A DNA stretch of 64,000 nt from Isoptericola sp. AK164 (GTDB lineage Bacteria > Actinomycetota > Actinomycetes > Actinomycetales > Cellulomonadaceae): NCBI RefSeq assembly GCF_029643425.1, contig NZ_CP119106.1, positions 2,976,001 to 3,040,000 on the forward strand. The letters run 5' to 3'. Under the pieces are notes generated by a model. That model saw only the letters and a list, made by a program, of their open reading frames with translations, was not told the DNA's origin and ran no database searches. Below are positions 1-64,000 of the stretch, piece by piece; the stretch's first letter is position 1, and each line of letters starts with the position of its first letter. The position numbers and the translations under genes were made by a program.

Positions 1-277
1 CGGCGGCCAGGCGCCCGATGACGGGGACGACGCGCCGCAGCTCCTCGGCCTCGGTCACCCGCTGGGCGCCGGGTCTGGTCGACTCCCCGCCCACGTCGAG
101 GACGTCCGCGCCCTCGGCGAGCAGGTCGAGGCCGTGCTGGACGCCGGCCTCGGGCTCGAACCACTCCCCGCCGTCGGAGAACGAGTCCGGCGTGATGTTG
201 ACCACGCCCATGACGAGGCAGCGGCCGGCGCCGGACAGCTCGGGCAGACCGGCGACCACGGCGTCGCGAGTGCTCAT
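1..277 (-). CDS. folP: Dihydropteroate synthase, N-terminal part (cut by window edge)
   Basis: Only the first 92 or so codons lie inside the window. The reading frame carries both pterin-binding signatures of dihydropteroate synthase: VMGVVNITPDSFSDGG near residue 22 and DVGGESTRPG near residue 60. The enzyme joins p-aminobenzoate to 6-hydroxymethyl-dihydropterin diphosphate in cytosolic folate synthesis. The ATG at 277 lies 3 bases after the folE stop, so folE and folP are almost certainly one transcript. The rest of the gene, and any following folB or folK, would lie to the left of the window. Confidence 0.93.
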   Translation of the reverse strand, partial: MSTRDAVVAGLPELSGAGRCLVMGVVNITPDSFSDGGEWFEPEAGVQHGLDLLAEGADVLDVGGESTRPGAQRVTEAEELRRVVPVIGRLAA

Positions 278-280
278 GCG

Positions 281-910
281 TCAGTGCCCCAGGATCAGAC
301 TCATCGCTTCGGACCGCGTGGCGGCGGTCTGCATGACGCCCCGCACGGCCGAGGTGACCGTCCGGGACCCGGGCTTGCGCACCCCGCGCATCGACATGCA
401 CAGGTGCTCGCACTGCACGACGACGATGACGCCGCGCGGGTCGAGGATCCGCACCAGGGCGTCGGCGATCTGCGTGGTGAGGCGCTCCTGCACCTGGGGG
501 CGCCGGGCGTAGACCTCGACCAGCCGGGCGAGCTTGGACAGCCCGGTGATCCGCCCCTCGGCGCTCGGGATGTAGCCGATGTGCGCGAGCCCGTGGAACG
601 GGACCAGGTGGTGCTCGCACGTGGAGTACACCTCGATGTCCTTGACCAGCACCATCTCCTCGTGCCCGAGGTCGAAGGTGGTGGTCAGGACGTCCTCGGG
701 CTCCTGGTGCAGGCCGGCGAAGATCTCCCGGTAGGCGCGCGCCACCCGCGCCGGGGTGTCGCGCAGCCCTTCGCGCTCCGGGTCCTCACCGACGGCGAGC
801 AGCAGCTCGCGGATCGCCGCCTCGGCGCGCTCGGCGTCGTAGGGCGGCACGTCGGCCGCCGGCCGCATCCCCAGCGAGACCGGCGTCAGCGGCAGGTCCG
901 GCTCCGTCAC
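281..910 (-). CDS. folE: GTP cyclohydrolase I
   Basis: A 209-residue protein of full family length. It opens the ring of GTP to make 7,8-dihydroneopterin triphosphate, the first step of folate synthesis. Zinc ligands of the family are visible in [12 protein letters not shown] (about residue 95) and [11 protein letters not shown] (about residue 165). The start is a GTG at 910 that directly abuts the ftsH stop codon (913-911), and folP follows after 3 bp. This gives a tightly packed ftsH-folE-folP order. The pairing of ftsH with folate genes is common in actinobacteria. Confidence 0.96.
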
Positions 911-3016
<2,106 letters not shown>

Positions 3017-3071
3017 CCGTGACGGGGCCCTGCCCCGCTTCCCTTCGGTCGGGCGATGGTTCGACCTACGA

Positions 3072-3098
3072 AACTACACCGTGGCGGGAAAAGTTCCC
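3072..3098 (-). promoter_or_regulatory. SigR/SigH-type promoter candidate upstream of ftsH
   Basis: On the minus strand GGGAAC (3098-3093) is followed after exactly 18 bases by GTT (3074-3072). This matches the GGAAY-N18-GTT consensus known for actinobacterial SigR/SigH thiol-stress sigma factors. It sits in the hpt-ftsH gap, oriented towards ftsH. The same spacing recurs at 47163-47192. Function is inferred. Confidence 0.5.
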
Positions 3099-3133
3099 TC
3101 AGTGCTGACGGATGTTCGCCCAGGGCGTCAGGG

Positions 3134-3685
3134 TCAGGAGTAGACGTGCGGGGCGAGGGTGCCGATGAAGGGGAGGTTGCGGTACTTCTCGGCGTAGTCC
3201 AGGCCGTAGCCGACGACGAACTCGTTCGGGATGTCGAACCCGACGTACCGCACGTCGACGTCCACCTTGGCGGCGTCCGGCTTGCGCAGCAGCGTGGCGA
3301 TCTCCACCGACGCCGGTCCGCGCGAGCGCAGGTTCTGCACCAGCCACGACAGCGTCAGGCCGGAGTCGATGATGTCCTCGGCGATGAGCACGTCCCGACC
3401 GGTCAGGTCGGAGTCCAGGTCCTTGAGGATGCGCACCACGCCAGAGGACTTGGTGCCCGAGCCGTAGGAGGACACCGCCATCCAGTCCATCTCCAGGGGG
3501 TGGTGGAGGCGGCGCGAGAGGTCGGCCATGACCATGACCGCACCCTTGAGCACGCCGACGAGGAGCACGTCCTTGCCGGCGTAGTCGGCGTCGATCTGCG
3601 CCGCCATCTCGTCCAGACGGGTGCTGATCTGCTCCTCGGTGATCAGGATGTCGGCGAGGTCGCCGGCGACGTCCGACTTGTCCAC
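3134..3685 (-). CDS. hpt: Hypoxanthine phosphoribosyltransferase
   Basis: A 183-residue type I phosphoribosyltransferase that salvages hypoxanthine (and usually guanine) to IMP/GMP using PRPP. The PRPP-binding loop reads [15 protein letters not shown] (about residues 98-112). A flexible-loop motif, [12 protein letters not shown], comes before it, and the C-terminal [17 protein letters not shown] is the purine-contact region. The start is GTG at 3685 with GGAG a few bases upstream. It lies 4 bp downstream of the tilS stop, the usual actinobacterial tilS-hpt-ftsH order. Confidence 0.96.
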
Positions 3686-3689
3686 GGGG

Positions 3690-4775
3690 CTACTCCTCGG
3701 GGTGCGTGGCAGGGTGACGCGGACCCGTCACCGACGGCCGCAGGAACAGCCTGCCACAGTCCCGCACCGCGCGGACGTCGGCGGGCAGGTGCACCGCCCC
3801 CTGGCCGCGCCACCGCACCACGAGCGCGTCGAGGGCGTCGACGTGCCGGGACGTGGTGGCCCCGGCGGGGCACCCGGCCTCCAGGGCCGCCGCCCGCAGC
3901 GCGCGGCGGCGCACCGCGGCCGGCGCCCGCTCCAGCGGTGCGACGTCGAGCACCACCGGGTCGGCCGGCCCCCGCGCAGGCTCGCCGGACCGCGCCGCGG
4001 CCAGCAGCTCCGCCCCCAGGTCCTCGAGGACCGCGGCGTCGTCGCGCAGCTGGTCGGCGCTGCGGGCGAGCGCCTCGACCGCCCCGGGACCGAGGACCTC
4101 GGCCAGCACCGGCAGCAACCACCCCCGCACCTGCGAGCGCAACGGCGCGGGGGTGCCGCCGTCGGGCGCCGGGGAGTTCGTCGGGTCGTGCCACGGCACG
4201 ATGCCGCTCGCGGCGCACGCGGCGAGGATCTGCTCGCGCCGGAGGGTCAGGAACGGGCGTCGGTAGGGCCCGCGGCGCGCGGGCATGCCGCCGAGGGAGC
4301 GGGCGCCGCTGCCCCGGGCGAGACCGAGCAGCACCTGCTCGGCCTGGTCGTCCAGGGTGTGCCCCAGCAGCACGGCGGCCGCACCGGACCCGGCGGCCGC
4401 GGCCTCCAGCGCCGCGTAGCGCGCGGTGCGGGCGGCCGCCTCCGTCCCGTCGCCGCCCACGACGACGTCGACGGTACGCACCAGGACCGGGTCGAGACCG
4501 AGGGCGCGGCACTGCCGGGCGGCCCGGGCGGCCACGGCGGCGGACCCGGGCTGCAGGCCGTGGTCGACGACGACGGCGCCCGCGCGGACCGCGTACCCGC
4601 GCGAACGCACGGACCGGCCCACACGGCGCGCCTCGTGCGCGACGGCGGCCGCGAGCGCCAGCGAGTCCGGTCCGCCCGAGCAGGCGACGAGCACGAGGTC
4701 GCCGGGGCCGAGGTCGGCCAGGTCGGCGCGGACCGCGGTGCGGACGGCGGCGAGCGCCGGGTCGATGCGGGGCAC
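3690..4775 (-). CDS. tilS: tRNA(Ile)-lysidine synthetase
   Basis: A 361-residue N-type ATP pyrophosphatase. It converts C34 of the CAU-anticodon tRNA-Ile to lysidine so that AUA is read as isoleucine. The PP-loop motif [14 protein letters not shown] is at about residues 29-42, and [20 protein letters not shown] follows near 130. The GTG at 4775 (protein [11 protein letters not shown]) is preferred because longer in-frame starts would overlap the upstream metalloprotease by up to 137 bp with non-family sequence. The distance to that gene's stop is 10 bp. The ribosome-binding site is weak, so translational coupling is likely. Confidence 0.93.
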
Positions 4776-4785
4776 GGGTGCCGGC

Positions 4786-5913
4786 TCAGGAGTGCACGCG
4801 GCGGACCCAGGCGCGCGGGTCGGCGATCTCCCGGGCGCTGGGCAGGTGGGCGGGCTCGGCCCAGACGGCGTTGAGACCGTCGCGGCCGACCTGCTTCTCG
4901 ACCTCCCGCACGAACGCGGCACCGTCGCGGTACTGGGCGAGCTTGGCGTCCATGCCGAGCACGCGCCGCAGCACGACGTCGAGCCGGGGCGCGCCCTCGC
5001 CGTCGCGCCGCTTCTCGAAGCGGGACCGGATGGTGCGCACGGACGGCACGACGCGCCGTCCGACGGCGTCCATCATGACGTCGGCGTGCCCCTCGAGCAG
5101 GGCCATGACGGCGGTGATCTCGGCCAGCTGCTCCTTCTGCTCGGGCCCCATCACCTGGTCGACCGGGGTGGTGAGGTCGCCGCGCACCGCGTCCAGCAGG
5201 GTGCGTCCCACCAGCGCCACCTTGTCCCGCAACGGGGCGTGGCTGAGCTCGACCGAGGAGGTCGTGACGTCCCGCAGCAGGCCGCCGAGCCGGCCGGCGA
5301 GGTGGTCGGCGAGCCACGGGGCGGCGGCGAACTGCAGCGCGTGCGTCTGCTCGTGCAGGCACACCCAGAGCCGGAAGTCGTGCGGGTCGACCTTCATGGC
5401 CCGTTCCGCGGCGAGCACGTTGGGTGCCACGAGGAGCAGTGTCGGCCGTCCGGGGCCGTACGGGTCGAACTGGCCGAGCACCTTCGTCGACAGCAGGGCC
5501 AGCAGCCCGCCGACCTCGGCGGCGCCGGCGAGCCGGGCGGCCGAGGACTCCCCCAGCCGCGCCCCGACGTCGAGGTCGGCGAGCACGGGGTCCGTCAGGG
5601 CCGCCATGGAGGTGGTGTTGGCGCGCGCCCAGGTGGCACGGTCCACGACCCGGACGTCGCCCAGGTCGGGACGCTTGACGGTGACCCGGCGGGTGAACCG
5701 TCCGGAGGCGTCGCGCTCGCGCTCGACCTCGGCGCCCGCGGGCCGCATCCGGGTCACCCGCAGCACGTGCGGGACCGCGTCCCGGGCCGCGGTGCGCAGC
5801 CCGTCGACGAGGTCGTCGAGCTCGGCGCGCGGTGCGACCGGTCCGGGGCGCCCGACGCGGCGGGCGATCTGGGCGGCGGTCTGCCAGTCGACGAGGGCGC
5901 TCGTGGAGGTCAC
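4786..5913 (-). CDS. Zincin-like metalloprotease (DUF2342 / F420-associated family)
   Basis: A 375-residue protein of the actinobacterial DUF2342 family, often named zinc-dependent metalloprotease or F420-biosynthesis-associated protein. The zinc site is visible as [11 protein letters not shown] (HExxH, about residue 178), with a downstream [12 protein letters not shown] stretch that may supply the third ligand. The GTG at 5913 gives the sequence [13 protein letters not shown], typical of family N-termini. It sits between dacB and tilS, as in many actinobacteria. No physiological substrate is known. The F420 label comes from phylogenetic co-occurrence; here cofD/cofC lie 14 kb away. Confidence 0.88.
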
Positions 5914-5972
5914 GGGTCCCACCGTAGCGGCGGCGTCCACGCACCGGTTCGCGAGCGCCGCGGCCGAGCCGG

Positions 5973-7391
5973 TCAGCCGCCCTGCGGACGGCAGCCGCAG
6001 GCGGCGAGGTCGCCGACGAAGTCGTCGATGATGAAGTTGGCCCCGAACGACTGCCCGTCGGGGATGCGGTCGGCGATGACGGTGAACAGCAGCAGCCGGT
6101 CGTCGGCGGTGACCACGGTCCCGGCCAGGGAGCGGGTGTCCGGCAGGCTGCCGGTCTTGGCCTGGGTGTAGCCGCGGCCCGGGTTGTCCTGCCCGAACCG
6201 GTCGGCGAGCGTGCCCTGCATCCCGGCGACGGGCAGCCCGATCAGGGTCTCGCGCAGCGCGGGGTCCTGGGCGGCGACCTCGAGCGTGGCGACGACCTGG
6301 GCCGGGGTGAGCAGCGAGCCGACGCCCAGCCCCGACAGGTCCATCAGCTCGGCGCCGGACAGGTCGACGCCCAGGCGCTCGACGGCGGCCACGACCTCGC
6401 TGATGGCGGCGGCCTGCGAACCGGGCAGCCCGGCGTCGAGGGCGACGACCCGGCCGACCACCTCGGTCAGGGTGTTGTCGGACTCGGCGAGGAAGTAGTC
6501 GACGACCGCGCCCAGCGGCGCGGACTCGACCCTGCCGATCTCCCGGGCGGACGACGGCGCCTCGTGGCGCCGGACGCTGCCCGCGACGGTCAGCCCACGG
6601 TCGGCCAGCGCCTCCGCGAACGTCTCGGCGGCCGCCATCGCGGGGTCGGACTGGCGCGGGGCGTACTTCTCGTCCTCCAGGCGGGCCACGTCGACGGCGA
6701 GCGCCGCCACGGGGGCGACGTACCCGGCGGCCGCGTCGCTGCGCCGTACCGACGGCGCGAGCGCCGGCCCGGTGAACAGCGTGTCGTCGACGGACAGCGT
6801 GACGGTGTCCCGGCCGGAGAGCCCGAGCTCGTCGACGACCTGGTCGGCGAGGTCGCCGAGGCCCGCGTGCCCGTTGACGGCGTCCGGGTCGCCGTCGTCG
6901 GCCGCGAGCATCATGTCCCCGCCGCCGACGAGCACGACGTGCGAGGTCCCCTGCAGCATCGCCCGGGTGGGCAGGGTGACCTCGCCGCCCGGGCCGGCGT
7001 AGGCGGCGACGGCGGTGAGGACCTTCTGTGTGGAGGCGGGCACCATGAGCCGGTCCGGTCCGGACGCACCGAGCGTCTCGCCGGTGTCGGCGTCGGCGAC
7101 GACGACGCCCACCCGGTTGCCGAGGCGTTCGTCGTCGACGATCCCGTCCACGAGGTCCCCGACGGCGGCGGCGTCCGGCGAGGGGGCCTCGGAGGACAGC
7201 GGCGGCACGGCGGTCCGGGGCGTGGGGCCGGTGGTGGCGCCGGGCGCGGAGGGGAAGGGCGCGGGTGTGGCGTGGGGCGGGTCGAAGGTGACCATGCCGG
7301 GCACGACGTCGTAGGCGTCGGCCACGAGGTACCCGCCGAACAGGGTGAGGACCGACGTCACGGCGGCACCGACCCTCAGCCGCCACCCCAT
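5973..7391 (-). CDS. dacB: D-alanyl-D-alanine carboxypeptidase / endopeptidase (S13, PBP4-type)
   Basis: A 472-residue low-molecular-weight penicillin-binding protein that trims or cuts peptidoglycan stem peptides outside the cell. An N-terminal membrane segment (about residues 7-25) is a signal or anchor, followed by a Pro/Ser/Thr-rich linker. The three active-site motifs are VPASTQK (SxxK, about 118), AESDNTLTE (SxN) and QAKTGSL (KTG, about 408). The ATG at 7391 has GGGGAGG upstream with 5-nt spacing. A CRP-like palindrome lies 17-32 bp upstream. Confidence 0.92.
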   Translation of the reverse strand: MGWRLRVGAAVTSVLTLFGGYLVADAYDVVPGMVTFDPPHATPAPFPSAPGATTGPTPRTAVPPLSSEAPSPDAAAVGDLVDGIVDDERLGNRVGVVVADADTGETLGASGPDRLMVPASTQKVLTAVAAYAGPGGEVTLPTRAMLQGTSHVVLVGGGDMMLAADDGDPDAVNGHAGLGDLADQVVDELGLSGRDTVTLSVDDTLFTGPALAPSVRRSDAAAGYVAPVAALAVDVARLEDEKYAPRQSDPAMAAAETFAEALADRGLTVAGSVRRHEAPSSAREIGRVESAPLGAVVDYFLAESDNTLTEVVGRVVALDAGLPGSQAAAISEVVAAVERLGVDLSGAELMDLSGLGVGSLLTPAQVVATLEVAAQDPALRETLIGLPVAGMQGTLADRFGQDNPGRGYTQAKTGSLPDTRSLAGTVVTADDRLLLFTVIADRIPDGQSFGANFIIDDFVGDLAACGCRPQGG

Positions 7392-7407
7392 GCGGTCCTC
7401 CCCGTCT

Positions 7408-7423
7408 CGTGAACCTGGTCACA
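7408..7423. promoter_or_regulatory. CRP/GlxR-like operator candidate
   Basis: CGTGA-acctgg-TCACA matches TGTGA-N6-TCACA, the consensus of CRP/GlxR-type regulators, at 9 of 10 positions. It lies just upstream of dacB on the minus strand. A crp gene is present at 51481. A single site could arise by chance. Confidence 0.3.
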
Positions 7424-7560
7424 CGCAGGCTCGGTCAGCCCGCATTGTCGCACGACCGTCCTGCACGCGGTGCCGGGACGAACCGGCCTCCGAGGGCTCG
7501 TGGAGGCGCCCTGCATGGCACACTTGGTGACGCGCGTACGCATCACGAAGCGGAGGAACT

Positions 7561-8055
7561 GTGGAGTTCGACGTCACCATCGAGATCCCGAAGGGTCAGC
7601 GGAACAAGTACGAGGTGGACCACGAGACCGGTCGCATCCGTCTGGACCGCATGCTCTTCACCTCGACCCGATACCCGGACGACTACGGGTTCATCGAGGG
7701 CACGCTCGGTGAGGACGGGGACCCTCTGGACGCCATGGTCCTGCTCGAGGAGCCCACGTTCCCCGGCTGCCTGATCAAGTGCCGCGCGCTGGGGATGTTC
7801 CGCATGCGCGACGAGGCCGGCGGCGACGACAAGGTCCTCTGCGTACCGACCGGTGACCAGCGCGCCGCCTGGCGCCAGGACATCGACGACGTCTCGGACT
7901 TCCACCGCCTGGAGATCCAGCACTTCTTCGAGGTCTACAAGGACCTGGAGCCCGGCAAGTCCGTCGAGGGCGCCCACTGGGTCGGCCGCGAGGACGCCGA
8001 GGCCGAGATCAACCGCTCGATCCAGCGCGCCAAGGACTCCGGCTACCACCACTGA
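7561..8055 (+). CDS. ppa: Inorganic pyrophosphatase (family I)
   Basis: A 164-residue soluble family I pyrophosphatase, the usual bacterial length. It hydrolyses PPi and so pulls biosynthetic reactions forward. The metal-binding acidic cluster [19 protein letters not shown] (about residues 55-73) carries the DxDPxD signature. [14 protein letters not shown] near the N-terminus and the KWK-equivalent region near the C-terminus fit the family. The start is GTG at 7561, preceded by GGAGG with 4-5 nt spacing. Confidence 0.96.
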
Positions 8056-8078
8056 GCCGCCGTCCTCCCGGAACCCCC

Positions 8079-8113
8079 GTCGGCCCCCGTCCCGCACCGG
8101 GACGGGGGCCGAC
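8079..8113. terminator. Bidirectional hairpin terminator (ppa / Ig-like gene)
   Basis: A perfect 15-bp stem (8079-8093 with 8099-8113) and a 5-nt loop lie between the converging ppa and Ig-like genes. There is no U-tract, as is usual for actinobacterial terminators. Confidence 0.75.
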
Positions 8114-8140
8114 GTCGTCATCCCGGAGCCGCTGCGCGGC

Positions 8141-9751
8141 TCAGTAGTGGTAGATCGTGAGCCGCGGGGACCGGCGCTTCGCGACGTGCTCGCGGTCGGC
8201 GGGCACGTAGCGGACACGCAGGTGGACCCGGCCGCTCCGGCCGCCGGCCTTGTCGAGGTAGCGGGCGGGGACCTTGATCCGCTGGACACCGTCCTCGCTC
8301 CGGCTCAACCACCACGACTTCCGTGTCCGCCAGCCGTCGTTCGTCGCGTGCCGGTCTCGGGTCTGCAGCACCAGCCTGCCGACCTCGGGCATCCCCGGGG
8401 TCCGCACGACGATGCGGCCCGACCGCTTGCCCGTGAGGTCGACGTCCGCCCAGTACGTCGTGCGTCGCATCCGCAGCCTGACCGTGGGCTGCGCCTTGCG
8501 GACCCGCTGGGTCCACGACGTGCGCGACGGCGCGTGCTCCCCCGAGTCCGGCACGAACCTCGCGACGATCGTGCGCCGACCCGGGTCGACCTTCTTGCCC
8601 CCGACCCGCACGGACGCCCGACCGTGCACCAGGTCGGCCGCGCCGATCCTCCGTCCCGCCTGGTGGAGGACGACCCTCCCCTCCGGCGTGCCGACCGAGG
8701 ACGTGACGTCCACGTCGACGCTGCGGCGCTGGGCGTAGGTCCACCGGCGGGCCGTGGACACGCGGACGCGGGTCGCGGGGGGAAGCACCTCGACCACGTG
8801 CTCCGCGCGGGTGTTCTCGTACTCCCGTCCCCCGCGCGTGCGGACCTCGATCCGCTGCTCCCCGACCGGCAGGTCCGTGACGTCGACCACGAGCTCTCCC
8901 CGACCGTCGACGAGCGTCTCCCGCGCCAGCGGGACCCCTTCGGCACCGTCGAGGTAGGTCACCGACGCCTCGCCGGTCGGGGTCCCGTGGTCGGACGTCA
9001 CGTCGACGGCGATCCGGACCGTCTCGCCCCGGCGCCAGGTCTCGGGGATCTCGACGTCCGCGGTGACCGGCCTGGCGGCGAGGTCGACCGGCAGCAGCCA
9101 GCGCGAGAGCACGTCGCCCTCCGGGCTCCGGTGGGTCAGCCGGACCTGCGGGCTGCGGACCTCGTCGCCCGTCAGCGCGAGCTCGGCGACTCCGTCCACG
9201 AGCGGCGCGACGACGGCGCTCCCCATCAGCTCGACGGTCCCGTCTGCGGGGAGGTCGGTCCCGGTGAGGTCGAACCGGGGCGACACGGACTCTCCCGCGT
9301 ACCACCCGTCCGGGGTGAGGAGCGGGGTCGTCGGCTCGACGACCTCCAGCGACGCCGTGGCCGACGAGGAGCAGCGGCAGTCCGCCGACGACTCGCCGTC
9401 CATGTGCCGCACCTCGATCTCGTGCGTGCCGCCGGAGAGCCGGTCGGTGAACAGCGTCAGGACGGCACCGCCGTCGGACAGCGCCCGGTACCACGTCACC
9501 AGCGTCCCGTCGACGTAGAGCCAGACGGTCCCCGTCGCCGGAGCGCCGTCCTGGGTGACGCGGACGGGCACCTCGAGCACCTGCCCTCGCCAGGCCCGGT
9601 CGGCCTCCAGCTCGATCGTCGTGGTGCTGTCCGCCGCGACCGCCGCGGGGACCCCGACGAGGGCTCCCGTCAGGGCCAGACCGACCGTCACCGCACCCGC
9701 CGTCACCGCCCGCACGAACCTGCCCAGCCTGCTCCCGCCGCCCAGCCCCAT
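8141..9751 (-). CDS. Secreted Ig-like repeat protein
   Basis: A 536-residue protein with a clear Sec signal peptide (hydrophobic about residues 18-32, cleavage after AVAA near residue 40). The rest is predicted beta-rich, with repeated segments of the type TVWLYVDG, VTSDHGTPTGEASVTYLDG and VTSSVGTPEGRVVLHQAG. These resemble bacterial Ig-like (Big_3_5-type) domains, about four in all. One short CRCSSS segment could form a disulfide. The ATG at 9751 has GAGGGAG upstream, so it is preferred over a GTG 30 bp earlier. No enzymatic motif or sorting signal is seen. The role is probably extracellular or cell-surface; the function is unknown. Confidence 0.8.
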   Translation of the reverse strand: MGLGGGSRLGRFVRAVTAGAVTVGLALTGALVGVPAAVAADSTTTIELEADRAWRGQVLEVPVRVTQDGAPATGTVWLYVDGTLVTWYRALSDGGAVLTLFTDRLSGGTHEIEVRHMDGESSADCRCSSSATASLEVVEPTTPLLTPDGWYAGESVSPRFDLTGTDLPADGTVELMGSAVVAPLVDGVAELALTGDEVRSPQVRLTHRSPEGDVLSRWLLPVDLAARPVTADVEIPETWRRGETVRIAVDVTSDHGTPTGEASVTYLDGAEGVPLARETLVDGRGELVVDVTDLPVGEQRIEVRTRGGREYENTRAEHVVEVLPPATRVRVSTARRWTYAQRRSVDVDVTSSVGTPEGRVVLHQAGRRIGAADLVHGRASVRVGGKKVDPGRRTIVARFVPDSGEHAPSRTSWTQRVRKAQPTVRLRMRRTTYWADVDLTGKRSGRIVVRTPGMPEVGRLVLQTRDRHATNDGWRTRKSWWLSRSEDGVQRIKVPARYLDKAGGRSGRVHLRVRYVPADREHVAKRRSPRLTIYHY

Positions 9752-9886
9752 CGGTGGCCACTCCCTCGGTCGTCGACCCACGTGCGGCGAATCTAGCGCA
9801 CACGGTGACGGGACACGCCGACGCCCGACGCACCCGCGCAGTGTTCACCAGATGGACACCCCCTTCCGCCCGCCGAGACGGGAACC

Positions 9887-9898
9887 TACGGTCGAGGC
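9887..9898 (+). promoter_or_regulatory. -10 element of leaderless met leader transcript (metY)
   Basis: TACGGT (9887-9892) is followed by 6 bases and then ATG, so the transcript should start at or next to the micro-ORF. The identical arrangement occurs before metX. Confidence 0.6.
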
Positions 9899-9925
9899 AT
9901 GACCACGCGTCGAATGTGCCGCTGA
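9899..9925 (+). CDS. Leaderless micro-ORF upstream of metY (MTTRRMCR)
   Basis: Eight codons, MTTRRMCR, then TGA. The ATG is 6 bp after a TACGGT -10, so it would be translated from the 5' end without a ribosome-binding site. An almost identical micro-ORF (MTRRMCP) precedes metX 3.1 kb away, with conserved bases around it. The Met and Cys codons lie directly before the stop. This fits an amino-acid-sensing leader peptide such as the leaderless cysteine-responsive attenuators described in mycobacteria. That role is inferred. Confidence 0.6.
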   Translation: MTTRRMCR

Positions 9926-9940
9926 CCCAGCGCACGTTCG
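9911..9940 (+). promoter_or_regulatory. Leader hairpin overlapping the met micro-ORF (metY)
   Basis: CGAATGTGC (9911-9919) can pair with GCACGTTCG (9932-9940), a 9-bp stem with one G-U pair and a 12-nt loop. The 5' arm is the Arg-Met-Cys coding part of the micro-ORF and the loop holds its stop codon. A ribosome stalled or terminating there would control folding. The same hairpin is conserved at 13051-13081. Confidence 0.55.
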
Positions 9941-10044
9941 CCTGCCCACGTCCGGCCGCCCGGCCGAGCACGTGTCGGCCCGGCCGTGGGGAGCACGTGC
10001 GCGCTGCCGATCCCCCGACCCGCCGGACCCCTTGGAGCACCCTC

Positions 10045-11376
10045 ATGACCGACACGCCTCGCTGGTCCTTCGCGACCCGCCAGATCCACGCCGGCCAGAC
10101 GCCCGACCCCGCCACCGGGGCGCGCGCGCTGCCGATCTACCAGACGACGTCGTACGTGTTCGACGACGCCAAGACCGCGGCGAACCGCTTCGCCCTGGCC
10201 GAGCTCGGCCCCATCTACACCCGCATCACCAACCCGACCCAGGAGACCGTCGAGAACCGCATCGCGGACCTCGAGGGCGGCGTGGGCGCGCTGCTGCTCG
10301 CCTCGGGGCAGGCCGCGGAGACGTTCGCGATCCTCAACGTCGCCGAGGCCGGGGACCACGTGGTGGCCAGCGCCAGCCTCTACGGCGGCACCTACAACCT
10401 GCTCAAGCACACCCTGACCCGGTTCGGCATCACCACGACGTTCGTCGAGGACGCCCACGACGCCGACGCGTGGCGCGCCGCCGTGCAGGACAACACCAAG
10501 GCGTTCTTCGCGGAGACGATCCCCAACCCGAAGAACGACTTCCTGGACATCGCGCTCGTCGCCGACGTCGCGCACGAGTCCCAGGTGCCGCTCATCGTGG
10601 ACAACACGGTGGCGACGCCGTACCTGGTGCGCCCGATCGAGCACGGGGCCGACGTCGTCGTGCACTCGGCCACCAAGTACCTCGGCGGGCACGGCACCAC
10701 CGTCGCCGGCGTCATCGTGGACTCCGGGAACTTCGACTACGCGCGCTACCCGGAGCGGTTCCCCGGCTTCAACACCCCCGACCCCTCGTACAACGGGCTG
10801 GTCTACGCCCGCGACCTCGGCGTCGACGGCGCGCTCGGGGCCAACCTGGCGTTCGTGCTCAAGGCCCGGGTGCAGCTCCTGCGCGACCTCGGCTCGGCGG
10901 TCTCGCCGTTCAACGCCTTCCAGATCGCGCAGGGCATCGAGACGCTCTCGCTGCGCGTGGAGCGCCACGTCGACAACGCCCAGCAGGTGGCCGAGTGGCT
11001 CGAGCAGCGCGACGACGTGCTGCGCGTGCACTACGCCGGCCTGGAGTCCAGCCCCTGGCACGCCGTCCAGCAGCGCTACGCACCGCGCGGCGCCGGCGCC
11101 GTGCTCGCCTTCGAGCTCGACGGCGGCGCGGAGGCCGGGCAGGCGTTCGTCTCGGCGCTGCAGCTCCACTCGCACGTGGCGAACATCGGCGACGTCCGCT
11201 CGCTGGTGATCCACCCCGCCTCGACGACGCACAGCCAGCTCACCGAGGCCGAGCAGGCGCAGTCCGGCGTCACGCCCGGGCTCGTGCGCCTCGCCGTCGG
11301 TATCGAGGACGTCGAGGACGTCCTCGCCGACCTCGAGCTCGGCTTCACCGCGGCCAAGGCGGCGCTCGACGGCTGA
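10045..11376 (+). CDS. metY: O-acetylhomoserine aminocarboxypropyltransferase (sulfhydrylase)
   Basis: A 443-residue Cys/Met-metabolism PLP enzyme. It makes homocysteine from O-acetylhomoserine and sulfide, the direct sulfhydrylation route to methionine. The PLP-lysine motif is [18 protein letters not shown] (about residue 215), with PLP-phosphate contacts in [10 protein letters not shown] (about 90). The [20 protein letters not shown] segment matches the MetY/MetZ branch. The ATG at 10045 gives a family-typical N-terminus. Its 119-bp gap from the leader micro-ORF leaves room for attenuation. metX, which makes its substrate, lies 1.8 kb downstream with the same type of leader. Confidence 0.95.
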
Positions 11377-11442
11377 CCCGCCGTGCGCGGGGCCACGCCC
11401 TGCGCGGGCCGACGGCGGCGGGTGCGACCGCCGTCGTCGGCC

Positions 11443-11454
11443 TACCGTGGGGCC
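11443..11454 (+). promoter_or_regulatory. Leaderless promoter of the alcohol dehydrogenase
   Basis: TACCGT (11443-11448), 6 bases, then the ATG at 11455. Confidence 0.55.
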
Positions 11455-12516
11455 ATGCTTTCCGCGATGATCCACGCCGCGCGGGACGTCCGCGCCGAGA
11501 ACCGCCCCGACCCCGTCCTGCGCACCGAGCACGACGCCGTGCTGCGCGTGGCGGCCGCCTGCGTCTGCGGCTCCGACCTGTGGCCCTACCGGGGTGTCGC
11601 GAAGACCCGCGAGCCGCACCCCATCGGCCACGAGCTGGTCGGTGTCGTGGAGGAGGTCGGTTCCGCGGTCACGTCGGCCGCGCCCGGGGACTTCGTCGTC
11701 GTCCCGTTCTCGCTGAGCTGCGGCGAGTGCCAGTCGTGCCGGGCGGGCTTCCCGTCGGCCTGCGACCGGGTCACGGGGTTCGGGTCCACCGACCGGGACG
11801 GCCACCCGGTGGACGGCGCCCAGAGCGAGCGCGTGCGCATCCCGCTGGCCCAGCACTCGCTGTTCCCGGTCGGGCGCAGCGAGGCCGAGCTGGAGGAGGC
11901 CGGTCTCGTGCCGCACCTGCTGACGCTGGCCGACGTCATGTCCACCGGCCACCACGCCGCGGTGTCGGCCGGCGTCGGCCCCGGGGACACCGTCGCGGTG
12001 GTCGGGGACGGCGCGGTCGGGCTGTGCGGCGTCGTCGCGGCCCGGCGGCTCGGCGCCGAGCGCGTCGTCGCGTTCTCCCGCCACCCCGACCGGGCGACGC
12101 TGGCCCGCGAGCTCGGGGCGGACGACGTGATCGCCGAGCGCGGCGACGAGGGTGTCGCGGCGCTGCGCGACCTGCTGGGCGGCGACCTCGCGGACGCCGC
12201 CCTCGAGTGCGTCGGCACCGAGCAGTCGATGGAGCAGGCGCTCGGGTCCGTGCGGGGCGGCGGCCGGGTCGGGTTCGTCGGCGTGCCGCACGGGGGCTCG
12301 CAGGTGCCGATCCGGACCCTGTTCGGCCGCAACATCACCGTCGGCGGCGGCATGGCGCCGGCGCGGGCGCACATGGCGGACCTGCTGGACGACGTGCTGT
12401 CCGGGGCGATCGCCCCGGGGCGGGTCTTCGACGTCGAGATGCCGCTGGCCGACGTCGCCGAGGCCTACGCCGCCATGGACGAGCGCCGCGCCACGAAGGT
12501 GCTGCTGCGCCCCTGA
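11455..12516 (+). CDS. Zinc-dependent alcohol dehydrogenase family protein
   Basis: A 353-residue medium-chain dehydrogenase. Catalytic-zinc residues are in VCGSDLW (Cys, about 35) and PIGHELVG (His-Glu, about 58). Structural-zinc cysteines appear in LSCGECQSCRAGFPSACD (about 87-105). The NAD(P)-binding Rossmann motif is VVGDGAVGLCGV (about 180). The ATG at 11455 is chosen because it lies 6 bp after a TACCGT -10; a longer in-frame extension has no family similarity. The substrate cannot be told from the sequence. The gene is not obviously part of the flanking methionine genes. Confidence 0.9.
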   Translation: MLSAMIHAARDVRAENRPDPVLRTEHDAVLRVAAACVCGSDLWPYRGVAKTREPHPIGHELVGVVEEVGSAVTSAAPGDFVVVPFSLSCGECQSCRAGFPSACDRVTGFGSTDRDGHPVDGAQSERVRIPLAQHSLFPVGRSEAELEEAGLVPHLLTLADVMSTGHHAAVSAGVGPGDTVAVVGDGAVGLCGVVAARRLGAERVVAFSRHPDRATLARELGADDVIAERGDEGVAALRDLLGGDLADAALECVGTEQSMEQALGSVRGGGRVGFVGVPHGGSQVPIRTLFGRNITVGGGMAPARAHMADLLDDVLSGAIAPGRVFDVEMPLADVAEAYAAMDERRATKVLLRP

Positions 12517-12522
12517 GACCGG

Positions 12523-12915
12523 TCAGCGGGTGGTCGCGGCCAGCGCCGCCGTCAGCGCGTCGCCGAAGGCGGCAACGTCCCCGTCCAGGTCCTCGAGGGC
12601 GTCGGCGTCGAGGAGGGTGACGAGGGCGTCGCCGGAGGTGCGGCCGAGCACGACGGGGCTGCCGGCGCGGGCGACGGCGGCCGCGACGTCGTCGTCCGTC
12701 TCGTCGAGGTGCACGAGCGTGACCGGCAGGTCGAGCGTGGCGACGTACGCGTCCCAGGCCCGCCGCCGTCGGACCGCGCCGTGCGTGATGTCGCACAGCG
12801 CGCAGTGCGCCGTGCCGCGCAGCCGACCGAGCACGTACCGCACCTCGCCGAGGAGGCTGCCCTCGGCGTGGTAGACCCCGACGATCTCGACGACGGGGAG
12901 CCTCGCCTCGTACAT
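12523..12915 (-). CDS. Conserved small protein with CxxC motif, function unknown
   Basis: A 130-residue soluble protein. It begins MYEARLPVVEIVGVYHAEG and carries HCALCDITHG near residue 42, a CxxC that may bind metal or be redox active. A hydrophobic VTLVHLDE strand and an acidic C-terminal half follow. I recognise the general pattern from uncharacterised conserved proteins but cannot name a function. The ATG at 12915 is preferred over an upstream in-frame start because TACGGT lies 6 bp before it. The gene converges on the alcohol dehydrogenase and diverges from metX. Confidence 0.75.
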   Translation of the reverse strand: MYEARLPVVEIVGVYHAEGSLLGEVRYVLGRLRGTAHCALCDITHGAVRRRRAWDAYVATLDLPVTLVHLDETDDDVAAAVARAGSPVVLGRTSGDALVTLLDADALEDLDGDVAAFGDALTAALAATTR

Positions 12916-12927
12916 CGACCCACCGTA
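12916..12927 (-). promoter_or_regulatory. Leaderless promoter of the CxxC protein
   Basis: On the minus strand TACGGT (12927-12922), 6 bases, then ATG at 12915. Confidence 0.55.
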
Positions 12928-13028
12928 CGCCGGGTGGTCCACGTCACGTCTCGACAGGAGATCCACCTCTGTCTCGACATGTGGTCCCGCATCGTGAGAT
13001 CGGGATGGGCAGGCGTCGGTGCGGCGGT

Positions 13029-13041
13029 TACCGTCGAGGAC
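13029..13041 (+). promoter_or_regulatory. -10 element of leaderless met leader transcript (metX)
   Basis: TACCGT (13029-13034) followed by 7 bases and ATG, matching the metY leader promoter in sequence and spacing. Confidence 0.6.
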
Positions 13042-13065
13042 ATGACTCGTCGAATGTGCCCGTAG
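13042..13065 (+). CDS. Leaderless micro-ORF upstream of metX (MTRRMCP)
   Basis: Seven codons, MTRRMCP, then TAG. It shares RRMC, the promoter and about 65 bp of flanking sequence with the micro-ORF before metY. The peptide ends within the 5' arm and loop of a hairpin. The likely role is a leader peptide sensing methionine or cysteine supply (inference). Confidence 0.6.
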   Translation: MTRRMCP

Positions 13066-13081
13066 CCACCGCGCACGTTCG
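13051..13081 (+). promoter_or_regulatory. Leader hairpin overlapping the met micro-ORF (metX)
   Basis: CGAATGTGC (13051-13059) pairs with GCACGTTCG (13073-13081) around a 13-nt loop. Both arms are identical to those before metY while the loop sequence and stop codon differ. This suggests the RNA stem itself is selected. Confidence 0.55.
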
Positions 13082-13177
13082 CCTGCCTGCGTCCCACGCC
13101 GTGCAGCTCACCCGCAGCGTGCGCTCCTCGCCCGCCCGCACCCCGCCGGTCCCCCGGCACCGCAGCCAGGAGAGACG

Positions 13178-14407
13178 ATGACCACGACGACACCCCGCCA
13201 TCCCGGTTCCGAGACCGGCTGGAAGTCGCCGCGCGGTGCGCGCCGCGCCCCGGCCGGCCCCGTCCCGGCGTCCGGCGCCTGGCGCGAGGGCGACCCCGCG
13301 GGCGCCCGTCGGTTCCTCGACGTGGGCACGTTCGACCTCGAGGTCGGGTCGCGGCTGCCCGACGTGCGGGTCGCCTACGAGACCCACGGCGAGCTCGACG
13401 CCGACGGATCCAACGCCGTCCTCGTGCTGCACGCGCTGACCGGCGACGCGCACGTGCGCGGCCCGGCCGGCCCCGGCCACGCGACCGCCGGCTGGTGGGA
13501 GCCGATGATCGGCCCCGGCGCCCCCATCGACACCGACCGCTACTTCGTCGTCGTGCCCAACGTGCTCGGCGGCTGCCAGGGCACCACCGGACCGGCGTCG
13601 ACCGCCCCGGACGGCCGACCGTGGGGCGCACGCTTCCCGCGGATCACCACCCGCGACCAGGTCGCCGTGGAGATCGAGCTCGCCCGGCTGCTCGGCGTCC
13701 GCTCGTGGGCGACCGTCATCGGCGGCTCGATGGGCGGGATGCGCGTCCTGGAGTGGGCGCTGCTGGGCCCCGAGGCCGGGATCGACGTGCGGTCGATCGT
13801 CTCGATCGCCACCAGCGCGCAGTCCTCCGGCGACCAGATCGCCTGGGCGCACCCCCAGCTCGGCGCCATCCGCTCCGACCCGCGCTGGAACGGCGGCGAC
13901 TACTACGACGCCGCCCCGGGCGAGGGCCCGCACGCCGGGCTCGGGATCGCCCGGCAGATCGCACACACCACCTACCGGACCGCACGCGAGCTCGACGAGA
14001 GGTTCGGGCGGCTCCCCCAGGGCGGCGAGGACCCGCAGACCGACGGCCGCTTCGCCGTGCAGTCGTACCTCGACCACCACGGCGACAAGCTCGCCCGCCG
14101 GTTCGACGCCAACTCCTACCTGCGGCTGACCGAGACGATGTTGACCCACGACGTCGGACGCGACCGCGGTGGCGTCGAGGCCGCGCTGGCGCAGGTCGAG
14201 TCCCAGGCCCTCGTGGTGGCCGTGGACTCCGACCGGTTGTTCCCGCCGGAGCTGTCCGACCGGATCGCGGCGGGGCTGCCGCACGCTGCCGGGACGCGAC
14301 TCATCACCTCCGACTTCGGGCACGACGGGTTCCTGCTGGAGTTCGACCAGATGGGGCCGCTCGTGCGCGACTTCCTCGCCGAGGTCGAGCGCGTCTCCCC
14401 CGCCTGA
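13178..14407 (+). CDS. metX: Homoserine O-acetyltransferase
   Basis: A 409-residue alpha/beta-hydrolase-fold enzyme. It acetylates homoserine with acetyl-CoA to give the MetY substrate. The nucleophile elbow is IGGSMGGMRVLEW (Ser about residue 188). The catalytic Asp is in VAVDSDRLFPP and the His in FGHDGFLLE, near the C-terminus. The first 45 residues are a longer than usual polar extension. The ATG at 13178 has AGGAGA at suitable spacing. The gene is 112 bp behind its leader micro-ORF and in the same pathway as metY. Confidence 0.95.
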   Translation: MTTTTPRHPGSETGWKSPRGARRAPAGPVPASGAWREGDPAGARRFLDVGTFDLEVGSRLPDVRVAYETHGELDADGSNAVLVLHALTGDAHVRGPAGPGHATAGWWEPMIGPGAPIDTDRYFVVVPNVLGGCQGTTGPASTAPDGRPWGARFPRITTRDQVAVEIELARLLGVRSWATVIGGSMGGMRVLEWALLGPEAGIDVRSIVSIATSAQSSGDQIAWAHPQLGAIRSDPRWNGGDYYDAAPGEGPHAGLGIARQIAHTTYRTARELDERFGRLPQGGEDPQTDGRFAVQSYLDHHGDKLARRFDANSYLRLTETMLTHDVGRDRGGVEAALAQVESQALVVAVDSDRLFPPELSDRIAAGLPHAAGTRLITSDFGHDGFLLEFDQMGPLVRDFLAEVERVSPA

Positions 14408-14504
14408 TCCACCGCTCGTCGGCACGGCGAGCGAGTCCGGCCGCGCCGACCTACCGTGGGTGCGCCGCCGACGACGGCGGACCGCTTCGACCGTGGAGGC
14501 CACG

Positions 14505-14924
14505 ATGGCGCGGCTCAACCCCTACCTCAGCTTTCGCACCGGTGCCCGCGAGGCCCTGGAGCACTACCGGTCCGCGCTCGGCGGCGAGCTCGAGATCACC
14601 ACCTTCGGCTCGATGCCCGGCATGGCCGACGATCCTGCCGACCAGGAGCTGGTCATGCACGGGTCCGTCACCACGCCGGACGGGCTGGTCGTCATGGCCT
14701 CCGACACGCCGTCGTCCATGACGTACACGGCGCCCACCAGCGGGGTCACGGTGGCACTGACGGGCGGCCCGGAGGACCTGGAGTACGTGCGTGGCGCCAT
14801 CGCCGCCCTGTCCGAGGGCGCGACCGACGTCATGCCGTTCGAGAAGGCGCCCTGGGGCGACTACTACGGGCAGCTCACCGACAAGTTCGGCATCGCCTGG
14901 ATGTTCGACGTCGGGACGACCTGA
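14505..14924 (+). CDS. VOC / PhnB-like family protein
   Basis: A 139-residue protein of the glyoxalase/VOC superfamily, PhnB-like branch. It starts LNPYLSFRTGAREALEHYRSALGG and ends GDYYGQLTDKFGIAWMFDV, both typical of this branch. Members often bind a divalent metal, but no activity can be assigned. The ATG at 14505 has TGGAGG 5 bases upstream. It probably has its own promoter at TACCGT 14453-14458. Confidence 0.85.
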   Translation: MARLNPYLSFRTGAREALEHYRSALGGELEITTFGSMPGMADDPADQELVMHGSVTTPDGLVVMASDTPSSMTYTAPTSGVTVALTGGPEDLEYVRGAIAALSEGATDVMPFEKAPWGDYYGQLTDKFGIAWMFDVGTT

Positions 14925-14942
14925 CCGGGCTCCTGGGACCGG

Positions 14943-15944
14943 TCAGGGGAACAGCAGTTCCTCGCGACGGGCGGCCAGCGCCGCGAGCCGGACGTCGAGC
15001 TCGCGGGACCGCGACGTCAGCAGGTTCGTGCAGCGCCGGACGTCGTCCCGGAGGGCACCGACCTGCCTGTGCGCCGCCAGCGCCCGTCGACCCAGCACCA
15101 CGTCGGTCGACGAGGTGTCCAGGAGCCCGTCGACGAGACCCGTCATCACGGTGCCGTCCAACTCGAGCGTGCCCATCTGCCCGACCACCCCGCCGCGGCA
15201 CCGCCGCAGCTCGCCCTGCAGCCGCTGCAGCGTCGGACCGGCCTCCCGCATGAGCTCGCCCGCGCGCTGGACCTCGACGTGCTTGCGCATCGTGCTCTGC
15301 GCCCCGCTGGAGGGCCAGGTGTCGTGGGTCGGGGTGTTCGTGACGGTGAGCAGGCGGCGCACGACCGTGTCGAGGGCGCGGGCGGCCCGTTCCGCCGTCC
15401 GACGCGCCGACTCGACGGCGGCGTGCTCCGCCTGCACCTCCGCGCGGTCCTCGCGGATCGTCGCCAGCTCCGAGGCGACATCGGACGGCGCTGCGGAGTC
15501 GGCGTCCAGGACCCGGTCCTCGGCCCGCCGGAGCGCTTCCTCGAGGCGTTCTTCGGCGTCGTAGGTGCCGTGGAGGTCGGCGTCGATCGCGGCACGCTCC
15601 CGGAGCGCTGCGACGACCCAGGACCCGGCCGCGTCGACCTCGTGCTCCGCCGCGCGCAGCCGCTCGCGGGCGGCGGCGAGCCGTGCCGCACGGTTGCCGC
15701 GGACCCGGGCGAGCAGACCGGCGGGACCCCAGGACTCGAGGCGCCCGACGTGCGCCCGGGCGCTGCGCAGCGCGGCCTCGGCGTCGCGCACCTCGGCCTG
15801 CCGGTCCCGGACGGCCGCGTCGGCCGGGCCGCGGCGTTCGACCAGTGCGCGTCGTGCGCGGATCGCCGCGCGGGCCTCGGTCACGTCCTTCAGCACGTCG
15901 GGACCCACGGCCGGTCCGTCCTGCTCGTCCGCTGCCTGCGTCAT
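14943..15944 (-). CDS. Coiled-coil protein, function unknown
   Basis: A 333-residue soluble protein dominated by Ala/Arg/Glu heptads. Helical regions at about residues 15-190 and 255-333 are predicted coiled coils (for example RDAEAALRSARAHVGRLES). A short middle segment, TNTPTHDTWPSSGAQST, breaks the helices. There is no signal peptide, membrane segment or catalytic motif. The ATG at 15944 lies 7 bp after a TACGGT -10, so it is probably leaderless and divergent from the quinone-oxidoreductase gene. It may have a structural or cytoskeleton-like role; nothing stronger can be said. Confidence 0.7.
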   Translation of the reverse strand: MTQAADEQDGPAVGPDVLKDVTEARAAIRARRALVERRGPADAAVRDRQAEVRDAEAALRSARAHVGRLESWGPAGLLARVRGNRAARLAAARERLRAAEHEVDAAGSWVVAALRERAAIDADLHGTYDAEERLEEALRRAEDRVLDADSAAPSDVASELATIREDRAEVQAEHAAVESARRTAERAARALDTVVRRLLTVTNTPTHDTWPSSGAQSTMRKHVEVQRAGELMREAGPTLQRLQGELRRCRGGVVGQMGTLELDGTVMTGLVDGLLDTSSTDVVLGRRALAAHRQVGALRDDVRRCTNLLTSRSRELDVRLAALAARREELLFP

Positions 15945-15983
15945 CCCGCACACCGTAGTCGCCGACGCCGGTACGTTGGGAGC
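15945..15983. promoter_or_regulatory. Compact divergent leaderless promoters
   Basis: Only 39 bp separate two divergent ATGs. The minus strand has TACGGT (15957-15952) 7 bp before ATG 15944. The plus strand has TACGTT (15972-15977) 6 bp before ATG 15984. The -35 region of each promoter must lie over the other's -10 or coding start. Confidence 0.55.
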
Positions 15984-16943
15984 ATGCTCGCCGCCACCGT
16001 CGCCCGCTTCGCCCCGGACAACCCGCTCGACGGCCTGGAGGTCACCGACCGCCCGGCACCCGAGGAGCGTGAGCACTGGACCACCGTCGAGGTCCGGGCC
16101 GCGAGCCTCAACCACCACGACCTGTGGTCCCTGCGCGGCGTCGGGCTCCGCGAGGAGCAGCTCCCGATGATCCTCGGCACGGACGCGGCCGGCGTCGCGC
16201 CCGACGGCAGCGAGGTCGTGGTGCACGGCGTCGTCGGGGCCGACGGCCACGGCGTCGGGCCGCGGGAGCGCCGCACCCTGCTCAGCGAGAAGTACCCCGG
16301 CACGCTCGCCGAGCAGGTGTCGGTGCCGACCGCGAACCTCGTGCCCAAGCCGGCCGAGCTGTCCTTCGCCGAGGCCGCGTGCCTGCCCACCGCCTGGCTG
16401 ACCGCCTACCGGATGCTGTTCCGCGCGGCCGACCTTCGCCCCGGCGACCGCGTGCTCGTCCAGGGCGTCGGCGGCGGCGTCGCCACGGCCGCCATCGTCC
16501 TCGGGGCCGCGGCCGGGCTGGAGGTCACCGCCACCTCCCGCGACGCGGCCAAGCGCGACCGGGCGCTCGAGCTCGGGGCGAGTGCCGTCGTCGAACCCGG
16601 CGAGCGGGTCCCGGCGCGGGTCGACGCCGTGGTCGAGTCGGTCGGTCAGGCCACCTGGGCGCACTCGGTGCGCTCCGTGCGCCCCGGCGGCACGATCGTG
16701 GTGTGCGGCGCCACGAGCGGCGACGCCCCGGCGGCCGAGCTGTCCCGCATCTTCTTCACCGAGCTGCGGGTGCAGGGCGTGACGATGGGGTCGCGCGAGG
16801 ACCTGGCGGCACTGCTGCGGTTCTGCGCGCGGACCGGGGTGCGCCCCGTCGTCGACTCGGAGGTGGCGCTGGCCGACGTCGGGACCGGCCTGGCGCGGCT
16901 CGCCGCCGGTGAGCAGACCGGCAAGATCGTCGTCACCCCCTGA
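15984..16943 (+). CDS. Quinone oxidoreductase-like zinc-binding dehydrogenase
   Basis: A 319-residue medium-chain dehydrogenase/reductase. It has SLNHHDLWSLRG near residue 40, the cofactor loop VLVQGVGGGVATAAI (about 155) and C-terminal EQTGKIVVTP. The structural-zinc cysteine lobe of alcohol dehydrogenases is absent, so it belongs with NADPH:quinone or enoyl-type reductases. The substrate is unknown. The start follows a TACGTT -10 by 6 bp. Confidence 0.87.
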   Translation: MLAATVARFAPDNPLDGLEVTDRPAPEEREHWTTVEVRAASLNHHDLWSLRGVGLREEQLPMILGTDAAGVAPDGSEVVVHGVVGADGHGVGPRERRTLLSEKYPGTLAEQVSVPTANLVPKPAELSFAEAACLPTAWLTAYRMLFRAADLRPGDRVLVQGVGGGVATAAIVLGAAAGLEVTATSRDAAKRDRALELGASAVVEPGERVPARVDAVVESVGQATWAHSVRSVRPGGTIVVCGATSGDAPAAELSRIFFTELRVQGVTMGSREDLAALLRFCARTGVRPVVDSEVALADVGTGLARLAAGEQTGKIVVTP

Positions 16944-16960
16944 CCTGCCCCTCCCCTTGC

Positions 16961-17026
16961 TCGTTGTGGGCATGAAATCTGCAGGTCTTCCCCGGGGAAG
17001 ACCTGCAGATTTCATGCCCACAACGA
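16961..17026. repeat. Perfect 66-bp palindrome, copy A of a dispersed repeat
   Basis: Two 33-bp arms (16961-16993 and 16994-17026) are exact reverse complements with no loop, centred on CCCCGGGG. The arm contains GTGGGCATGAAATCTGCAG, which recurs at 42641 and 58131. It lies between converging genes (stops at 16943 and 17055), so it can act as a bidirectional terminator. Confidence 0.9.
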
Positions 17027-17054
17027 CAGGTGGGGCGGGGTGTGCGGGGTGGGG

Positions 17055-18797
17055 TCAGGCGAAGCGGGCGCGGTAGGCGTCCAGCAGCGTGACGCCGTCG
17101 GGCACGATCCGCCAGACGTTCCAGCCGTCGTCGGTCGGCGCCCCGCAGGCGGCCGACGCCGCGTGGTCGGGGTGCTGGAACCGGGAACCGTCGGGCAGCT
17201 CGATCACCCCGTCCGGGTGCAGCAGCGCCTCGAAGTGCTGCTGGCGGCGCGGGCGCGACCACTCGAGGTAGGTGGGCCGACCCAGCGTGCTCGCCAGCGC
17301 GACGAGGTCACCGTCCACCTCCTCCTCGTCGAGCACGGTGGTCCCGGCGTCGTCGTACAGGCCGCGCTCGGGCGGCGGGGTGTACGACGGCGCCTCCAGC
17401 GGCGGGACCTGCAGGCGCGGCAGGTCGTCGGAGGCGCTGGTCCACGTCTCCGGCGTCGACGGCTGCCACGGCCGGTCCGTGCTCTCCGACCAGGGGGTCC
17501 ACGAGTCCAGCGGGTCCGAGCTCCGCGCGTCCGACGCCGGGGCGGGACGGTCCAGCGCCGGGGCGGCGGCCCGGGCGAAGTCCTCGCCGAGCGACGGGGT
17601 GTCGGAGCTCGCCGCGGAGGTGGTGCGCCGGGCGAGACCGGCGAGGTCGAGGTCGTCGGCCGACGACGCCGAGAACGGGCGGCGCGGTGCCGGCGCCGGG
17701 GCCGGCGCCGGCTCGGGCGCGGGGGCCGGTGCCGGTGCGGCGGGACGCGGCGGCTGCGGCGCGGGCCCGGCCTCGCGGAAGCGGTCGCTGCGCGACCGGC
17801 GTCGCGGCGCCGGCGGGTCCTGCGGCGGGGGCGGGACCGGGGCGTGCGCCGTCGTGGGGGCCGGCGCCGGAGCGGGCGTCGGCGCCGGGGGCTGCTGCGA
17901 CGACGTCGGGACGGACGGGACCGCCAGGCTCGGGGGGCCGGCCGCGGCCTCCGCCTCGGCACGTCGTGCCGCACGACCGCGCCGCAGCGGCGGCTGCTCG
18001 GCGGTGTCCCCGACCGCGTCCGGAGCGGGACGGGCGGGAGACCCGCTCCCGTCGGCGCCCCCGGCGGGGACGGCGACGGCCGGGTTCTTCCCGGTCAGCG
18101 CGATGCCGACCTTGACCCCCTCGGCGAACGACTCCGGCTCGGCCTCGGTGCGGGCGTCCGCGCCGGCGGCCTGCGGCGCACCGACGGGACGGCCGTGCCC
18201 GGACAGCTGCGGCGCCGTCGCCTCGGAAGCCGGGTGGATGACCAGCGGCGAGACGTCGACGAACCGCCGACCGTCCTGCCCGTGCATCACCCCCATCTTG
18301 AGCACCTCGACGGGCATGGTCGGCTGCCGCAGGAAGTCGACGGCGTTGAGGATGTCCTCGCCGGCCTCCTGGCAGATGACGATGAGGCGGGCGCTGGAGC
18401 GTCCCGGCTGGGAGCGGGTGATCGGCACCGAGTCGTAGAACGTGGCGATGTCGCGCTGGAACGCGTTCTGACCACCGTGGTAGCGGGCGGCGAGCTCGCC
18501 GCGGGTCAGCCGGCCGGCCCACCCGGCATGGTCCAGGGCCCGGGTCAGCGCCGCCTTGTCCAGGTTGGCGACCAGCTCGACGACGACGGGCGACCCCGTG
18601 GCGTCCAGGGCCAGCAGGTGCGGCTCGTCGGGCCCGGAGCCCTGCGCGACGGGGAAGATCTGCTCGCCCAGCAGTCCGTCGATGTGGGAGTCCACGACGC
18701 GGTGGGCCGTCGTCGCCAGCCCGGGTTCGACCGACCCCGCGGTCCGCCCGGACTGGACGAGGAGCGGCCTGCTGGCGTCGACCTCGAACAGTGGCAT
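17055..18797 (-). CDS. Nuclease-like N-terminal plus RAMA-like C-terminal protein
   Basis: A 580-residue protein in three parts. Residues 1-170 look like a restriction-endonuclease-fold or NucS/DUF91-type domain: LLALDATGSPVVVELVANLD gives a D..E pattern, but the usual ELK lysine is replaced. Residues 200-480 are a low-complexity Pro/Ala-rich linker with PAPAPAPEPAPAPAP repeats. The last 75 residues (HPDGVIELPDGSRFQHP ... GWNVWRIV) resemble the RAMA domain found with restriction and methylation enzymes. ATG at 18797. The role may be DNA binding or repair-like; this is inference. No methyltransferase or helicase is adjacent. Confidence 0.65.
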   Translation of the reverse strand: MPLFEVDASRPLLVQSGRTAGSVEPGLATTAHRVVDSHIDGLLGEQIFPVAQGSGPDEPHLLALDATGSPVVVELVANLDKAALTRALDHAGWAGRLTRGELAARYHGGQNAFQRDIATFYDSVPITRSQPGRSSARLIVICQEAGEDILNAVDFLRQPTMPVEVLKMGVMHGQDGRRFVDVSPLVIHPASEATAPQLSGHGRPVGAPQAAGADARTEAEPESFAEGVKVGIALTGKNPAVAVPAGGADGSGSPARPAPDAVGDTAEQPPLRRGRAARRAEAEAAAGPPSLAVPSVPTSSQQPPAPTPAPAPAPTTAHAPVPPPPQDPPAPRRRSRSDRFREAGPAPQPPRPAAPAPAPAPEPAPAPAPAPRRPFSASSADDLDLAGLARRTTSAASSDTPSLGEDFARAAAPALDRPAPASDARSSDPLDSWTPWSESTDRPWQPSTPETWTSASDDLPRLQVPPLEAPSYTPPPERGLYDDAGTTVLDEEEVDGDLVALASTLGRPTYLEWSRPRRQQHFEALLHPDGVIELPDGSRFQHPDHAASAACGAPTDDGWNVWRIVPDGVTLLDAYRARFA

Positions 18798-18850
18798 CGC
18801 GCTGACTCTCCCCGGCTCCGCACACGACCCGTGTGGCCGTGATCCGCCAT

Positions 18851-18881
18851 AGCCTACGGCGGGCCCTCAGGGGTCGTACAA
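18851..18881 (-). promoter_or_regulatory. Promoter candidate for the RAMA-like gene
   Basis: On the minus strand TTGTAC (18881-18876) and TAGGCT (18856-18851) are separated by 19 bp. The predicted start of transcription is about 45 bp before ATG 18797. The 18798-18970 gap shows nothing else. Confidence 0.4.
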
Positions 18882-18970
18882 CAGCCCAGGTCGGTGAGGA
18901 CTCTCACGACACAGAACCGGCACATGCGCCGAGATCCGGACAAGGTGACGAGCCGGACTCGTCGGGCGGT

Positions 18971-19291
18971 TCAGGCGTGACCGGTCGCCGACTCGTCCTC
19001 GGCGAGCGCCTCCTCCACCCGGGTCACCTTGCCCTCGAGCTGGCCGGTGTGCCCGGGGCGGATGTCGGCCTTCAGCACGAGCGAGACACGGTGCCCGCCG
19101 TTGCCCACGGCCTCGGTGGCGCGCTGGATCACCGGCATCACCTCGTCCCACTCCCCCTCGATCTCGGTGAACATCGAGGTGGTGCGGTTGGGCAGCCCGG
19201 ACTCCCGGACGATGCGGACGGCCTCGGCGACGGAGTCGGTGACCGACTCGCCGGCACCGAGCGGAGCGACGGAGAACGCGAAGACAGCCAT
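18971..19291 (-). CDS. MTH1187-family thiamine-binding protein (DUF77)
   Basis: A 106-residue protein of the MTH1187/YkoF-like fold, members of which bind thiamine or HMP. Typical features are SVAPLGAGESVTDSVAEAVRIVRESG at the N-terminus (shown in part), NRTTSMFTEIEGEWDEVM in the middle and a VSLVLKADIR strand. The C-terminal helix and acidic tail vary in the family. It is divergent from cofD with 31 bp between starts. CATGAT lies 6 bp before the ATG on the minus strand and may be a weak -10. Confidence 0.88.
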   Translation of the reverse strand: MAVFAFSVAPLGAGESVTDSVAEAVRIVRESGLPNRTTSMFTEIEGEWDEVMPVIQRATEAVGNGGHRVSLVLKADIRPGHTGQLEGKVTRVEEALAEDESATGHA

Positions 19292-19310
19292 GGGGCCATC
19301 ATGACGCCTT

Positions 19311-19322
19311 TAGGCTCGGGGC
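19311..19322 (+). promoter_or_regulatory. Leaderless promoter of cofD
   Basis: TAGGCT (19311-19316), 6 bases, then GTG at 19323. Confidence 0.55.
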
Positions 19323-20273
19323 GTGAGTACTTCGGTGACCCTCCTGGCCGGTGGCGTCGGCGGCGCCCGCCTCGCGCACGGTCTCGCCCGTGCCCTGCCC
19401 GACGGCGGAGCGCCCGGCGCGCACGGCGGCCTGACCTGCGTGGTCAACGTCGGCGACGACACCGAGCGGCACGGGCTGCACGTCGCGCCGGACCTCGACA
19501 CGGTGATGTACACGCTGGCGGGGCTCGACGACGAGGATCGCGGCTGGGGGCTGACGGGCGAGTCGTACGCGACGCTGTCCCAGCTGGAGCGGCTCGGCGA
19601 GGACACGTGGTTCACCCTCGGCGACAAGGACCTGGCCACGCACGTGGTGCGCACGGCCCGGCTGCGCGAGGGCCTGCCCCTGAGCACCGTGACCGCCGGT
19701 CTCACCGCCTCGCTGGGCGTCGCGGCGCGGCTGCTGCCGGTCACCGACGACGCGGTGCGCACCCGGATCACCACGCCGTCGGGCGAGCTGGAGTTCCAGG
19801 AGTACTTCGTGCGGCGCCGGCACGCCGACGCCGTGCTCGACCTGACGTTCGACGGGATCGACGCCGCCCGTCCGGCGCCCGGGGTCCTCGACGCGCTGCA
19901 CGGGGCCGACCTGCTCGTGGTGGCGCCGTCGAACCCGTTCCTGTCCGTGGAGCCGGTGCTCGGCGTGCCGGGCGTGCGCGAGGCGGTCCGGGCCGGCGGC
20001 CCGCGCCGGGTGGCCGTCAGCCCCATCGTCGGCGGGAGGGCGCTCAAGGGCCCCGCCGCACAGGTGCTGGAGTCCCTCGGGCACGACGTCTCGGCGCTCG
20101 GCGTCGCCCGGCTCTACACCGGGCTGGTCGACGTCATGGTGATCGACACCGCCGACGCGGACCTGGCCGGCGCCGTCGAGGACCTTGGGTTCGAGGTCCT
20201 GGTGACCGACACCGTCATGGGCGGGCCCGCGGGTCGCGAGCGACTGGCCCGCGAGCTGCTCGCGCTGGCATGA
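19323..20273 (+). CDS. cofD: 2-phospho-L-lactate (phosphoenolpyruvyl) transferase
   Basis: A 316-residue CofD/FbiA enzyme. It joins the activated phospholactyl or phosphoenolpyruvyl group to the deazaflavin Fo, giving (dehydro)F420-0. Family motifs are LAGGVGGARLAHGLA at the N-terminus, VVNVGDDTERHGLHVAPDLD (about 40-59) and VAPSNPFLSVEPVL (about 200). The GTG at 19323 is set by the TAGGCT -10 six bases before it. The stop overlaps the cofC start (ATGA). The Fo synthase and gamma-glutamyl ligase genes are not in the window. Confidence 0.95.
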   Translation: MSTSVTLLAGGVGGARLAHGLARALPDGGAPGAHGGLTCVVNVGDDTERHGLHVAPDLDTVMYTLAGLDDEDRGWGLTGESYATLSQLERLGEDTWFTLGDKDLATHVVRTARLREGLPLSTVTAGLTASLGVAARLLPVTDDAVRTRITTPSGELEFQEYFVRRRHADAVLDLTFDGIDAARPAPGVLDALHGADLLVVAPSNPFLSVEPVLGVPGVREAVRAGGPRRVAVSPIVGGRALKGPAAQVLESLGHDVSALGVARLYTGLVDVMVIDTADADLAGAVEDLGFEVLVTDTVMGGPAGRERLARELLALA

Positions 20274-21034
20274 CGGAACCGGCAGCTGCCGACGGCGACT
20301 CACCGCACGCACCGGAGCCCGGGCGGGTGACCGCCGTCGTCCCGCTGCGCGACGGGGCGAGCGGCAAGTCGCGGCTGGCCACGGCGCTGGAGCCCGCGGC
20401 CCGACGGCGGCTCGTGGTCGCCCTGGCCCGGCACGTGCTGGGGGTGCTCGCCGACGCCGCGTCGGTGGGGCGGGTCGTCGTGGTGACGGCGGACGTCGAC
20501 TTCGCCCGCGAGGTGCTCGACGACGGCCCGGGTCCTGTCGGCAGTCCGTCGTCGACGCGGCACTTCGAACTGCCGCGTCGACGACGAACTGTCGACGTGA
20601 TCGCGGAGCCGCCCGGCCGCCCCGGGCTGAACGCGGCGCTGGAGCACGCCCGGCGGCACGTCGCGGGCGACGCCGGCGACGCGGACGGGCCCGACGGCCC
20701 CGACGCCGACCGGCTGCTCGTGGTGCACGCCGACCTGCCGCTGCTGACCCCGGCGGACGTGGACGCGGTCGCCACCGCGCGGGCCGACGTCGTCGTCGCC
20801 ACGGACCGGCACGGTACGGGGACGAACCTGCTGGCCGTCCCCCGGGTCGGCGACCACGCCTTCCGGTTCGGCGCCGGGTCCCGCGCCGCCCACGAGGCCG
20901 AGGCCGCCCGGCACGGGCTGCGCGCCGCCGTCGTGCTGCGCCCGGGCACGGCCGCCGACCTGGACACGATCGACGACGTCGCCGAGCTCCCCCTCGCCGT
21001 CCGCGACCGGCTCGTCGGCACCGTCCGCCCCTGA
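20270..21034 (+). CDS. cofC: 2-phospho-L-lactate guanylyltransferase (CofC/FbiD)
   Basis: A 254-residue nucleotidyltransferase that makes the GDP-activated donor for CofD. The nucleotide loop is VVPLRDGASGKSRLA (about 23-37), the metal Asp is in VVHADLPLLTPADVD, and TDRHGTGTNLL follows. The start overlaps the cofD stop by ATGA, so translation is coupled. Residues 90-109 (GSPSSTRHFELPRRRRT within this stretch) are foreign to the family. They are encoded by a 60-bp near-palindrome lying between the usual VVTADVDFAREV strand and GLNAALEHA. The reading frame is kept. Confidence 0.9.
   Translation: MTEPAAADGDSPHAPEPGRVTAVVPLRDGASGKSRLATALEPAARRRLVVALARHVLGVLADAASVGRVVVVTADVDFAREVLDDGPGPVGSPSSTRHFELPRRRRTVDVIAEPPGRPGLNAALEHARRHVAGDAGDADGPDGPDADRLLVVHADLPLLTPADVDAVATARADVVVATDRHGTGTNLLAVPRVGDHAFRFGAGSRAAHEAEAARHGLRAAVVLRPGTAADLDTIDDVAELPLAVRDRLVGTVRP
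20537..20596. repeat. 60-bp near-palindrome inserted in frame in cofC
   Basis: The halves 20537-20566 and 20567-20596 are reverse complements at 27 of 30 positions, centred on TTCGAA. The length is 20 codons exactly, and the encoded stretch has no counterpart in other CofC proteins as far as I recall. It resembles a palindromic mobile repeat that landed in a loop. Confidence 0.75.
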
Positions 21035-21049
21035 CGGGCCGGCCGGCGG

Positions 21050-21655
21050 TCACCACCGCCCGCGGTGCACCACCTCGTCCAGCGGCTTGCGCCGCCGCCG
21101 CGCCGGTGACCCCTTCGCTCCCCCGGCCTGGGGGTGCCCGACGGCGACCACCCCGGTGGGCGCCCACTCGGCCGGCACGCCGAAGGCCTCGCGGAACGCC
21201 GCGATCTGGTAGGCCGAGATGCCGAAGAAGCACGCCCCGAGCCCCTCGTCGACGGCGGTCTGCAGCATGAGCAGCGAGGCCATGCCGGCGTCCACGTGCC
21301 AGTACGGCACCGGCCAGCGCGCCTCGTCGCGGTCGGTCCAGCCCTTGTCCGGCTCGGCGTAGCGCCCCACGTAGGCGTCCCGCGAGGCCAGCGCCACCAC
21401 GAGCACCGGGGCGGTGCGCATCCCGGCCAGCCAGGTCGACATGTCCCGCGCGGAGTCCGGCGGGGTGGTCGCCGCCCAGAACCGCTCGCGCTCCGCGGCG
21501 GTGGTGAGCACGAGGAACGACCAGCCCTGGGTGAACCCCGCGCTCGGGGCCCGCACGGCGGTCTCGACCAGCCGGTCGACCACGGCCGGGTCCACGGGGT
21601 CGGGGCCGAACCGCCGGACCATGCGCCGCCGTCGGACCACGTCACGGAACTCCAT
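21050..21655 (-). CDS. Nitroreductase family protein
   Basis: A 201-residue FMN-dependent nitroreductase-fold protein. RRRMVRRFGPDPVDP near the N-terminus and APSAGFTQGWSFLVL (about 33-47) form the FMN phosphate site. VDAGMASLLMLQTAVDEGLGACFFG is the central helix region (cited in part). It converges on cofC. Nitroreductase domains also occur fused to the F420 ligase FbiB, so a link to F420 is conceivable but not shown. The ATG at 21655 has CAGGCT six bases before it and is preferred over one 18 bp upstream. Confidence 0.85.
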   Translation of the reverse strand: MEFRDVVRRRRMVRRFGPDPVDPAVVDRLVETAVRAPSAGFTQGWSFLVLTTAAERERFWAATTPPDSARDMSTWLAGMRTAPVLVVALASRDAYVGRYAEPDKGWTDRDEARWPVPYWHVDAGMASLLMLQTAVDEGLGACFFGISAYQIAAFREAFGVPAEWAPTGVVAVGHPQAGGAKGSPARRRRKPLDEVVHRGRW

Positions 21656-21673
21656 GGCGCCAGCCTGCCGCAC

Positions 21674-24600
21674 TCACAGGCGCTCGGCGAGCACCTCGAC
21701 CAGGGCCTTGCCCTCGACACCCTCGAGCTGGACGGCCTGCGTGCGGCAGGAGAAGCCGTCGGCAACGAAGACATCCGACTCCTCGCGTTCTCGCAGCGCC
21801 GGCAGCAGGGCGTTCTCCGCCACGGCGACCGAGACGTCGTAGTGGCCCTTCTGCATGCCGAAGTTGCCCGCCAGGCCGCAGCAGCCCGCCAGCTCGTTCA
21901 CGGTGGCCCCCGCCTGCGCCAGCAGGGCACGGTCGGCGGCGAAGCCCATGACGGAGTGCTGGTGGCAGTGCGGCTGCACGACGGCGGTGACGTCGCTGAG
22001 GTCGGGCAGCTCCCACCCCGAGTCCTCGGCCGGGGCCGTCGTGGGGTCGGTCAGCAGCTCGGCGAGCGTCTTCGTCGCCCCGGCCACGGCGGCGGCCCGC
22101 GGGTCGTCGGGGAACAGGTCGAGCAGGTCCGAGCGCAGCACCGCCGTGCAGGACGGCTCCAGCCCGAGGATGGGATACCCGTTCACGGCGTACGGGCCGA
22201 GGGTCTTGAGCAGGCCGTCGAGCCGGCGCCGGGCGCCGTCGAGCTGGCCGGTGGAGATCCACGTCAGCCCGCAGCAGGCCTCGCCGCGCGGGACGATCAC
22301 GTCGTAGCCGGCCGCTTCGAGCACGCGGATCGCGGCCCGGGGCACCGACGGCGACATCGAGTCGCTGAACGAGTCGGTCCACAGCACGACCTGCGGCCGC
22401 GCGCCGCCGACGGGCTTGCCCGGCGACTGCCGGTGCGCGAGCCCGGGCACCCCCTGCGTGGCGTACCCCAGGCCCCACCAGCGCCGGAACGGCATCTCGG
22501 CGAACTCCGGCACGGAGCGCCGGGTGTCCATGCCGCCCGCCCACAGCACGGCCTTGCGGATCCAGTCGACCGAGAGCACCTTGTTGAGCGTGCGTGGCGC
22601 GACGCCCGCCAGCCGCGCCCACCGGGGCAGCCAGCCCAGGGCGTAGTGGTCGACGGGACGCAGGCGGCCCTTGTAGGTCCGGTGCAGCACCTCGGACTTG
22701 TACTGGGCCATGTCGACACCGGCCGGGCAGTCCGAGGAGCAGGCCTTGCAGCTCAGGCACAGGTCGAGCGACTCGCGGACCTCCGGGGCGGTCAGCCCGC
22801 CGACGAGGGAGCCGTTGACGGCCTCCTGCAGCACCCGGGCCCGGCCGCGGGTGACGTCCTTCTCGTCCTTCGTCGCCTGGTAGCTCGGGCACATGAAGCC
22901 GCCGGCGGCCTGGTTGTCGGCGCGGCACTTGCCGACCCCGACGCAGCGGTGCACGGCCGTGGTCAGGTCGTGGTGGTCGTGGGCGAAGCTGAACCCTGCG
23001 TACCCGGTCTTCCTCGCCGTCCCGCGCAGCGTGCCCGAGCCGAGCAGACCGCGCTGGCCGACGGGGCTCGTGGACGGCACCGCGGAGGCCGCCGGGCGGC
23101 GCAGGTCCGCGTCCACGGCGGCGGGCCGGACCACCACGCCGGGGTTGAGCACGTCGTGCGGGTCGAAGAGCGCCTTGACCTGCTCCATCAGCGCGACGGC
23201 CTCGGGCGAGTAGATGACGGGCAGCAGCTCGGACCGGGCCCGGCCGTCCCCGTGCTCGCCGGACAGCGACCCCCCGTACTTGGCCACCAGCTCGGCGGCC
23301 TCAGTCATGAAGGTGCGCAGCACCGAGCCGGAGGCCTCCAGCGGGATGTCGATGCGCAGGTGCATGCAGCCGTCGCCGAAGTGCCCGTAGGGCAGCCCGT
23401 CGACGCCGTAGCGCGCCATGAGCGCGTCGAGGTCGCGCAGGTAGTCGCCGAGCCGGTCCGGCGGCACCGCGGAGTCCTCCCAGCCGGGCCAGGCCTGCTC
23501 GCCGGCCGGGGTGCGACCGGCCAGCCCGGCGCCGTCAGCCCGGATCTGCCACATCTGCGTCGCCTCGGGACCGGCGGGGTAGATGGCCGCGCCGACGGCG
23601 GAGGAGGCCCCGACGATCATCTCGGCGAGCTCGCGCACCTCGTTCTCGCTGCCGCCGCCGACCTCGATCATCAGCCAGCCGGCGCCCTCGGGCAGCTCCG
23701 GTACCGCGTCGGCGCCCTTGGCGTCGCGGACGACCTGGACCAGACGGGCGTCGAGGCCCTCGATGGCCAGCGGGTCGTGCTGCAGCAGCACGGGCACGTC
23801 GTCGGCGGCCGCGGGCATGTCCGGGTAGCCGAGCACCACCAGCGTCGGCGCGTTCGGCACGGGCACGAGGTCGAGGGTCGCGCCGAGCACCGTCACCAGG
23901 GTGCCCTCGGTCCCCACGAGGAACCTGGCCAGGTTCGAACCGTTCTCGGGCAGCAGGTGCTCCAGCGAGTAGCCCGAGACCTGCCGGCCGAAGCGCCCGA
24001 ACTCGGTGCGGATCAGGGCCAGGTTCTCCCGGACCAGCTCGGCCAGCCCCGGCACGGCCGCGAACGTCGGGTCGCCGTGCGACGCCGTGAACCGGCGGCC
24101 GTGCCCGTCCACGACGTCGAGCTCGACGACGTTGTCGGCCGTGCGGCCGTACGCCACGGCGTGGGGCCCGCACGCGTTGTTGCCGATCATGCCGCCGAGG
24201 GTGGCGCGGTTCTGCGTCGACGGGTCGGGCCCGAACCGCAGCCCGTGCGGGCGTGCCTCGCGCTGCAGCGAGGACATGATGACCCCGGGGTCGACGACGG
24301 CCGTGCGGGTCTCGGGGTCGACGGCGTGGATGGTGTCCAGGTGCTGGGACAGGTCGAGCACCACCCCCGGGCCGACCGAGTTCCCGGCCACCGAGGTCCC
24401 GGCGCCGCGCGCGGTCACGGGCACCTCGAGCTCGCGCAGCACGCCCAGCGCGGCGACGACCTCGTCGGTCGTGCGCGGGTAGACGACGACGTCCGGCACC
24501 ACCCGGTAGTTGGACGCGTCCGTGGAGTACTCGGCGCGGCGGCGCGTGGAGGTGTCCACGTCACCGGTCATCACCGTGCGCAGGGCCGTCGCGACGGCCT

Positions 24601-24766
24601 CGCGGGCCTCGGCGGCGGCCTCCTGCGCCTCGCGCTCGGCCTGTCGCTGCGCCTCGCGCTCGGCCTCCCGCCGGGCCTGCTCCGCGGCGTCCCCGGACGC
24701 GGCGGAGCGAGCCGACGAGGTCGAACCGTTCGGGCCGGGCGCTGGAGTCGTCGTCTGGGCGGACAC
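21674..24766 (-). CDS. FAD-linked oxidase / Fe-S fusion (D-lactate or D-2-hydroxyacid dehydrogenase type)
   Basis: A 1030-residue fusion. Residues 1-70 are Ala/Ser-rich then a charged helix (EAEREAQRQAEREAQEAAAE). The FAD-binding domain follows (VTARGAGTSVAGNSVGPGVV, about 125), then an FAD-oxidase C domain with YGHFGDGCMHLRID. The C-terminal third is a GlpC-like Fe-S part with CVGVGKCR, CLSCKACSSDCPAGVD and two CCG motifs (EACCGLTW, AGCCGLAGNFG). Such fusions oxidise D-lactate or D-2-hydroxyglutarate-type acids and pass electrons onward. The GTG at 24766 is preferred: CACAAT lies 6 bp before it and the extension upstream is non-family sequence. Confidence 0.88.
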   Translation of the reverse strand: MSAQTTTPAPGPNGSTSSARSAASGDAAEQARREAEREAQRQAEREAQEAAAEAREAVATALRTVMTGDVDTSTRRRAEYSTDASNYRVVPDVVVYPRTTDEVVAALGVLRELEVPVTARGAGTSVAGNSVGPGVVLDLSQHLDTIHAVDPETRTAVVDPGVIMSSLQREARPHGLRFGPDPSTQNRATLGGMIGNNACGPHAVAYGRTADNVVELDVVDGHGRRFTASHGDPTFAAVPGLAELVRENLALIRTEFGRFGRQVSGYSLEHLLPENGSNLARFLVGTEGTLVTVLGATLDLVPVPNAPTLVVLGYPDMPAAADDVPVLLQHDPLAIEGLDARLVQVVRDAKGADAVPELPEGAGWLMIEVGGGSENEVRELAEMIVGASSAVGAAIYPAGPEATQMWQIRADGAGLAGRTPAGEQAWPGWEDSAVPPDRLGDYLRDLDALMARYGVDGLPYGHFGDGCMHLRIDIPLEASGSVLRTFMTEAAELVAKYGGSLSGEHGDGRARSELLPVIYSPEAVALMEQVKALFDPHDVLNPGVVVRPAAVDADLRRPAASAVPSTSPVGQRGLLGSGTLRGTARKTGYAGFSFAHDHHDLTTAVHRCVGVGKCRADNQAAGGFMCPSYQATKDEKDVTRGRARVLQEAVNGSLVGGLTAPEVRESLDLCLSCKACSSDCPAGVDMAQYKSEVLHRTYKGRLRPVDHYALGWLPRWARLAGVAPRTLNKVLSVDWIRKAVLWAGGMDTRRSVPEFAEMPFRRWWGLGYATQGVPGLAHRQSPGKPVGGARPQVVLWTDSFSDSMSPSVPRAAIRVLEAAGYDVIVPRGEACCGLTWISTGQLDGARRRLDGLLKTLGPYAVNGYPILGLEPSCTAVLRSDLLDLFPDDPRAAAVAGATKTLAELLTDPTTAPAEDSGWELPDLSDVTAVVQPHCHQHSVMGFAADRALLAQAGATVNELAGCCGLAGNFGMQKGHYDVSVAVAENALLPALREREESDVFVADGFSCRTQAVQLEGVEGKALVEVLAERL

Positions 24767-24858
24767 GTGGCGATTGTGCCACCGTGACGGCGTCGTGTGG
24801 CGAATCGTCCGTCCCCGGGCGTCGTCGGCGTCCCCGCGCGCCGGGACCCGCACGCCGA

Positions 24859-24870
24859 TAGCGTCGGTGC
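24859..24870 (+). promoter_or_regulatory. Leaderless promoter of the SDR gene
   Basis: TAGCGT (24859-24864), 6 bases, then ATG at 24871. Confidence 0.55.
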
Positions 24871-25980
24871 ATGCGCGTCGTCGTCATCGGAGCCACTGGA
24901 AACGTCGGGACCTCGATCCTGCGCGCCCTCGTCGCCGAACCGGTGGTGACCTCGCTCGTCGGGGTCGCCCGCCGTGTGCCGCGCACCGACGGGTCCAGCA
25001 CGGTCGGCCCGCCCCACGACGCCGCGCAGTGGGTGCGCGTCGACCTGGCCGACGCCGAGACCGTCGCCGACCGGCTCGACGAGGCCCTGGCGGGCGCCGA
25101 CGCCGTGATCCACCTCGTCTGGGCCATCCAGCCCGCCCGCGACCCCGAGACCCTGCACCGCATCAACGTCGGCGGCACCCGCGCCGTGACCGACGCGGTG
25201 GTGCGCAACCGGGTCCCGCACCTGCTGTTCATGTCCGCCTCCGGGGTGTACTCCCCCGGCCCGGCCGACGGGTCCGACGTCGACGAGGACTGGCCCCGCG
25301 ACGGCGTGCCCGGCTCGTCCTACGCCCTGCAGAAGGCCGAGGTGGAGCACCACCTGGACGCGGTCGAGGAGGCGGCGCCCTGGCTGACGGTGACCCGGCT
25401 GCGCGCGGCGATCATGCTGCAGCGCGAGGCCGGGGCCGAGATCGGCCGCTACTTCCTGGGACCCCTGGGACAGATCGGGCTCAAGGTCGCGGTGGGCCCG
25501 CTGGGCCAGGCGGTCGGCGGGGCCGTGCGGGGGTGGCGGGGGCTGCCCGAGCCCGCCGAGCCCCCGCTGTTCCCGCTGATGCCGTTCCCGGCCGGCCTGC
25601 GGCTGCAGGTGCTGCACCCGGACGACACCGCCGCGGCCGTGCGCGCCGCCGTCGTCGGCCGGCACGGCGGTGCCTTCAACCTGGCTCCCGACGGCGGCCT
25701 GACCGGCCAGGACCTGGCCGACCTGCTCGCCGCGGGCCAGCTCGTCGAACTCCCGGTCGGCCTGCTGCGCACCGGCCTGGACCTCGCCTCGCGCGCCCAC
25801 GTGGTGCCGATCGACGCGGGCTGGCTGGACATGGCGGCCGCGAACATCGTCATGGACACCTCCCGGGCCCGCGAGGTGCTGCGCTGGCGACCCACCCGCT
25901 CGCAGGGCGAGGTGCTGCTGGAGGTGCTGCACGGGGTGCTCGAGCGCGCGAGCGCCGACACGCCGCCGCTGCAGCGCTGA
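24871..25980 (+). CDS. NAD-dependent epimerase/dehydratase family (extended SDR)
   Basis: A 369-residue extended short-chain dehydrogenase. The cofactor motif is VVIGATGNVGTSILRAL at the N-terminus (GxxGxxG). The catalytic pair is in SSYALQKAEVE (YxxxK, about residue 150), with MSASGVYSPG holding the Ser (about 123). A central VGPLGQAVGGAVRGWRGLPE insert is hydrophobic and could touch the membrane. The substrate cannot be assigned. The gene is divergent from the FAD/Fe-S oxidoreductase with 104 bp between starts. Confidence 0.87.
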   Translation: MRVVVIGATGNVGTSILRALVAEPVVTSLVGVARRVPRTDGSSTVGPPHDAAQWVRVDLADAETVADRLDEALAGADAVIHLVWAIQPARDPETLHRINVGGTRAVTDAVVRNRVPHLLFMSASGVYSPGPADGSDVDEDWPRDGVPGSSYALQKAEVEHHLDAVEEAAPWLTVTRLRAAIMLQREAGAEIGRYFLGPLGQIGLKVAVGPLGQAVGGAVRGWRGLPEPAEPPLFPLMPFPAGLRLQVLHPDDTAAAVRAAVVGRHGGAFNLAPDGGLTGQDLADLLAAGQLVELPVGLLRTGLDLASRAHVVPIDAGWLDMAAANIVMDTSRAREVLRWRPTRSQGEVLLEVLHGVLERASADTPPLQR

Positions 25981-26011
25981 GCGTCGGCCCGGCGCGGCGG
26001 CCGGACGCGGC

Positions 26012-26045
26012 GAGCGCCCGCCCCGACGGTGCGGGACGGGCGCTC
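26012..26045. terminator. Bidirectional hairpin between SDR and osmC-like genes
   Basis: A 14-bp stem (26012-26025 with 26032-26045, 13 matched) and a 6-nt loop lie between converging stops. Confidence 0.7.
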
Positions 26046-26064
26046 GACGGACGGTCTCGGCGGC

Positions 26065-26508
26065 TCAGTGCTCGTAGTCGAGCTGCAGGACGATCTCGTC
26101 GACGGTGCCCAGCGCCTTGGAGACGGGGCAGCCGATCTTCGCGGCCTCGGCCGCCTGGCGGAACGCGGCCTCGTCGAGCCCGGCCGCGAAGCCCTTCACG
26201 GTGAGGACGCTGGAGGTGATGCGGTGGCCGCCGTTGGGGTCGTCACCCAGGGACACCTCGGCGGTGACCTCCACCTGCTCGGCCGTGCCGCCGAGCGCGC
26301 CGACCTCGGCCGCCAGCGCCATCGAGTAGCAGGACGAGTGCGCGGCGGCGATGAGCTCCTCGGGGCTCGTCACGCCGTCGGCGGACTCGGCGGCGCGCCG
26401 CGGGAACGAGACGTCGAACGTCCCGGTGCCCGAGCTGACGAGCTCGACCGTCCCCGAGCCGTCGGTCAGTGAGCCGTTCCACGCGGTGCGTGCGGTACGA
26501 GTGGGCAT
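26065..26508 (-). CDS. OsmC/Ohr-type peroxiredoxin
   Basis: A 147-residue OsmC-family thiol peroxidase that reduces organic hydroperoxides. The two redox cysteines are in AAHSSCYSMALA (about residue 60) and KIGCPVSKAL (about 126). The N-terminus TRTARTAWNGSLTDGSG matches the OsmC rather than the Ohr branch. ATG at 26508 with AAGGAGG 5 bases upstream. It probably acts in the cytosol against oxidative stress. Confidence 0.9.
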   Translation of the reverse strand: MPTRTARTAWNGSLTDGSGTVELVSSGTGTFDVSFPRRAAESADGVTSPEELIAAAHSSCYSMALAAEVGALGGTAEQVEVTAEVSLGDDPNGGHRITSSVLTVKGFAAGLDEAAFRQAAEAAKIGCPVSKALGTVDEIVLQLDYEH

Positions 26509-26563
26509 GGAGCCTCCTTCGCGGGTACGTCAGGTCACCGCCGACAGTACCCCGCGAACCGGC

Positions 26564-28009
26564 TCAGGGAGAGGTCATCGCCAGGGCCTCGTCGGCGACC
26601 GCCACCACCGACCAGGTGCTGCCGTCGGCGTCGGTGAGCTCGTAGGCGGGCAGCAGCAGGACGCCCTGGTCGACCGTGTACTCCTGGGCCAGGCCCAGTC
26701 GGGCGTCGGTGATCGTCACGTCGCGCACGGGCCAGGGCAGGTCGCTGCCCGACGCCGGCGGGGCGGGCGGCACGGTCGGCTCGCTGCCCGGCTCGACGCC
26801 GTCCCCCGGCTCGACGACGTCGGGGGCGGGCAGACGGTCGGTGCGCGGCTCCAGCCCGGAGACGGTGTCGTCGGCGTACGCGATCGGCCAGAGCTGCTGG
26901 CCGAACCGGGGGTCGCCGAGGCGGTCGACGGCCTCGGCCGGGCTCACCACGGGGTAGGAGCCCAGCGAGACGGTCCCGGCCAGGAACCCGTCGGCCCAGG
27001 CGACGCCGTCGGCCGTGACCGTGGCGCTCCACGTGGCACCGGTGCGCTGCCCCTCGACGACCTGGGACGCGAGGGCACGGCGGGCCGCGCCCTGGGCCTG
27101 CGTGGCCTCGATCTCGAAGCCGGCCGGGTCGACCCCGACCTGCTCCATGAGCCCGCGCAGCCGGTCGACGGCCTCGTCGGCGGAGACGTCCCCGCCCCCG
27201 GCGGGCTCGCAGGGGGCCGGCTCGATCGCCTGGCCGGGCTCGGCCGCACCCGAGGACGTGGACTCCTCGGGCAGGATCTCGACCTCCTCGCACCGCCACG
27301 GGTCCAGGGACGGGTCCTGGTAGCTGAAGGAGGCGACACCGTCGGCGGCGAGCCACAGGCTCGGACCGCTGCCGTCGCGCGGGCCGACCACCCACGTCCC
27401 GTACTCCCACCGCGGCTCACCGGACACGTCCAGCGCCGCGGCCAGGTTCGCCGCGCCGGACTCGGTCGCGACGTCGGCGGCGTCGTAGGCGTACGCCGTG
27501 GCGGTGCCCGCCTCGGTGGACAGCCCGTCGTGGCTGAAGGTGGCGCGCCCGCCGAACCCGGGGGCCGGCATGACGGAGGTGCCCACGGCCGCCTCGGGCG
27601 CGGGCCCGCTCCCGAGCGCGCGCTCCTCGGTCACCGCACCGTCCGCAGCGTCGGCGCCGGCCGACGCACCGGACCCGCCGTCCAGCGTGATCGGCGGCAG
27701 CGCGCCGCCGTCCTCGGCGACGGGCGCCCCGGAGCCGTCGGCGGAGCCCAGCGCGTACCCCCCGCCGCCGAGCACCACCGCCCCGGCGACGCCGGCGGCG
27801 ACCAGCCAGCCGGAGCGCCGGCGGTCGCGCCGCGCGGCGAGCTCGTCCCGCCCGGCGGACGCCCCTGGGCCGGACGGCCCCTCGGAGGGCTGCTCGTGCC
27901 CGTCGCGCAGCGCGTCGGTCTTGGCGCGCAGCACGCCGTGGCGGGTGTCGACGTCGGCGGCCGGGTCGGCTCCCCGGAGCCTGTCGAAGGCCTCGTCTCG
28001 CTCGTCCAT
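26564..28009 (-). CDS. Single-pass membrane protein, putative anti-sigma partner
   Basis: A 481-residue protein with a cytosolic N-terminus (MDERDEAFDRLRGADPAADV), one membrane helix at about residues 67-88, and a large extracytoplasmic part rich in Ser, Ala and Gly. DERDEAFDRLRGADPA-type N-termini occur in actinobacterial proteins encoded beside ECF sigma factors, often as regulators. The gene lies 79 bp downstream of a sigma factor on the same strand. The ATG at 28009 is preferred because AGGAGG stands 5 bases before it. The anti-sigma role is inferred from position; there is no zinc HxxxCxxC motif. Confidence 0.7.
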   Translation of the reverse strand: MDERDEAFDRLRGADPAADVDTRHGVLRAKTDALRDGHEQPSEGPSGPGASAGRDELAARRDRRRSGWLVAAGVAGAVVLGGGGYALGSADGSGAPVAEDGGALPPITLDGGSGASAGADAADGAVTEERALGSGPAPEAAVGTSVMPAPGFGGRATFSHDGLSTEAGTATAYAYDAADVATESGAANLAAALDVSGEPRWEYGTWVVGPRDGSGPSLWLAADGVASFSYQDPSLDPWRCEEVEILPEESTSSGAAEPGQAIEPAPCEPAGGGDVSADEAVDRLRGLMEQVGVDPAGFEIEATQAQGAARRALASQVVEGQRTGATWSATVTADGVAWADGFLAGTVSLGSYPVVSPAEAVDRLGDPRFGQQLWPIAYADDTVSGLEPRTDRLPAPDVVEPGDGVEPGSEPTVPPAPPASGSDLPWPVRDVTITDARLGLAQEYTVDQGVLLLPAYELTDADGSTWSVVAVADEALAMTSP

Positions 28010-28088
28010 CACGACCTCCTGACGGTTCGGTGACGCAGCCGGTGGGCGGGTCCGCCCCGGTCTCTGCTAGGACACCCGGTCTGTGTCG

Positions 28089-28646
28089 TCACGGCCGGTT
28101 CCCTTGCTCGACGTCGTCCGCCGACGCGGCACTCGCCTCGGCCTCCTGCCAGGCCGAGCGCAGCCGGGCCCGCGCGCGGGACAGGGCGGCGTCCGCGCCG
28201 CCGCGCGAGACGCCGAGCACCTCGGCGAGCGCGTCCCCGCCCAGCCCGTCCCAGGCGACGAGCAGCAGGATGCGGCGGTCGCGCGGGCTCAGGCGGCCGA
28301 GGACGTCCCGCACGGCGTCGTCGGTGACCGCGAGCGCCGCGGGGTCGACGTCGTCCGGCTCCTCCGGCACGGCCGCGACGGGCGTCGCCCGGTGCTTGCG
28401 GCGGTGGTTGGCCAGCACGTACCCCGCGGTGCGGTAGAGCCACGGCAGCTCGGCGCCGGCCGGGACGTCGTCACGGCGCCGCCAGGCCGTGGCCAGCACC
28501 TCGGCGGCGAGGTCCTCGGCCTCGTCGCGGTGGCCGGCACCGGCCGGCAGCCGGCGCACGAGATACCGGTGCACGGCCCCGGCGTGCGCGGCGAACAGCG
28601 CGTCGAACCATGCGCCGTCGTGCTCGGTCGCCTCGTCGGCGCTCAC
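28089..28646 (-). CDS. ECF-type RNA polymerase sigma factor
   Basis: A 185-residue sigma-70-family factor with only regions 2 and 4. Region 2 shows RDEAEDLAAEVLATAWRRRDD (in part) and LPWLYRTAGYVLANHRRKHR. Region 4 shows LSPRDRRILLLVAWDGL and the helix-turn-helix ALAEVLGVSRGGADAALSRAR. The start is GTG at 28646 with AGGAGG 4 bases upstream. It is the first gene of a pair with a membrane protein that may control it. The target promoters are unknown. Confidence 0.9.
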   Translation of the reverse strand: MSADEATEHDGAWFDALFAAHAGAVHRYLVRRLPAGAGHRDEAEDLAAEVLATAWRRRDDVPAGAELPWLYRTAGYVLANHRRKHRATPVAAVPEEPDDVDPAALAVTDDAVRDVLGRLSPRDRRILLLVAWDGLGGDALAEVLGVSRGGADAALSRARARLRSAWQEAEASAASADDVEQGNRP

Positions 28647-28747
28647 GGGGCCTCCTGCGGTCGTCGTCGGTCGCGGGCCGGCGGCGCGGGTCGCGTCCGC
28701 GTGCCGGTCCTACCCGGTGTGTGTCGCCGACAGGACCAGCCTTGCAC

Positions 28748-28787
28748 GACGCCGGCCCCCGACCTGGTCAGGTCGGGGGCCGGCGTC
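28748..28787 (-). terminator. Strong hairpin terminator after chitinase 1
   Basis: A perfect 18-bp stem (28748-28765 with 28770-28787) and a 4-nt loop lie 15 bp after the chitinase stop. Confidence 0.8.
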
Positions 28788-28801
28788 GCGCGGGTCGGGC
28801 G

Positions 28802-30652
28802 TCAGCAGGTCGCCGGGCCGTCCCACACCTGGGCGGTGCCGGGCTCCTCGCCGGTGGTCCACCACTTCGCGGTCCACTCGGCGCCGTCGTGGCTCACGAC
28901 GTCGCCACCGACGTAGACGGCGCCCGTGCCCCAGGCCGCGGCGGTGCAGTCACCGGGCGCGGGCGTCGTCGTCGGCTCCGGGGTGGGCTCCCCGCCGTCG
29001 CAGGCCCCGAGCCCGGCCCACACGTCCGCGGTGCCGGGCTCGGCGCCCTGGGTCCACCACTTGGCCTCCCACTCGCTGCCGGCGTGGGCGACGACGTCGC
29101 CCCCGACGTAGACCGCGGCGGCGTCCCAGGCCGTGGCCGCGCACTCGCCGGGCTCCGGCGTCGGCTCGGGGCTCGGGGACGTCGTCGGCTCCGGGCTGGG
29201 CGAGGTGGTCGGCTCGGGAGTGGGCTCCGGCTGGTCCGGCACGTCCACCGGACCGGTCGCGCCCGTGTACAGGCCCGCGGCCAGGGCGTCGACGAGCTCG
29301 CCCTCCTCGTCGCCGGACAGGTCCCACCACATGCCGCCGCCGAGACCCTGGTCGCGCACGTAGCCGACCTTCTGGGTCACGCTCTGCGGGGTGTCGAGGG
29401 ACCACCACTGGTTGCCGTCGTAGCGCCAGGCGGCGCCGATCTCGGCGTCGTAGTACTCGGTCCCGAGCGTCTTGAGGACGTCGTAGTCCTCGTTGCCGTC
29501 CTCCCACGTGCCGGGGGCCGCGCCGGAGGCCGGGCCCCAGGCGTCCGCGGACGTGGCGCCCTGCCAACCGCGCCCGTACATCGCCAGGCCGAGGCCGAGC
29601 TGGGCGGGGTCGATCCCGGCGCCGACGTACTCCTGCACCGCCTGGTGCACGGAGAACTGCCGGCTGGGCTCGCGCGGGTCGGCGGGGTCGTCGTACAGGT
29701 TGCCCTGGTGCCCGGTCAGCGCCGGGTCCCAGGCCCCGTGCAGGTCGTAGCCCTGGACGTTGCCGAAGTCGAGGGAGTCGAAGTTCCGCGGGTCGTTCCA
29801 CCCGCCGGCGGCGATGTCGGCCGGGTTGGCCGGCAGGAACGCCGAGAGCAGGTAGTCCTCGCCGGTCTCGGCGCCGAGGGCGTCGAGCTGGGCGCGGAAC
29901 TCGGCCAGCAGCAGCCGGAAGTTCTCGGCGTCGTTCTCGACGTCGACGTGGTTGCCCTCGAGGCCGTTGAACGACCCGGGCCACTCCCAGTCGATGTCGA
30001 TGCCGTCGAACACCCCGGCCGCGGCCCCCGGACCGCCGCGCCCGTCGACGACGGGCAGGTTGCCCTCGATGTACAGGTCGAGGCAGGAGGCCACGAAGTT
30101 CTGCCGGGACTCCGCCGTGGCGGCGGCCTTCGAGAAGTTCTTCGACCAGGTCCACCCGCCCAGCGAGATCATCACCTTGAGCTGGGGGTGCTTCTCCTTG
30201 AGCTGCTTGAGCTGGTTGAACGATCCGGCCAGCGGCTGGTCCCAGGCGTCGGCCTCGCCGGAGACGCTCTCGGCGGCGGAGTAGCTCTTGCCGTAGTCGG
30301 CGTAGGCGTCGCCGGCGCCGTCGGACCCGTTCGGGCCGGTGCCCTGGGCCTTGTTCGCCTCGAAGCACTCGAGGGTCTCGTGGTGGATGTTGCCGAACGC
30401 GTAGTTGATGTGGGTCAGGTCGGCCGCGACGCCGGAGGTGTCGAGGTCCTTGACGTGGAAGTCGCGTCCGTAGACGCCCCACTGCGTGAAGTAGCCGACG
30501 TTGCGGTACCCGTTGATGGCGCTGTCGCCGGCGGAGCTCTCGGCGGCCGTCGCGCTCGTGGCGGCGACGGTGCCGAGCGCGCCCGCCAGGACGACGGCGG
30601 CGCTGGTGAGGGCTGCCGCGAGACGGCGGGCTCCTCGTCGTGGTCCAGGCAT
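28802..30652 (-). CDS. Secreted GH18 chitinase with two chitin-binding modules
   Basis: A 616-residue exported enzyme that cuts chitin. A Sec signal peptide covers about residues 1-42. The GH18 catalytic domain has VMISLGGWTWSKNF (about 160) and the acid motif DGIDIDWEWP (DxxDxDxE, about 212). An acidic Pro-Glu-Thr/Ser linker leads to two C-terminal CBM5/12-like modules. Each has CxAxAW, YVGGDVV and an AKWWT aromatic patch (about 505-550 and 570-616). It lies 37 bp downstream of the second chitinase, so both are likely on one transcript. SD AGGA stands near the ATG at 30652. Confidence 0.95.
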   Translation of the reverse strand: MPGPRRGARRLAAALTSAAVVLAGALGTVAATSATAAESSAGDSAINGYRNVGYFTQWGVYGRDFHVKDLDTSGVAADLTHINYAFGNIHHETLECFEANKAQGTGPNGSDGAGDAYADYGKSYSAAESVSGEADAWDQPLAGSFNQLKQLKEKHPQLKVMISLGGWTWSKNFSKAAATAESRQNFVASCLDLYIEGNLPVVDGRGGPGAAAGVFDGIDIDWEWPGSFNGLEGNHVDVENDAENFRLLLAEFRAQLDALGAETGEDYLLSAFLPANPADIAAGGWNDPRNFDSLDFGNVQGYDLHGAWDPALTGHQGNLYDDPADPREPSRQFSVHQAVQEYVGAGIDPAQLGLGLAMYGRGWQGATSADAWGPASGAAPGTWEDGNEDYDVLKTLGTEYYDAEIGAAWRYDGNQWWSLDTPQSVTQKVGYVRDQGLGGGMWWDLSGDEEGELVDALAAGLYTGATGPVDVPDQPEPTPEPTTSPSPEPTTSPSPEPTPEPGECAATAWDAAAVYVGGDVVAHAGSEWEAKWWTQGAEPGTADVWAGLGACDGGEPTPEPTTTPAPGDCTAAAWGTGAVYVGGDVVSHDGAEWTAKWWTTGEEPGTAQVWDGPATC

Positions 30653-30689
30653 GGTCCTGTCCTTCCTGTGGTCGGTCGGTGGTGCACGG

Positions 30690-33278
30690 TCAGCAGGTGC
30701 CCTCGTCGGCCCAGGCGTCGGCGCTCGCCGTGGGTTCGGCCTGGGTCCACCACTTCGCGGTCCAGGCGTGGCCCGCGTGGGTGACGGCGTCCCCGCCGGT
30801 GTAGGTCCCGCCGGTCTCCCAGGCCGGGGCCTCGCAGGCGGTGCCGTCCGCCGCTCCGCCGCCGTCGCCGCCCCCGGACCCGCCGGAGCCGGCGGGCAGG
30901 TCGACGACGGTCGCGCCGCGCGGCTGGTCGTACGTCGTGGCGTAGCCCGTCCCGTCGACGGTGACGAGGACGTTGGAGAACTGCGCGATCGGCAGTGTCC
31001 ACGTCAGGTTGTTGGTGATCGACCCGCCGGCGGGGATGCCGCTGGCGGGCACCGTGAACTCCGCGTCGTGGAAGTCCCCGGTCAGCCCGCCGACGTTGTC
31101 GCCGGTGTGGCCCTGGCGGGTGGCGGTCGTGCCGAACCCGGACCAGTCGCTCATCTCGCCGAGGTCGCTGGTGCCGTACTGGAACGAGATCGTGGCGCCG
31201 GCGGGGATGTCCGTGGCCCCGTGGTTGGTGAGCACGACCTTCGGGGCGATCGGGTAGTTGTTGTCGCCCAGCGCGAACTCGGTGTAGTCGATGCTCACGT
31301 CGAGCGCCCGGTCCGGCATCGTCCGGTCGGCGTTCGCCTTGGTCGCCCCGTACGGCGTGGTGCCCGACAGCCTCGTGTGCATCAGGTCGACCAGCGTGGA
31401 GCCGATCCCGTACTGCCCGGCGGCCTCGTCGTAGCCGTAGTCGCCGGCGAGCTCCCAGATCATCATGCCGCCGAGGCCCGAGTCGACGACGTAGTCGGCC
31501 TTCTCCCCGATCGCCCAGGTGGTGTCGCCCGACAGGTAGGTCCGCGTGGTCCCGTTCCACCACCACTCGTTCTTGGTGACCTCGTCGACGTGCCGGGTGT
31601 AGGTGCCCTCGATCGTGGTCGGCACGCCGTAGGACGCGGCGTAGTCGCCGACGACGCCGTCGGCGAGATTGAGCGCGTGCCAGATCGGGTTCACCCCGGC
31701 CGGGATCGGCTCACCCGTCTCGGGGTCGAGGTCGTGCCAGAGGTTGTCGATGCCGTCGGCGCCGTACCCGCACGAGCCGTTGGTGCCCGCCGGGCAGTCG
31801 AAGCCCGCCGGAGCCGGGGCCGTGCCGCCGTCGCCGTGGGTGCCGCCCTGCACGTCCTGGAACCCGCGGGTGTAGAAGCCGACGCCGAGGTTGATGCGGC
31901 CGGACTGCATCGCGCCGCGGAAGTAGTGCGCGGCCCAGTCGCCGTTGAGGTAGCCGATGCCGTCGTAGGCGGTGTAGACGCCGCCGGCGGCCAGCTCGGG
32001 GTCGTCCCCGCCGTCGAACAGCGGGGAGTTGCCGCCCACGTACTCGTTCCACGACCCGTGCAGGTCGTAGGACATCAGGTTGACGTAGTCGAGGTACTGG
32101 ACGACCTGGTGGGCCTCCATGCCGCGCAGCAGCCAGCCGGAGGACGGCGAGGCGGTCGTGAGCAGGTAGTACTCGCCGTCCTCGGCGCCGGCGGCGTCGA
32201 GCTTCTCGCGCAGGGTGCGCATCAGGTCGACGTACCCGGAGAACAGCTCGCCACGGCGTGCGTCGGAGAACGCGAAGTCGTCGGGGTTGCCGGCGTTCGT
32301 GTTCGACGTCGGGTACTCGTAGTCGATGTCGATGCCGTCGAACCCGTAGGTGCGGACGAAGTCGACGACGGAGTCGGCGAAGGTGTCGATGCCCTCCTGC
32401 GTCTCGGTCATCGTGTAGAAGCCGCCCGAGGCGACCCGGTTGCCGTCACCGTCGAAGTAGCCGCCGGTCTCCGCCCAGCCGCCGACGGCGGGGATCACCT
32501 TGACGCCCGGGTTGGCGGCCTTGTACTGCGCGAGCTGGTTGAAGTGCCCGGTGTACGGCAGCGCCGGGTCCATCTCCTGGCCGGGCCAGGTGGCGTCCGT
32601 GGCCGGGTTGCCCGGCACGTCCTCGTTGACCGACACCCTGTTGTCCGGCCCGACGTGGGCGAACGCGTAGTTGATGTGCGAGATCTTGTCCCAGGGGATG
32701 TCGCTCGCGAAGTAGCTGGGCTGGTCGTTCGCGCCGGTGCGCCAGCTCGTGAAGTAGCCGATGACGCGGCGGTCGAGCCCGTTCGGCAGGATCTCGCGTC
32801 CGTCGGTGTCGTAGACGTCGCAGTACGGCGTCTCCACGCCCGCCGTCGGCTTCATGCCGTCGGGGCGGCAGACGTCGTCCGGGTTCGTCGACAGCGGCTC
32901 GCCGGGGTCCGCCGTCGGTTCGGGCGTCGGCTCGGGGCTGGGCTCCTCGGTCGGTTCCGGCGTCGGCTCCTCGGTCGGTTCCGGCGTCGGCTCGGGGCTG
33001 GGCTCGGTCGTGCCGCAGGCGCCGTCGCTGGTCCAGGGACCCCACGCGGCGGACCCGGGCTCCTCGCCCTGGGTCCACCAGCCGGCGGTCCAGTTCTGGC
33101 CGTCGAACGAGGCGACGTCGCCGCCGGTGTAGACGGCCTCGGCCGCCCAGGGCGTCGCGCACTCGACGGCGGCGCTCGCCGTCTGGGCGGTCGCGGCCGC
33201 CACGAGAGTCGTCGCCGCGAGGGCGACCGCGGCGGTGGCGGCGCCGAGTCGGCGTCGCGCCGGGTGAGGTGCTCGCAT
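30690..33278 (-). CDS. Secreted multidomain GH18 chitinase
   Basis: An 862-residue exported chitinase. Order: signal peptide (to about residue 36); N-terminal CBM5/12-like module (YTGGDVASFDGQNWTAGWWT); PEPTPEPTEEPTPEPTEE linker; GH18 domain with VIPAVGGWAETGG and DGIDIDYEYP (about 315); an Ig-like module (VSIDYTEFALGDNNYPIAP); a Gly-rich linker; and a C-terminal CBM5/12 (GHAWTAKWWTQ). Binding modules at both ends should favour tight attachment to crystalline chitin. ATG at 33278 has GGAG 5 bases upstream. It leads the chitinase operon. Confidence 0.95.
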   Translation of the reverse strand: MRAPHPARRRLGAATAAVALAATTLVAAATAQTASAAVECATPWAAEAVYTGGDVASFDGQNWTAGWWTQGEEPGSAAWGPWTSDGACGTTEPSPEPTPEPTEEPTPEPTEEPSPEPTPEPTADPGEPLSTNPDDVCRPDGMKPTAGVETPYCDVYDTDGREILPNGLDRRVIGYFTSWRTGANDQPSYFASDIPWDKISHINYAFAHVGPDNRVSVNEDVPGNPATDATWPGQEMDPALPYTGHFNQLAQYKAANPGVKVIPAVGGWAETGGYFDGDGNRVASGGFYTMTETQEGIDTFADSVVDFVRTYGFDGIDIDYEYPTSNTNAGNPDDFAFSDARRGELFSGYVDLMRTLREKLDAAGAEDGEYYLLTTASPSSGWLLRGMEAHQVVQYLDYVNLMSYDLHGSWNEYVGGNSPLFDGGDDPELAAGGVYTAYDGIGYLNGDWAAHYFRGAMQSGRINLGVGFYTRGFQDVQGGTHGDGGTAPAPAGFDCPAGTNGSCGYGADGIDNLWHDLDPETGEPIPAGVNPIWHALNLADGVVGDYAASYGVPTTIEGTYTRHVDEVTKNEWWWNGTTRTYLSGDTTWAIGEKADYVVDSGLGGMMIWELAGDYGYDEAAGQYGIGSTLVDLMHTRLSGTTPYGATKANADRTMPDRALDVSIDYTEFALGDNNYPIAPKVVLTNHGATDIPAGATISFQYGTSDLGEMSDWSGFGTTATRQGHTGDNVGGLTGDFHDAEFTVPASGIPAGGSITNNLTWTLPIAQFSNVLVTVDGTGYATTYDQPRGATVVDLPAGSGGSGGGDGGGAADGTACEAPAWETGGTYTGGDAVTHAGHAWTAKWWTQAEPTASADAWADEGTC

Positions 33279-33362
33279 GGGATCTCCTGCTCCTGTCGTC
33301 GGGGACGCCACCGCCGGCGCCGGCCGGCAGACCCGCCCGGCCGTTCGTCGGTGAACGCCGCT

Positions 33363-33396
33363 CCCCAGAAAAGTAAGGGAACCTGCGTTTCTGGGG
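33363..33396. promoter_or_regulatory. Inverted repeat, operator candidate upstream of chitinases
   Basis: CCCCAGAAA (33363-33371) and TTTCTGGGG (33388-33396) are exact inverted 9-mers 16 bp apart. They lie 85-118 bp before the chitinase start, in the most AT-rich part of the gap. A LuxR-family gene lies next to it. Confidence 0.5.
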
Positions 33397-33438
33397 ATCA
33401 GGGATGTCCACACACTTGGCCGGAGGGACCGCGACCAC

Positions 33439-33462
33439 GCCGTACGGGTGAACCCGTACGGC
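33439..33462 (-). terminator. Hairpin terminator after the LuxR-type gene
   Basis: An 11-bp perfect stem (33439-33449 with 33452-33462) lies 4 bp beyond the regulator stop. It separates the regulator from the chitinase operon. Confidence 0.65.
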
Positions 33463-33466
33463 GCCG

Positions 33467-35080
33467 TCAGTCCGCGGGGCGCAGCGCGCGGACCAGCAGC
33501 TCGGACCGCGAGGAGACGCCGATCTTGCGGAACACCCGCCCCAGGTGGACCTCGACCGTCCGCACGGAGACGGAGAGCTCGTCCGACACCTGCCGGTTGC
33601 TGCGGCCCCGGGCCACGGCGGCGACGACCTGGAGCTCGCGCGCGGTGAGCGCGGACGACCAGGCCGCCGGCAGCCCGGCCGGGCCCTCCTGACCGCTCTC
33701 GTCGACCCGCGGCGCCGGCGCCGCAGCCAGCGCGAGCGTCGACCCCGACGGCGGGACGGCCCCGGGCAGCAGGGCCGTGACCGCCCCCGCCGCGACGGAC
33801 CGCTCGGGCCCCCAGCGCTGCCACGCCGCGGCCGGCGCACCTCCGCGCGCGCCCGGCTCGGCACCCAGGTGGGCGGTCAGGTCGGCCACGAGGCCGCCCA
33901 CGACGTGCGACACCGGCAGCCGCGCGACCCCGTCCGAGAGCACCTCGGCCGCGACACCGCGTTCGCCCGTGCACACGAGCACCAGGGCCTGGACCACGCG
34001 CAGGTGCGCCTCCGCCAGCGGCGTGAGCGCCCCCGCGACCACCGGCCAGGGGCCGGGACGGCGGACCGTCGGCACAGCCCCGACGACGGCGCGGGCCAGC
34101 GCGGCGTCGGCGGCCGCGGGGTCGCTGTCCAACAGGTGCAGGGCGTCGACCGCCGACGCCAGCGCGGCCCGGTCGGACGGCGTCGCCGCCAGGGCCCCCA
34201 CCGGCACGACCAGGCGGGACAGCGCCGCACCGGCGCCGCCCGGGGCGTGCGCGGCGGTCGACCCGTCGGGGGATCCCCGACGGAGACCCAGGGTCGGTGC
34301 CAGCATTGCGTCCGCCGCACCGGCCACCTCGGGCACCTCGCACCCCGCCGCCCGCCGGAGCCACCGCTCGGCGTCGTCGAGGTGTCCGCTCCACAGGGCG
34401 CTCCGGCCGGACAGCAGGAAGGCGCGGGCCCGCCGGACGCCGGTGGCATGGCTGATCGCCTCCCGGGCGACGAGGTGCGCCGACTCCGCGTCCCCGCGGG
34501 ACAGCAGCAGGTCCGCCAGCTCCAGCAGGCCGTCCGCGAGCAGCTCGTCGCCCGACAGGGTGCTCGCCGCCGTGTGCCAGAGCGCGCTCGCCGCGTCCCC
34601 GACCCGCCGCGCCGAGCGGGCCAGCGCGGCGTGCAGCCCGGACCGCTCGGAGAGCGCGGTGCCGGCGTGCAGCGCGGCACGCACCCCGACGTCGCGCAGG
34701 GTCGCGCGCCCGTCGCGCACGGCGAGCAGCTCGCGCACCACCGGTCGGGCAAGAACGGCCGCGTCCGCCGCCGCGGCGTGCAGGACGACCTCGGCCCGCT
34801 CGGTCACCGCCAGCGCGGCGCAGACCAGCACGCGTCGCTCCTCCGGCGCGAGGACGGCCGTCGGCACGCGGGCCTGCACGGCGGGGACCGCGGGCAGCGG
34901 ATCGGGCAGCAGCGCACCGCCGTCGAGGTGCACCGGTCGCAGCACGGCGGCGAGCTGGTCGACGGCGCGGGGGTCGCCCGGCGCCACCCGCTCGAGCCGC
35001 GCCACGACCGACGGCGCGACGACGGCGCGCGCACGGTCCGTGCGTCCCACCGCCGGATCGGCCGGTCCCAGGGACGTCAT
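33467..35080 (-). CDS. LuxR-family transcriptional regulator
   Basis: A 537-residue protein ending in a LuxR-type helix-turn-helix: LTARELQVVAAVARGRSNRQ and VSVRTVEVHLGRVFRKIGV (about 475-525). The remaining 470 residues are Ala/Leu-rich helices resembling the TPR-like C-terminal half of LAL regulators. The N-terminal ATPase with its Walker motifs is missing. The ATG at 35080 has GGGAGG before it, so it is preferred over one 24 bp earlier. It may control the chitinase operon that follows 189 bp downstream (inference from position). Confidence 0.85.
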   Translation of the reverse strand: MTSLGPADPAVGRTDRARAVVAPSVVARLERVAPGDPRAVDQLAAVLRPVHLDGGALLPDPLPAVPAVQARVPTAVLAPEERRVLVCAALAVTERAEVVLHAAAADAAVLARPVVRELLAVRDGRATLRDVGVRAALHAGTALSERSGLHAALARSARRVGDAASALWHTAASTLSGDELLADGLLELADLLLSRGDAESAHLVAREAISHATGVRRARAFLLSGRSALWSGHLDDAERWLRRAAGCEVPEVAGAADAMLAPTLGLRRGSPDGSTAAHAPGGAGAALSRLVVPVGALAATPSDRAALASAVDALHLLDSDPAAADAALARAVVGAVPTVRRPGPWPVVAGALTPLAEAHLRVVQALVLVCTGERGVAAEVLSDGVARLPVSHVVGGLVADLTAHLGAEPGARGGAPAAAWQRWGPERSVAAGAVTALLPGAVPPSGSTLALAAAPAPRVDESGQEGPAGLPAAWSSALTARELQVVAAVARGRSNRQVSDELSVSVRTVEVHLGRVFRKIGVSSRSELLVRALRPAD

Positions 35081-35195
35081 CGTCAACCTCCCGGTGAACC
35101 GCATGATCGATGCAGGTCACGAGTTTGTCAGGTCTCCGGATGATATCGCGCCCGATTCACCCGCCCCTGCCCGCCCGGGGCGTGGCGGACCGACG

Positions 35196-35207
35196 TACTG
35201 TTTCTGC
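35196..35207 (+). promoter_or_regulatory. Leaderless promoter of the DUF4012 gene
   Basis: TACTGT (35196-35201), 6 bases, then ATG at 35208. Confidence 0.6.
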
Positions 35208-37091
35208 ATGGCTCGCCCGACCGACGCCGAGGCGTCGAGCGCGACCCGGCCGGCGCCCCGCCGGCGTCGCCCCGTGCGCTGGGTGCTGCTCGGCCTCGCC
35301 GTGCTCGCCGTCGTCGTCGTCGCGTGCACCGCGCTGCTGGCGCGCGATGCCCTCACGGCCCGGGACGCGCTGGAGGAGGCCGCGCTCATCGTCCCGGAGG
35401 TCGAGCAGTCCCTGCGCACCGGCCTCACCGACGTCGCCGCCGACGCCGGCGGCTCCCTGACCGACGTGCCCGCGCTCGCCGAGCTCCAGGAGCAGACCGG
35501 CACCGCCCGCGAGGCGACCGACGGCCCGCTGTGGCGGGTCGCCGCGCTCCTCCCGGTCGTCGGCGCGTCCGTGGACGCCGCCACGACCGTCTCCGCGGTC
35601 CTCGACCAGGTCGCCGAGGTGGCGCTGCCCGCGCTCGCGACGGCCGGGGACGCCGTCGCACGCACCGGCCGCGACGACGACGGCAGCATCGACCTGCAGC
35701 CGCTCGCCGCCTCCGCCGAGGACGTCGGCACCGCCCGCGCGGTGATCGCCGACGCCCACGCCGAGCTCGCCGGCATCGACACCACCGCGCTCCAGTCCCA
35801 GTTCGTCGAGCCCGTGACCATGCTCGAGGACCAGCTGGCCCAGCTGGACGAGCTGCTCGGCGGCGCCGAACGGGCCGCCGTCCTGCTCCCCCCGATGCTC
35901 GGCGCGGACGAGCCCCGCCGCTACCTGCTGCTGGGCCTGAACAACGCCGAGCTGCGCGCCGGGGGCGGCATCGTCGGCTCCCTGACGCTGCTGGAGGCCG
36001 ACGGCGGCCGCGTCGACGTCGTCCGCCAGGCCTCGAGCGGGGACGTGGGACCGTTCGCCGAGCCCGTGGTGCCTCTCGACCCCGAGGTCGAGGCCGCATA
36101 CACGACCCGCGTGGGCCGGTTCGTGCAGGACGTCACGCTCACCCCGGACTTCCCCACGTCCGCCCGTATCGCCGCGGCGATGTGGGAGCAGGACCACGGC
36201 CCCGTCGACGGCGTGCTCGCCACCGACCCCGTCGCGCTGTCCCGGCTGCTGGAGGTCACCGGCCCCGTCACCGTCGAGGTCCCGGAGGACATCGCCGACG
36301 CCATCGGCACCGAGCGGGTCGAGATCACCGCCGAGACCGTCGTCGACCTGCTCCTGCGCCGCGCCTACGACGCGCTCGACGGCGCTCGGGCGGACGCGTT
36401 CTTCGCGGTCGTCGCCAGCACCGTCTTCGCCCGGTTGTCCACCGCCGACGTCTCCCCCGTGGACGCGCTGCCCGCGCTGCAGCACGCCGCGCAGTCGCAC
36501 CGGCTGCTCGTGTGGTCGGCCCGCGAGGACGAGCAGGCCCTGGTCGACGGCACCCTCCTGTCCGGCGGGTTCAGCGCCGACCGTGCCGCGGACGCGACCG
36601 GGATGTTCCTCGACGACACCGTCGTGGGCAAGCTCTCGTCCCACCTCGAGACGACGGTCGAGCACACCGGGTCGGTCTGCACCGACGACGGCCGGACGGA
36701 CACCGTGACCCTGCGGATGGCCAACACCCTGGACGAGGAGCGCGCCCGCGACCTGCCGTTCTACGTCGCCGGGCCGCACGACGCCCCGGACCGCGGGACG
36801 ATGTCGCTCAATCTCACGGCGTACGGCGCGCGCGACGGGGTCGTGCCGGAGCTGACGCGCGACGACGACGTGGTCGGCGGCTCCTCCGTGGTCGTGCAGG
36901 GTCGGCAGCGCGTGGCGGTCAACGTGCGGCTGACGCCCGGGGAGTCGACGGAGGTGACCATGACCACGCGCGCCCCGGCCGCCGTCGCCCGGGGCGGCGG
37001 AGCGCCGGCACCGGGCACGCGGGAGCTCTGGACCACTCCGACCGTCGGGACGCCCGGTCTGCACGTCTCCGAGGTCCCGGTCTGCGGGTGA
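35208..37091 (+). CDS. DUF4012-domain membrane protein
   Basis: A 627-residue protein. It has a short Arg-rich cytosolic N-terminus (RPAPRRRRPVRWV), one membrane helix at about residues 25-47, then a large extracytoplasmic part. The DUF4012 core is recognisable from YLLLGLNNAELRAGGGIVGS (about 240) and LTPDFPTSARIAAAMWEQ (about 305). Family members often sit in exopolysaccharide or cell-wall loci. No catalytic motif is known. The ATG follows a TACTGT -10 by 6 bp. No polysaccharide genes are next to it here. Confidence 0.87.
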   Translation: MARPTDAEASSATRPAPRRRRPVRWVLLGLAVLAVVVVACTALLARDALTARDALEEAALIVPEVEQSLRTGLTDVAADAGGSLTDVPALAELQEQTGTAREATDGPLWRVAALLPVVGASVDAATTVSAVLDQVAEVALPALATAGDAVARTGRDDDGSIDLQPLAASAEDVGTARAVIADAHAELAGIDTTALQSQFVEPVTMLEDQLAQLDELLGGAERAAVLLPPMLGADEPRRYLLLGLNNAELRAGGGIVGSLTLLEADGGRVDVVRQASSGDVGPFAEPVVPLDPEVEAAYTTRVGRFVQDVTLTPDFPTSARIAAAMWEQDHGPVDGVLATDPVALSRLLEVTGPVTVEVPEDIADAIGTERVEITAETVVDLLLRRAYDALDGARADAFFAVVASTVFARLSTADVSPVDALPALQHAAQSHRLLVWSAREDEQALVDGTLLSGGFSADRAADATGMFLDDTVVGKLSSHLETTVEHTGSVCTDDGRTDTVTLRMANTLDEERARDLPFYVAGPHDAPDRGTMSLNLTAYGARDGVVPELTRDDDVVGGSSVVVQGRQRVAVNVRLTPGESTEVTMTTRAPAAVARGGGAPAPGTRELWTTPTVGTPGLHVSEVPVCG

Positions 37092-37151
37092 AGTTCGTGC
37101 CGTCGTGAGGTTTCACCCCGTGCTGCTTCACCGTGCGACGGCACATGTGCC

Positions 37152-37157
37152 TAGCGT
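37152..37157 (+). promoter_or_regulatory. -10 candidate for the LPVTG protein gene
   Basis: TAGCGT lies 42 bp before ATG 37200. An inverted pair GTGCCGTCG / CGACGGCAC brackets the 30 bases just upstream (about 37099-37146). Confidence 0.35.
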
Positions 37158-37199
37158 GAAGACGAGTGGTCCGGGACGCGCGACGAGGAGACGAGTCCG

Positions 37200-37964
37200 A
37201 TGAGAGTTCGACGGCCTGTGGGACGAGTGCTGGGGACGGCAGCGTTCGGCGTCGCCCTCCTGCTGCCCGGCGCGGCCGTCGCCACCGCCGACGTCGACGA
37301 CGACGTCCGCGTGATCGCCGACGTCGAGGACGACGTCAGCCCGAGCCCCGGACCGAGCGACGACGGGTACGGACCGCCGCCGGAGCCGACGCTGACGGTC
37401 GAGGTGCTGAGCCCGGTCTGCGACGGCGACGTGCCGTACCTCGTGTACGAGGTCGCCACCGAAGGGGTCGAGCCGCCGCCCTCGGACGTGCGGATCATCT
37501 GGGTGAACCCCGGCGGGGAGGACGTCGTGCAGAGCGAGCTCCCGCTGTCCGGGCGCGTGCTGTGGCCGGGAGCCGTCGTGGACGGCTCCGGCAACGCCGT
37601 CGACTGGCCCGGCTGGCGCCTGGTCGACGGAGAGTGGGTGGTCGGCGACGAGTTCGACTGGGTCCGACCCAGCGTGCAGGTGACGTTCGAGGTGAACCCG
37701 ACGGTCACCACGACGGTCGCCTACCCGCCGTCGACGCCGAACTGCTCCACCGACCCGCCGCCCGGGGAACCGCCGACCACCGAGCCCCCCGCGAGCGAGC
37801 CCCCCGCGACCGAGCCGCCCGCGGAGGCAGCGCCTCCGCCCGACGGCGACACGCCGATCCTGCCCGTGACCGGGCCGCAGCTCACCGGGTTGATCGTCCT
37901 GGCCCTCGGCCTCGTCGCCGGCGGTGCCGCCATCGTCGTCGTCCGCCGGCGCCGGGCCGGGTGA
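37200..37964 (+). CDS. LPVTG-anchored surface protein
   Basis: A 254-residue exported protein. The signal peptide runs to about residue 30 (LLLPGAAVATA). An Asp-rich segment precedes a compact domain (about 60-170) with two cysteines (SPVCDG and PNCST) that could pair. A Pro/Thr/Glu wall-spanning linker follows. The C-terminus is a sortase signal: LPVTG, a hydrophobic helix and VVRRRRAG. A sortase should link it to peptidoglycan. No ligand or enzymatic motif is recognised. The ATG at 37200 has GAGGAG about 10 bases upstream. Confidence 0.85.
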   Translation: MRVRRPVGRVLGTAAFGVALLLPGAAVATADVDDDVRVIADVEDDVSPSPGPSDDGYGPPPEPTLTVEVLSPVCDGDVPYLVYEVATEGVEPPPSDVRIIWVNPGGEDVVQSELPLSGRVLWPGAVVDGSGNAVDWPGWRLVDGEWVVGDEFDWVRPSVQVTFEVNPTVTTTVAYPPSTPNCSTDPPPGEPPTTEPPASEPPATEPPAEAAPPPDGDTPILPVTGPQLTGLIVLALGLVAGGAAIVVVRRRRAG

Positions 37965-37973
37965 CGCCGGCGC

Positions 37974-38399
37974 TCAGGTCTCCAGCAGGAGGGTCACCGG
38001 GCCGTCGTTGACGAGCTCGACCGCCATGTCGGCGCCGAAGGCGCCGGTGGCGACCTCGAGCCCCCGCTCGCGCAGGTGCGCCACGACAGCGTCGACGAGC
38101 GGCTCCGCGACGGGGCCGGGTGCGGCCGCCTGCCAGGTCGGCCGCCTCCCCTTGCGCGCGTCGCCGTACAACGTGAACTGGCTGACCACCAGCACCGGCG
38201 CTCCCTCGTCCGCCACGGAGCGCTCGCCGCGCAGGATCCGCAGGTCGGCGATCTTGCGGGCGATCGTCGCCGCGTCGCCCGCCCCGTCCTCGTGGGTCAC
38301 GCCCACGAGCGCGACCAGACCCGGCCGGTCGATCGCCCCGACGACCTCGCCGTCGACGGTGACGCTCGCCCGTGTCGCCCGCTGGACCACGGCCCTCAC
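37974..38399 (-). CDS. dtd: D-aminoacyl-tRNA deacylase
   Basis: A 141-residue protein that removes D-amino acids from mischarged tRNAs. Both signatures are present: [17 protein letters not shown] (SQFTLYG, about 78) and [10 protein letters not shown] (GPxT) at the C-terminus. The start is GTG at 38399 and overlaps the asparaginase stop as GTGA, so translation is coupled. It is the last gene of a DUF2516-asparaginase-dtd operon. Confidence 0.96.
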
Positions 38400-39394
38400 G
38401 AGGCCGCCTCCGCCGGGACGGCCACGGTGGCGCGGACCTCGCCGACCGGTGCACCACCGCCGAGCACGGGCGTGGCGGCCAGCGCGTCCAGCGCCGCCTC
38501 GTCGGTGCCCGGCACGTCGAGCGCCCCGGCGACCCGCAGGGCCGCGGACAGCACGGCGGGACGCGGCCGCGAGGCCCCGTCGAGGATCTTGAACGCCAGC
38601 GCTGCGCCACCCGGCAGCCCGGCGGCGTACACGCCGTCGGCCCCGTCCTTGGCGACGAGCCCCGGCACCGCGCGCATCGCGAGGGTGGCGTCGCGCCGCG
38701 CCCCGGCGACCAGCTCGGGGTGGGCCGACATCGCGGCGGCCACCCGCTGCGCGGGGCTGCCGACCGGCGCCGCGGCCAGACGGCCGAACGACAGCGCCAG
38801 ACCCACGAGCGTGGTGGAGAACAACGGCGCCCCGCACCCGTCCACGGTCCGGTGCCGTGCCGCGCCCGGGCCGGCCAGCTCGACGACGGCGGCCTGCACC
38901 TGCTGCTGCAGCGGGTGGTCCGCCGCCAGGTACCCCGCGACCGGCCAGCCGGCGACGCGGCAGGTCGCCACCATCGCGGCATGCTTGCCGGAGCAGTTCT
39001 GCGTGAGCCGGTCCGGACCGCGCCCGGCGGCCTGCCACGTCGCGGCCGTGGCGGGGTCGAGCGGCAGGTCCGGCGTGTTCGCCAGCGACCCCTCGGTCAG
39101 GCCGGCCCCGGCCAGGACCTCGCGGGCCACCTCGACGTGCCGAGGGGTCCCGTCGTGGCTGGCGGCGGCGAGCGCGAGCTGCTCGGGCGGGAGATCCAGC
39201 CCGGCGCGCAGCATCGCCAGCGCCTGGACCGGCTTCAGCGACGACCGCGGCCAGATCTCGACGTCGGGGTCACCGGCCTCGAGGACGACCGCGCCGTCCG
39301 GGTCCAGCACGACGAGGTGGCCCAGGTGCACCGACTCCACGAGGTCGCCGCGCACGACCTCCGCCAGGGGGACGGCTCCGCGCGCGACGTTCAC
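38396..39394 (-). CDS. Asparaginase (type II-like, PF06089 family)
   Basis: A 332-residue protein of the actinobacterial/rhizobial asparaginase family, which is distinct from the classical E. coli enzymes. Recognisable segments are [20 protein letters not shown] (about 48) and [17 protein letters not shown] (about 140). [20 protein letters not shown] is at about 225. It should hydrolyse L-asparagine to aspartate and ammonia. The GTG at 39394 overlaps the upstream DUF2516 stop (GTGA); a GTG three bases earlier is possible. Confidence 0.9.
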
Positions 39395-39729
39395 CACCCG
39401 TTCGACCCCTGCGACCGGCCGGAGCCGCGGCCGGTGCCGTACGGCTTCAGCCGCGGCCGGACGTCGACGAGGTAGACGATGGCGGCGACCACCGCGACGA
39501 TGCTGAGGAACCCCAGGGAGCTGATCGCGCCGCCGGACGTGGGCAGCGCCAGGAAACCGAGCGCCGTGGCGACACCCAGGATGATCAGCCAGATCGGCTT
39601 GGACAGCTTGCCCTCGGCGGTGTACGCGTGAGCGGGCCGTCGCACCGCGTCGACGAGGGCGAAGACCTCGATGACGAAGATGACGACCGCCAGGATGACG
39701 AAGACGTAGAACTGCAGGCTCGCGATCAC
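39391..39729 (-). CDS. DUF2516 family membrane protein
   Basis: A 112-residue protein with three predicted membrane helices (about 4-25, 46-66 and 70-90). It begins MIASLQFYVFVILAVVIFVI and carries the ALVDAVRRPAHAYTAEGKLS loop typical of DUF2516. The function is unknown. The start is GTG at 39729, 6 bp after TAGCCT. It heads the operon with asparaginase and dtd, and its stop overlaps the next start. Confidence 0.87.
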   Translation of the reverse strand: MIASLQFYVFVILAVVIFVIEVFALVDAVRRPAHAYTAEGKLSKPIWLIILGVATALGFLALPTSGGAISSLGFLSIVAVVAAIVYLVDVRPRLKPYGTGRGSGRSQGSNGW

Positions 39730-39741
39730 GGGCCCAGGCTA
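39730..39741 (-). promoter_or_regulatory. Leaderless promoter of the DUF2516-asparaginase-dtd operon
   Basis: On the minus strand TAGCCT (39741-39736), 6 bases, then GTG. The hexamer overlaps the last codons of vapC. Confidence 0.55.
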
Positions 39742-40161
39742 CGGCAGCACGTGCAGTCCGTGGCTCCGCGCGGCGGCGGCCACCCGGTCGTCCCAGGCGG
39801 CGACCAGACCGCCGTCCCGGGTCACGGCGATCGCGCCGGCGACGTGCACGGCGTCGCCGCCGCGCAGGGGTGCGGGCCCGGCCGCCAGCACGGCGGCCTG
39901 CTCGGCCAGCTCCTCGGTGAGCTCCACCCGGTGCAGGGCGGGCCACAGCTCCTCCCACCGGGCGACCGCCTCCTCGTGCGCGGCGGCGTCGAGCACGCCG
40001 GCACGCAGGCCGGCCGCCAGCGTCGCGCGGAGCTCCACGTCCGCCAGCCGCGAGGTGACCACGAGGTCGGCACGGTTCCACAGCGCGCTGGCCAGCTCGG
40101 AACCGGCCTCGGGGACGCAGAGCTTCACCAGGGCGCTGGCGTCGAAGTAGACGAGGGCCAT
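39739..40161 (-). CDS. vapC: VapC-type PIN-domain toxin
   Basis: A 140-residue PIN ribonuclease. The acidic active-site residues are visible in VYFDASALVKL (Asp 7), ADVELRATL (Glu about 43), RGGDAVHVAGAI (Asp about 102) and WDDRV (Asp near 123). PIN toxins cut tRNA or other RNA when the antitoxin is lost. The ATG at 40161 has GGGAG upstream and lies 18 bp after the antitoxin stop, the standard antitoxin-first order. Confidence 0.92.
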   Translation of the reverse strand: MALVYFDASALVKLCVPEAGSELASALWNRADLVVTSRLADVELRATLAAGLRAGVLDAAAHEEAVARWEELWPALHRVELTEELAEQAAVLAAGPAPLRGGDAVHVAGAIAVTRDGGLVAAWDDRVAAAARSHGLHVLP

Positions 40162-40179
40162 CGCGGTCTCCCGTCCCGG

Positions 40180-40476
40180 TCAGCGCCGGATGCGGCGGAC
40201 GAGACCCGACAGACCGGACCCGGAGGCGGCTCGGGACGAGCCGTTGCCCGCCCCGGCCGGTTCCGCCGTCGTCGGCACCTGGTGCTCGGGACGCGGCTGG
40301 TCCGCCGGGGAGACCAGCCCGTCGCGCACGAGCTGCGTGACCAGGTCGGCGCTCTGCACCCCGCTGAGGCGGGCGACGGGAACGCCACGCTCGGTGATGA
40401 TGACCTCCTCGCCGGCGCGGGCCTTCTCGATCCACGACTTGAGCTCGGCGCGCAGCGTGCTCACGGGGACGTCCAT
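40180..40476 (-). CDS. Phd/YefM-type antitoxin of the VapC pair
   Basis: A 98-residue antitoxin. The N-terminus is a prevent-host-death fold: VPVSTLRAELKSWIEKAR then GEEVIITERGVPVARL. This part should bind the operator. The C-terminal 45 residues are Pro/Ser/Arg-rich and would wrap the PIN toxin. The ATG at 40476 is 8 bp after a TAGCGT -10. This antitoxin type paired with VapC is common in actinobacteria, and autoregulation is expected. Confidence 0.88.
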   Translation of the reverse strand: MDVPVSTLRAELKSWIEKARAGEEVIITERGVPVARLSGVQSADLVTQLVRDGLVSPADQPRPEHQVPTTAEPAGAGNGSSRAASGSGLSGLVRRIRR

Positions 40477-40490
40477 GAGCGACGACGCTA
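40477..40490 (-). promoter_or_regulatory. Promoter of the antitoxin-toxin operon
   Basis: On the minus strand TAGCGT (40490-40485), 8 bases, then ATG at 40476: near-leaderless. Confidence 0.5.
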
Positions 40491-40609
40491 CCGCAGTCCG
40501 GCCCGTCGGAGGTAGGTCGGCGCCCCTGGACCTGCTCGTGCCGCTCCCCGCGCGCCCCGCCGGCCCGCGTGGCAGGCTGCCGACGAGGCGACCCAGGGAG
40601 GGCGACCCG

Positions 40610-42616
40610 GTGACGACCGCACGGACCGACGACCCACCGGTGCTGCCCTCGTCGAGGGTCTGGGCGGTCTTCGGCGGGCTCATGCTCGCGATGCTGCTCG
40701 CGGCGCTCGACCAGACGATCGTGGCCACCGCCCTGCCGACGATCGTCAGCGACCTCGGCGGCGCCGAGCACCTGTCCTGGGTCGTGACGGCCTACATGCT
40801 CGCCACCACCGCGACCACGGTGCTGTGGGGCAAGCTCGGCGACCTGTTCGGTCGCAAGGTGCTGTTCCTGGTGTGCATCGGCATCTTCCTCGGCGGATCC
40901 ATGCTGTGCGGGACCTCGGGGTCGATGGGCGAGCTCATCGCCTGGCGCGCGCTGCAGGGCGTGGGCGGCGGCGGTCTGATGGTGCTGAGCCAGGCGATCA
41001 TCGGCGACGTGGTCTCCCCGCGCGAGCGCGGGCGCTACCAGGGCCTGTTCGGCGCCGTGTTCGGCGTCGCCTCGGTGGCCGGCCCGCTGCTGGGCGGCTG
41101 GTTCGTCGACAACCTGTCGTGGCAGTGGGTGTTCTACGTCAACGTGCCGATCGGGGTCGTCGCGCTGGTCGTGGTGGCCGTCGTGCTGCCGCCCATCACG
41201 CCGCGGGCGCGGCCGCGGATCGACTACGCGGGCATCGTGCTGCTCGCCACGGTGTCGACGGCGATCGTGCTCGTCACCAGCCTGGGCGGGACCGCCTGGG
41301 GCTGGGGCTCGCCGCAGGTCCTGCTCACCGGCGCGGTCGCCGTCGTCGGGATCGTCGCGTTCGTGCTCGTCGAGCGGCGCGCCGCCGAGCCCGTGCTGCC
41401 GCTGCGCCTGTTCACGAACCGGGTGTTCTCGGTCGCTGCTGTGGTCGGCTTCGTCGTCGGGTTCGCGATGTTCGGCGCCATCACGTACCTGCCGCTGTAC
41501 CTGCAGACCGTCAAGGGATCCTCCCCGACCGTGTCGGGGCTGGAGATGACCCCGATGATGCTCGGGATGCTGCTCACCTCGATCGGCTCCGGCCAGCTCA
41601 TCACCCGCACCGGCCGGTACAAGGTGTTCCCGGTCGTGGGTACGGCCGTGACCGCCGTCGGGCTGTTCCTGCTGTCGCTGATGGACCGCACGACCACGAC
41701 CACGCAGGCCGGCCTGAGCATGTTCGTGCTCGGCACGGGGCTCGGCATGGTCACGCAGGTGCTGGTCATCGCCGTGCAGAACGCCGTCGCCTACCGCGAC
41801 CTCGGCACCGCCACGTCCGGTGCCACGTACTTCCGCACGATCGGGTCCGCCGTGGGCGTCGCCGTCTTCGGCACCGTCTTCGCCAACCGTCTCGCCGCCA
41901 ACCTCACCGCCGCTCCCCCGGCGGGCGCCACCGGGCCGTGCGGGCCGGCGACCCTGGAGTCGTCGGTGGAGACCCTGGCCCAGTGCCCGCCGCCGGTGCA
42001 GGAGTGGTTCCTCGACGGCTACACCGACACCCTGCAGACGGTCTTCGCGTGGGCGGTGCCGGTCGCCGTCGTCGCCTTCGCCCTGTCCTGGCTGCTGCCC
42101 CAGGTGGAGCTGCGCACCGCCACCCGCGAGGCGGACCTGACGGACGTCGCCGGGCAGGCCGCGGGGGACGCCTTCGCGCTCCCGGCCGCGCGCACCTCGC
42201 TGGAGGAGCTGCGCATGATCCTGTGGCGGCGGGTGGGGGTGCGCGACCCGCTGCGGGTCTACGCCGTCACGGCCGCCGACGCCGACCTCTCGCCCGAGGA
42301 GGCGTGGATGGTCACCCGCGTCTCCCTGAAGCGCCGCCGCGCGGTCTCCGTCATGGCCGAGCGCAGCGGAGCGTCCGTCGCCACGGTGCGGCACGTGGCC
42401 ACGGGGCTCGCCGCCCGCGGCCTGCTGCGGTTCGACGGGGACTCGGTCGTCGCCACGGACCAGACGGACCTCGCGGCGGAGGTGCTGCGCGAGAGCGAGC
42501 GGCGCCGGCTGCAGCAGATCGTGCGGGAGTGGCACGACCACGACCCGGACGTCGAGGAGATCGCCGCCGAGGTCGAGTCGATCCTGTTCCACGAGGCGGC
42601 CGACCCGGCCCCCTGA
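40610..42616 (+). CDS. DHA2-family MFS exporter with extra C-terminal domain
   Basis: A 668-residue protein. Residues 20-505 form an EmrB/QacA-type 14-helix transporter with LDQTIVATALPTIVSDLGG in helix 1, GKLGDLFGRK in the 2-3 loop and the motif C-like GPLLGGWFVD. Such proteins export drugs or metabolites by proton antiport. Unusually, about 160 cytosolic residues follow. Their SLKRRRAVSVMAERSGASV and HVATGLAARGLLRFDGDSVV segments read like a winged helix-turn-helix. The GTG at 40610 has GGGAGGG upstream. Confidence 0.88.
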   Translation: MTTARTDDPPVLPSSRVWAVFGGLMLAMLLAALDQTIVATALPTIVSDLGGAEHLSWVVTAYMLATTATTVLWGKLGDLFGRKVLFLVCIGIFLGGSMLCGTSGSMGELIAWRALQGVGGGGLMVLSQAIIGDVVSPRERGRYQGLFGAVFGVASVAGPLLGGWFVDNLSWQWVFYVNVPIGVVALVVVAVVLPPITPRARPRIDYAGIVLLATVSTAIVLVTSLGGTAWGWGSPQVLLTGAVAVVGIVAFVLVERRAAEPVLPLRLFTNRVFSVAAVVGFVVGFAMFGAITYLPLYLQTVKGSSPTVSGLEMTPMMLGMLLTSIGSGQLITRTGRYKVFPVVGTAVTAVGLFLLSLMDRTTTTTQAGLSMFVLGTGLGMVTQVLVIAVQNAVAYRDLGTATSGATYFRTIGSAVGVAVFGTVFANRLAANLTAAPPAGATGPCGPATLESSVETLAQCPPPVQEWFLDGYTDTLQTVFAWAVPVAVVAFALSWLLPQVELRTATREADLTDVAGQAAGDAFALPAARTSLEELRMILWRRVGVRDPLRVYAVTAADADLSPEEAWMVTRVSLKRRRAVSVMAERSGASVATVRHVATGLAARGLLRFDGDSVVATDQTDLAAEVLRESERRRLQQIVREWHDHDPDVEEIAAEVESILFHEAADPAP

Positions 42617-42640
42617 CTCCTCGTCCTCCTCGTCTCCGCT

Positions 42641-42695
42641 GTGGGCATGAAATCTGCAGTCTCGGGCGGGTCCGGGCTGCAGATTTCACGCCCAC
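42641..42695. repeat. Dispersed palindrome, copy B
   Basis: GTGGGCATGAAATCTGCAG (42641-42659) and its near-exact inverse (42677-42695, 18 of 19) flank a 17-nt GC-rich loop. It lies between the converging MFS and FUSC-like genes. Confidence 0.85.
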
Positions 42696-42715
42696 AACGG
42701 CGTCGAGCGGCGGGG

Positions 42716-43852
42716 TCAGAGCTCCGGCAGCGCGGCCCGGGCCTCTCCCGCGGGCACGCCGGCGGCCTCCAGGGTGTCGACGACGGGGGCCCGCAGCAGC
42801 ACCACCAACGAGGCCACGCCGAGGTCGTCACCGCCGACCAGCCGGGGGTCCGCGGCGGCGGCGACCTCGAGCAGCAGCGCCCGGGCGTCCTCCATCGATC
42901 CTCCGCCCCCGAGCGCCGTCGACAGCAGCCGCACCCCGCCGGCGTAGCGCTCGACGAGATCGGCGGCGGCGGTCACGTCGGGCCAGGAGCCGTCCGGCCC
43001 GACGACGGTCGGGGCGCGCCGGGCCAGCACCCGCACGCTGCGCATCGCCCGGTCCAGGAGCACGGCCTGCTCGGCCAGCAGCCGGAACTCGGCCCAGTGG
43101 CCGCGGTTGACGCTCACCTGGGCGATCTCGGCGGACCGTCGCGCCCCGTCACGCCACTCGGCCAGCACCGGTTCGCTCGCCCGGCCGCGCACGAGCGCCG
43201 CGCCCAGCTCGTCCAGGTCCCGGGCGCGCAGCCCGCGGGCGATCGACTCGAGGGTCTCGGCCAGCTCACCGGTCCCGTTCGCCGCCTGGACCCGCAGCCG
43301 GCGCCGCGGGTCACCCGGCGTCAGGACGGTCACCACCAGGGCGACCAGACCGCCGATCACGGCGTCGGTCCAGCGGCCGAACGCGCCGTCGGCGGCGACG
43401 GCGAGCGGCAGCCCCACCACGACGATCGCCTGGACGCCCGCCTGCGTGACGAGCAGCGGCCCGCGGTCGATGAACCGCGCCAGCAGGGCGGAGACGAGCA
43501 GCACCACGGTGAGCTGCCACCAGCCGGAGCCGATGACCTCGACGACGAGCTCGCCCATCCCGACGCCGACGGCCACGCCGACGGCGACCTCGGCCACCCG
43601 GCGCAGCTCGCGGTCGAACGAGAAGCCGAGACAGACCCAGGCGGCCACGGCCGCGAAGAAGGGCTGGGCGTGCCCGAGCAGGAGGTGCGCGATCCCGTAG
43701 GCGGCCCCGGCGGCCAGCGAGGCCTGCACGATGGGCCAGAACCCGGTCCGCACCCGCGCCCAGCCCTGGCGGAGCCGGATCCGCCGCAGCAGGCTCCGCA
43801 CGGCCGTGCCGGCGGCGGCGCCCGCCCGGCGCGGGTCCGGCCCGGCCCTCAC
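42716..43852 (-). CDS. FUSC-like / aromatic acid exporter family membrane protein
   Basis: A 378-residue protein. Four to six membrane helices lie between about residues 20 and 160, with TGFWPIVQASLAAGAAYGIAH and LLVTQAGVQAIVVVGLPLAV as typical FUSC-type segments. A cytosolic helical C-terminal half of 200 residues follows. FUSC proteins export aromatic acids or related anions; the substrate here is unknown. The start is GTG at 43852, 7 bp after the ygfZ stop, so it probably belongs to that operon. Confidence 0.82.
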   Translation of the reverse strand: MRAGPDPRRAGAAAGTAVRSLLRRIRLRQGWARVRTGFWPIVQASLAAGAAYGIAHLLLGHAQPFFAAVAAWVCLGFSFDRELRRVAEVAVGVAVGVGMGELVVEVIGSGWWQLTVVLLVSALLARFIDRGPLLVTQAGVQAIVVVGLPLAVAADGAFGRWTDAVIGGLVALVVTVLTPGDPRRRLRVQAANGTGELAETLESIARGLRARDLDELGAALVRGRASEPVLAEWRDGARRSAEIAQVSVNRGHWAEFRLLAEQAVLLDRAMRSVRVLARRAPTVVGPDGSWPDVTAAADLVERYAGGVRLLSTALGGGGSMEDARALLLEVAAAADPRLVGGDDLGVASLVVLLRAPVVDTLEAAGVPAGEARAALPEL

Positions 43853-43859
43853 CGTGCCG

Positions 43860-45029
43860 TCACAGCAGGCTCTGGGCCCCGTCGTTACCGCGCGGGGACA
43901 GCCCGCGCATCGTCTCCCCGCGTGCGGCGGGCCGGTCGGCGGAGACGCCCTCGCCGGGCACCACGACCTCCTGGGCGGCGGCGACGGCGATCTGCTCGGC
44001 GTCCTCGCCGGCACCCACCGGGCCGACGACGGCGAGCGTGGCGTCGGTCGGGACGTTGCGCTTGACCACGGCGAGCGCCACGGGGCCGAGCTCGTGGTGG
44101 CGGGCCACGGTCGTGACGTGCCCGACCACCTTGCCGTCCGGGCCGTCACGGCGGACCTCGGCGCCGGCCTCGGGCACCACGTGCTGGGAGCCGTCGAGGT
44201 GCAGCATGACGAGGCGGCGCGGCGGACGGCCGAGGTTGTGCACCCGCGCGACGGTCTCCTGCCCGCGGTAGCAGCCCTTGTGCAGGTGGACGGCGGTGCG
44301 CAGCCAGTCGAGCTCGTGCGGGACGCTGCGGTCGTCGACCTCGCGGGCGAGCCGCGGCCGCCAGGCCTCCACGCGCAACGCCTCGGTGGCCCAGGTGCCG
44401 GCCAGGCGCCAGCCCGCGGCCTCGCGCTCGGCCACGGCGTCGGCGAGCTGCTCGCGCGGGACGAGGACCAGACGCCAGTCGCGGTCGGCACCGGGGTGCT
44501 CGGCGGCGGGCGGGCCGTAGCGGGTGCCGCCGCCGACGACCTCGGGCCAGGCGTCGCGCCAGGTCACCGGCTCGGTCTCGGTGCCCTCGGCGTCGACGGG
44601 CTCCCCGATCGCGGCGTAGGAGTCGGTCACGTCGGTGATCTCGACCCGCATCATGAACTTCATCCGTTCGAGCCACGCCACCAGGGGCTCGACGTGGTCG
44701 CGCTCGGTGATGAACCACGTCGACGTGCCGTCGTCGACGAGCGCCACGGCGTGCTCCGTGCGCCCCTGGGGGGAGAGCACGAACAGCTCGGTGGACGTGC
44801 GCGGGGCCAGGTGCTCGACGTCCTGCGAGGTGATCGAGTGCAGCCAGCTCAGGCGGTCGGGTCCGGTCAGACGCACCACGCCGAGGTGCGACTGGTCGAC
44901 GACGGCCCCGCCGCGCGCCAGGGCGCGCTGCTCGGCCACCGGGTCGCCGTAGTGCCAGGCGACGCCGGCGTCGGGTCCGGACGCCGCGACGGCGCCGGTG
45001 CGGTTCAGCAGGGGGCTGCGGTAGGTCAT
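43860..45029 (-). CDS. ygfZ: YgfZ/GcvT-type folate-binding protein
   Basis: A 389-residue tetrahydrofolate-binding protein of the YgfZ (IBA57-like) family. It supports Fe-S enzyme maturation and repair. The family motif K-G-C-Y-x-G-Q-E is present as HLHKGCYRGQETVARVHNLG (about residue 250), and the GcvT fold shows RLSWLHSITSQDVEHL early on. The ATG at 45029 overlaps the stop of the FABP-like gene (ATGA), so the two are co-translated. Confidence 0.93.
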   Translation of the reverse strand: MTYRSPLLNRTGAVAASGPDAGVAWHYGDPVAEQRALARGGAVVDQSHLGVVRLTGPDRLSWLHSITSQDVEHLAPRTSTELFVLSPQGRTEHAVALVDDGTSTWFITERDHVEPLVAWLERMKFMMRVEITDVTDSYAAIGEPVDAEGTETEPVTWRDAWPEVVGGGTRYGPPAAEHPGADRDWRLVLVPREQLADAVAEREAAGWRLAGTWATEALRVEAWRPRLAREVDDRSVPHELDWLRTAVHLHKGCYRGQETVARVHNLGRPPRRLVMLHLDGSQHVVPEAGAEVRRDGPDGKVVGHVTTVARHHELGPVALAVVKRNVPTDATLAVVGPVGAGEDAEQIAVAAAQEVVVPGEGVSADRPAARGETMRGLSPRGNDGAQSLL

Positions 45030-45589
45030 GCGCGGTCGAGCTCTCCGGACGCGTAGGACCCCATCGGGTGGCCGAAGGCGGCCAGCTCCTCGACCCAGAG
45101 CAGGCGGCCCTCGACGTTGCCGTAGAGGCGCTTGGCAGCGGTGACCTCGGCGGCCGTCGAGGTGCGGGCGACGAAGTCCGTGGCCAGGTCCACCCGGCCG
45201 TCGCCGACGACGCCGAGGAAGAGCGAGAGCCGCCCCGAGGCGTCGGTGACGAGCACCTCGAGGGGGTGCTGGTTCTCGCCCAGCCCCTCGGGACGTTCCG
45301 AGGCGACGCGCCAGTAGCCGGTCTCGGTGGACCACACGGTGTCGAAGGCGGCGCTCTCGCCGACCTGACCGTCGGTGGTCTCACCGTCCGCGGCGGCGCC
45401 GGAGCGGACGGACAGCGTCGACTCGAACCGCAGGTACGGTCCGCCGTCGTGGTCGAAGACGAGCTCCTGGCGGAACTCCGTCTCCTCGATGCCCTCGTAC
45501 TTGATGACACCGCCCCCGGTCCACCGGCCGACCAGCCAGGCCAGCGGGTACACCTCGGGCGCGAGCCCCTCGGGGAAGGTGAACGGCAT
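45026..45589 (-). CDS. Nitrobindin-like heme-binding (FABP) protein
   Basis: A 187-residue ten-strand beta-barrel protein. The nitrobindin signature GxWxGxG appears as LVGRWTGGGVIKY (about 20-32), with the heme-side FGHPMGSYASGEL near the C-terminus. Actinobacterial members bind ferric heme and isomerise peroxynitrite. ATG at 45589 shares a base with the stop of the 37-residue gene before it (TGATG), and its own stop overlaps ygfZ. The three genes are translationally linked. Confidence 0.92.
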   Translation of the reverse strand: MPFTFPEGLAPEVYPLAWLVGRWTGGGVIKYEGIEETEFRQELVFDHDGGPYLRFESTLSVRSGAAADGETTDGQVGESAAFDTVWSTETGYWRVASERPEGLGENQHPLEVLVTDASGRLSLFLGVVGDGRVDLATDFVARTSTAAEVTAAKRLYGNVEGRLLWVEELAAFGHPMGSYASGELDRA

Positions 45590-45702
45590 CAGCGCTGACC
45601 GTGGAAGAGCTTGTAGACGACGTAGGCCGCGAACCAGGTGATCACACCGACGGTGACCACCAGCAGGCTGGTGAAGAAGATCTCGAGCGCGTGGATCGAC
45701 AT
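45589..45702 (-). CDS. 37-residue single-pass membrane protein
   Basis: A very short gene encoding MSIHALEIFFTSLLVVTVGV followed by ITWFAAYVVYKLFHGQR. One membrane helix spans about residues 8-30, with a basic C-terminal end. The ATG at 45702 stands 6 bp after TACCAT. The stop shares its A with the start of the FABP gene (TGATG). Both signals strongly support real translation. It is the first gene of the FABP-ygfZ operon; the function is unknown. It could anchor or recruit the heme or folate protein (inference). Confidence 0.8.
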   Translation of the reverse strand: MSIHALEIFFTSLLVVTVGVITWFAAYVVYKLFHGQR

Positions 45703-45742
45703 GCCTCGATGGTACCCATCGGCGTCGGGCTAGGGTCCACGT
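45703..45742. promoter_or_regulatory. Divergent leaderless promoters
   Basis: The minus strand has TACCAT (45714-45709), 6 bases, ATG 45702. The plus strand has TAGGGT (45731-45736), 6 bases, ATG 45743. Confidence 0.6.
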
Positions 45743-46120
45743 ATGACCGAGACCACAGCGCAGCGTTCGCTCGTCGTCAAGACGACGTCCGGGACGGATC
45801 GCCCGGAAGCCGCGAACCAGGCCCTGACGGTGGCCGCCGCGGCCGCCGCCGCCGGGGTCCACGTGTCCCTCTGGCTCACCGGCGAGGCGGCGTGGTTCGG
45901 GGTGCCGGGCCGTGCCGACGAGCTGGCGCTCGAGCACGCGGCCCCGGCCGCCGAGCTGCTGGAGGCGGTGCTGGCGACCGGGACCGTGACCGTGTGCTCC
46001 CAGTGCGCGGCCCGACGGGACATCGGACCGGACGACGTCCTGGACGGCGTGCGCGTCGCGGGCGCGCCCGTGTTCGTCGAGGAGTCGCTGCGCCCGGGGG
46101 CCCAGGCGCTCGTCTACTGA
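45743..46120 (+). CDS. DsrE-family protein
   Basis: A 125-residue protein of the DsrE/peroxiredoxin-like fold. It begins SLVVKTTSGTDRPEAANQAL, with GVHVSLWLTGEAAWFGVPG as the second strand-helix. A conserved pair of cysteines lies in TVCSQCAARRDIG (about residue 80). Members relay sulfur or sense persulfides. It is divergent from the ygfZ operon. Confidence 0.83.
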   Translation: MTETTAQRSLVVKTTSGTDRPEAANQALTVAAAAAAAGVHVSLWLTGEAAWFGVPGRADELALEHAAPAAELLEAVLATGTVTVCSQCAARRDIGPDDVLDGVRVAGAPVFVEESLRPGAQALVY

Positions 46121-46126
46121 CCGGCG

Positions 46127-46146
46127 CGTCCCCGCACCGGGGGACG
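46127..46146 (+). terminator. Hairpin after the DsrE gene
   Basis: CGTCCCC (46127-46133) and GGGGACG (46140-46146) form a short GC stem 6 bp after the stop. Confidence 0.5.
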
Positions 46147-46180
46147 AGCCACGACGGGACGGCCCACGGGGCGGGCCCGG

Positions 46181-46231
46181 GCGCGGATCAGGAGGGGGCG
46201 CGGATCAGGAGGGGGCGCGGATCAGGAGGGG
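46181..46231. repeat. Three tandem 17-bp repeats at the DUF4395 stop
   Basis: GCGCGGATCAGGAGGGG is repeated three times (46181, 46198, 46215). The last copy holds the DUF4395 stop codon, so the end of the gene appears to have been duplicated outward. Confidence 0.85.
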
Positions 46232-46674
46232 GCGCGGCGCAGCCGCCGTCCCAGCAGGTAGAGCTCGCAGCCCAGGCACAGCCCGACGGTGGCGTTGAGC
46301 GCGGCGGCGACGAACGCGAGCCCGGCGGCCCACGGCAGGACGGCGAGCGCCCCGGCCCAGCCGGCCACGACGCCGACCCCGGTCACGACGAGTCCGACCG
46401 TCTGGGCGAAGCGGGGCGGACGGACGTCCTCCAGCTCCTCGGGCGGGGCCAGCCGCGGACGGATCAGCGTCCGGAAGAGCCAGCCCTGCCAGGTGGCCTG
46501 CGGACCGCGGACCGCGCCGGGCACGAAGCTCAGCGCGACGACCGTGAGCAGCACGAGCGCCGACGTCGTCGGGCCCAGGAGCACGACGACGGCCAGCAGC
46601 ACCGCGGTGATGCCCGCACCCACGCGGGGGCCGCGGGGGTCGATCCGTGGCGGGGACGAGGTCTCGAGGCTCAT
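46222..46674 (-). CDS. DUF4395 membrane protein
   Basis: A 150-residue protein with about four membrane helices. The last hydrophobic segment carries NATVGLCLGCELYLLGRRL, a CxxC within the membrane typical of DUF4395. This cysteine pair next to a thioredoxin suggests electron transfer across the membrane (inference). The ATG at 46674 overlaps the thioredoxin stop (ATGA). The stop lies in the third of three tandem 17-bp repeats. Confidence 0.87.
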   Translation of the reverse strand: MSLETSSPPRIDPRGPRVGAGITAVLLAVVVLLGPTTSALVLLTVVALSFVPGAVRGPQATWQGWLFRTLIRPRLAPPEELEDVRPPRFAQTVGLVVTGVGVVAGWAGALAVLPWAAGLAFVAAALNATVGLCLGCELYLLGRRLRRAPS

Positions 46675-47132
46675 GCGGTCCTCCCGGGGACGGGTGCGGC
46701 CTCCACGCTACCGAGCGCCTCGCGGGCGCGCGCCGGCGTCATGCCGCCGGAGGCGCGCGCGACCTCGGCACCGGTGCCGTCCAGCACCAGCACGGTGGGG
46801 GTGCGGTGCACCTGGGCGCGACGCACCAGGTCGGGACGGTCGTCGACGTCGATCTCGAGGTGCACGACGCCCGGCTCCTCGGCGGCCAGCGACCCGAGCG
46901 TCCGGGCGGTGGACCGGCAGGCCGAGCAGACCTCCGCCGAGAGCTGCAGGAACGTCACGCGCTCACCGGGGGCGACCCCCTGGGCGGCGAGCTCGTCGGT
47001 CCAGCGTGCGTCGGCGTCGTCATCGCCGGACGGCGCCGTGGCGCGCACCCGGCCCTGCGCCGAGCGCCACACCAGTCCCAGCACGGTCGTCACCACGAGC
47101 AGCGCGACGAGGGCTGTCCACTGTGCGGTCAT
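46671..47132 (-). CDS. Membrane-anchored thioredoxin-family protein
   Basis: A 153-residue protein with an N-terminal membrane helix (about 4-22) and a thioredoxin fold. The redox motif is AEVCSACRSTAR (CxxC, about residue 69), with the cis-proline loop HRTPTVLVLDG (about 110). It would face outside the cell. Starts ATG 47132. A symmetric SigR-type promoter lies 31-60 bp upstream and also faces yceI, which fits a thiol-stress role. Confidence 0.88.
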   Translation of the reverse strand: MTAQWTALVALLVVTTVLGLVWRSAQGRVRATAPSGDDDADARWTDELAAQGVAPGERVTFLQLSAEVCSACRSTARTLGSLAAEEPGVVHLEIDVDDRPDLVRRAQVHRTPTVLVLDGTGAEVARASGGMTPARAREALGSVEAAPVPGRTA

Positions 47133-47162
47133 GCGATGGCCTCCTTCAGATCACCGTCGGGT

Positions 47163-47192
47163 GGGAACATATCCGTTTGCATGAATGTTCCC
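47163..47192. promoter_or_regulatory. Bidirectional SigR/SigH-type promoter
   Basis: GGGAACAT (47163-47170) and ATGTTCCC (47185-47192) are perfect inverted 8-mers. Read forwards, GGGAAC-N18-GTT points to yceI. Read backwards, the same bases give GGGAAC-N18-GTT pointing to the thioredoxin gene. Both match the actinobacterial thiol-stress sigma consensus with exact spacing. It could instead be a repressor palindrome. Confidence 0.6.
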
Positions 47193-47300
47193 GACCGTCG
47201 ACGACCCGGAGACTACGCGGCCCCGACCGGGACCTCGACGACTGTCCACGACGCCCGTCCACGACGCTGCCCGGCGACGCCGGCCCCCTCAGGAGGAACG

Positions 47301-47963
47301 ATGACCGACGCCCCGACCCGGACCTGGAACGACCTGGTCATCCCGGCACCCGGCACGTACGACCTCGACGAGGGGCACAAGCGCATCGGCTTCCAGGCGA
47401 TGCACATGATGGTCAGCCCCGTGCGCGGGGAGTTCAGCCGGGGCACCGCGCGCATCCACGTCGCCGAGGACCCGCTGGCGTCGTCCGTCGGCGCGATCAT
47501 CGACACGACGTCGATCACGACCCACAACGAGGACCGCGACACGCACCTGCGCAGCGCCGACTTCCTGGACGTGGAGAACCACCCGACCATGGAGTTCCGC
47601 TCCACCGGGATCGAGTGGCGTGCCGAGCCGGACCCGATCTTCTCCTGGGCGGCCCTCAAGGGACGCTCCCCCGGCCGCAGCGCCCAGGTCGGCCCGGCCG
47701 CCGACCGCACCAGCGCGAAGTTCCTCCTGCACGGCGAGCTGACGATCCGCGGGATCACCCACCCGATCACGCTCGACGCGGAGTTCGGCGGCGCCGGTGC
47801 GGACCCGTTCGGCAACAACATCTTCGGGTTCAGCGCGACCGCGGACTTCGAGCGCGAGAAGTACGGGCTGCTGTGGAACGTGGCGCTGGAGACCGGCGGC
47901 GTGCTCGTGGCCAAGACGGTCCGGATCGAGCTGGCCGGCGAGGCGGTGCGCAAGACCTCGTGA
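47301..47963 (+). CDS. YceI-family protein
   Basis: A 220-residue lipocalin-like beta-barrel protein of the YceI family, whose members bind polyisoprenoids or other amphiphiles. Signatures are APGTYDLDEGHKRIGFQAMH at the N-terminus, HLRSADFLDVENHPTMEFRS in the middle and HGELTIRGITHPITLDAEF. There is no signal peptide, so it is cytosolic as written. ATG 47301 has AGGAGG 4 bases upstream. It is divergent from the thioredoxin/DUF4395 pair and seems to share its promoter. Confidence 0.92.
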   Translation: MTDAPTRTWNDLVIPAPGTYDLDEGHKRIGFQAMHMMVSPVRGEFSRGTARIHVAEDPLASSVGAIIDTTSITTHNEDRDTHLRSADFLDVENHPTMEFRSTGIEWRAEPDPIFSWAALKGRSPGRSAQVGPAADRTSAKFLLHGELTIRGITHPITLDAEFGGAGADPFGNNIFGFSATADFEREKYGLLWNVALETGGVLVAKTVRIELAGEAVRKTS

Positions 47964-47977
47964 GCGTCCCGGACCGG

Positions 47978-48712
47978 CTACAGCAGCGTGCGGCCCACGA
48001 CGAACACCAGCATCCCGGTGATCGTCACCGGCGCAGCAGCGGCCGCCACGCCGGCCCGCCACCGCTGCAGCGCCGGCTGGCGCTCGAACAGCAGCCGCAG
48101 CGCCGCCGAGACCAGACCGGCCACCAGCCCGACCACGAGCCCGTGGACCGGCTCCACCTCGCGCAGCGCCGACGCGGTGCCGGCACCGGCCGCCCCGCCC
48201 AGCGCGACGGCGAGCAGCGACCCGATCCAGCCGCCGGCGACGGGCAGGGCCGCCACCGCCGACGCGACGGCCAGCCCGACGGCGCTGGTCACGACCAGCC
48301 CTGCGCCGGCGTCCGTGCCGGCGGTGGCCAGCCAGCCGGCGGCCGCGACGGAGACGACGACGCCGGCGGTCATCCCGCTGACGGACTCGACCAGGCGCGG
48401 ACGCCCGCCGCTGCGGAGCATCTGCGCCACGAACGCCAGCACCAGCGACAGCGCGATGACGGCGGGCAGGTTGCGCAGCACGGGCTCGCCCTCGGTGAAC
48501 CACGTGACGGCGAGGCCGCCGAGCCCCGCCAGCAGCACCACGGTCGACGTCGCGCCGTCGGCCGGCAGCCGCAGCAGCGGCGCCCAGCCGACCGCCAGCA
48601 GCACGACGAGGAGCGCGGACGCGCCGACCGTCCACCAGGGCCCCAGGTAGGCCGCGGCCGCCACGAGCGTGGCGAGCACGGCCGTCGTCACGGCACGGGA
48701 GGTCACGGTCAC
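47978..48712 (-). CDS. Polytopic membrane protein, function unknown
   Basis: A 244-residue protein made almost wholly of 7-8 hydrophobic helices (for example TTAVLATLVAAAAYLGPWW and GLVVTSAVGLAVASAVAAL). It has few charged residues and no recognised transporter motif. The start is uncertain: GTG at 48712 and GTG at 48706 are both possible, with GGGAG about 10 bases before the first. The gene is divergent from glnR. Confidence 0.65.
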   Translation of the reverse strand: MTVTSRAVTTAVLATLVAAAAYLGPWWTVGASALLVVLLAVGWAPLLRLPADGATSTVVLLAGLGGLAVTWFTEGEPVLRNLPAVIALSLVLAFVAQMLRSGGRPRLVESVSGMTAGVVVSVAAAGWLATAGTDAGAGLVVTSAVGLAVASAVAALPVAGGWIGSLLAVALGGAAGAGTASALREVEPVHGLVVGLVAGLVSAALRLLFERQPALQRWRAGVAAAAAPVTITGMLVFVVGRTLL

Positions 48713-48798
48713 GACGACGAGTCTCCCATGCCAAGACGTTGTGACCTGCGGGGCGCGGCAGGGTACCTTGACGTCAACCCGTCTCGGGAGGAGTGCAC

Positions 48799-49572
48799 GT
48801 GGCCGAACTGTTGATCCTGACGCCGGCGACCGGCGGTTCGGTCGAGGTCCTGCCCGCGCTGGGCCTGCTCTCGCACAAGGTGCGCGTGCTGCCCATGGAG
48901 CCCTCGGCACTCGTGGACGCCCCCGACTCGGACGTCGTGCTGCTGGACGCCCGCCGCGACCTCGTCGCCGCGCGGACCACCTGCCGTCTGCTGCACGCCA
49001 CGGGTCTGACGGTGCCGCTGGTGCTCATCCTCACCGAGGGCGGCCTGACCGTCGTCAACCACGAGTGGGGCGCCGACGACCTGCTGCTCGAGTCCGCCTC
49101 CCCCGCGGAGGTCGAGGCACGGCTGCGGCTCGTCGTCGAGCGGTCCGCGCACGGCCCGACCGAGGACTCGCCCCAGGAGATCTCCGCCGGCGAGCTGGCC
49201 ATCGACGCCGGCGGGTACACGGCACGCCTGCGCGGCCGTCCGATCGACCTGACCTACAAGGAGTTCGAGCTCCTCAAGTACCTCGTGCAGCACCCGGGCC
49301 GGGTCTTCACCCGGGCTCAGCTCCTGCAGGAGGTCTGGGGCTACGACTACTACGGCGGCACCCGGACGGTCGACGTCCACGTCCGGCGGCTGCGCGCCAA
49401 GCTCGGTCCCGAGCACGAGCAGCTCATCGGCACGGTGCGCAACGTCGGCTACCGGTTCGACCCGCCGAAGGAGCCCCGCGAGGAACCCGCCGCGTCCACG
49501 GCCGGCGAGTCCTCCGGCGGCGGGACGGACCGCGACACCCCCGGCTCGCCGCAGGTGTCCTCGGGCGGCTGA
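48799..49572 (+). CDS. glnR: GlnR-type OmpR-family response regulator
   Basis: A 257-residue regulator close to actinobacterial GlnR, the global activator/repressor of nitrogen uptake genes. The receiver has the GlnR-like [16 protein letters not shown] start, an Asp in [10 protein letters not shown] and [13 protein letters not shown]. The winged helix is [20 protein letters not shown] plus [20 protein letters not shown]. There is no partner kinase beside it, as expected for GlnR. The C-terminus has an extra 35-residue polar tail. The GTG at 48799 suits the GGGAGG site better than a GTG 6 bp earlier. Confidence 0.9.
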
Positions 49573-49577
49573 CCCGG

Positions 49578-49589
49578 TAGGTTGCGGCC
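49578..49589 (+). promoter_or_regulatory. Leaderless promoter of the alpha/beta hydrolase
   Basis: TAGGTT (49578-49583), 6 bases, then GTG at 49590. The hexamer lies just after the glnR stop. Confidence 0.5.
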
Positions 49590-50525
49590 GTGACCGCCAT
49601 GTCCGACGCCGCCGACTACTCCAGCGCCCTGGTCGACGGGCCGTGGCGGCACGAGTTCGTCGCCGCCAACGGCTCCCGCTTCCACGTCGCCTCCGCCGGC
49701 CCGCGGCCCACCCGCGGCGACCGTGCACCGCTCGTGGTGCTGCTGCACGGCTTCCCGCAGTTCTGGTGGGCCTGGCGCCACCAGATCCCCGACCTGGCCG
49801 ACGCCGGCGTCCAGGTCGCCGCGCTCGACCTGCGCGGCGTGGCCGCCTCCGACAAGCCGCCCTCGGGACGCGACGTCCCGACGCGCACCCGGGACGTCGC
49901 CGGCGTGATCCGCTCCCTCGGCCACGACCGGGCCGTCGTCGTCGGCGCGGGCACCGGCGGCGCGCTCGCCTGGGCGATGGCCGCGCTCCAGCCGGGGGTG
50001 ACCGCGGGCGTGGCGGCGCTCGGAGCACCGCACCCGGCGCGGCTGCACGTGCCCGGCCGGGGCATCCTCACCCCGGCCGCCCGACGGCTGTTCGCCGCTG
50101 CCCAGCTGCCCGGCGTGCTCGAACGGCGGCTGCAGGACGGCGACGGCGTGCCCAGCCTGCTCGACGCGGGGTCCGACCGGCCGCTCGAGTCCGAGGCCGT
50201 CGCCCGCTACCGCGAGGTGCTGCGCATCCCCTTCGCGGCCCACAGCGCCGTCGACACGCTGCGCTGGCTGTCCCGGACGTCGGCGCACCCGGCGGGCCGG
50301 CGGTACCTGGCCGCGCTCCGGCGCAGGATCGACGTGCCCGTGCTGCAGCTGCACGGGGCGGCCGACGGGTTCCTCCGGCGCGAGACAGCCGACCTGGACG
50401 GCGCCGCCGTGGCGCGCGACTTCCGGTTCGAGGTCGTCGACGACGCGGGGCACTTCCTGGCCGAGGAAGCGCCCGAGGCCGTGACGGGTCTGCTGCTCGA
50501 CTGGCTGGCCGACCAGCAGCGCTGA
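49590..50525 (+). CDS. Alpha/beta-hydrolase fold protein with altered nucleophile elbow
   Basis: A 311-residue protein most like epoxide hydrolases (LLHGFPQFWWAWRHQIPDL, oxyanion HGFP motif, about residue 52). The usual GxDxG or GxSxG elbow reads VVVGAGTGGALAWAMA (about 108-123), so Gly replaces the Asp or Ser nucleophile. The acid (LHGAADGF) and His (DDAGHFLAEE) positions are kept. It may be a non-catalytic or mechanistically different member. It lies 17 bp after glnR but with its own -10. Confidence 0.8.
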   Translation: MTAMSDAADYSSALVDGPWRHEFVAANGSRFHVASAGPRPTRGDRAPLVVLLHGFPQFWWAWRHQIPDLADAGVQVAALDLRGVAASDKPPSGRDVPTRTRDVAGVIRSLGHDRAVVVGAGTGGALAWAMAALQPGVTAGVAALGAPHPARLHVPGRGILTPAARRLFAAAQLPGVLERRLQDGDGVPSLLDAGSDRPLESEAVARYREVLRIPFAAHSAVDTLRWLSRTSAHPAGRRYLAALRRRIDVPVLQLHGAADGFLRRETADLDGAAVARDFRFEVVDDAGHFLAEEAPEAVTGLLLDWLADQQR

Positions 50526-50528
50526 CCG

Positions 50529-51257
50529 TCAGCCGCGCGGGCCGGGGCGCAGCAGCTTCGCCGCCGCCACCGGGTCGGTCTCGCCGACTCCGTTCGACGG
50601 GCACCAGCGCGCCACCGGGCACGCGCCGCAGGCCGGCCGCCGCGCGTGGCAGACCCGGCGACCGTGCCAGACGAGGTGGTGGCTGAGCATCACCCAGTCC
50701 TTGCGCTCGAAGAGCTCGCCGACGGCGTGCTCGACCTTGACCGGGTCCTCCTCCCGGGTGAAACCCAGTCGCCGCGCGAGCCGTCCGAAGTGCGTGTCCA
50801 CGGTGATGCCGGGGATGCCGAAGGCGTTGCCGAGCACGACGTTCGCCGTCTTGCGGCCGACGCCCGGCAGCGCGACCAGGTCCGTCAGCCGACGCGGCAC
50901 CTCGCCGTCGTGCCGCTCCACCAGCGCCTGCGCCAGGCCGACGGCCGAGCGCGTCTTGGCCCGGAAGAACCCGAGCGGCCGCAGGATCTCCTCCACCTCC
51001 GCCGGGTCGGCCGCGGCGAGCGCAGCGGCATCCGGGTAGCGGGCGAACAGGGTCGGCGTCGTGGCGTTGACCCGCACGTCGGTGGTCTGCGCCGAGAGCA
51101 CGGTCGCCACGAGCAGCTCGAAGGGCGTGGTGAAGTCCAGCTCGGCCCGCGCGTCGGGGTAGGTCTCGGCCAGGACGCGGTCGATGCGCCGCGCCCGCCG
51201 GACGAGGGCCAGACGGGACTCCCCGGTGGGGGTAGGCTGCTGCGACGTCTCGACCAT
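50529..51257 (-). CDS. nth: Endonuclease III (DNA glycosylase/AP lyase)
   Basis: A 242-residue base-excision-repair enzyme that removes oxidised pyrimidines. The helix-hairpin-helix and catalytic Lys are in [18 protein letters not shown] (about 138), and the catalytic Asp is in [14 protein letters not shown]. The [4Fe-4S] ligands follow the C-x6-C-x2-C-x5-C pattern in [17 protein letters not shown]. The ATG at 51257 is 6 bp after TACGCT. It is divergent from crp, a common actinobacterial arrangement. Confidence 0.96.
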
Positions 51258-51269
51258 GCGGGCAGCGTA
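51258..51269 (-). promoter_or_regulatory. Leaderless promoter of nth
   Basis: On the minus strand TACGCT (51269-51264), 6 bases, then ATG 51257. Confidence 0.55.
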
Positions 51270-51480
51270 TCCCCAGCCTCCGACGGTGGAACGGGAGCCG
51301 AGTCGCGGAACGCGCGGACACTGCCGATCGTTCACCCGGACGTCACTCCGACACGGCGCGGCCAGCACGGCGCGTCCAGGCACGATGCCCTGGTGTGAGG
51401 CAGACTGAGACCTGGAACACATTTTGTCAGACACGCGCCTCGCCCCGACCGGGCAGAGGCCCGAGAACGTGAGGATTGCT

Positions 51481-52158
51481 GTGGACGACACCGTCGTGCT
51501 CTCCGCCCCCCTGTTCGCCGACATGGACAGCGAGGAGTCGAAGGCGCTCTTCGAGTCGATGATCCCCGTCGAGCTGGGCCGCGGGGACGTCCTGTTCCGC
51601 GAGGGCGAACCGGGCGACCGGCTGTACGTGATCGCGCAGGGCAAGATCAAGCTGGGGCGCCGCTCCAGCGACGGTCGGGAGAACCTGCTGTCGATCCTCG
51701 GCCCGGGCGAGATGTTCGGCGAGCTGTCCCTCTTCGACCCGGGCCCCCGCACGGCCACGGCCTCGTCCGTCTCGGACGCGCTGTGCTACGAGCTGCGTCA
51801 CCAGGCCCTCGTGCAGTGGGTCGCCGCGCACCCGAACGTCGCCACGACGCTGCTCGGCGCGCTCGCCCGGCGCCTGCGCCGCACCAACGAGACGCTGGCC
51901 GACCTCGTGTTCTCCGACGTCCCCGGCCGCGTCGCCAAGGCCCTGCTCGACCTCTCCCAGCGCTTCGGCGAGCCGAACGACGAGGGCGTCCGCGTCGCGC
52001 ACGATCTGACCCAGGAGGAGCTCGCCCAGCTCGTCGGCGCCTCGCGCGAGACGGTCAACAAGGCGCTGGCGGACTTCGCCACGCGCGGCTGGGTGCGGCG
52101 CGAGGGCCGCGCGGTCGTGCTCCTCGACATGGACCGGCTGGAGCGCCGCGCGCGCTGA
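51481..52158 (+). CDS. crp: CRP-family transcriptional regulator (Crp/GlxR type)
   Basis: A 225-residue cAMP-receptor-protein homologue. The cyclic-nucleotide pocket reads [20 protein letters not shown] and [17 protein letters not shown] (about 40-100). The DNA-recognition helix is [20 protein letters not shown] (about 180). It is very close in pattern to mycobacterial Crp. The GTG at 51481 aligns with known family N-termini; in-frame sequence extends to 51424 but looks non-coding. The 223-bp gap to nth contains a short direct repeat (CACGGCGCG) and no clear -10. Confidence 0.92.
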
Positions 52159-52488
52159 GTCCTGGTCGTCCGCGGGGACGGCAGAAACCCTCGGCACGCT
52201 CGCGTTCACGGGCGCTGCGCGCCCTCCACTTCGGGGTGGATGACGGCGTCCGGGGGTCTGTCGTCTCCACCTGCTGTGCAGTCCGCGGCGAGCGCGGCGC
52301 CCGGTGAGCACACACGGGTGGGTGGTGGGGCGTCCCGTCGCGCGGCCGTCAGGCCCGAAGTGGAGGGCGCGCAGCGCCCGTGAACGCGGCCGCGCGACGG
52401 GACGCCTCACCGCCCGCCTCAGCAGCGGGACGCGTCACCGCCCGCCCCAGCAGCGGGACGCGTCACCGCCCGCGTCAGGAGCCTGGGC
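52159..52488. repeat. Repeat-rich gap with nested long inverted repeats
   Basis: No gene is supported in this 330-bp gap. Exact 33-bp inverted arms lie at 52202-52234 and 52355-52387. Exact 19-bp inverted arms lie at 52330-52348 and 52387-52405, enclosing the second 33-bp arm. Three 28-bp tandem units follow at 52398, 52426 and 52454, starting CGGGACGC. The whole region can fold into large alternative hairpins after crp. Confidence 0.85.
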
Positions 52489-52956
52489 TCAGTCGGTGAG
52501 CTCGGCGATCAGCTCGACCTCGACCGGCGCGTCCAGCGGCAGCACCGCGACGCCGACGGCGGAGCGGGCGTGGGTGCCCGCGTCGCCGAAGATCCGGCCC
52601 AGGAGCTCGCTGGCGCCGTTGAGAACGGCGGGCTGTCCCGTGAAGGACGGGTCGCTGGCCACGAAGCCGGTGACCTTGACGATGCGGACCCCGTCGAGCG
52701 TGCCCGTGACGCTGCGCACCGCGGCCAGCGCGTTCAGGGCGCAGGTCGCGGCCAGGTCGGCAGCCGTCGCGGGGTCGACGAGCCCGTCCTCGGTGCCGAC
52801 CTTGCCGACGGTCGCGAGGGTGCCGTCCACGAAGGGCAGCTGGCCCGCCGTGTAGACGTACTGCCCCGAGCGCACCGCCGGCTGGTAGGCGGCGACGGGC
52901 GCGGCGACGTCGGGCAGGGCGAGGCCCAGCTCGGCCAGGCGGTCGTCGATGCTCAC
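52489..52956 (-). CDS. RidA-family protein
   Basis: A 155-residue RidA/YjgF-type protein that hydrolyses reactive enamine/imine intermediates from PLP enzymes, or a relative with another small-molecule role. Typical segments are SIDDRLAELGLALPDVAAP, AVRSGQYVYTAGQLPFVDG and NALAAVRSVTGTLDGV. The usual catalytic Arg position near VLNGASELLGRIFGDAG and the C-terminal VEVELIAEL are present. The GTG at 52956 has GAGG 5 bases upstream; another GTG at 52971 would overlap the previous gene by 8 bp. Confidence 0.87.
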   Translation of the reverse strand: MSIDDRLAELGLALPDVAAPVAAYQPAVRSGQYVYTAGQLPFVDGTLATVGKVGTEDGLVDPATAADLAATCALNALAAVRSVTGTLDGVRIVKVTGFVASDPSFTGQPAVLNGASELLGRIFGDAGTHARSAVGVAVLPLDAPVEVELIAELTD

Positions 52957-52963
52957 GCCGGCC

Positions 52964-53125
52964 TCACTCACCCGACGGGCGCTTGAGGTAGGCGACGAGG
53001 TTCGCGCTGTCGGGACCCGGCACGACCTGGACCAGCTCCCAGCCGTCCGCGCCCCACTGATCGAGGATCGCCTTGGTGTTGTGGATCAACAGGGGGATGG
53101 TCGCGTACTCCCACGTGGTAGCCAT
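52964..53125 (-). CDS. Small DUF4177-type protein
   Basis: A 53-residue protein: MATTWEYATIPLLIHNTKAI followed by LDQWGADGWELVQVVPG. This GWELV pattern is typical of DUF4177. No function is known. The ATG at 53125 stands 7 bp after TACGAT, so it is probably leaderless. RidA follows closely and is likely co-transcribed; the pair is divergent from the penicillin-binding protein. Confidence 0.85.
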   Translation of the reverse strand: MATTWEYATIPLLIHNTKAILDQWGADGWELVQVVPGPDSANLVAYLKRPSGE

Positions 53126-53138
53126 GCGGCCGATCGTA
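53126..53138 (-). promoter_or_regulatory. Leaderless promoter of the DUF4177-ridA pair
   Basis: On the minus strand TACGAT (53138-53133), 7 bases, then ATG 53125. Confidence 0.5.
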
Positions 53139-53244
53139 GCCCGAGCATGTTTCCCGTGAACGTCGGCACGACCCCGCGACCACGACTCCACAGGACCTGC
53201 ACACGCGCCCCGAGTCCCCGGCGCGACAGCGAGGACCGACCCTC

Positions 53245-53256
53245 TAGGCTGGGAAC
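53245..53256 (+). promoter_or_regulatory. Leaderless promoter of the PBP gene
   Basis: TAGGCT (53245-53250), 6 bases, then ATG 53257. Confidence 0.6.
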
Positions 53257-55635
53257 ATGGCGGCTCCTGACTCTCGCGACTCCCGTCGCATCACGCGCAC
53301 GATCCCGGCCACGCAGATGGTCGCGCTGCTGCTCGCCTTCCTCCTGGCGGCAGGGACCGGCGGCGTGCTGGCGGCGGGCTTCGTGATCCCGGCGGTCGCA
53401 GGCGTCAACGCGATGGCCGACAGCACCGTCGAGATCTACGACGACGTGCCGGCCGAGCTCGAGCCGAGGCCGCTGTCCCAGCAGTCCCGGATCTACGCCT
53501 CCAACGGCAAGCTGCTGGCGACGTTCTACTACCAGAACCGCATCGTCAAGCCGCTCGACGAGATCTCCGAGCACATGCAGAACGCCGTGATCGCCATCGA
53601 GGACGAGCGCTTCTACGAGCACAACGGCGTCGACGCGCAGGGCATCACGCGCGCCGTGGTGAACAACCTCACCAGCGAGGACACGCAGGGCGCCTCGACC
53701 CTCACCCAGCAGTACGTCAAGAACATGCTCATCGAGTCGGCGCAGCAGGACGGCGACCAGTTCGCCGTCATCGACGCCCACGAGTCGACGATCGACCGCA
53801 AGCTCCGTGAGGCGAAGATGGCCATCGCCCTCGAGGAGCGCATGTCCAAGGACGAGATCCTGCAGGGCTACCTGAACATCGCGCAGTTCGCCGCCGCGAG
53901 CGTCTACGGCGTCGAGTCGGCCGCCCGCTACTACTTCGACACGACGGCCTCCGACCTGAACGTGGTGCAGGCGGCGACGATCGCCGGGATCACCAAGGCG
54001 CCCGGGCTGTTCGACCCGACGCGCAACCCGGAGCTGGCCCAGGAGCGCCGCGACCTGGTCATCAAGAACATGTACTCCCTCGGGTACATCTCGCTGGACC
54101 AGCGCGACAACGCGCTCGACCGGCCCATCGAGGAGACGCTGAACGTCACGCCGTCCCCGGCCGGCTGCCAGACGGCCAACAACTCGGCCTTCTTCTGCGA
54201 CTACGTCATCAAGGAGCTGCTGCTCGACGAGGCCTTCGGGGAGACGCGGGCCGACCGTCAGGAGCTGCTCTACCGCGGCGGTCTGGACATCCACACCACG
54301 CTGGACATGAAGAAGCAGCGGGCGGCGTTCAAGACGATCAAGCAGGCCGTGCCGGCGGGCGACGAGAGCAACCTCGAGGCGTCCATCGTCACCGTCGAGC
54401 CGGGGACCGGCAAGATCCTCACGATGGCGCAGAACGTGCCCTACACGGGGACGCGGGCCGCCGGGAACGCGAGCCGCGACACGACGGTCAACTACAACGC
54501 CGACTACGTGCACGGCGCCTCGGGCGGCTTCCAGCCCGGGTCGAACTTCAAGCCCGTGGTGCTCTCCCAGTGGCTGAAGGAGGGGCACACGCTGCTCGAG
54601 CAGGTGACGGCCACGAAGGTGGAGCGCCCCGTGAACACGTTCAACGCCCCCTGCCGGCCGATCACGAGCTCCGAGACTTGGGCGCCGGCCAACGCCGAGG
54701 GCGTCCTCAGCGGAACGATCCCGGTGCTGGAGGCCACCTACCTGTCGGTCAACACCGCCTACGCGTCGATGGGTCACGAGCTCAACCTCTGCGGGCTGCG
54801 CGACACGGCGTGGCAGATGGGCTACCGACCGACCAGCACCTCGTTCGGGGACAACCGTGGGCCGCTGAGCCAGCCGGCCACCAAGAGCGACATCGACATC
54901 TTCGCGCCGATGATCGTCGGCACCCAGGAGACGTCCCCGATGAACCTGGCCGCGATGTACGCGACCTTCGCCTCGGGCGGCACCTACTGCACGCCCGTCG
55001 CGATCACCGGGGTGACCGGTCCGCGGGGCGAGGAGTACGAGGTCCCTCAGGCCGACTGCGACAAGAACGCGCTGCCGAGCGACATCGCCAACACGGTGGT
55101 GTACGCGATGGAGAACGTGTTCACGCGTGGCACCGCCTATCGTCTCGGCGGTCTCGCCGATGGTCGGCCCGTCGCCGGCAAGACCGGAACCTCGCAGCTG
55201 TCGACGCAGACGTGGTTCACCGGGTTCACGCCGCAGCTGTCCACCTCCGTGTGGGTCGGCACGGTGGAGAACGCGACCGAGGACCACACGAACGGCATGT
55301 TCGTCAACGGCGACTGGTTCGACCCGCTGTACGGCTCCTCCGTCGCGGCACCGGCCTGGAAGACCTACATGGACCAGGCCATCGAGGGCATGCCCGTGGA
55401 GGACTTCGGCCCGCCGGACCAGTCCATGATCGGGACTCCCCCGGCCCCGCCGGCTCCGCCGTCGTCGTCCAGCGACGACTCGGACGACGACAGTTCGTCG
55501 TCCGACCCCGGCAACAGCGGTGACTCCGGCGGGTCCTCCGACGGCGGCGACTCCTCCGGTGGCGGGGACAACCCCGGCAACGGCGGCGGCAACGGTAACG
55601 GCAACGGCCAGGACGGCGACGGGGGCGACGACTGA
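53257..55635 (+). CDS. Class A penicillin-binding protein (PonA-type)
   Basis: A 792-residue bifunctional peptidoglycan synthase. After a short cytosolic tail and one membrane helix (about 20-48), the glycosyltransferase domain shows IAIEDERFYEHNGVD and GASTLTQQYVKN (about 110-150). The transpeptidase has SxxK as QPGSNFKPVV (about 428), SxN as YLSVNTAYA and KTG as VAGKTGTSQL (about 645). The last 70 residues are an acidic Ser/Asp/Gly/Asn-rich tail that should lie outside the membrane. The leaderless -10 fixes the ATG. It is followed by the phosphoesterase with overlapping stop and start. Confidence 0.95.
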   Translation: MAAPDSRDSRRITRTIPATQMVALLLAFLLAAGTGGVLAAGFVIPAVAGVNAMADSTVEIYDDVPAELEPRPLSQQSRIYASNGKLLATFYYQNRIVKPLDEISEHMQNAVIAIEDERFYEHNGVDAQGITRAVVNNLTSEDTQGASTLTQQYVKNMLIESAQQDGDQFAVIDAHESTIDRKLREAKMAIALEERMSKDEILQGYLNIAQFAAASVYGVESAARYYFDTTASDLNVVQAATIAGITKAPGLFDPTRNPELAQERRDLVIKNMYSLGYISLDQRDNALDRPIEETLNVTPSPAGCQTANNSAFFCDYVIKELLLDEAFGETRADRQELLYRGGLDIHTTLDMKKQRAAFKTIKQAVPAGDESNLEASIVTVEPGTGKILTMAQNVPYTGTRAAGNASRDTTVNYNADYVHGASGGFQPGSNFKPVVLSQWLKEGHTLLEQVTATKVERPVNTFNAPCRPITSSETWAPANAEGVLSGTIPVLEATYLSVNTAYASMGHELNLCGLRDTAWQMGYRPTSTSFGDNRGPLSQPATKSDIDIFAPMIVGTQETSPMNLAAMYATFASGGTYCTPVAITGVTGPRGEEYEVPQADCDKNALPSDIANTVVYAMENVFTRGTAYRLGGLADGRPVAGKTGTSQLSTQTWFTGFTPQLSTSVWVGTVENATEDHTNGMFVNGDWFDPLYGSSVAAPAWKTYMDQAIEGMPVEDFGPPDQSMIGTPPAPPAPPSSSSDDSDDDSSSSDPGNSGDSGGSSDGGDSSGGGDNPGNGGGNGNGNGQDGDGGDD

Positions 55636-56558
55636 ACCCCCGCGCCCTGGTCGGCGGCCTCGCCGCCCTGAGCGTCGCCGGGCTGGCCTACGCGCACCTC
55701 GAGACCAAGCTCTTCGCGCTGCGCCGTGTGTCGGTCCCGGTGCTCGCCCCGGGCGAGCGCGACCTCCGGGTCCTGCACGTCTCCGACCTGCACCTGACGC
55801 CCGGCCAGCACCGCAAGATCGAGTGGGTGCGGTCCCTGGCCGCCCTGGAGCCCGACCTCGTGATCGACACCGGGGACAACCTGGCGCACCACGACGCCGT
55901 CGACCCGCTGCTGCACGCCCTGGAGCCGCTGCTCGACCGGCCCGGTGCCTTCGTCCTCGGGTCCAACGACTACTACTCCCCCACGTTCAAGAACCCGGCG
56001 CGCTACCTGCTCCCGGACGCGCGGGGGCCGGTGCGGCACACCCCTGACCTGCCGTGGGAGCGGATGGTCACGGCGATGCGCGAGGCCGGCTGGGCCGACC
56101 TCACCAACCGCCGGGACGCCGTCGACGTCCAGGGGCGACGCGTCGCCCTGACCGGTGTGGACGACCCGCACCTCGACCGGGACGTCTTCCCGGAGACGAC
56201 GGCCGGGACGGACGACGAGCCGGCCACGCTGCGACTGGGCGTCGCGCATGCCCCGTACCGGCGCGTGCTGGACCAGATGCACGCCGACGACGCCGACGCG
56301 ATCATCGCCGGGCACACCCACGGCGGCCAGCTCTGCCTGCCGTTCTACGGGTCGCTGGTCACCAACTGCGACCTGGACCGTCGACGGGCCAAGGGGCTGC
56401 ACGGCTGGCCCGGACCGCGGCCCGACGCACCGGGTGGCGCGGACTCGACGTGGCTGCACGTCTCGGCCGGCGCCGGGACCTCGCCGTACGCCCCGGTGCG
56501 GTTCGCGTGCCGCCCGGAAGCGACCTTGATCACGTTCACGGCACGGGGCCGGATCTGA
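55632..56558 (+). CDS. Membrane-anchored metallophosphoesterase (likely CTG start)
   Basis: A calcineurin-like phosphoesterase with all metal motifs: HVSDLHLTPGQ, DTGDN, LGSNDYYSP and GHTHGGQLCLPFYG. The annotated-looking GTG at 55728 would cut off a good membrane segment. In frame, CTG at 55632 gives LNPRALVGGLAALSVAGLAY then AHLETKLFALRRVSV. That CTG overlaps the PBP stop as CTGA, the same 4-bp coupling seen elsewhere here as ATGA and GTGA. With it the protein has 308 residues. A role in cell-envelope lipid metabolism is common for such proteins next to class A PBPs. Confidence 0.82.
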   Translation: MNPRALVGGLAALSVAGLAYAHLETKLFALRRVSVPVLAPGERDLRVLHVSDLHLTPGQHRKIEWVRSLAALEPDLVIDTGDNLAHHDAVDPLLHALEPLLDRPGAFVLGSNDYYSPTFKNPARYLLPDARGPVRHTPDLPWERMVTAMREAGWADLTNRRDAVDVQGRRVALTGVDDPHLDRDVFPETTAGTDDEPATLRLGVAHAPYRRVLDQMHADDADAIIAGHTHGGQLCLPFYGSLVTNCDLDRRRAKGLHGWPGPRPDAPGGADSTWLHVSAGAGTSPYAPVRFACRPEATLITFTARGRI

Positions 56559-56560
56559 GT

Positions 56561-56590
56561 TTTCGTTCCGGGGCCATCGTCGGCTATTCT
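56561..56590 (+). promoter_or_regulatory. Promoter of tRNA-Pro
   Basis: TTTCGT (56561-56566) and TATTCT (56585-56590) are 18 bp apart. The predicted start lies about 55 bp before the tRNA. Confidence 0.55.
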
Positions 56591-56651
56591 GAGCAGGCTT
56601 CCGCACGAGGGATCCGGCTCGCCGGGTCGCCGTGGTGCGGGTGCAGTCCCT

Positions 56652-56729
<78 letters not shown>

Positions 56730-56730
56730 C

Positions 56731-56769
56731 CGAGAGGCCCTCTGACCAGCACGGTCAGGGGGCCTCTCG
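56731..56769 (+). terminator. Terminator after tRNA-Pro
   Basis: A 16-bp stem with G-U pairs (CGAGAGGCCCTCTGACC with its inverse) and a short loop begin 3 bp after the tRNA. TCATTTCC follows. Confidence 0.8.
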
Positions 56770-56819
56770 TCATTTCCGTGCCAGTTCCGCCCGGCACCGG
56801 CCGACGGGCGGGCCGCTGC

Positions 56820-56832
56820 TACGGTGTGGCCC
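56820..56832 (+). promoter_or_regulatory. Leaderless promoter of the small membrane protein gene
   Basis: TACGGT (56820-56825), 7 bases, then GTG 56833. Confidence 0.5.
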
Positions 56833-57111
56833 GTGTCCGCACCGCCCCCGTCGACCTCCCGTGACCGCCTCCACGGACTCCTGCGCCTCGTCCTGGTGGT
56901 CGGCACCGGCCTCGCGGTCGCCGACGGCTTCCGCTGGGGGAACCGGCTCTACCTGTCGACGCAATTCGCCGACGTCGACCTCGCCTACGCGGCCGACCTG
57001 GCCGCGCATGCCCGGGACGCCCTGGCGCACGGCCTGGTCTGGCTCGTCGTCGCGGCCCTGGCGGCAGTCGTCGCGTGGCTCCTGCATCCGCGGTCACGGC
57101 CCGCCGCGTAG
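56833..57111 (+). CDS. Small two-helix membrane protein, function unknown
   Basis: A 92-residue protein with two hydrophobic helices: HGLLRLVLVVGTGLAVADGF (about 12-30) and GLVWLVVAALAAVVAWLLHP (about 65-85). A polar loop with WGNRLYLSTQFADVDLAYAA joins them. No family is recognised. The GTG at 56833 is set by the TACGGT -10 seven bases before it; a GTG at 56824 would lie upstream of the predicted transcript start. Confidence 0.65.
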   Translation: MSAPPPSTSRDRLHGLLRLVLVVGTGLAVADGFRWGNRLYLSTQFADVDLAYAADLAAHARDALAHGLVWLVVAALAAVVAWLLHPRSRPAA

Positions 57112-57114
57112 AGT
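57109..57114 (+). promoter_or_regulatory. -10 candidate of the LacI-type gene
   Basis: TAGAGT overlaps the stop of the previous gene and lies 26 bp before ATG 57141. Confidence 0.4.
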
Positions 57115-57140
57115 GCGCTCCACACCGTCGTGGAGGATTC

Positions 57141-58115
57141 ATGCCCGTCACCAGTGCCGATGTCGCACGCGCCGCCGGCGTGTCCCGGACCACCGTCAGC
57201 TACGTCCTCAACGACACCCCCGGCACGAACATCTCGACCGCGACGCGCGACCACGTCCTGGCCACGGCCGCCGACCTCGGGTACGCGCCGTCGGCCGCCG
57301 CCCGTGCCCTGCGCCGGGGTCAGAGCGACCTGGTCGTGTGCGTCCTGCCCGACTGGCCCACCGGCCCCGTCGTCGACACCGTCCTGGACCTGCTGACCGA
57401 CAACCTCGCCCAGCGCGGGCTCTTCCTGCTGGTGCACCACCACCGCTCGACGCGACCGCTGCGCGAGCTGTGGAAGGCCGTGACACCCCGCGTCGTCGTC
57501 GGCCTCACGCACTTCCCCACCGAGGACCTGCGGGCGCTGCGTCAGGCCGGCATCGAGGTCGTGGGGGCAGGGTCCGTGGACGACGGCGGACACCCCGGCA
57601 TCGACGCCGGCAACCAGCGGGGCCTCGGCGAGCTGCAGGTGGAGCACCTGGTGGCGCAGGGGTACCGACGCCTGGCCATCGCCACCACGCCGGACGATCG
57701 GCTGCGCGAGTTCGCCGAGCTGCGCACGGACGGCGTGCGCCGGGCCTGCGCGCAGGCCGGACTGCCCGAGCCGCAGCTCGCCGTCGTCGACCCCGGCGTG
57801 CCGGCGACGGAGGTCGTGCGGCGGTGGTCGCGTGACGGCGTCGACGCGGTCGCCTGCTACAACGACGAGGTCGCGCTCGCCGTGCTGGCCGGGGCGCGTG
57901 CGGAGGGCGTCGAGGTGCCCGGTCGCCTCGCGGTCGTCGGGCTCGACGACGTGCCGGCCGCCGCGCTGGCAGATCCGCCGCTGACGACGATCGCCCAGCC
58001 CAGCGCCGCGCAGGCGCAGCACCTGGCCGCGAGCGTGGAGGCCGTGCTGGACGGCAAACCCCTGCCGCCGGGACCCACGGAGCCGAGCCGAGTCGTCGTC
58101 CGCGCCTCGACTTGA
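57141..58115 (+). CDS. LacI-family transcriptional regulator
   Basis: A 324-residue repressor. The N-terminal helix-turn-helix is TSADVARAAGVSRTTVSYVL with the hinge-helix region PSAAARALRRG (about 50-60). A periplasmic-binding-protein-like effector domain follows, with AVACYNDEVALAVLAGAR and VVGLDDVPAAALADPPLTT as family segments. ATG 57141 has TGGAGG 4 bases upstream. The ligand is unknown and no sugar operon is adjacent. Confidence 0.92.
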   Translation: MPVTSADVARAAGVSRTTVSYVLNDTPGTNISTATRDHVLATAADLGYAPSAAARALRRGQSDLVVCVLPDWPTGPVVDTVLDLLTDNLAQRGLFLLVHHHRSTRPLRELWKAVTPRVVVGLTHFPTEDLRALRQAGIEVVGAGSVDDGGHPGIDAGNQRGLGELQVEHLVAQGYRRLAIATTPDDRLREFAELRTDGVRRACAQAGLPEPQLAVVDPGVPATEVVRRWSRDGVDAVACYNDEVALAVLAGARAEGVEVPGRLAVVGLDDVPAAALADPPLTTIAQPSAAQAQHLAASVEAVLDGKPLPPGPTEPSRVVVRAST

Positions 58116-58129
58116 TCCCCGCAAGACCG

Positions 58130-58190
58130 CTGCGGGCATGAAATCTGCAGGTCTCCGCCGGGGAAGCCTGCAGATTTCACGCCCACAGCG
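58130..58190. repeat. Dispersed palindrome, copy C
   Basis: The arm at 58130-58152 (containing GGGCATGAAATCTGCAGG) and the inverse arm at 58168-58190 match at 21 of 23 positions around a 15-nt loop. It lies 15 bp after the LacI-type stop. Confidence 0.85.
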
Positions 58191-58274
58191 TCGAGGTGGG
58201 TCACCCCGCGCCCGGCTCTCGGCGCCCGGGACACCGTCATTGCACGTCAGAGCGCGAGAACCGCTCCGTGCTCG

Positions 58275-58280
58275 TAGCAT
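58275..58280 (+). promoter_or_regulatory. -10 candidate of the DUF308 gene
   Basis: TAGCAT lies 34 bp before ATG 58315, which has its own AGGAGG site. Confidence 0.4.
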
Positions 58281-58314
58281 CGCCACCACGGGACCGACGA
58301 CCAGGAGGACGACC

Positions 58315-58917
58315 ATGGCCGACGACGCGGCGACGCCGCTCTCGCAGCGCACCGCAGGGACAGCCCGCCGACTGTGGGGGCTCGTCTATCTGCGGGCCGC
58401 CGCCTATCTCGTCGTCGGCGTCCTGCTGCTGATCAACCCCGACGAGGGGATCACCTGGCTGCGCTGGCTCGTAGGACTCGTCATCGTCGCGCAGGGCGCC
58501 CTCCTCGCGATCGAGAACCGACCGGCGAAGGAGTCGGGACCGGCGGCCCAGGAGATCACCGTCCGGTTCGTCGTCGGGCTCGCGAGCGTGGTCGCCGGAC
58601 TGCTGGTGGTGCTCTGGCCCTCCATGACCGCCGACCTGCTCGTCCTCGTCGTCGGTGTCTGGGCCTGCGCGGCCGGCGTGATGGGTGTCGTCGCCGGCCT
58701 GCGCGGCCGCACCGCGCGCACCATGGCCTGGGACTGGCAGCTCGTCAACGCGGTGCTGTGGGTCGTGCTCGGCGTCGTCCTGCTCGCCCAGCCCGCCGAG
58801 GGCGCGACGACGATCGCCCTGCTGCTGTCGCTGTACCTGCTGCTCTCCGGTGCCGTGCTCCTCGTCGGCGCGCTGGCGACCAGTACCCGGCAGAAGGACC
58901 TCGACGCCGCCACCTGA
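58315..58917 (+). CDS. DUF308 / HdeD-like membrane protein
   Basis: A 200-residue protein with six membrane helices in three hairpins, the HdeD/DUF308 pattern. Examples are AAYLVVGVLLLINPDEGITW, FVVGLASVVAGLLVVLWPSM and NAVLWVVLGVVLLAQPAEG. HdeD in E. coli is linked to acid resistance; the role here is unknown. AGGAGG stands 6 bases before the ATG. Confidence 0.87.
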   Translation: MADDAATPLSQRTAGTARRLWGLVYLRAAAYLVVGVLLLINPDEGITWLRWLVGLVIVAQGALLAIENRPAKESGPAAQEITVRFVVGLASVVAGLLVVLWPSMTADLLVLVVGVWACAAGVMGVVAGLRGRTARTMAWDWQLVNAVLWVVLGVVLLAQPAEGATTIALLLSLYLLLSGAVLLVGALATSTRQKDLDAAT

Positions 58918-58937
58918 CGTCCCGCGGCCGGGACGTC
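58916..58937 (+). terminator. Short hairpin at the DUF308 stop
   Basis: GACGTCCC (58916-58923) and GGGACGTC (58930-58937) form an 8-bp stem that begins inside the stop codon. Confidence 0.55.
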
Positions 58938-59012
58938 CCGGCGCCGCACCGGCGGGCCCCGCCCGCACGTGGCAGGCTGGGCCGAGAACCGGACATCCGC
59001 CGAGGAGGACCG

Positions 59013-60212
59013 ATGGACCCGATCGTCGTCGTCGGAGGTGGTCTCGCCGCCGCCCGCGCCACCGAGGGCCTGCGCCACGGCGGCTACGACGGCCCGCTCG
59101 TGGTGGTGGCCGGCGAGTCCGCCGTCCCCTACGAACGCCCGCCCCTGTCCAAGGAGTACCTGCGCGGCGAGGCCGAGAAGTCCGACCTGCGCCCCCTCGA
59201 CGCCGACTGGTACGCCGACCAGAGCGTCGACCTGCGCACCGGCACCAGCGCCACCGGGCTCGACGTCGGCGCGCGGTCCATCACGACGGCGCCCGGCGGG
59301 TCCCAGCGGTACTCGCGGCTGATCCTGGCCACCGGCTCGCGCGTGCGGCGGCTGGACGTGCCGGGCGCCGAGCTCGACGGTGTCCACTACCTGCGCTCCG
59401 TGCGTGACGCCGACCGGCTCGCCGAGGCGCTCGACGACGACGGCCCGGTCGTGGTGGTCGGCGACGGGTGGATCGGCATGGAGGTCGCGGCGTCGGCCCG
59501 TCAGCTCGGCCGGGACGTGGCAGTCGTCGGGCGCGGCCCGCACCCGCTGGCCTCCCTCGGCGACGAGGTCGCCCGGATCTTCACCGGCGTGCACGAGGAC
59601 AACGGCGTGCGCCTCCTGCACGGCCGGACGGTCATGTCCCTGCGCAGCGACGACGGCCGGGTACGCGGCGTGGAGCTCGACGACGGCACCGTGCTCGACG
59701 CCCGCACCGTCGTCGTCGGTATCGGGGTCACCCCGGAGATCGGGCTCGCCGCCGAGGCGGGCATCGACCTCGTCGACGGCTTCGGCAGCGGGATCGCCGT
59801 CGACGGCACGCTGCGCACCTCCGCACCGGACGTGTGGGCCGTCGGCGACATCGCCGCCGTCCCGTCGCGCCGGTACGACCGGCTGCTGCGCATCGAGCAC
59901 TGGGCCGTCGCCGACGAGACCGGCAAGCACGCCGCCCGGTCGGTGCTGGGCTCCGGCGAGCCGTACGACGTGCTCCCCTACTTCTTCTCCGACCAGTTCG
60001 ACCTCGGCATGGAGGCCAAGGGCCTGACCGAGGGCGAGGTCGTGATCAGCGGGTCCGCCGAGGACCGCGAGTGCGTCGTGTTCTGGGTCGACGGCGAGCG
60101 CGTCAACGGCGCGATGGGCGTCAACGTCTGGGACCGGATGGACGACGCCGAGGAGCTGATCCGCCGCGACGGCCCGGTCGACCGGCGCGAACTGGAACGC
60201 TTCGTCGACTGA
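59013..60212 (+). CDS. FAD-dependent NAD(P)H oxidoreductase (ferredoxin reductase type)
   Basis: A 399-residue two-dinucleotide flavoprotein. The FAD motif is IVVVGGGLAAARATEGLR at the N-terminus. ERPPLSKEYLRG and LILATGSRVRRLDVPG follow, with the NAD(P) motif VVVVGDGWIGMEVAASA (about 148) and the FAD motif APDVWAVGDIAAVPS (about 270). A C-terminal domain of 80 residues follows (YFFSDQFDLGMEAKG). It resembles rubredoxin or dioxygenase ferredoxin reductases. The partner is unknown. GAGGAGG precedes the ATG. Confidence 0.92.
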   Translation: MDPIVVVGGGLAAARATEGLRHGGYDGPLVVVAGESAVPYERPPLSKEYLRGEAEKSDLRPLDADWYADQSVDLRTGTSATGLDVGARSITTAPGGSQRYSRLILATGSRVRRLDVPGAELDGVHYLRSVRDADRLAEALDDDGPVVVVGDGWIGMEVAASARQLGRDVAVVGRGPHPLASLGDEVARIFTGVHEDNGVRLLHGRTVMSLRSDDGRVRGVELDDGTVLDARTVVVGIGVTPEIGLAAEAGIDLVDGFGSGIAVDGTLRTSAPDVWAVGDIAAVPSRRYDRLLRIEHWAVADETGKHAARSVLGSGEPYDVLPYFFSDQFDLGMEAKGLTEGEVVISGSAEDRECVVFWVDGERVNGAMGVNVWDRMDDAEELIRRDGPVDRRELERFVD

Positions 60213-60230
60213 CCGTCCTGCGCCAGCAGC

Positions 60231-60291
60231 ATCGAGCGTCTCTGTTCCTCAGGAATCGGCGCGCGATTCCTGAGGAACAGAGTCGCTCGAT
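60231..60291. terminator. 61-bp palindrome between converging genes
   Basis: The arms 60231-60258 and 60264-60291 match at 27 of 28 positions around a 5-nt loop. The arm contains CTCTGTTCCTCAGGAATCG, less GC-rich than its surroundings and unrelated to the GAAATCTGCAG family. It probably ends both transcripts. Confidence 0.8.
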
Positions 60292-60307
60292 CGGCGACGG
60301 CCGTGGG

Positions 60308-62290
60308 TCAGCCGAAGGTGAAGGTGTACACCGACACCCCGGCGGGCACCTCGAGCTCCACGACGCCCTCGGTGTGCTCCTCGCCGCGCAGCACGTCGTA
60401 GAGCGTCGGGTTGCCCGCGACGTCGATCTCGCGCTCGGCCCGCACGGAGCCGTCGTCGGCCAGCACGCGAGCGGTCACGGTGCCCTCGCCACCCAGCACG
60501 GAGTACACGCCGGTGGACCGGTAGGCCAGCCGCAACGTCGCGTCGTCGGACACCGCCGTCGCGCCCTGGAAGTCGACGTCCCACCGGCCGTCGAGGGAGA
60601 AGGTGTCCTCGGGCTGCTCCGCGGGTGCGGCGAACCGCCGCTCACCGCTGCCGTAGTCGGTGGGCCCGGCGTAGTTGAACACCTTGTTGAGCGCGAGGTA
60701 CGTCTCCGGCGTCGTGTCGGCGTCCGGGGTCGTGTCCTCGATGTCCGTCGGCGCGGGCAGCGCGACGTCGGGGTCGGCCTCGCGCAGCAGGTCACGGATG
60801 TGCTGCTCGGTGGTGGCGTAGTCGCCCTCGCCGAACTTCAGGTACCGCACGGTGCCGTCGGCGTCGACGAGGTACTCGGCGGGCCAGTACCGGTTCCGGT
60901 AGCCGGTCCACGTCGAGTAGGCGTTGTCCTGCGCGATCGGGTGGTCGACGCCGAGATCCTCGGCGCCGGCGATCACGTTGCGGGTCTCCCGCTCGAACGC
61001 GAACTCGGGGGTGTGCACGCCGATCACCTCGAGCCCGGCGTCCTCGTAGCGGTCGTACCAGGCGTTGACGTGCGGGAGCGCACGCTGACAGTTGATGCAC
61101 GAGTACGTCCAGAAGTCGACGAGCACCACCGTCCCGCGCAGGTCCTCGAGATCCACGGGGGTGTTGTCCGGCGTGTTGAGCCACTGCGTGATGCCGGTCA
61201 GCGGCGGCGCGGTGCCGCACTCGGCCAGCTCGGTGTCCCCGCTGGTGCAGTTGGACAGCTCGCGGTTGGCGTCGGTGACGATGCCGCCGAGCTCCAGGGC
61301 GTCCTGGACGTCCTCGTTGGCGTCGATCTGCTGCTGCAGGGTGCCGGTGTAGTCCGGCAGGGCTCGCTGGAGCTGCGCGGGCAGGTTCAGCGCGAGGGCG
61401 CCGGCCAGCGCGATCATCACGACGCCGCCGCCGATGCGGATCCCGCGCTGGTGCCGCTGGAACCCGCGCACCCGCTCGGCCACCCGCCGTCCGGCCAGGG
61501 CGAAGACCAGCAGCGGGATCGCGGCGCCGACGGCGAAGCTCACGGTCAGCGCGACCGTCCCGGGTCCGATCCGCCCGGTGGCGCCGGCCACGGTGATCGC
61601 GGCCAGCACGGGCCCGGCGCACGGCACGTACAGCACGCCCAGACCGAGACCCAGGAGGAAGGCGCCGCGGTCCTGGCGCGGGGAGCGCCGCGACCCCAGG
61701 GAGGCGATGCGCTGGAAGGGCCGCTCGAGCACCCCTTCGAACCGGGGCACGATCATGCCGACGCCGATCGCGGTCAGCAGGGCAATGCCGAGCCAGCGCA
61801 GCAGGTCCTGCGGCAGCCCGAGCGCGCCGAGGATCAGCGAGCCGAGCAGCGTGAAGACGCTGAAGCTGACGACCAGGCCCGCGATCACCAGGAAGGGACG
61901 CCAGGACCGGGGCGCCCGCCGACGGCGGTGCCGGGGCTCGGCACCGCGGGCGACGACCGGCTGCGGCGAGGTGGCGCCGTCGTGCGCGGACGGCCTGCCG
62001 CCGGTGAGCGTGAGCGTGGCCGTGCCCCCGGAGGGAGCCGGCGGACTGCTGGAGACGCGGCCGGCACGGTCGACCCGGACGGCGGTCGGCGCACCGGCGA
62101 AGAGGGCCGGGTCGACGCCGGCACGCCCCGGCGTGTCTCCGGAGTCCGCGGAGGACTCACCCGTCGCGGCCCGGTCCCGCGCCCCCTCGACGCCGCCGGC
62201 GAAGAAGATGACCGGCAGCATCGGCAGGATGCACGGCGAGATGCCGGTGACCAGGCCACCGAGCAGACCGATGAGGATGAGCGTCTCCAT
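60308..62290 (-). CDS. dipZ: DipZ: CcdA-like membrane domain fused to a thioredoxin domain
   Basis: A 660-residue fusion for moving reducing power across the membrane to extracytoplasmic thiols or cytochrome c maturation. The N-terminal CcdA/DsbD part has two conserved cysteine motifs, GISPCILPMLPVIFFAGG and LYVPCAGPVLAAI. A thioredoxin/TlpA domain has WTYSCINCQRALPH (CxxC, about 400). The C-terminal 150 residues are a beta-rich DipZ domain. About 90 extra Ser/Gly/Arg-rich residues are inserted between the first and second helices. ATG 62290. Confidence 0.93.
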   Translation of the reverse strand: METLILIGLLGGLVTGISPCILPMLPVIFFAGGVEGARDRAATGESSADSGDTPGRAGVDPALFAGAPTAVRVDRAGRVSSSPPAPSGGTATLTLTGGRPSAHDGATSPQPVVARGAEPRHRRRRAPRSWRPFLVIAGLVVSFSVFTLLGSLILGALGLPQDLLRWLGIALLTAIGVGMIVPRFEGVLERPFQRIASLGSRRSPRQDRGAFLLGLGLGVLYVPCAGPVLAAITVAGATGRIGPGTVALTVSFAVGAAIPLLVFALAGRRVAERVRGFQRHQRGIRIGGGVVMIALAGALALNLPAQLQRALPDYTGTLQQQIDANEDVQDALELGGIVTDANRELSNCTSGDTELAECGTAPPLTGITQWLNTPDNTPVDLEDLRGTVVLVDFWTYSCINCQRALPHVNAWYDRYEDAGLEVIGVHTPEFAFERETRNVIAGAEDLGVDHPIAQDNAYSTWTGYRNRYWPAEYLVDADGTVRYLKFGEGDYATTEQHIRDLLREADPDVALPAPTDIEDTTPDADTTPETYLALNKVFNYAGPTDYGSGERRFAAPAEQPEDTFSLDGRWDVDFQGATAVSDDATLRLAYRSTGVYSVLGGEGTVTARVLADDGSVRAEREIDVAGNPTLYDVLRGEEHTEGVVELEVPAGVSVYTFTFG

Positions 62291-62339
62291 GCCCGGGGTT
62301 CGGAGCCGAGAGCGTCCCGGACGGGTCGAGCCGCGCCGT

Positions 62340-62975
62340 TCAGCCCCGCACGGTCGTGGTGACGCTGGTCAGGACCGGTGCGCGGGGCGTCGAGCCGAAC
62401 CCGAAGCGGACCGGCGGGTCGACGTCCGCGAGCGCCCCGAGCTCCTCCCCCTCCCAGCTGGCGTGGACCTGCGTGACGGTGTGGACGTCCGTGGCCCCGT
62501 AGGTCTCGAGCCGCCCGTTCCCGGCACTGCCCCGCGTCCGGACCCCGTCGAGCACGAGCCGGGCGACCGGGTCGGTGAGCACGGTGAACGACGGCGCGGT
62601 GGCGAGCCGCCGCGGGACCAGCCGGAGCAGTCGGCCCAGCGCGGTGCGGTGCCCGACGGCGGCACGCAGGCGCAGCGGACCGGCTTCGGCGGTGAGCCAC
62701 CCGCCCGGCGCCGGGGTGCCGCCGTCGGCCGGGGTGCCGCCGTCGTGCCCGACCCGCACCGGCGTCTCGACGACGTCGTCGAACCCGTAGGTCGTGGCGA
62801 CGAAGTCGGCGACGTGTCGCGGGGCCAGCAGCAGGCGGCGTCCCGCGGAGTCCTCCACCATCGCGTCGGCGAAGGCCCCGAACGGCGAGCGGTCCCACAT
62901 CCCGACCACGACCCGCGTCCCGGACGCCGTCCCGACGCCGAGGATGCGCCCGTCGAATCGCCAGATGTCGCTCAT
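62340..62975 (-). CDS. Conserved hypothetical protein
   Basis: A 211-residue soluble protein starting MSDIWRFDGRILGVGTASGT, with WDRSPFGAFADAMVED and GRRLLLAPRHVADFVATTYG. A short Gly/Pro repeat, GGTPADGGTPAPGG, sits in the middle. It appears related to uncharacterised actinobacterial proteins; no fold or function can be named. The ATG at 62975 is preferred over an upstream in-frame start because the extra N-terminus is non-family sequence. CATCAT lies 6 bp before it and may be the -10. dipZ follows 49 bp downstream. Confidence 0.7.
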   Translation of the reverse strand: MSDIWRFDGRILGVGTASGTRVVVGMWDRSPFGAFADAMVEDSAGRRLLLAPRHVADFVATTYGFDDVVETPVRVGHDGGTPADGGTPAPGGWLTAEAGPLRLRAAVGHRTALGRLLRLVPRRLATAPSFTVLTDPVARLVLDGVRTRGSAGNGRLETYGATDVHTVTQVHASWEGEELGALADVDPPVRFGFGSTPRAPVLTSVTTTVRG

Positions 62976-63121
62976 CCCCCGATGATGCGGGCTCGCTCCG
63001 GGGGCCGCGAGATCACAGATCGGCAAAGTTCCGATCCGAACCCATCCGGACCCGTCCCCCGTTCCGAACCCCTGGATGACGAGCCCCGGAGACGTCGGGG
63101 CGACGAGGCAAGGAGAGAACG

Positions 63122-63829
63122 ATGAACGCATCCACTCGCACCCGCACCGCCGCCGCCGGCTTCGCCACCCTGGCTCTGCTGGCCCTCGGCGCGTGCTCCT
63201 CCGACGACACCGGCGACGACATGTCGGGCTCGGAGGACACGATGACCGAGGAGTCCATGGAGGAGGACATGGAGTCGGAGGACGACATGGCCGAGGAGGA
63301 CATGGAGTCCGAGGACGACATGACCATGGACCCGGCCGCGAACCTCGTCGGCCCCGGCTGCCAGGACTACGCCTCGCAGGTGCCGGACGGCGCCGGCTCG
63401 ATCGAGGGCATGTCCACGGAGCCCGTCGCGGTGGCCGCCTCCAACAACCCGCTGCTGACCACGCTGGTCTCCGCCGTCAGCGGTGAGCTCAACCCCGACG
63501 TGAACCTCGTCGACACCCTCAACGGCGGCGAGTTCACCGTGTTCGCCCCGGTGGACGACGCCTTCGCGGCCGTCGACGCCGAGACGATCGACACGCTGTC
63601 CACCGACGCCGACCTGTTGACCTCGGTCCTGACGTACCACGTCGTCGAGGGCCAGGCGCTGCCCGAGGACATCCCCGGTGAGCACACCACCGTCCAGGGC
63701 GACACCGTCGAGGTGACCGGCGAGGGCGACGAGCTCATGGTCAACGACGCCAACGTCATCTGCGGCGGCGTCATGACGCAGAACGCCACCGTCTACCTCA
63801 TCGACTCGGTCCTCATGCCGTCGATGTGA
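63122..63829 (+). CDS. Fasciclin-domain lipoprotein (MPT83-like)
   Basis: A 235-residue secreted lipoprotein. The signal peptide ends in the lipobox LLALGAC (Cys at about 25). A striking Glu/Asp/Met-rich stretch follows, with two copies of [10 protein letters not shown]. One FAS1 domain fills the rest: [34 protein letters not shown] and [11 protein letters not shown]. Cysteines GPGCQDYA and NVICGGV may pair, as in mycobacterial MPT70/83. It is anchored to the outer face of the membrane and probably adhesive. ATG 63122 has AAGGAGA upstream. Confidence 0.92.
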
Positions 63830-63889
63830 TCCCACCTCCCCGGATCCCGGACGCGCAGGGGGCGATCGGGGCCTGGGGACTCCACCCGC

Positions 63890-63925
63890 ACCGGCCCGTC
63901 TCGTCGCACGACGAGGCGGGCCGGT
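63890..63925 (+). terminator. Hairpin terminator after the fasciclin gene
   Basis: A 16-bp stem (63890-63905 with 63910-63925, 15 matched) and a GCAC loop. No gene is supported from here to the window end. Confidence 0.75.
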
Positions 63926-64000
63926 GTCATGCGTGGCGGACCGTCGCTCGACCATTCGAGCCGGACGGGAGGCGGTGCGGACCGCACGCTCGCTCCGGGT

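Follow-up and report, generated by a model that had tools for sequence, protein, structure and literature searches.

The palindromes dispersed over the genome of Isoptericola sp. AK164 are probably one part of a two-part genetic system, in which the other part is a predicted nuclease of the DUF559/MTES_1575 type with its gene set between two copies of its cognate palindrome. The association of this gene with the palindromes is well supported. When homologues of the nuclease were picked by protein similarity alone and an inverted repeat was sought within 300 bp on each side, 24 of the best 30 homologue loci had repeats on both sides, 6 on a single side only and 0 on neither.

The palindrome family

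The window, by which we mean the whole stretch of 64,000 nucleotides that was analysed, covers positions 2976001-3040000 of a genome that is a single contig of 3,576,703 bases. It holds three palindromic elements, to which no strand is assigned. Element 1 (16961..17026) is a perfect 33+33 palindrome with arms TCGTTGTGGGCATGAAATCTGCAG.. at a junction of convergent genes. Element 2 (42637..42699), also at a convergent junction, has the arms CGCTGTGGGCATGAAATCTGCAG / CTGCAGATTTCACGCCCACAACG around a 17-nt centre, with one mismatch in a single arm. Element 3 (58128..58190) lies at a tandem-gene junction, starts 12 bp past a stop codon and has the arms CGCTGCGGGCATGAAATCTGCAG / CTGCAGATTTCACGCCCACAGCG, with one mismatch per arm, around another 17-nt centre. 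The initial annotation of this DNA had described three inverted pairs sharing a 19-bp arm, and all of them are present with GTGGGCATGAAATCTGCAG as the arm. It had also held chance recurrence of this arm to be unlikely, in agreement with its 6 matches in the window at up to 3 mismatches versus 0 in 100 dinucleotide shuffles. The placement that it gave is reproduced by our own gene caller, with all three elements right behind a stop at a distance of 12-20 bp, two of them between convergent genes and the remaining one between tandem genes. The details of the repeat itself need some adjustment. The arm is conserved, but at 19 bp it was drawn slightly too short and measures 23 nt once CGYT is included. 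The centre, said to vary in length and sequence, is wholly different in sequence but barely differs in length (18, 17 and 17 nt in elements 1, 2 and 3). Membership in a known terminator or riboswitch family had been raised as well; in an Rfam scan of the window the palindromes had no match above gathering score, and the sole passing match was a tRNA elsewhere in the window.

A search of the whole genome, which had been proposed in order to see if there are more than these three copies, gave 126 strand matches to a covariance model (R1) built on 61 copies. These correspond to 63 palindromes, every one with an E-value of 6.2e-9 or better. The copy-by-copy statistics given here are for 61 of the 63, leaving out those at about 1790335 and 3221262. 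The 19-bp arm alone, at up to 2 mismatches, occurs 58 times forward and 58 times reverse genome-wide, with 0 matches for a reversed control. The consensus is CGYT-GTGGGCATGAAATCTGCAG-N17/18-CTGCAGATTTCATGCCCAC-ARCG with a length of about 64 bp (63-64), and both arms are found at a spacing of 36-37 bp in 61/61 copies read. The outer ends are CGTT/AACG in 21 copies and CGCT/AGCG in 11. Where arm positions vary they change jointly on both sides, as for one arm pair that is C-G in 49 copies, A-T in 10 and something else in 2. The centre is different in nearly every copy, yet mostly self-complementary. The consensus hairpin has 27 pairs, 15 of which have changed on both sides, and 93.3% of cells are paired versus 84.2% (sd 0.5) in shuffles, a gap that is inflated by relatedness among the copies. 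When partners are slid against each other pairing drops to 35-45%; this control retains the relatedness but favours a structure derived from the same sequences. The copies are not evenly spaced over the chromosome (gap CV 1.19 versus 0.97 for random positions), and their distribution over chromosome bins is uneven (chi2 20.6 on 11 df). The view of these elements as a REP-like family, dispersed and mostly extragenic with conserved arms and a variable centre, is right.

The window contains other long inverted repeats. A further palindrome at 60231-60291 (TCGAGCGTCTCTGTTCCTCAGGAATCG..) has a relative at L044:6752-6806, and arms similar to its own occur in I. chiayiensis (L226:18072), so that it is perhaps a member of a second dispersed family. 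An inverted repeat of 96 nt lies at 52320-52415, and a different one is found at the orthologous I. chiayiensis site (L232:16149-16247). Additionally, a near-perfect 30+30 palindrome (GTCGGCAGTCCGTCGTCGACGCGGCACTTC..) at 20537-20596 had no second copy in those loci of this genome that were read.

Placement relative to genes

With a gene caller trained on this genome, the 61 copies were placed at convergent junctions (37), tandem junctions (19), divergent junctions (2) and inside predicted genes (3), the last of which rest on ORF predictions. An earlier gene caller was discarded after it called long antisense frames as genes, which had put 12 elements inside genes and 11 at convergent junctions. 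Convergent junctions account for 37/58 placed copies versus 54/353 of the other junctions of the same loci (p 8e-14), with the loci chosen around the elements. The median distance from a stop codon is 25 bp, and at tandem junctions the copies lie 19 bp past the upstream stop and 44 bp ahead of the downstream start.

The terminator role put forward in the initial annotation would fit this placement at gene 3' ends, but the T-run of such a terminator is missing, as the 8 nt that follow the hairpin contain at least 4 T in 0/61 copies, whichever strand is read. One could still read the palindromes as bidirectional actinobacterial transcription terminators that work without a U-tract, with the nuclease association reflecting insulation of the nuclease gene on both sides. 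The strength of the hairpin, the enrichment at convergent junctions (in loci chosen around the elements) and the short distance from the stop all favour this. We nevertheless think it unlikely, given the absent T-run and three properties that a terminator does not need, namely the conserved arm sequence, the match between left and right copies and the covariation with the nuclease. Moreover, one locus retains in two species an arm variant in which the A/T run is reversed.

Of the two copies at L059:3970-4033 and L074:3997-4060, one lies within a predicted frame that we read as moeA-like, which in the window's genome is predicted to stay open through the palindrome. The other is in I. chiayiensis, elsewhere in the homologous stretch. 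At L045:4022-4426 the gene of a small predicted membrane protein is flanked by two palindromes 0.5 kb apart.

The partner gene

Among the genes found between close palindrome pairs, the same predicted nuclease recurs in three lineages. Among 990 predicted proteins of the loci then at hand, some of them overlapping, 4 are this nuclease and 4/4 lie between two palindromes; two of these are orthologous (the window's genome and I. sediminis). The sole DUF559 gene of the window's genome above the Pfam cut-off is flanked by the palindromes at 2850262 and 2851422, which form one of two pairs less than 1.3 kb apart among the 61 copies. This gene is broken: its two pieces are in different frames, and one of them has an internal stop. 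The I. sediminis gene is intact, and its stop codon falls within its own 3' palindrome (L009:1460-1523, ..PLWA and then the TGA of GGGCATGA).

The enzyme is about 290-335 aa long and consists of a part resembling the AbiEi antitoxin (about residues 40-180) and a C-terminal Vsr-like PD-(D/E)XK domain. Pfam places the C-terminal part in DUF559 or MTES_1575. Of four proteins tested, L009, L162 and L167 are above the DUF559 cut-off with L178 just below it, and only L167 is above that of MTES_1575 with L009, L162 and L178 below. The Pfam entry DUF559 gives the function as unknown, and MTES_1575 has been described as a novel Vsr-type REase domain (PMC3710099). PADLOC models of AbiEi match the N-terminal and middle part in 2/3 proteins tested (E 5.9e-7 and 6.4e-8), the third homologue (L199) having no AbiEi match. 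In the C-terminal domain D199, E203, D236, E247, D249 and H253 are invariant in 28 sequences, and these acidic and histidine residues are the predicted nuclease active site. Solved nucleases are matched weakly by profile (3hrl, E 0.017; 3r3p, E 0.4), and a single-sequence structure model was unusable (pLDDT 33). By reading of the translated loci, rather than by profile search, we noticed no AbiEii toxin gene beside the nuclease.

Nuclease-related proteins are found in 173/221 genomes of the taxonomic family and in 132/396 genomes of the phylum. Viral contigs gave no nuclease relative, and none of 49 pattern matches in them was confirmed. Ten viral stretches (L281-L290) have palindromes with TGTGGGC..GA ends. 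Two distant DUF559-type genes of one genome (L291:2698-2759 and L292:1876-1987) each have a long inverted repeat at one end.

The initial annotation had looked to a RAYT-type transposase for the spread of the repeats and to an enzyme gene flanked by its own palindrome. Such a gene exists, but it encodes the DUF559/MTES_1575 Vsr-like nuclease and not a RAYT tyrosine transposase. The RAYT domain PF01797 was found in 0/18 genus genomes at E 0.001, with 5/14 control genomes positive. This bears directly on the reading of the palindromes as classical REP elements moved by RAYT, a Y1 tyrosine transposase. Palindromes dispersed past genes and an enzyme gene between two copies, as is described for RAYTs (PMC2817692), are what that reading expects. 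However, REPs are given as palindromes of 20-40 bp with a GTAG or CGTC tag (PMC3733652), and our consensus, at about 64 bp, has no such tag and ends in CGYTGTGGGC. The absence of PF01797 means that this reading fails here unless the enzyme is far diverged, and we consider it extremely improbable.

Cognate pairing of nuclease and palindrome

The association holds when the four loci that gave the idea (L150, L156, L162 and L165) are left out of the 30, with an inverted repeat on both sides in 20/26 and on one side in 6/26. Of the six one-sided loci, L164 is truncated by the contig end, and L176 and L177 have a repeat of another kind 170-270 bp off. For L156 and L157 the gene boundaries were placed by hand. 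Two further sets of homologues were hand-picked. The 20 mid-range ones had repeats on both sides in 12 cases, on one side in 4 and on none in 4, and for the 20 distant ones the numbers were 2, 8 and 10. Under nearly the same criterion, control genes of element-rich loci in three species had any inverted repeat on both sides in 24/630 cases and matching ones in 4/630. The four matching controls are two nucleases, one neighbour sharing the palindrome and one small predicted membrane protein. A Fisher p of 4e-36 was set aside, as it mixes any inverted repeat (nucleases) with matching ones (controls). In a phylum sample, 29 loci were obtained with a second query and examined under limits that differed a little (a score of 13.5 and, on one side, up to 750 bp). 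Both sides had matching palindromes in 7 of them, a single side in 6 and neither side in 16. By eye these palindromes are unlike those of the window's genome.

The palindromes also change with the nuclease. The left and right palindromes of the same unit are 0.87 similar versus 0.52 between units (38 units). Low left-right scores are seen at L158, L162 and L181, where inspection by eye shows matching arms that have an indel or are shifted in register. Protein identity is correlated with palindrome similarity (Mantel r 0.53, n=33; best of 2000 permutations 0.29), a correlation that is inflated because related species share protein and palindrome by descent. In another genus (G071) the nuclease homologue lies between two copies of a different palindrome with CGAGATGGCAACTCTCGGC arms in a 41-bp register, and these arms occur 40 times forward and 40 times reverse in that genome at up to 2 mismatches. 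Of the 19 copies read there, two of which are the nuclease flanks, 8 are at convergent, 6 at tandem and 3 at divergent junctions with 2 unplaced, and pairing in the centre is weaker than in the window's family. High copy number is not a general property, given that a third palindrome, found in the genus of G612, is present in few copies (3 and 4 arms in the G612 genome).

Within the genus of the window's genome, at least 10 R1 strand matches occur in 8/11 genomes with a close nuclease homologue and in 0/7 without (Fisher p 0.004, tallied by hand from genomes that are not independent). The three exceptions (G138, G144 and G149) have another palindrome type at the nuclease. Two genomes without a close nuclease have a few R1 strand matches (5 in G141 and 1 in G136). 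The nuclease unit is at one constant locus in several Isoptericola genomes, thus the unit itself need not move.

A repressor with many sites would give part of this pattern. In such a reading the AbiEi-like part acts from the flanking copies as a repressor of its own gene, and the copies elsewhere in the genome are immobile binding sites with a regulatory or architectural role. This has a precedent in AbiEi, which is described as repressing its own promoter through inverted repeats (PMC3985639), and two-sided units necessarily have one copy upstream within about 300 bp. Operators would not be expected past the nuclease gene, where the second copy is located, or at gene 3' ends, where the dispersed copies lie with only 2/61 at divergent junctions. 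Sister species also differ in the presence and type of palindrome at orthologous sites. Taken together this makes the operator reading quite unlikely.

Orthologous sites and exchange of types

An exact core-pattern scan of 84,980 species, with one genome per species and possibly omitting records very close to the window's genome, found the family only in Isoptericola sediminis and I. chiayiensis, in 18 stretches. Within the taxonomic family, the covariance model has matches in 33/221 genomes and 8/25 genera. The palindromes at these family-wide loci are mostly about 56-80 nt long and have related ends (CGYTGTGGGC or CGYTGAGTGC) with a lineage-specific middle.

At orthologous sites in I. chiayiensis and I. 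sediminis both arms are retained while flanks and centre differ, the centre being still largely paired. Sequence identity in the flanks of orthologous loci is for the most part about 79-89%. Rare locus-specific arm variants (AAAAATGC, ATATGC and ATTTCTGC) are retained at orthologous sites as well. A copy was present in 45 and absent in 5 of 50 comparisons, a set in which many sites are counted from both sides and which is biased to presence by loci picked for holding a copy. In larger stretches of I. chiayiensis and I. sediminis, comparisons at sites of the window's genome gave a copy of that genome's own type in 8/26 and none of it in 18/26. The reverse direction gave 8/8 present, with loci again chosen for holding a copy, which favours presence.

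Differences in presence between species, together with inverted arms and dispersed copies, would also be seen for MITE-like remnants of an insertion sequence with the arms as its terminal repeats. This is very unlikely, as every copy read has both arms at the fixed spacing and the nuclease is surrounded by complete palindromes instead of single terminal repeats. No target-site duplication was seen either, in intergenic flanks that are too diverged to show one.

One palindrome type can be found in the place of another. Of 15 sites of the window's genome at which I. chiayiensis lacks that genome's own type, 7 hold a different palindrome (CGYTGTGGGCGCACNTCNTGGCCCG..), one of them read by eye only and two of them being nuclease flanks; this type also flanks the I. 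chiayiensis nuclease. A common preference for convergent junctions could be a partial source of these same-site cases, which weakens them. In a wider test 6/9 foreign copies were at sites of the window's genome, a small sample in which a 2-kb gap is crossed in one of the 6. Two sites in other genomes are further examples. At one, where the flanks are very similar, CGCTGAGTGCATGAAATAGTCGC.. is present in G122 and G111, and CGYTGTGGGCATGARATGGGCCCGG.. in G116, G117 and G113, in the same register. At the other, the first type is found in G122 and the second type in G111, with flanks 93 and 95% identical. Either type can therefore occupy a given place. The tally of types at orthologous sites (at least 86 same, at least 238 different and at least 129 none) includes repeated comparisons and nuclease flanks and served for finding examples only.

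For copies of the type of the window's genome, arm self-complementarity out of 19 positions is 17.5 in I. chiayiensis (n=15), 18.4 in the window's genome (n=61) and 18.5 in I. sediminis (n=14), in samples that are small and partly chosen by pattern. The lower value of I. chiayiensis is in line with decay in a genome whose own nuclease has a different specificity. For the inner six positions, pairing (4.3, 4.2 and 3.4 in the same order) does not follow the trend of the arms.

Proposed mechanism and significance

The layout of the palindrome is that of the AbiEi site, with two inverted arms at a fixed spacing. AbiEi is described as binding two inverted repeats, TGTTGCTTTTA-N27-TAAAAGCAACA (PMC3985639). 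In the model that we propose for the two-part system, the AbiEi-like part would read the two inverted arms, either as double-stranded DNA or as an extruded cruciform, and this would place the nuclease domains over the unread centre. As the nuclease would act on a centre that is not read, the centre would be free to vary. Cleavage in the centre followed by repair from another copy could make the palindromes spread and stay uniform, much as has been proposed for RAYT on REPs. Copies would then survive mainly past stop codons where the harm is smallest, and the palindromes may incidentally act as terminators, which would make gene 3' ends tolerant of them. Autoregulation from the upstream palindrome copy is likely in addition. 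Because the nuclease gene is broken in the window's genome, the palindrome family there is probably past renewal.

The fullest version of this model is a selfish, REP-like system of Actinomycetota in which a DUF559-type nuclease with AbiEi-like recognition drives palindrome copying or conversion at fixed intergenic sites. Tens of copies would thereby change together with the nuclease, and one type could overwrite another in place. We offer this version tentatively, with the chances close to even but somewhat against it.

DUF559 is widespread, and with a cognate DNA partner this branch of nucleases would have a role that can be tested. If the model is true, the co-diversifying recognition sequences are a natural library of enzyme-site pairs. 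The differing palindrome types at one site also pose the question of how short dispersed repeats evolve jointly.

Comparison with known systems

We found no link between DUF559 or Vsr and palindromic repeats in the open literature, judged by title and abstract opening among the matches listed, and the two-part system seems to be previously undescribed. The nearest recent work on a Vsr-like nuclease among these matches, as far as its opening describes it, concerns a Caulobacter protein (PMC12907096).

Neisseria and Haemophilus uptake sequences form terminators as inverted pairs, and they resemble the present family in being repeated inverted pairs past genes. Here, unlike there, the arms are paired at a fixed spacing in all 61 copies read among the matches listed and are not single. 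The homing endonuclease of PDB entry 3r3p (named 'mobile intron protein'), which we take to be I-Bth0305I, shares a Vsr-like domain and a selfish-looking setting, by a very weak profile match. It differs in that we saw no intron or intein here, the gene lies between palindromes and palindromes stand alone at dozens of sites.

AbiEi, the antitoxin of the type IV AbiE system, is closer in its N-terminal and middle part, by the model matches given above. Its sites are described as paired inverted repeats of 11-23 bp (PMC3985639), which may be likened to our palindrome arms. Unlike AbiEi, the present protein carries a nuclease domain, its cognate repeats are dispersed genome-wide and no AbiEii was noticed adjacent to it.

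The comparison with REP and RAYT suggests an analogous system with an unrelated enzyme. RAYT genes are described as always lying between two REPs, with REP and RAYT phylogenies that agree, and orthologous RAYT genes as staying in place while their flanking palindromes change yet remain palindromic (PMC2817692). The present system shares the many palindromes past genes, the enzyme gene flanked on both sides in 24 of the best 30 loci and the covariation of palindrome and enzyme. Its orthologous enzyme gene likewise keeps its place among flanking palindromes that change but stay palindromic. It differs in having an AbiEi-like/Vsr-like PD-(D/E)XK nuclease in place of a Y1 transposase, in palindromes that are longer, near-perfect and without the GTAG tag, and in types that differ at one orthologous site. 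If true, this would be a second, independently evolved pair of enzyme and palindrome alongside REP/RAYT.
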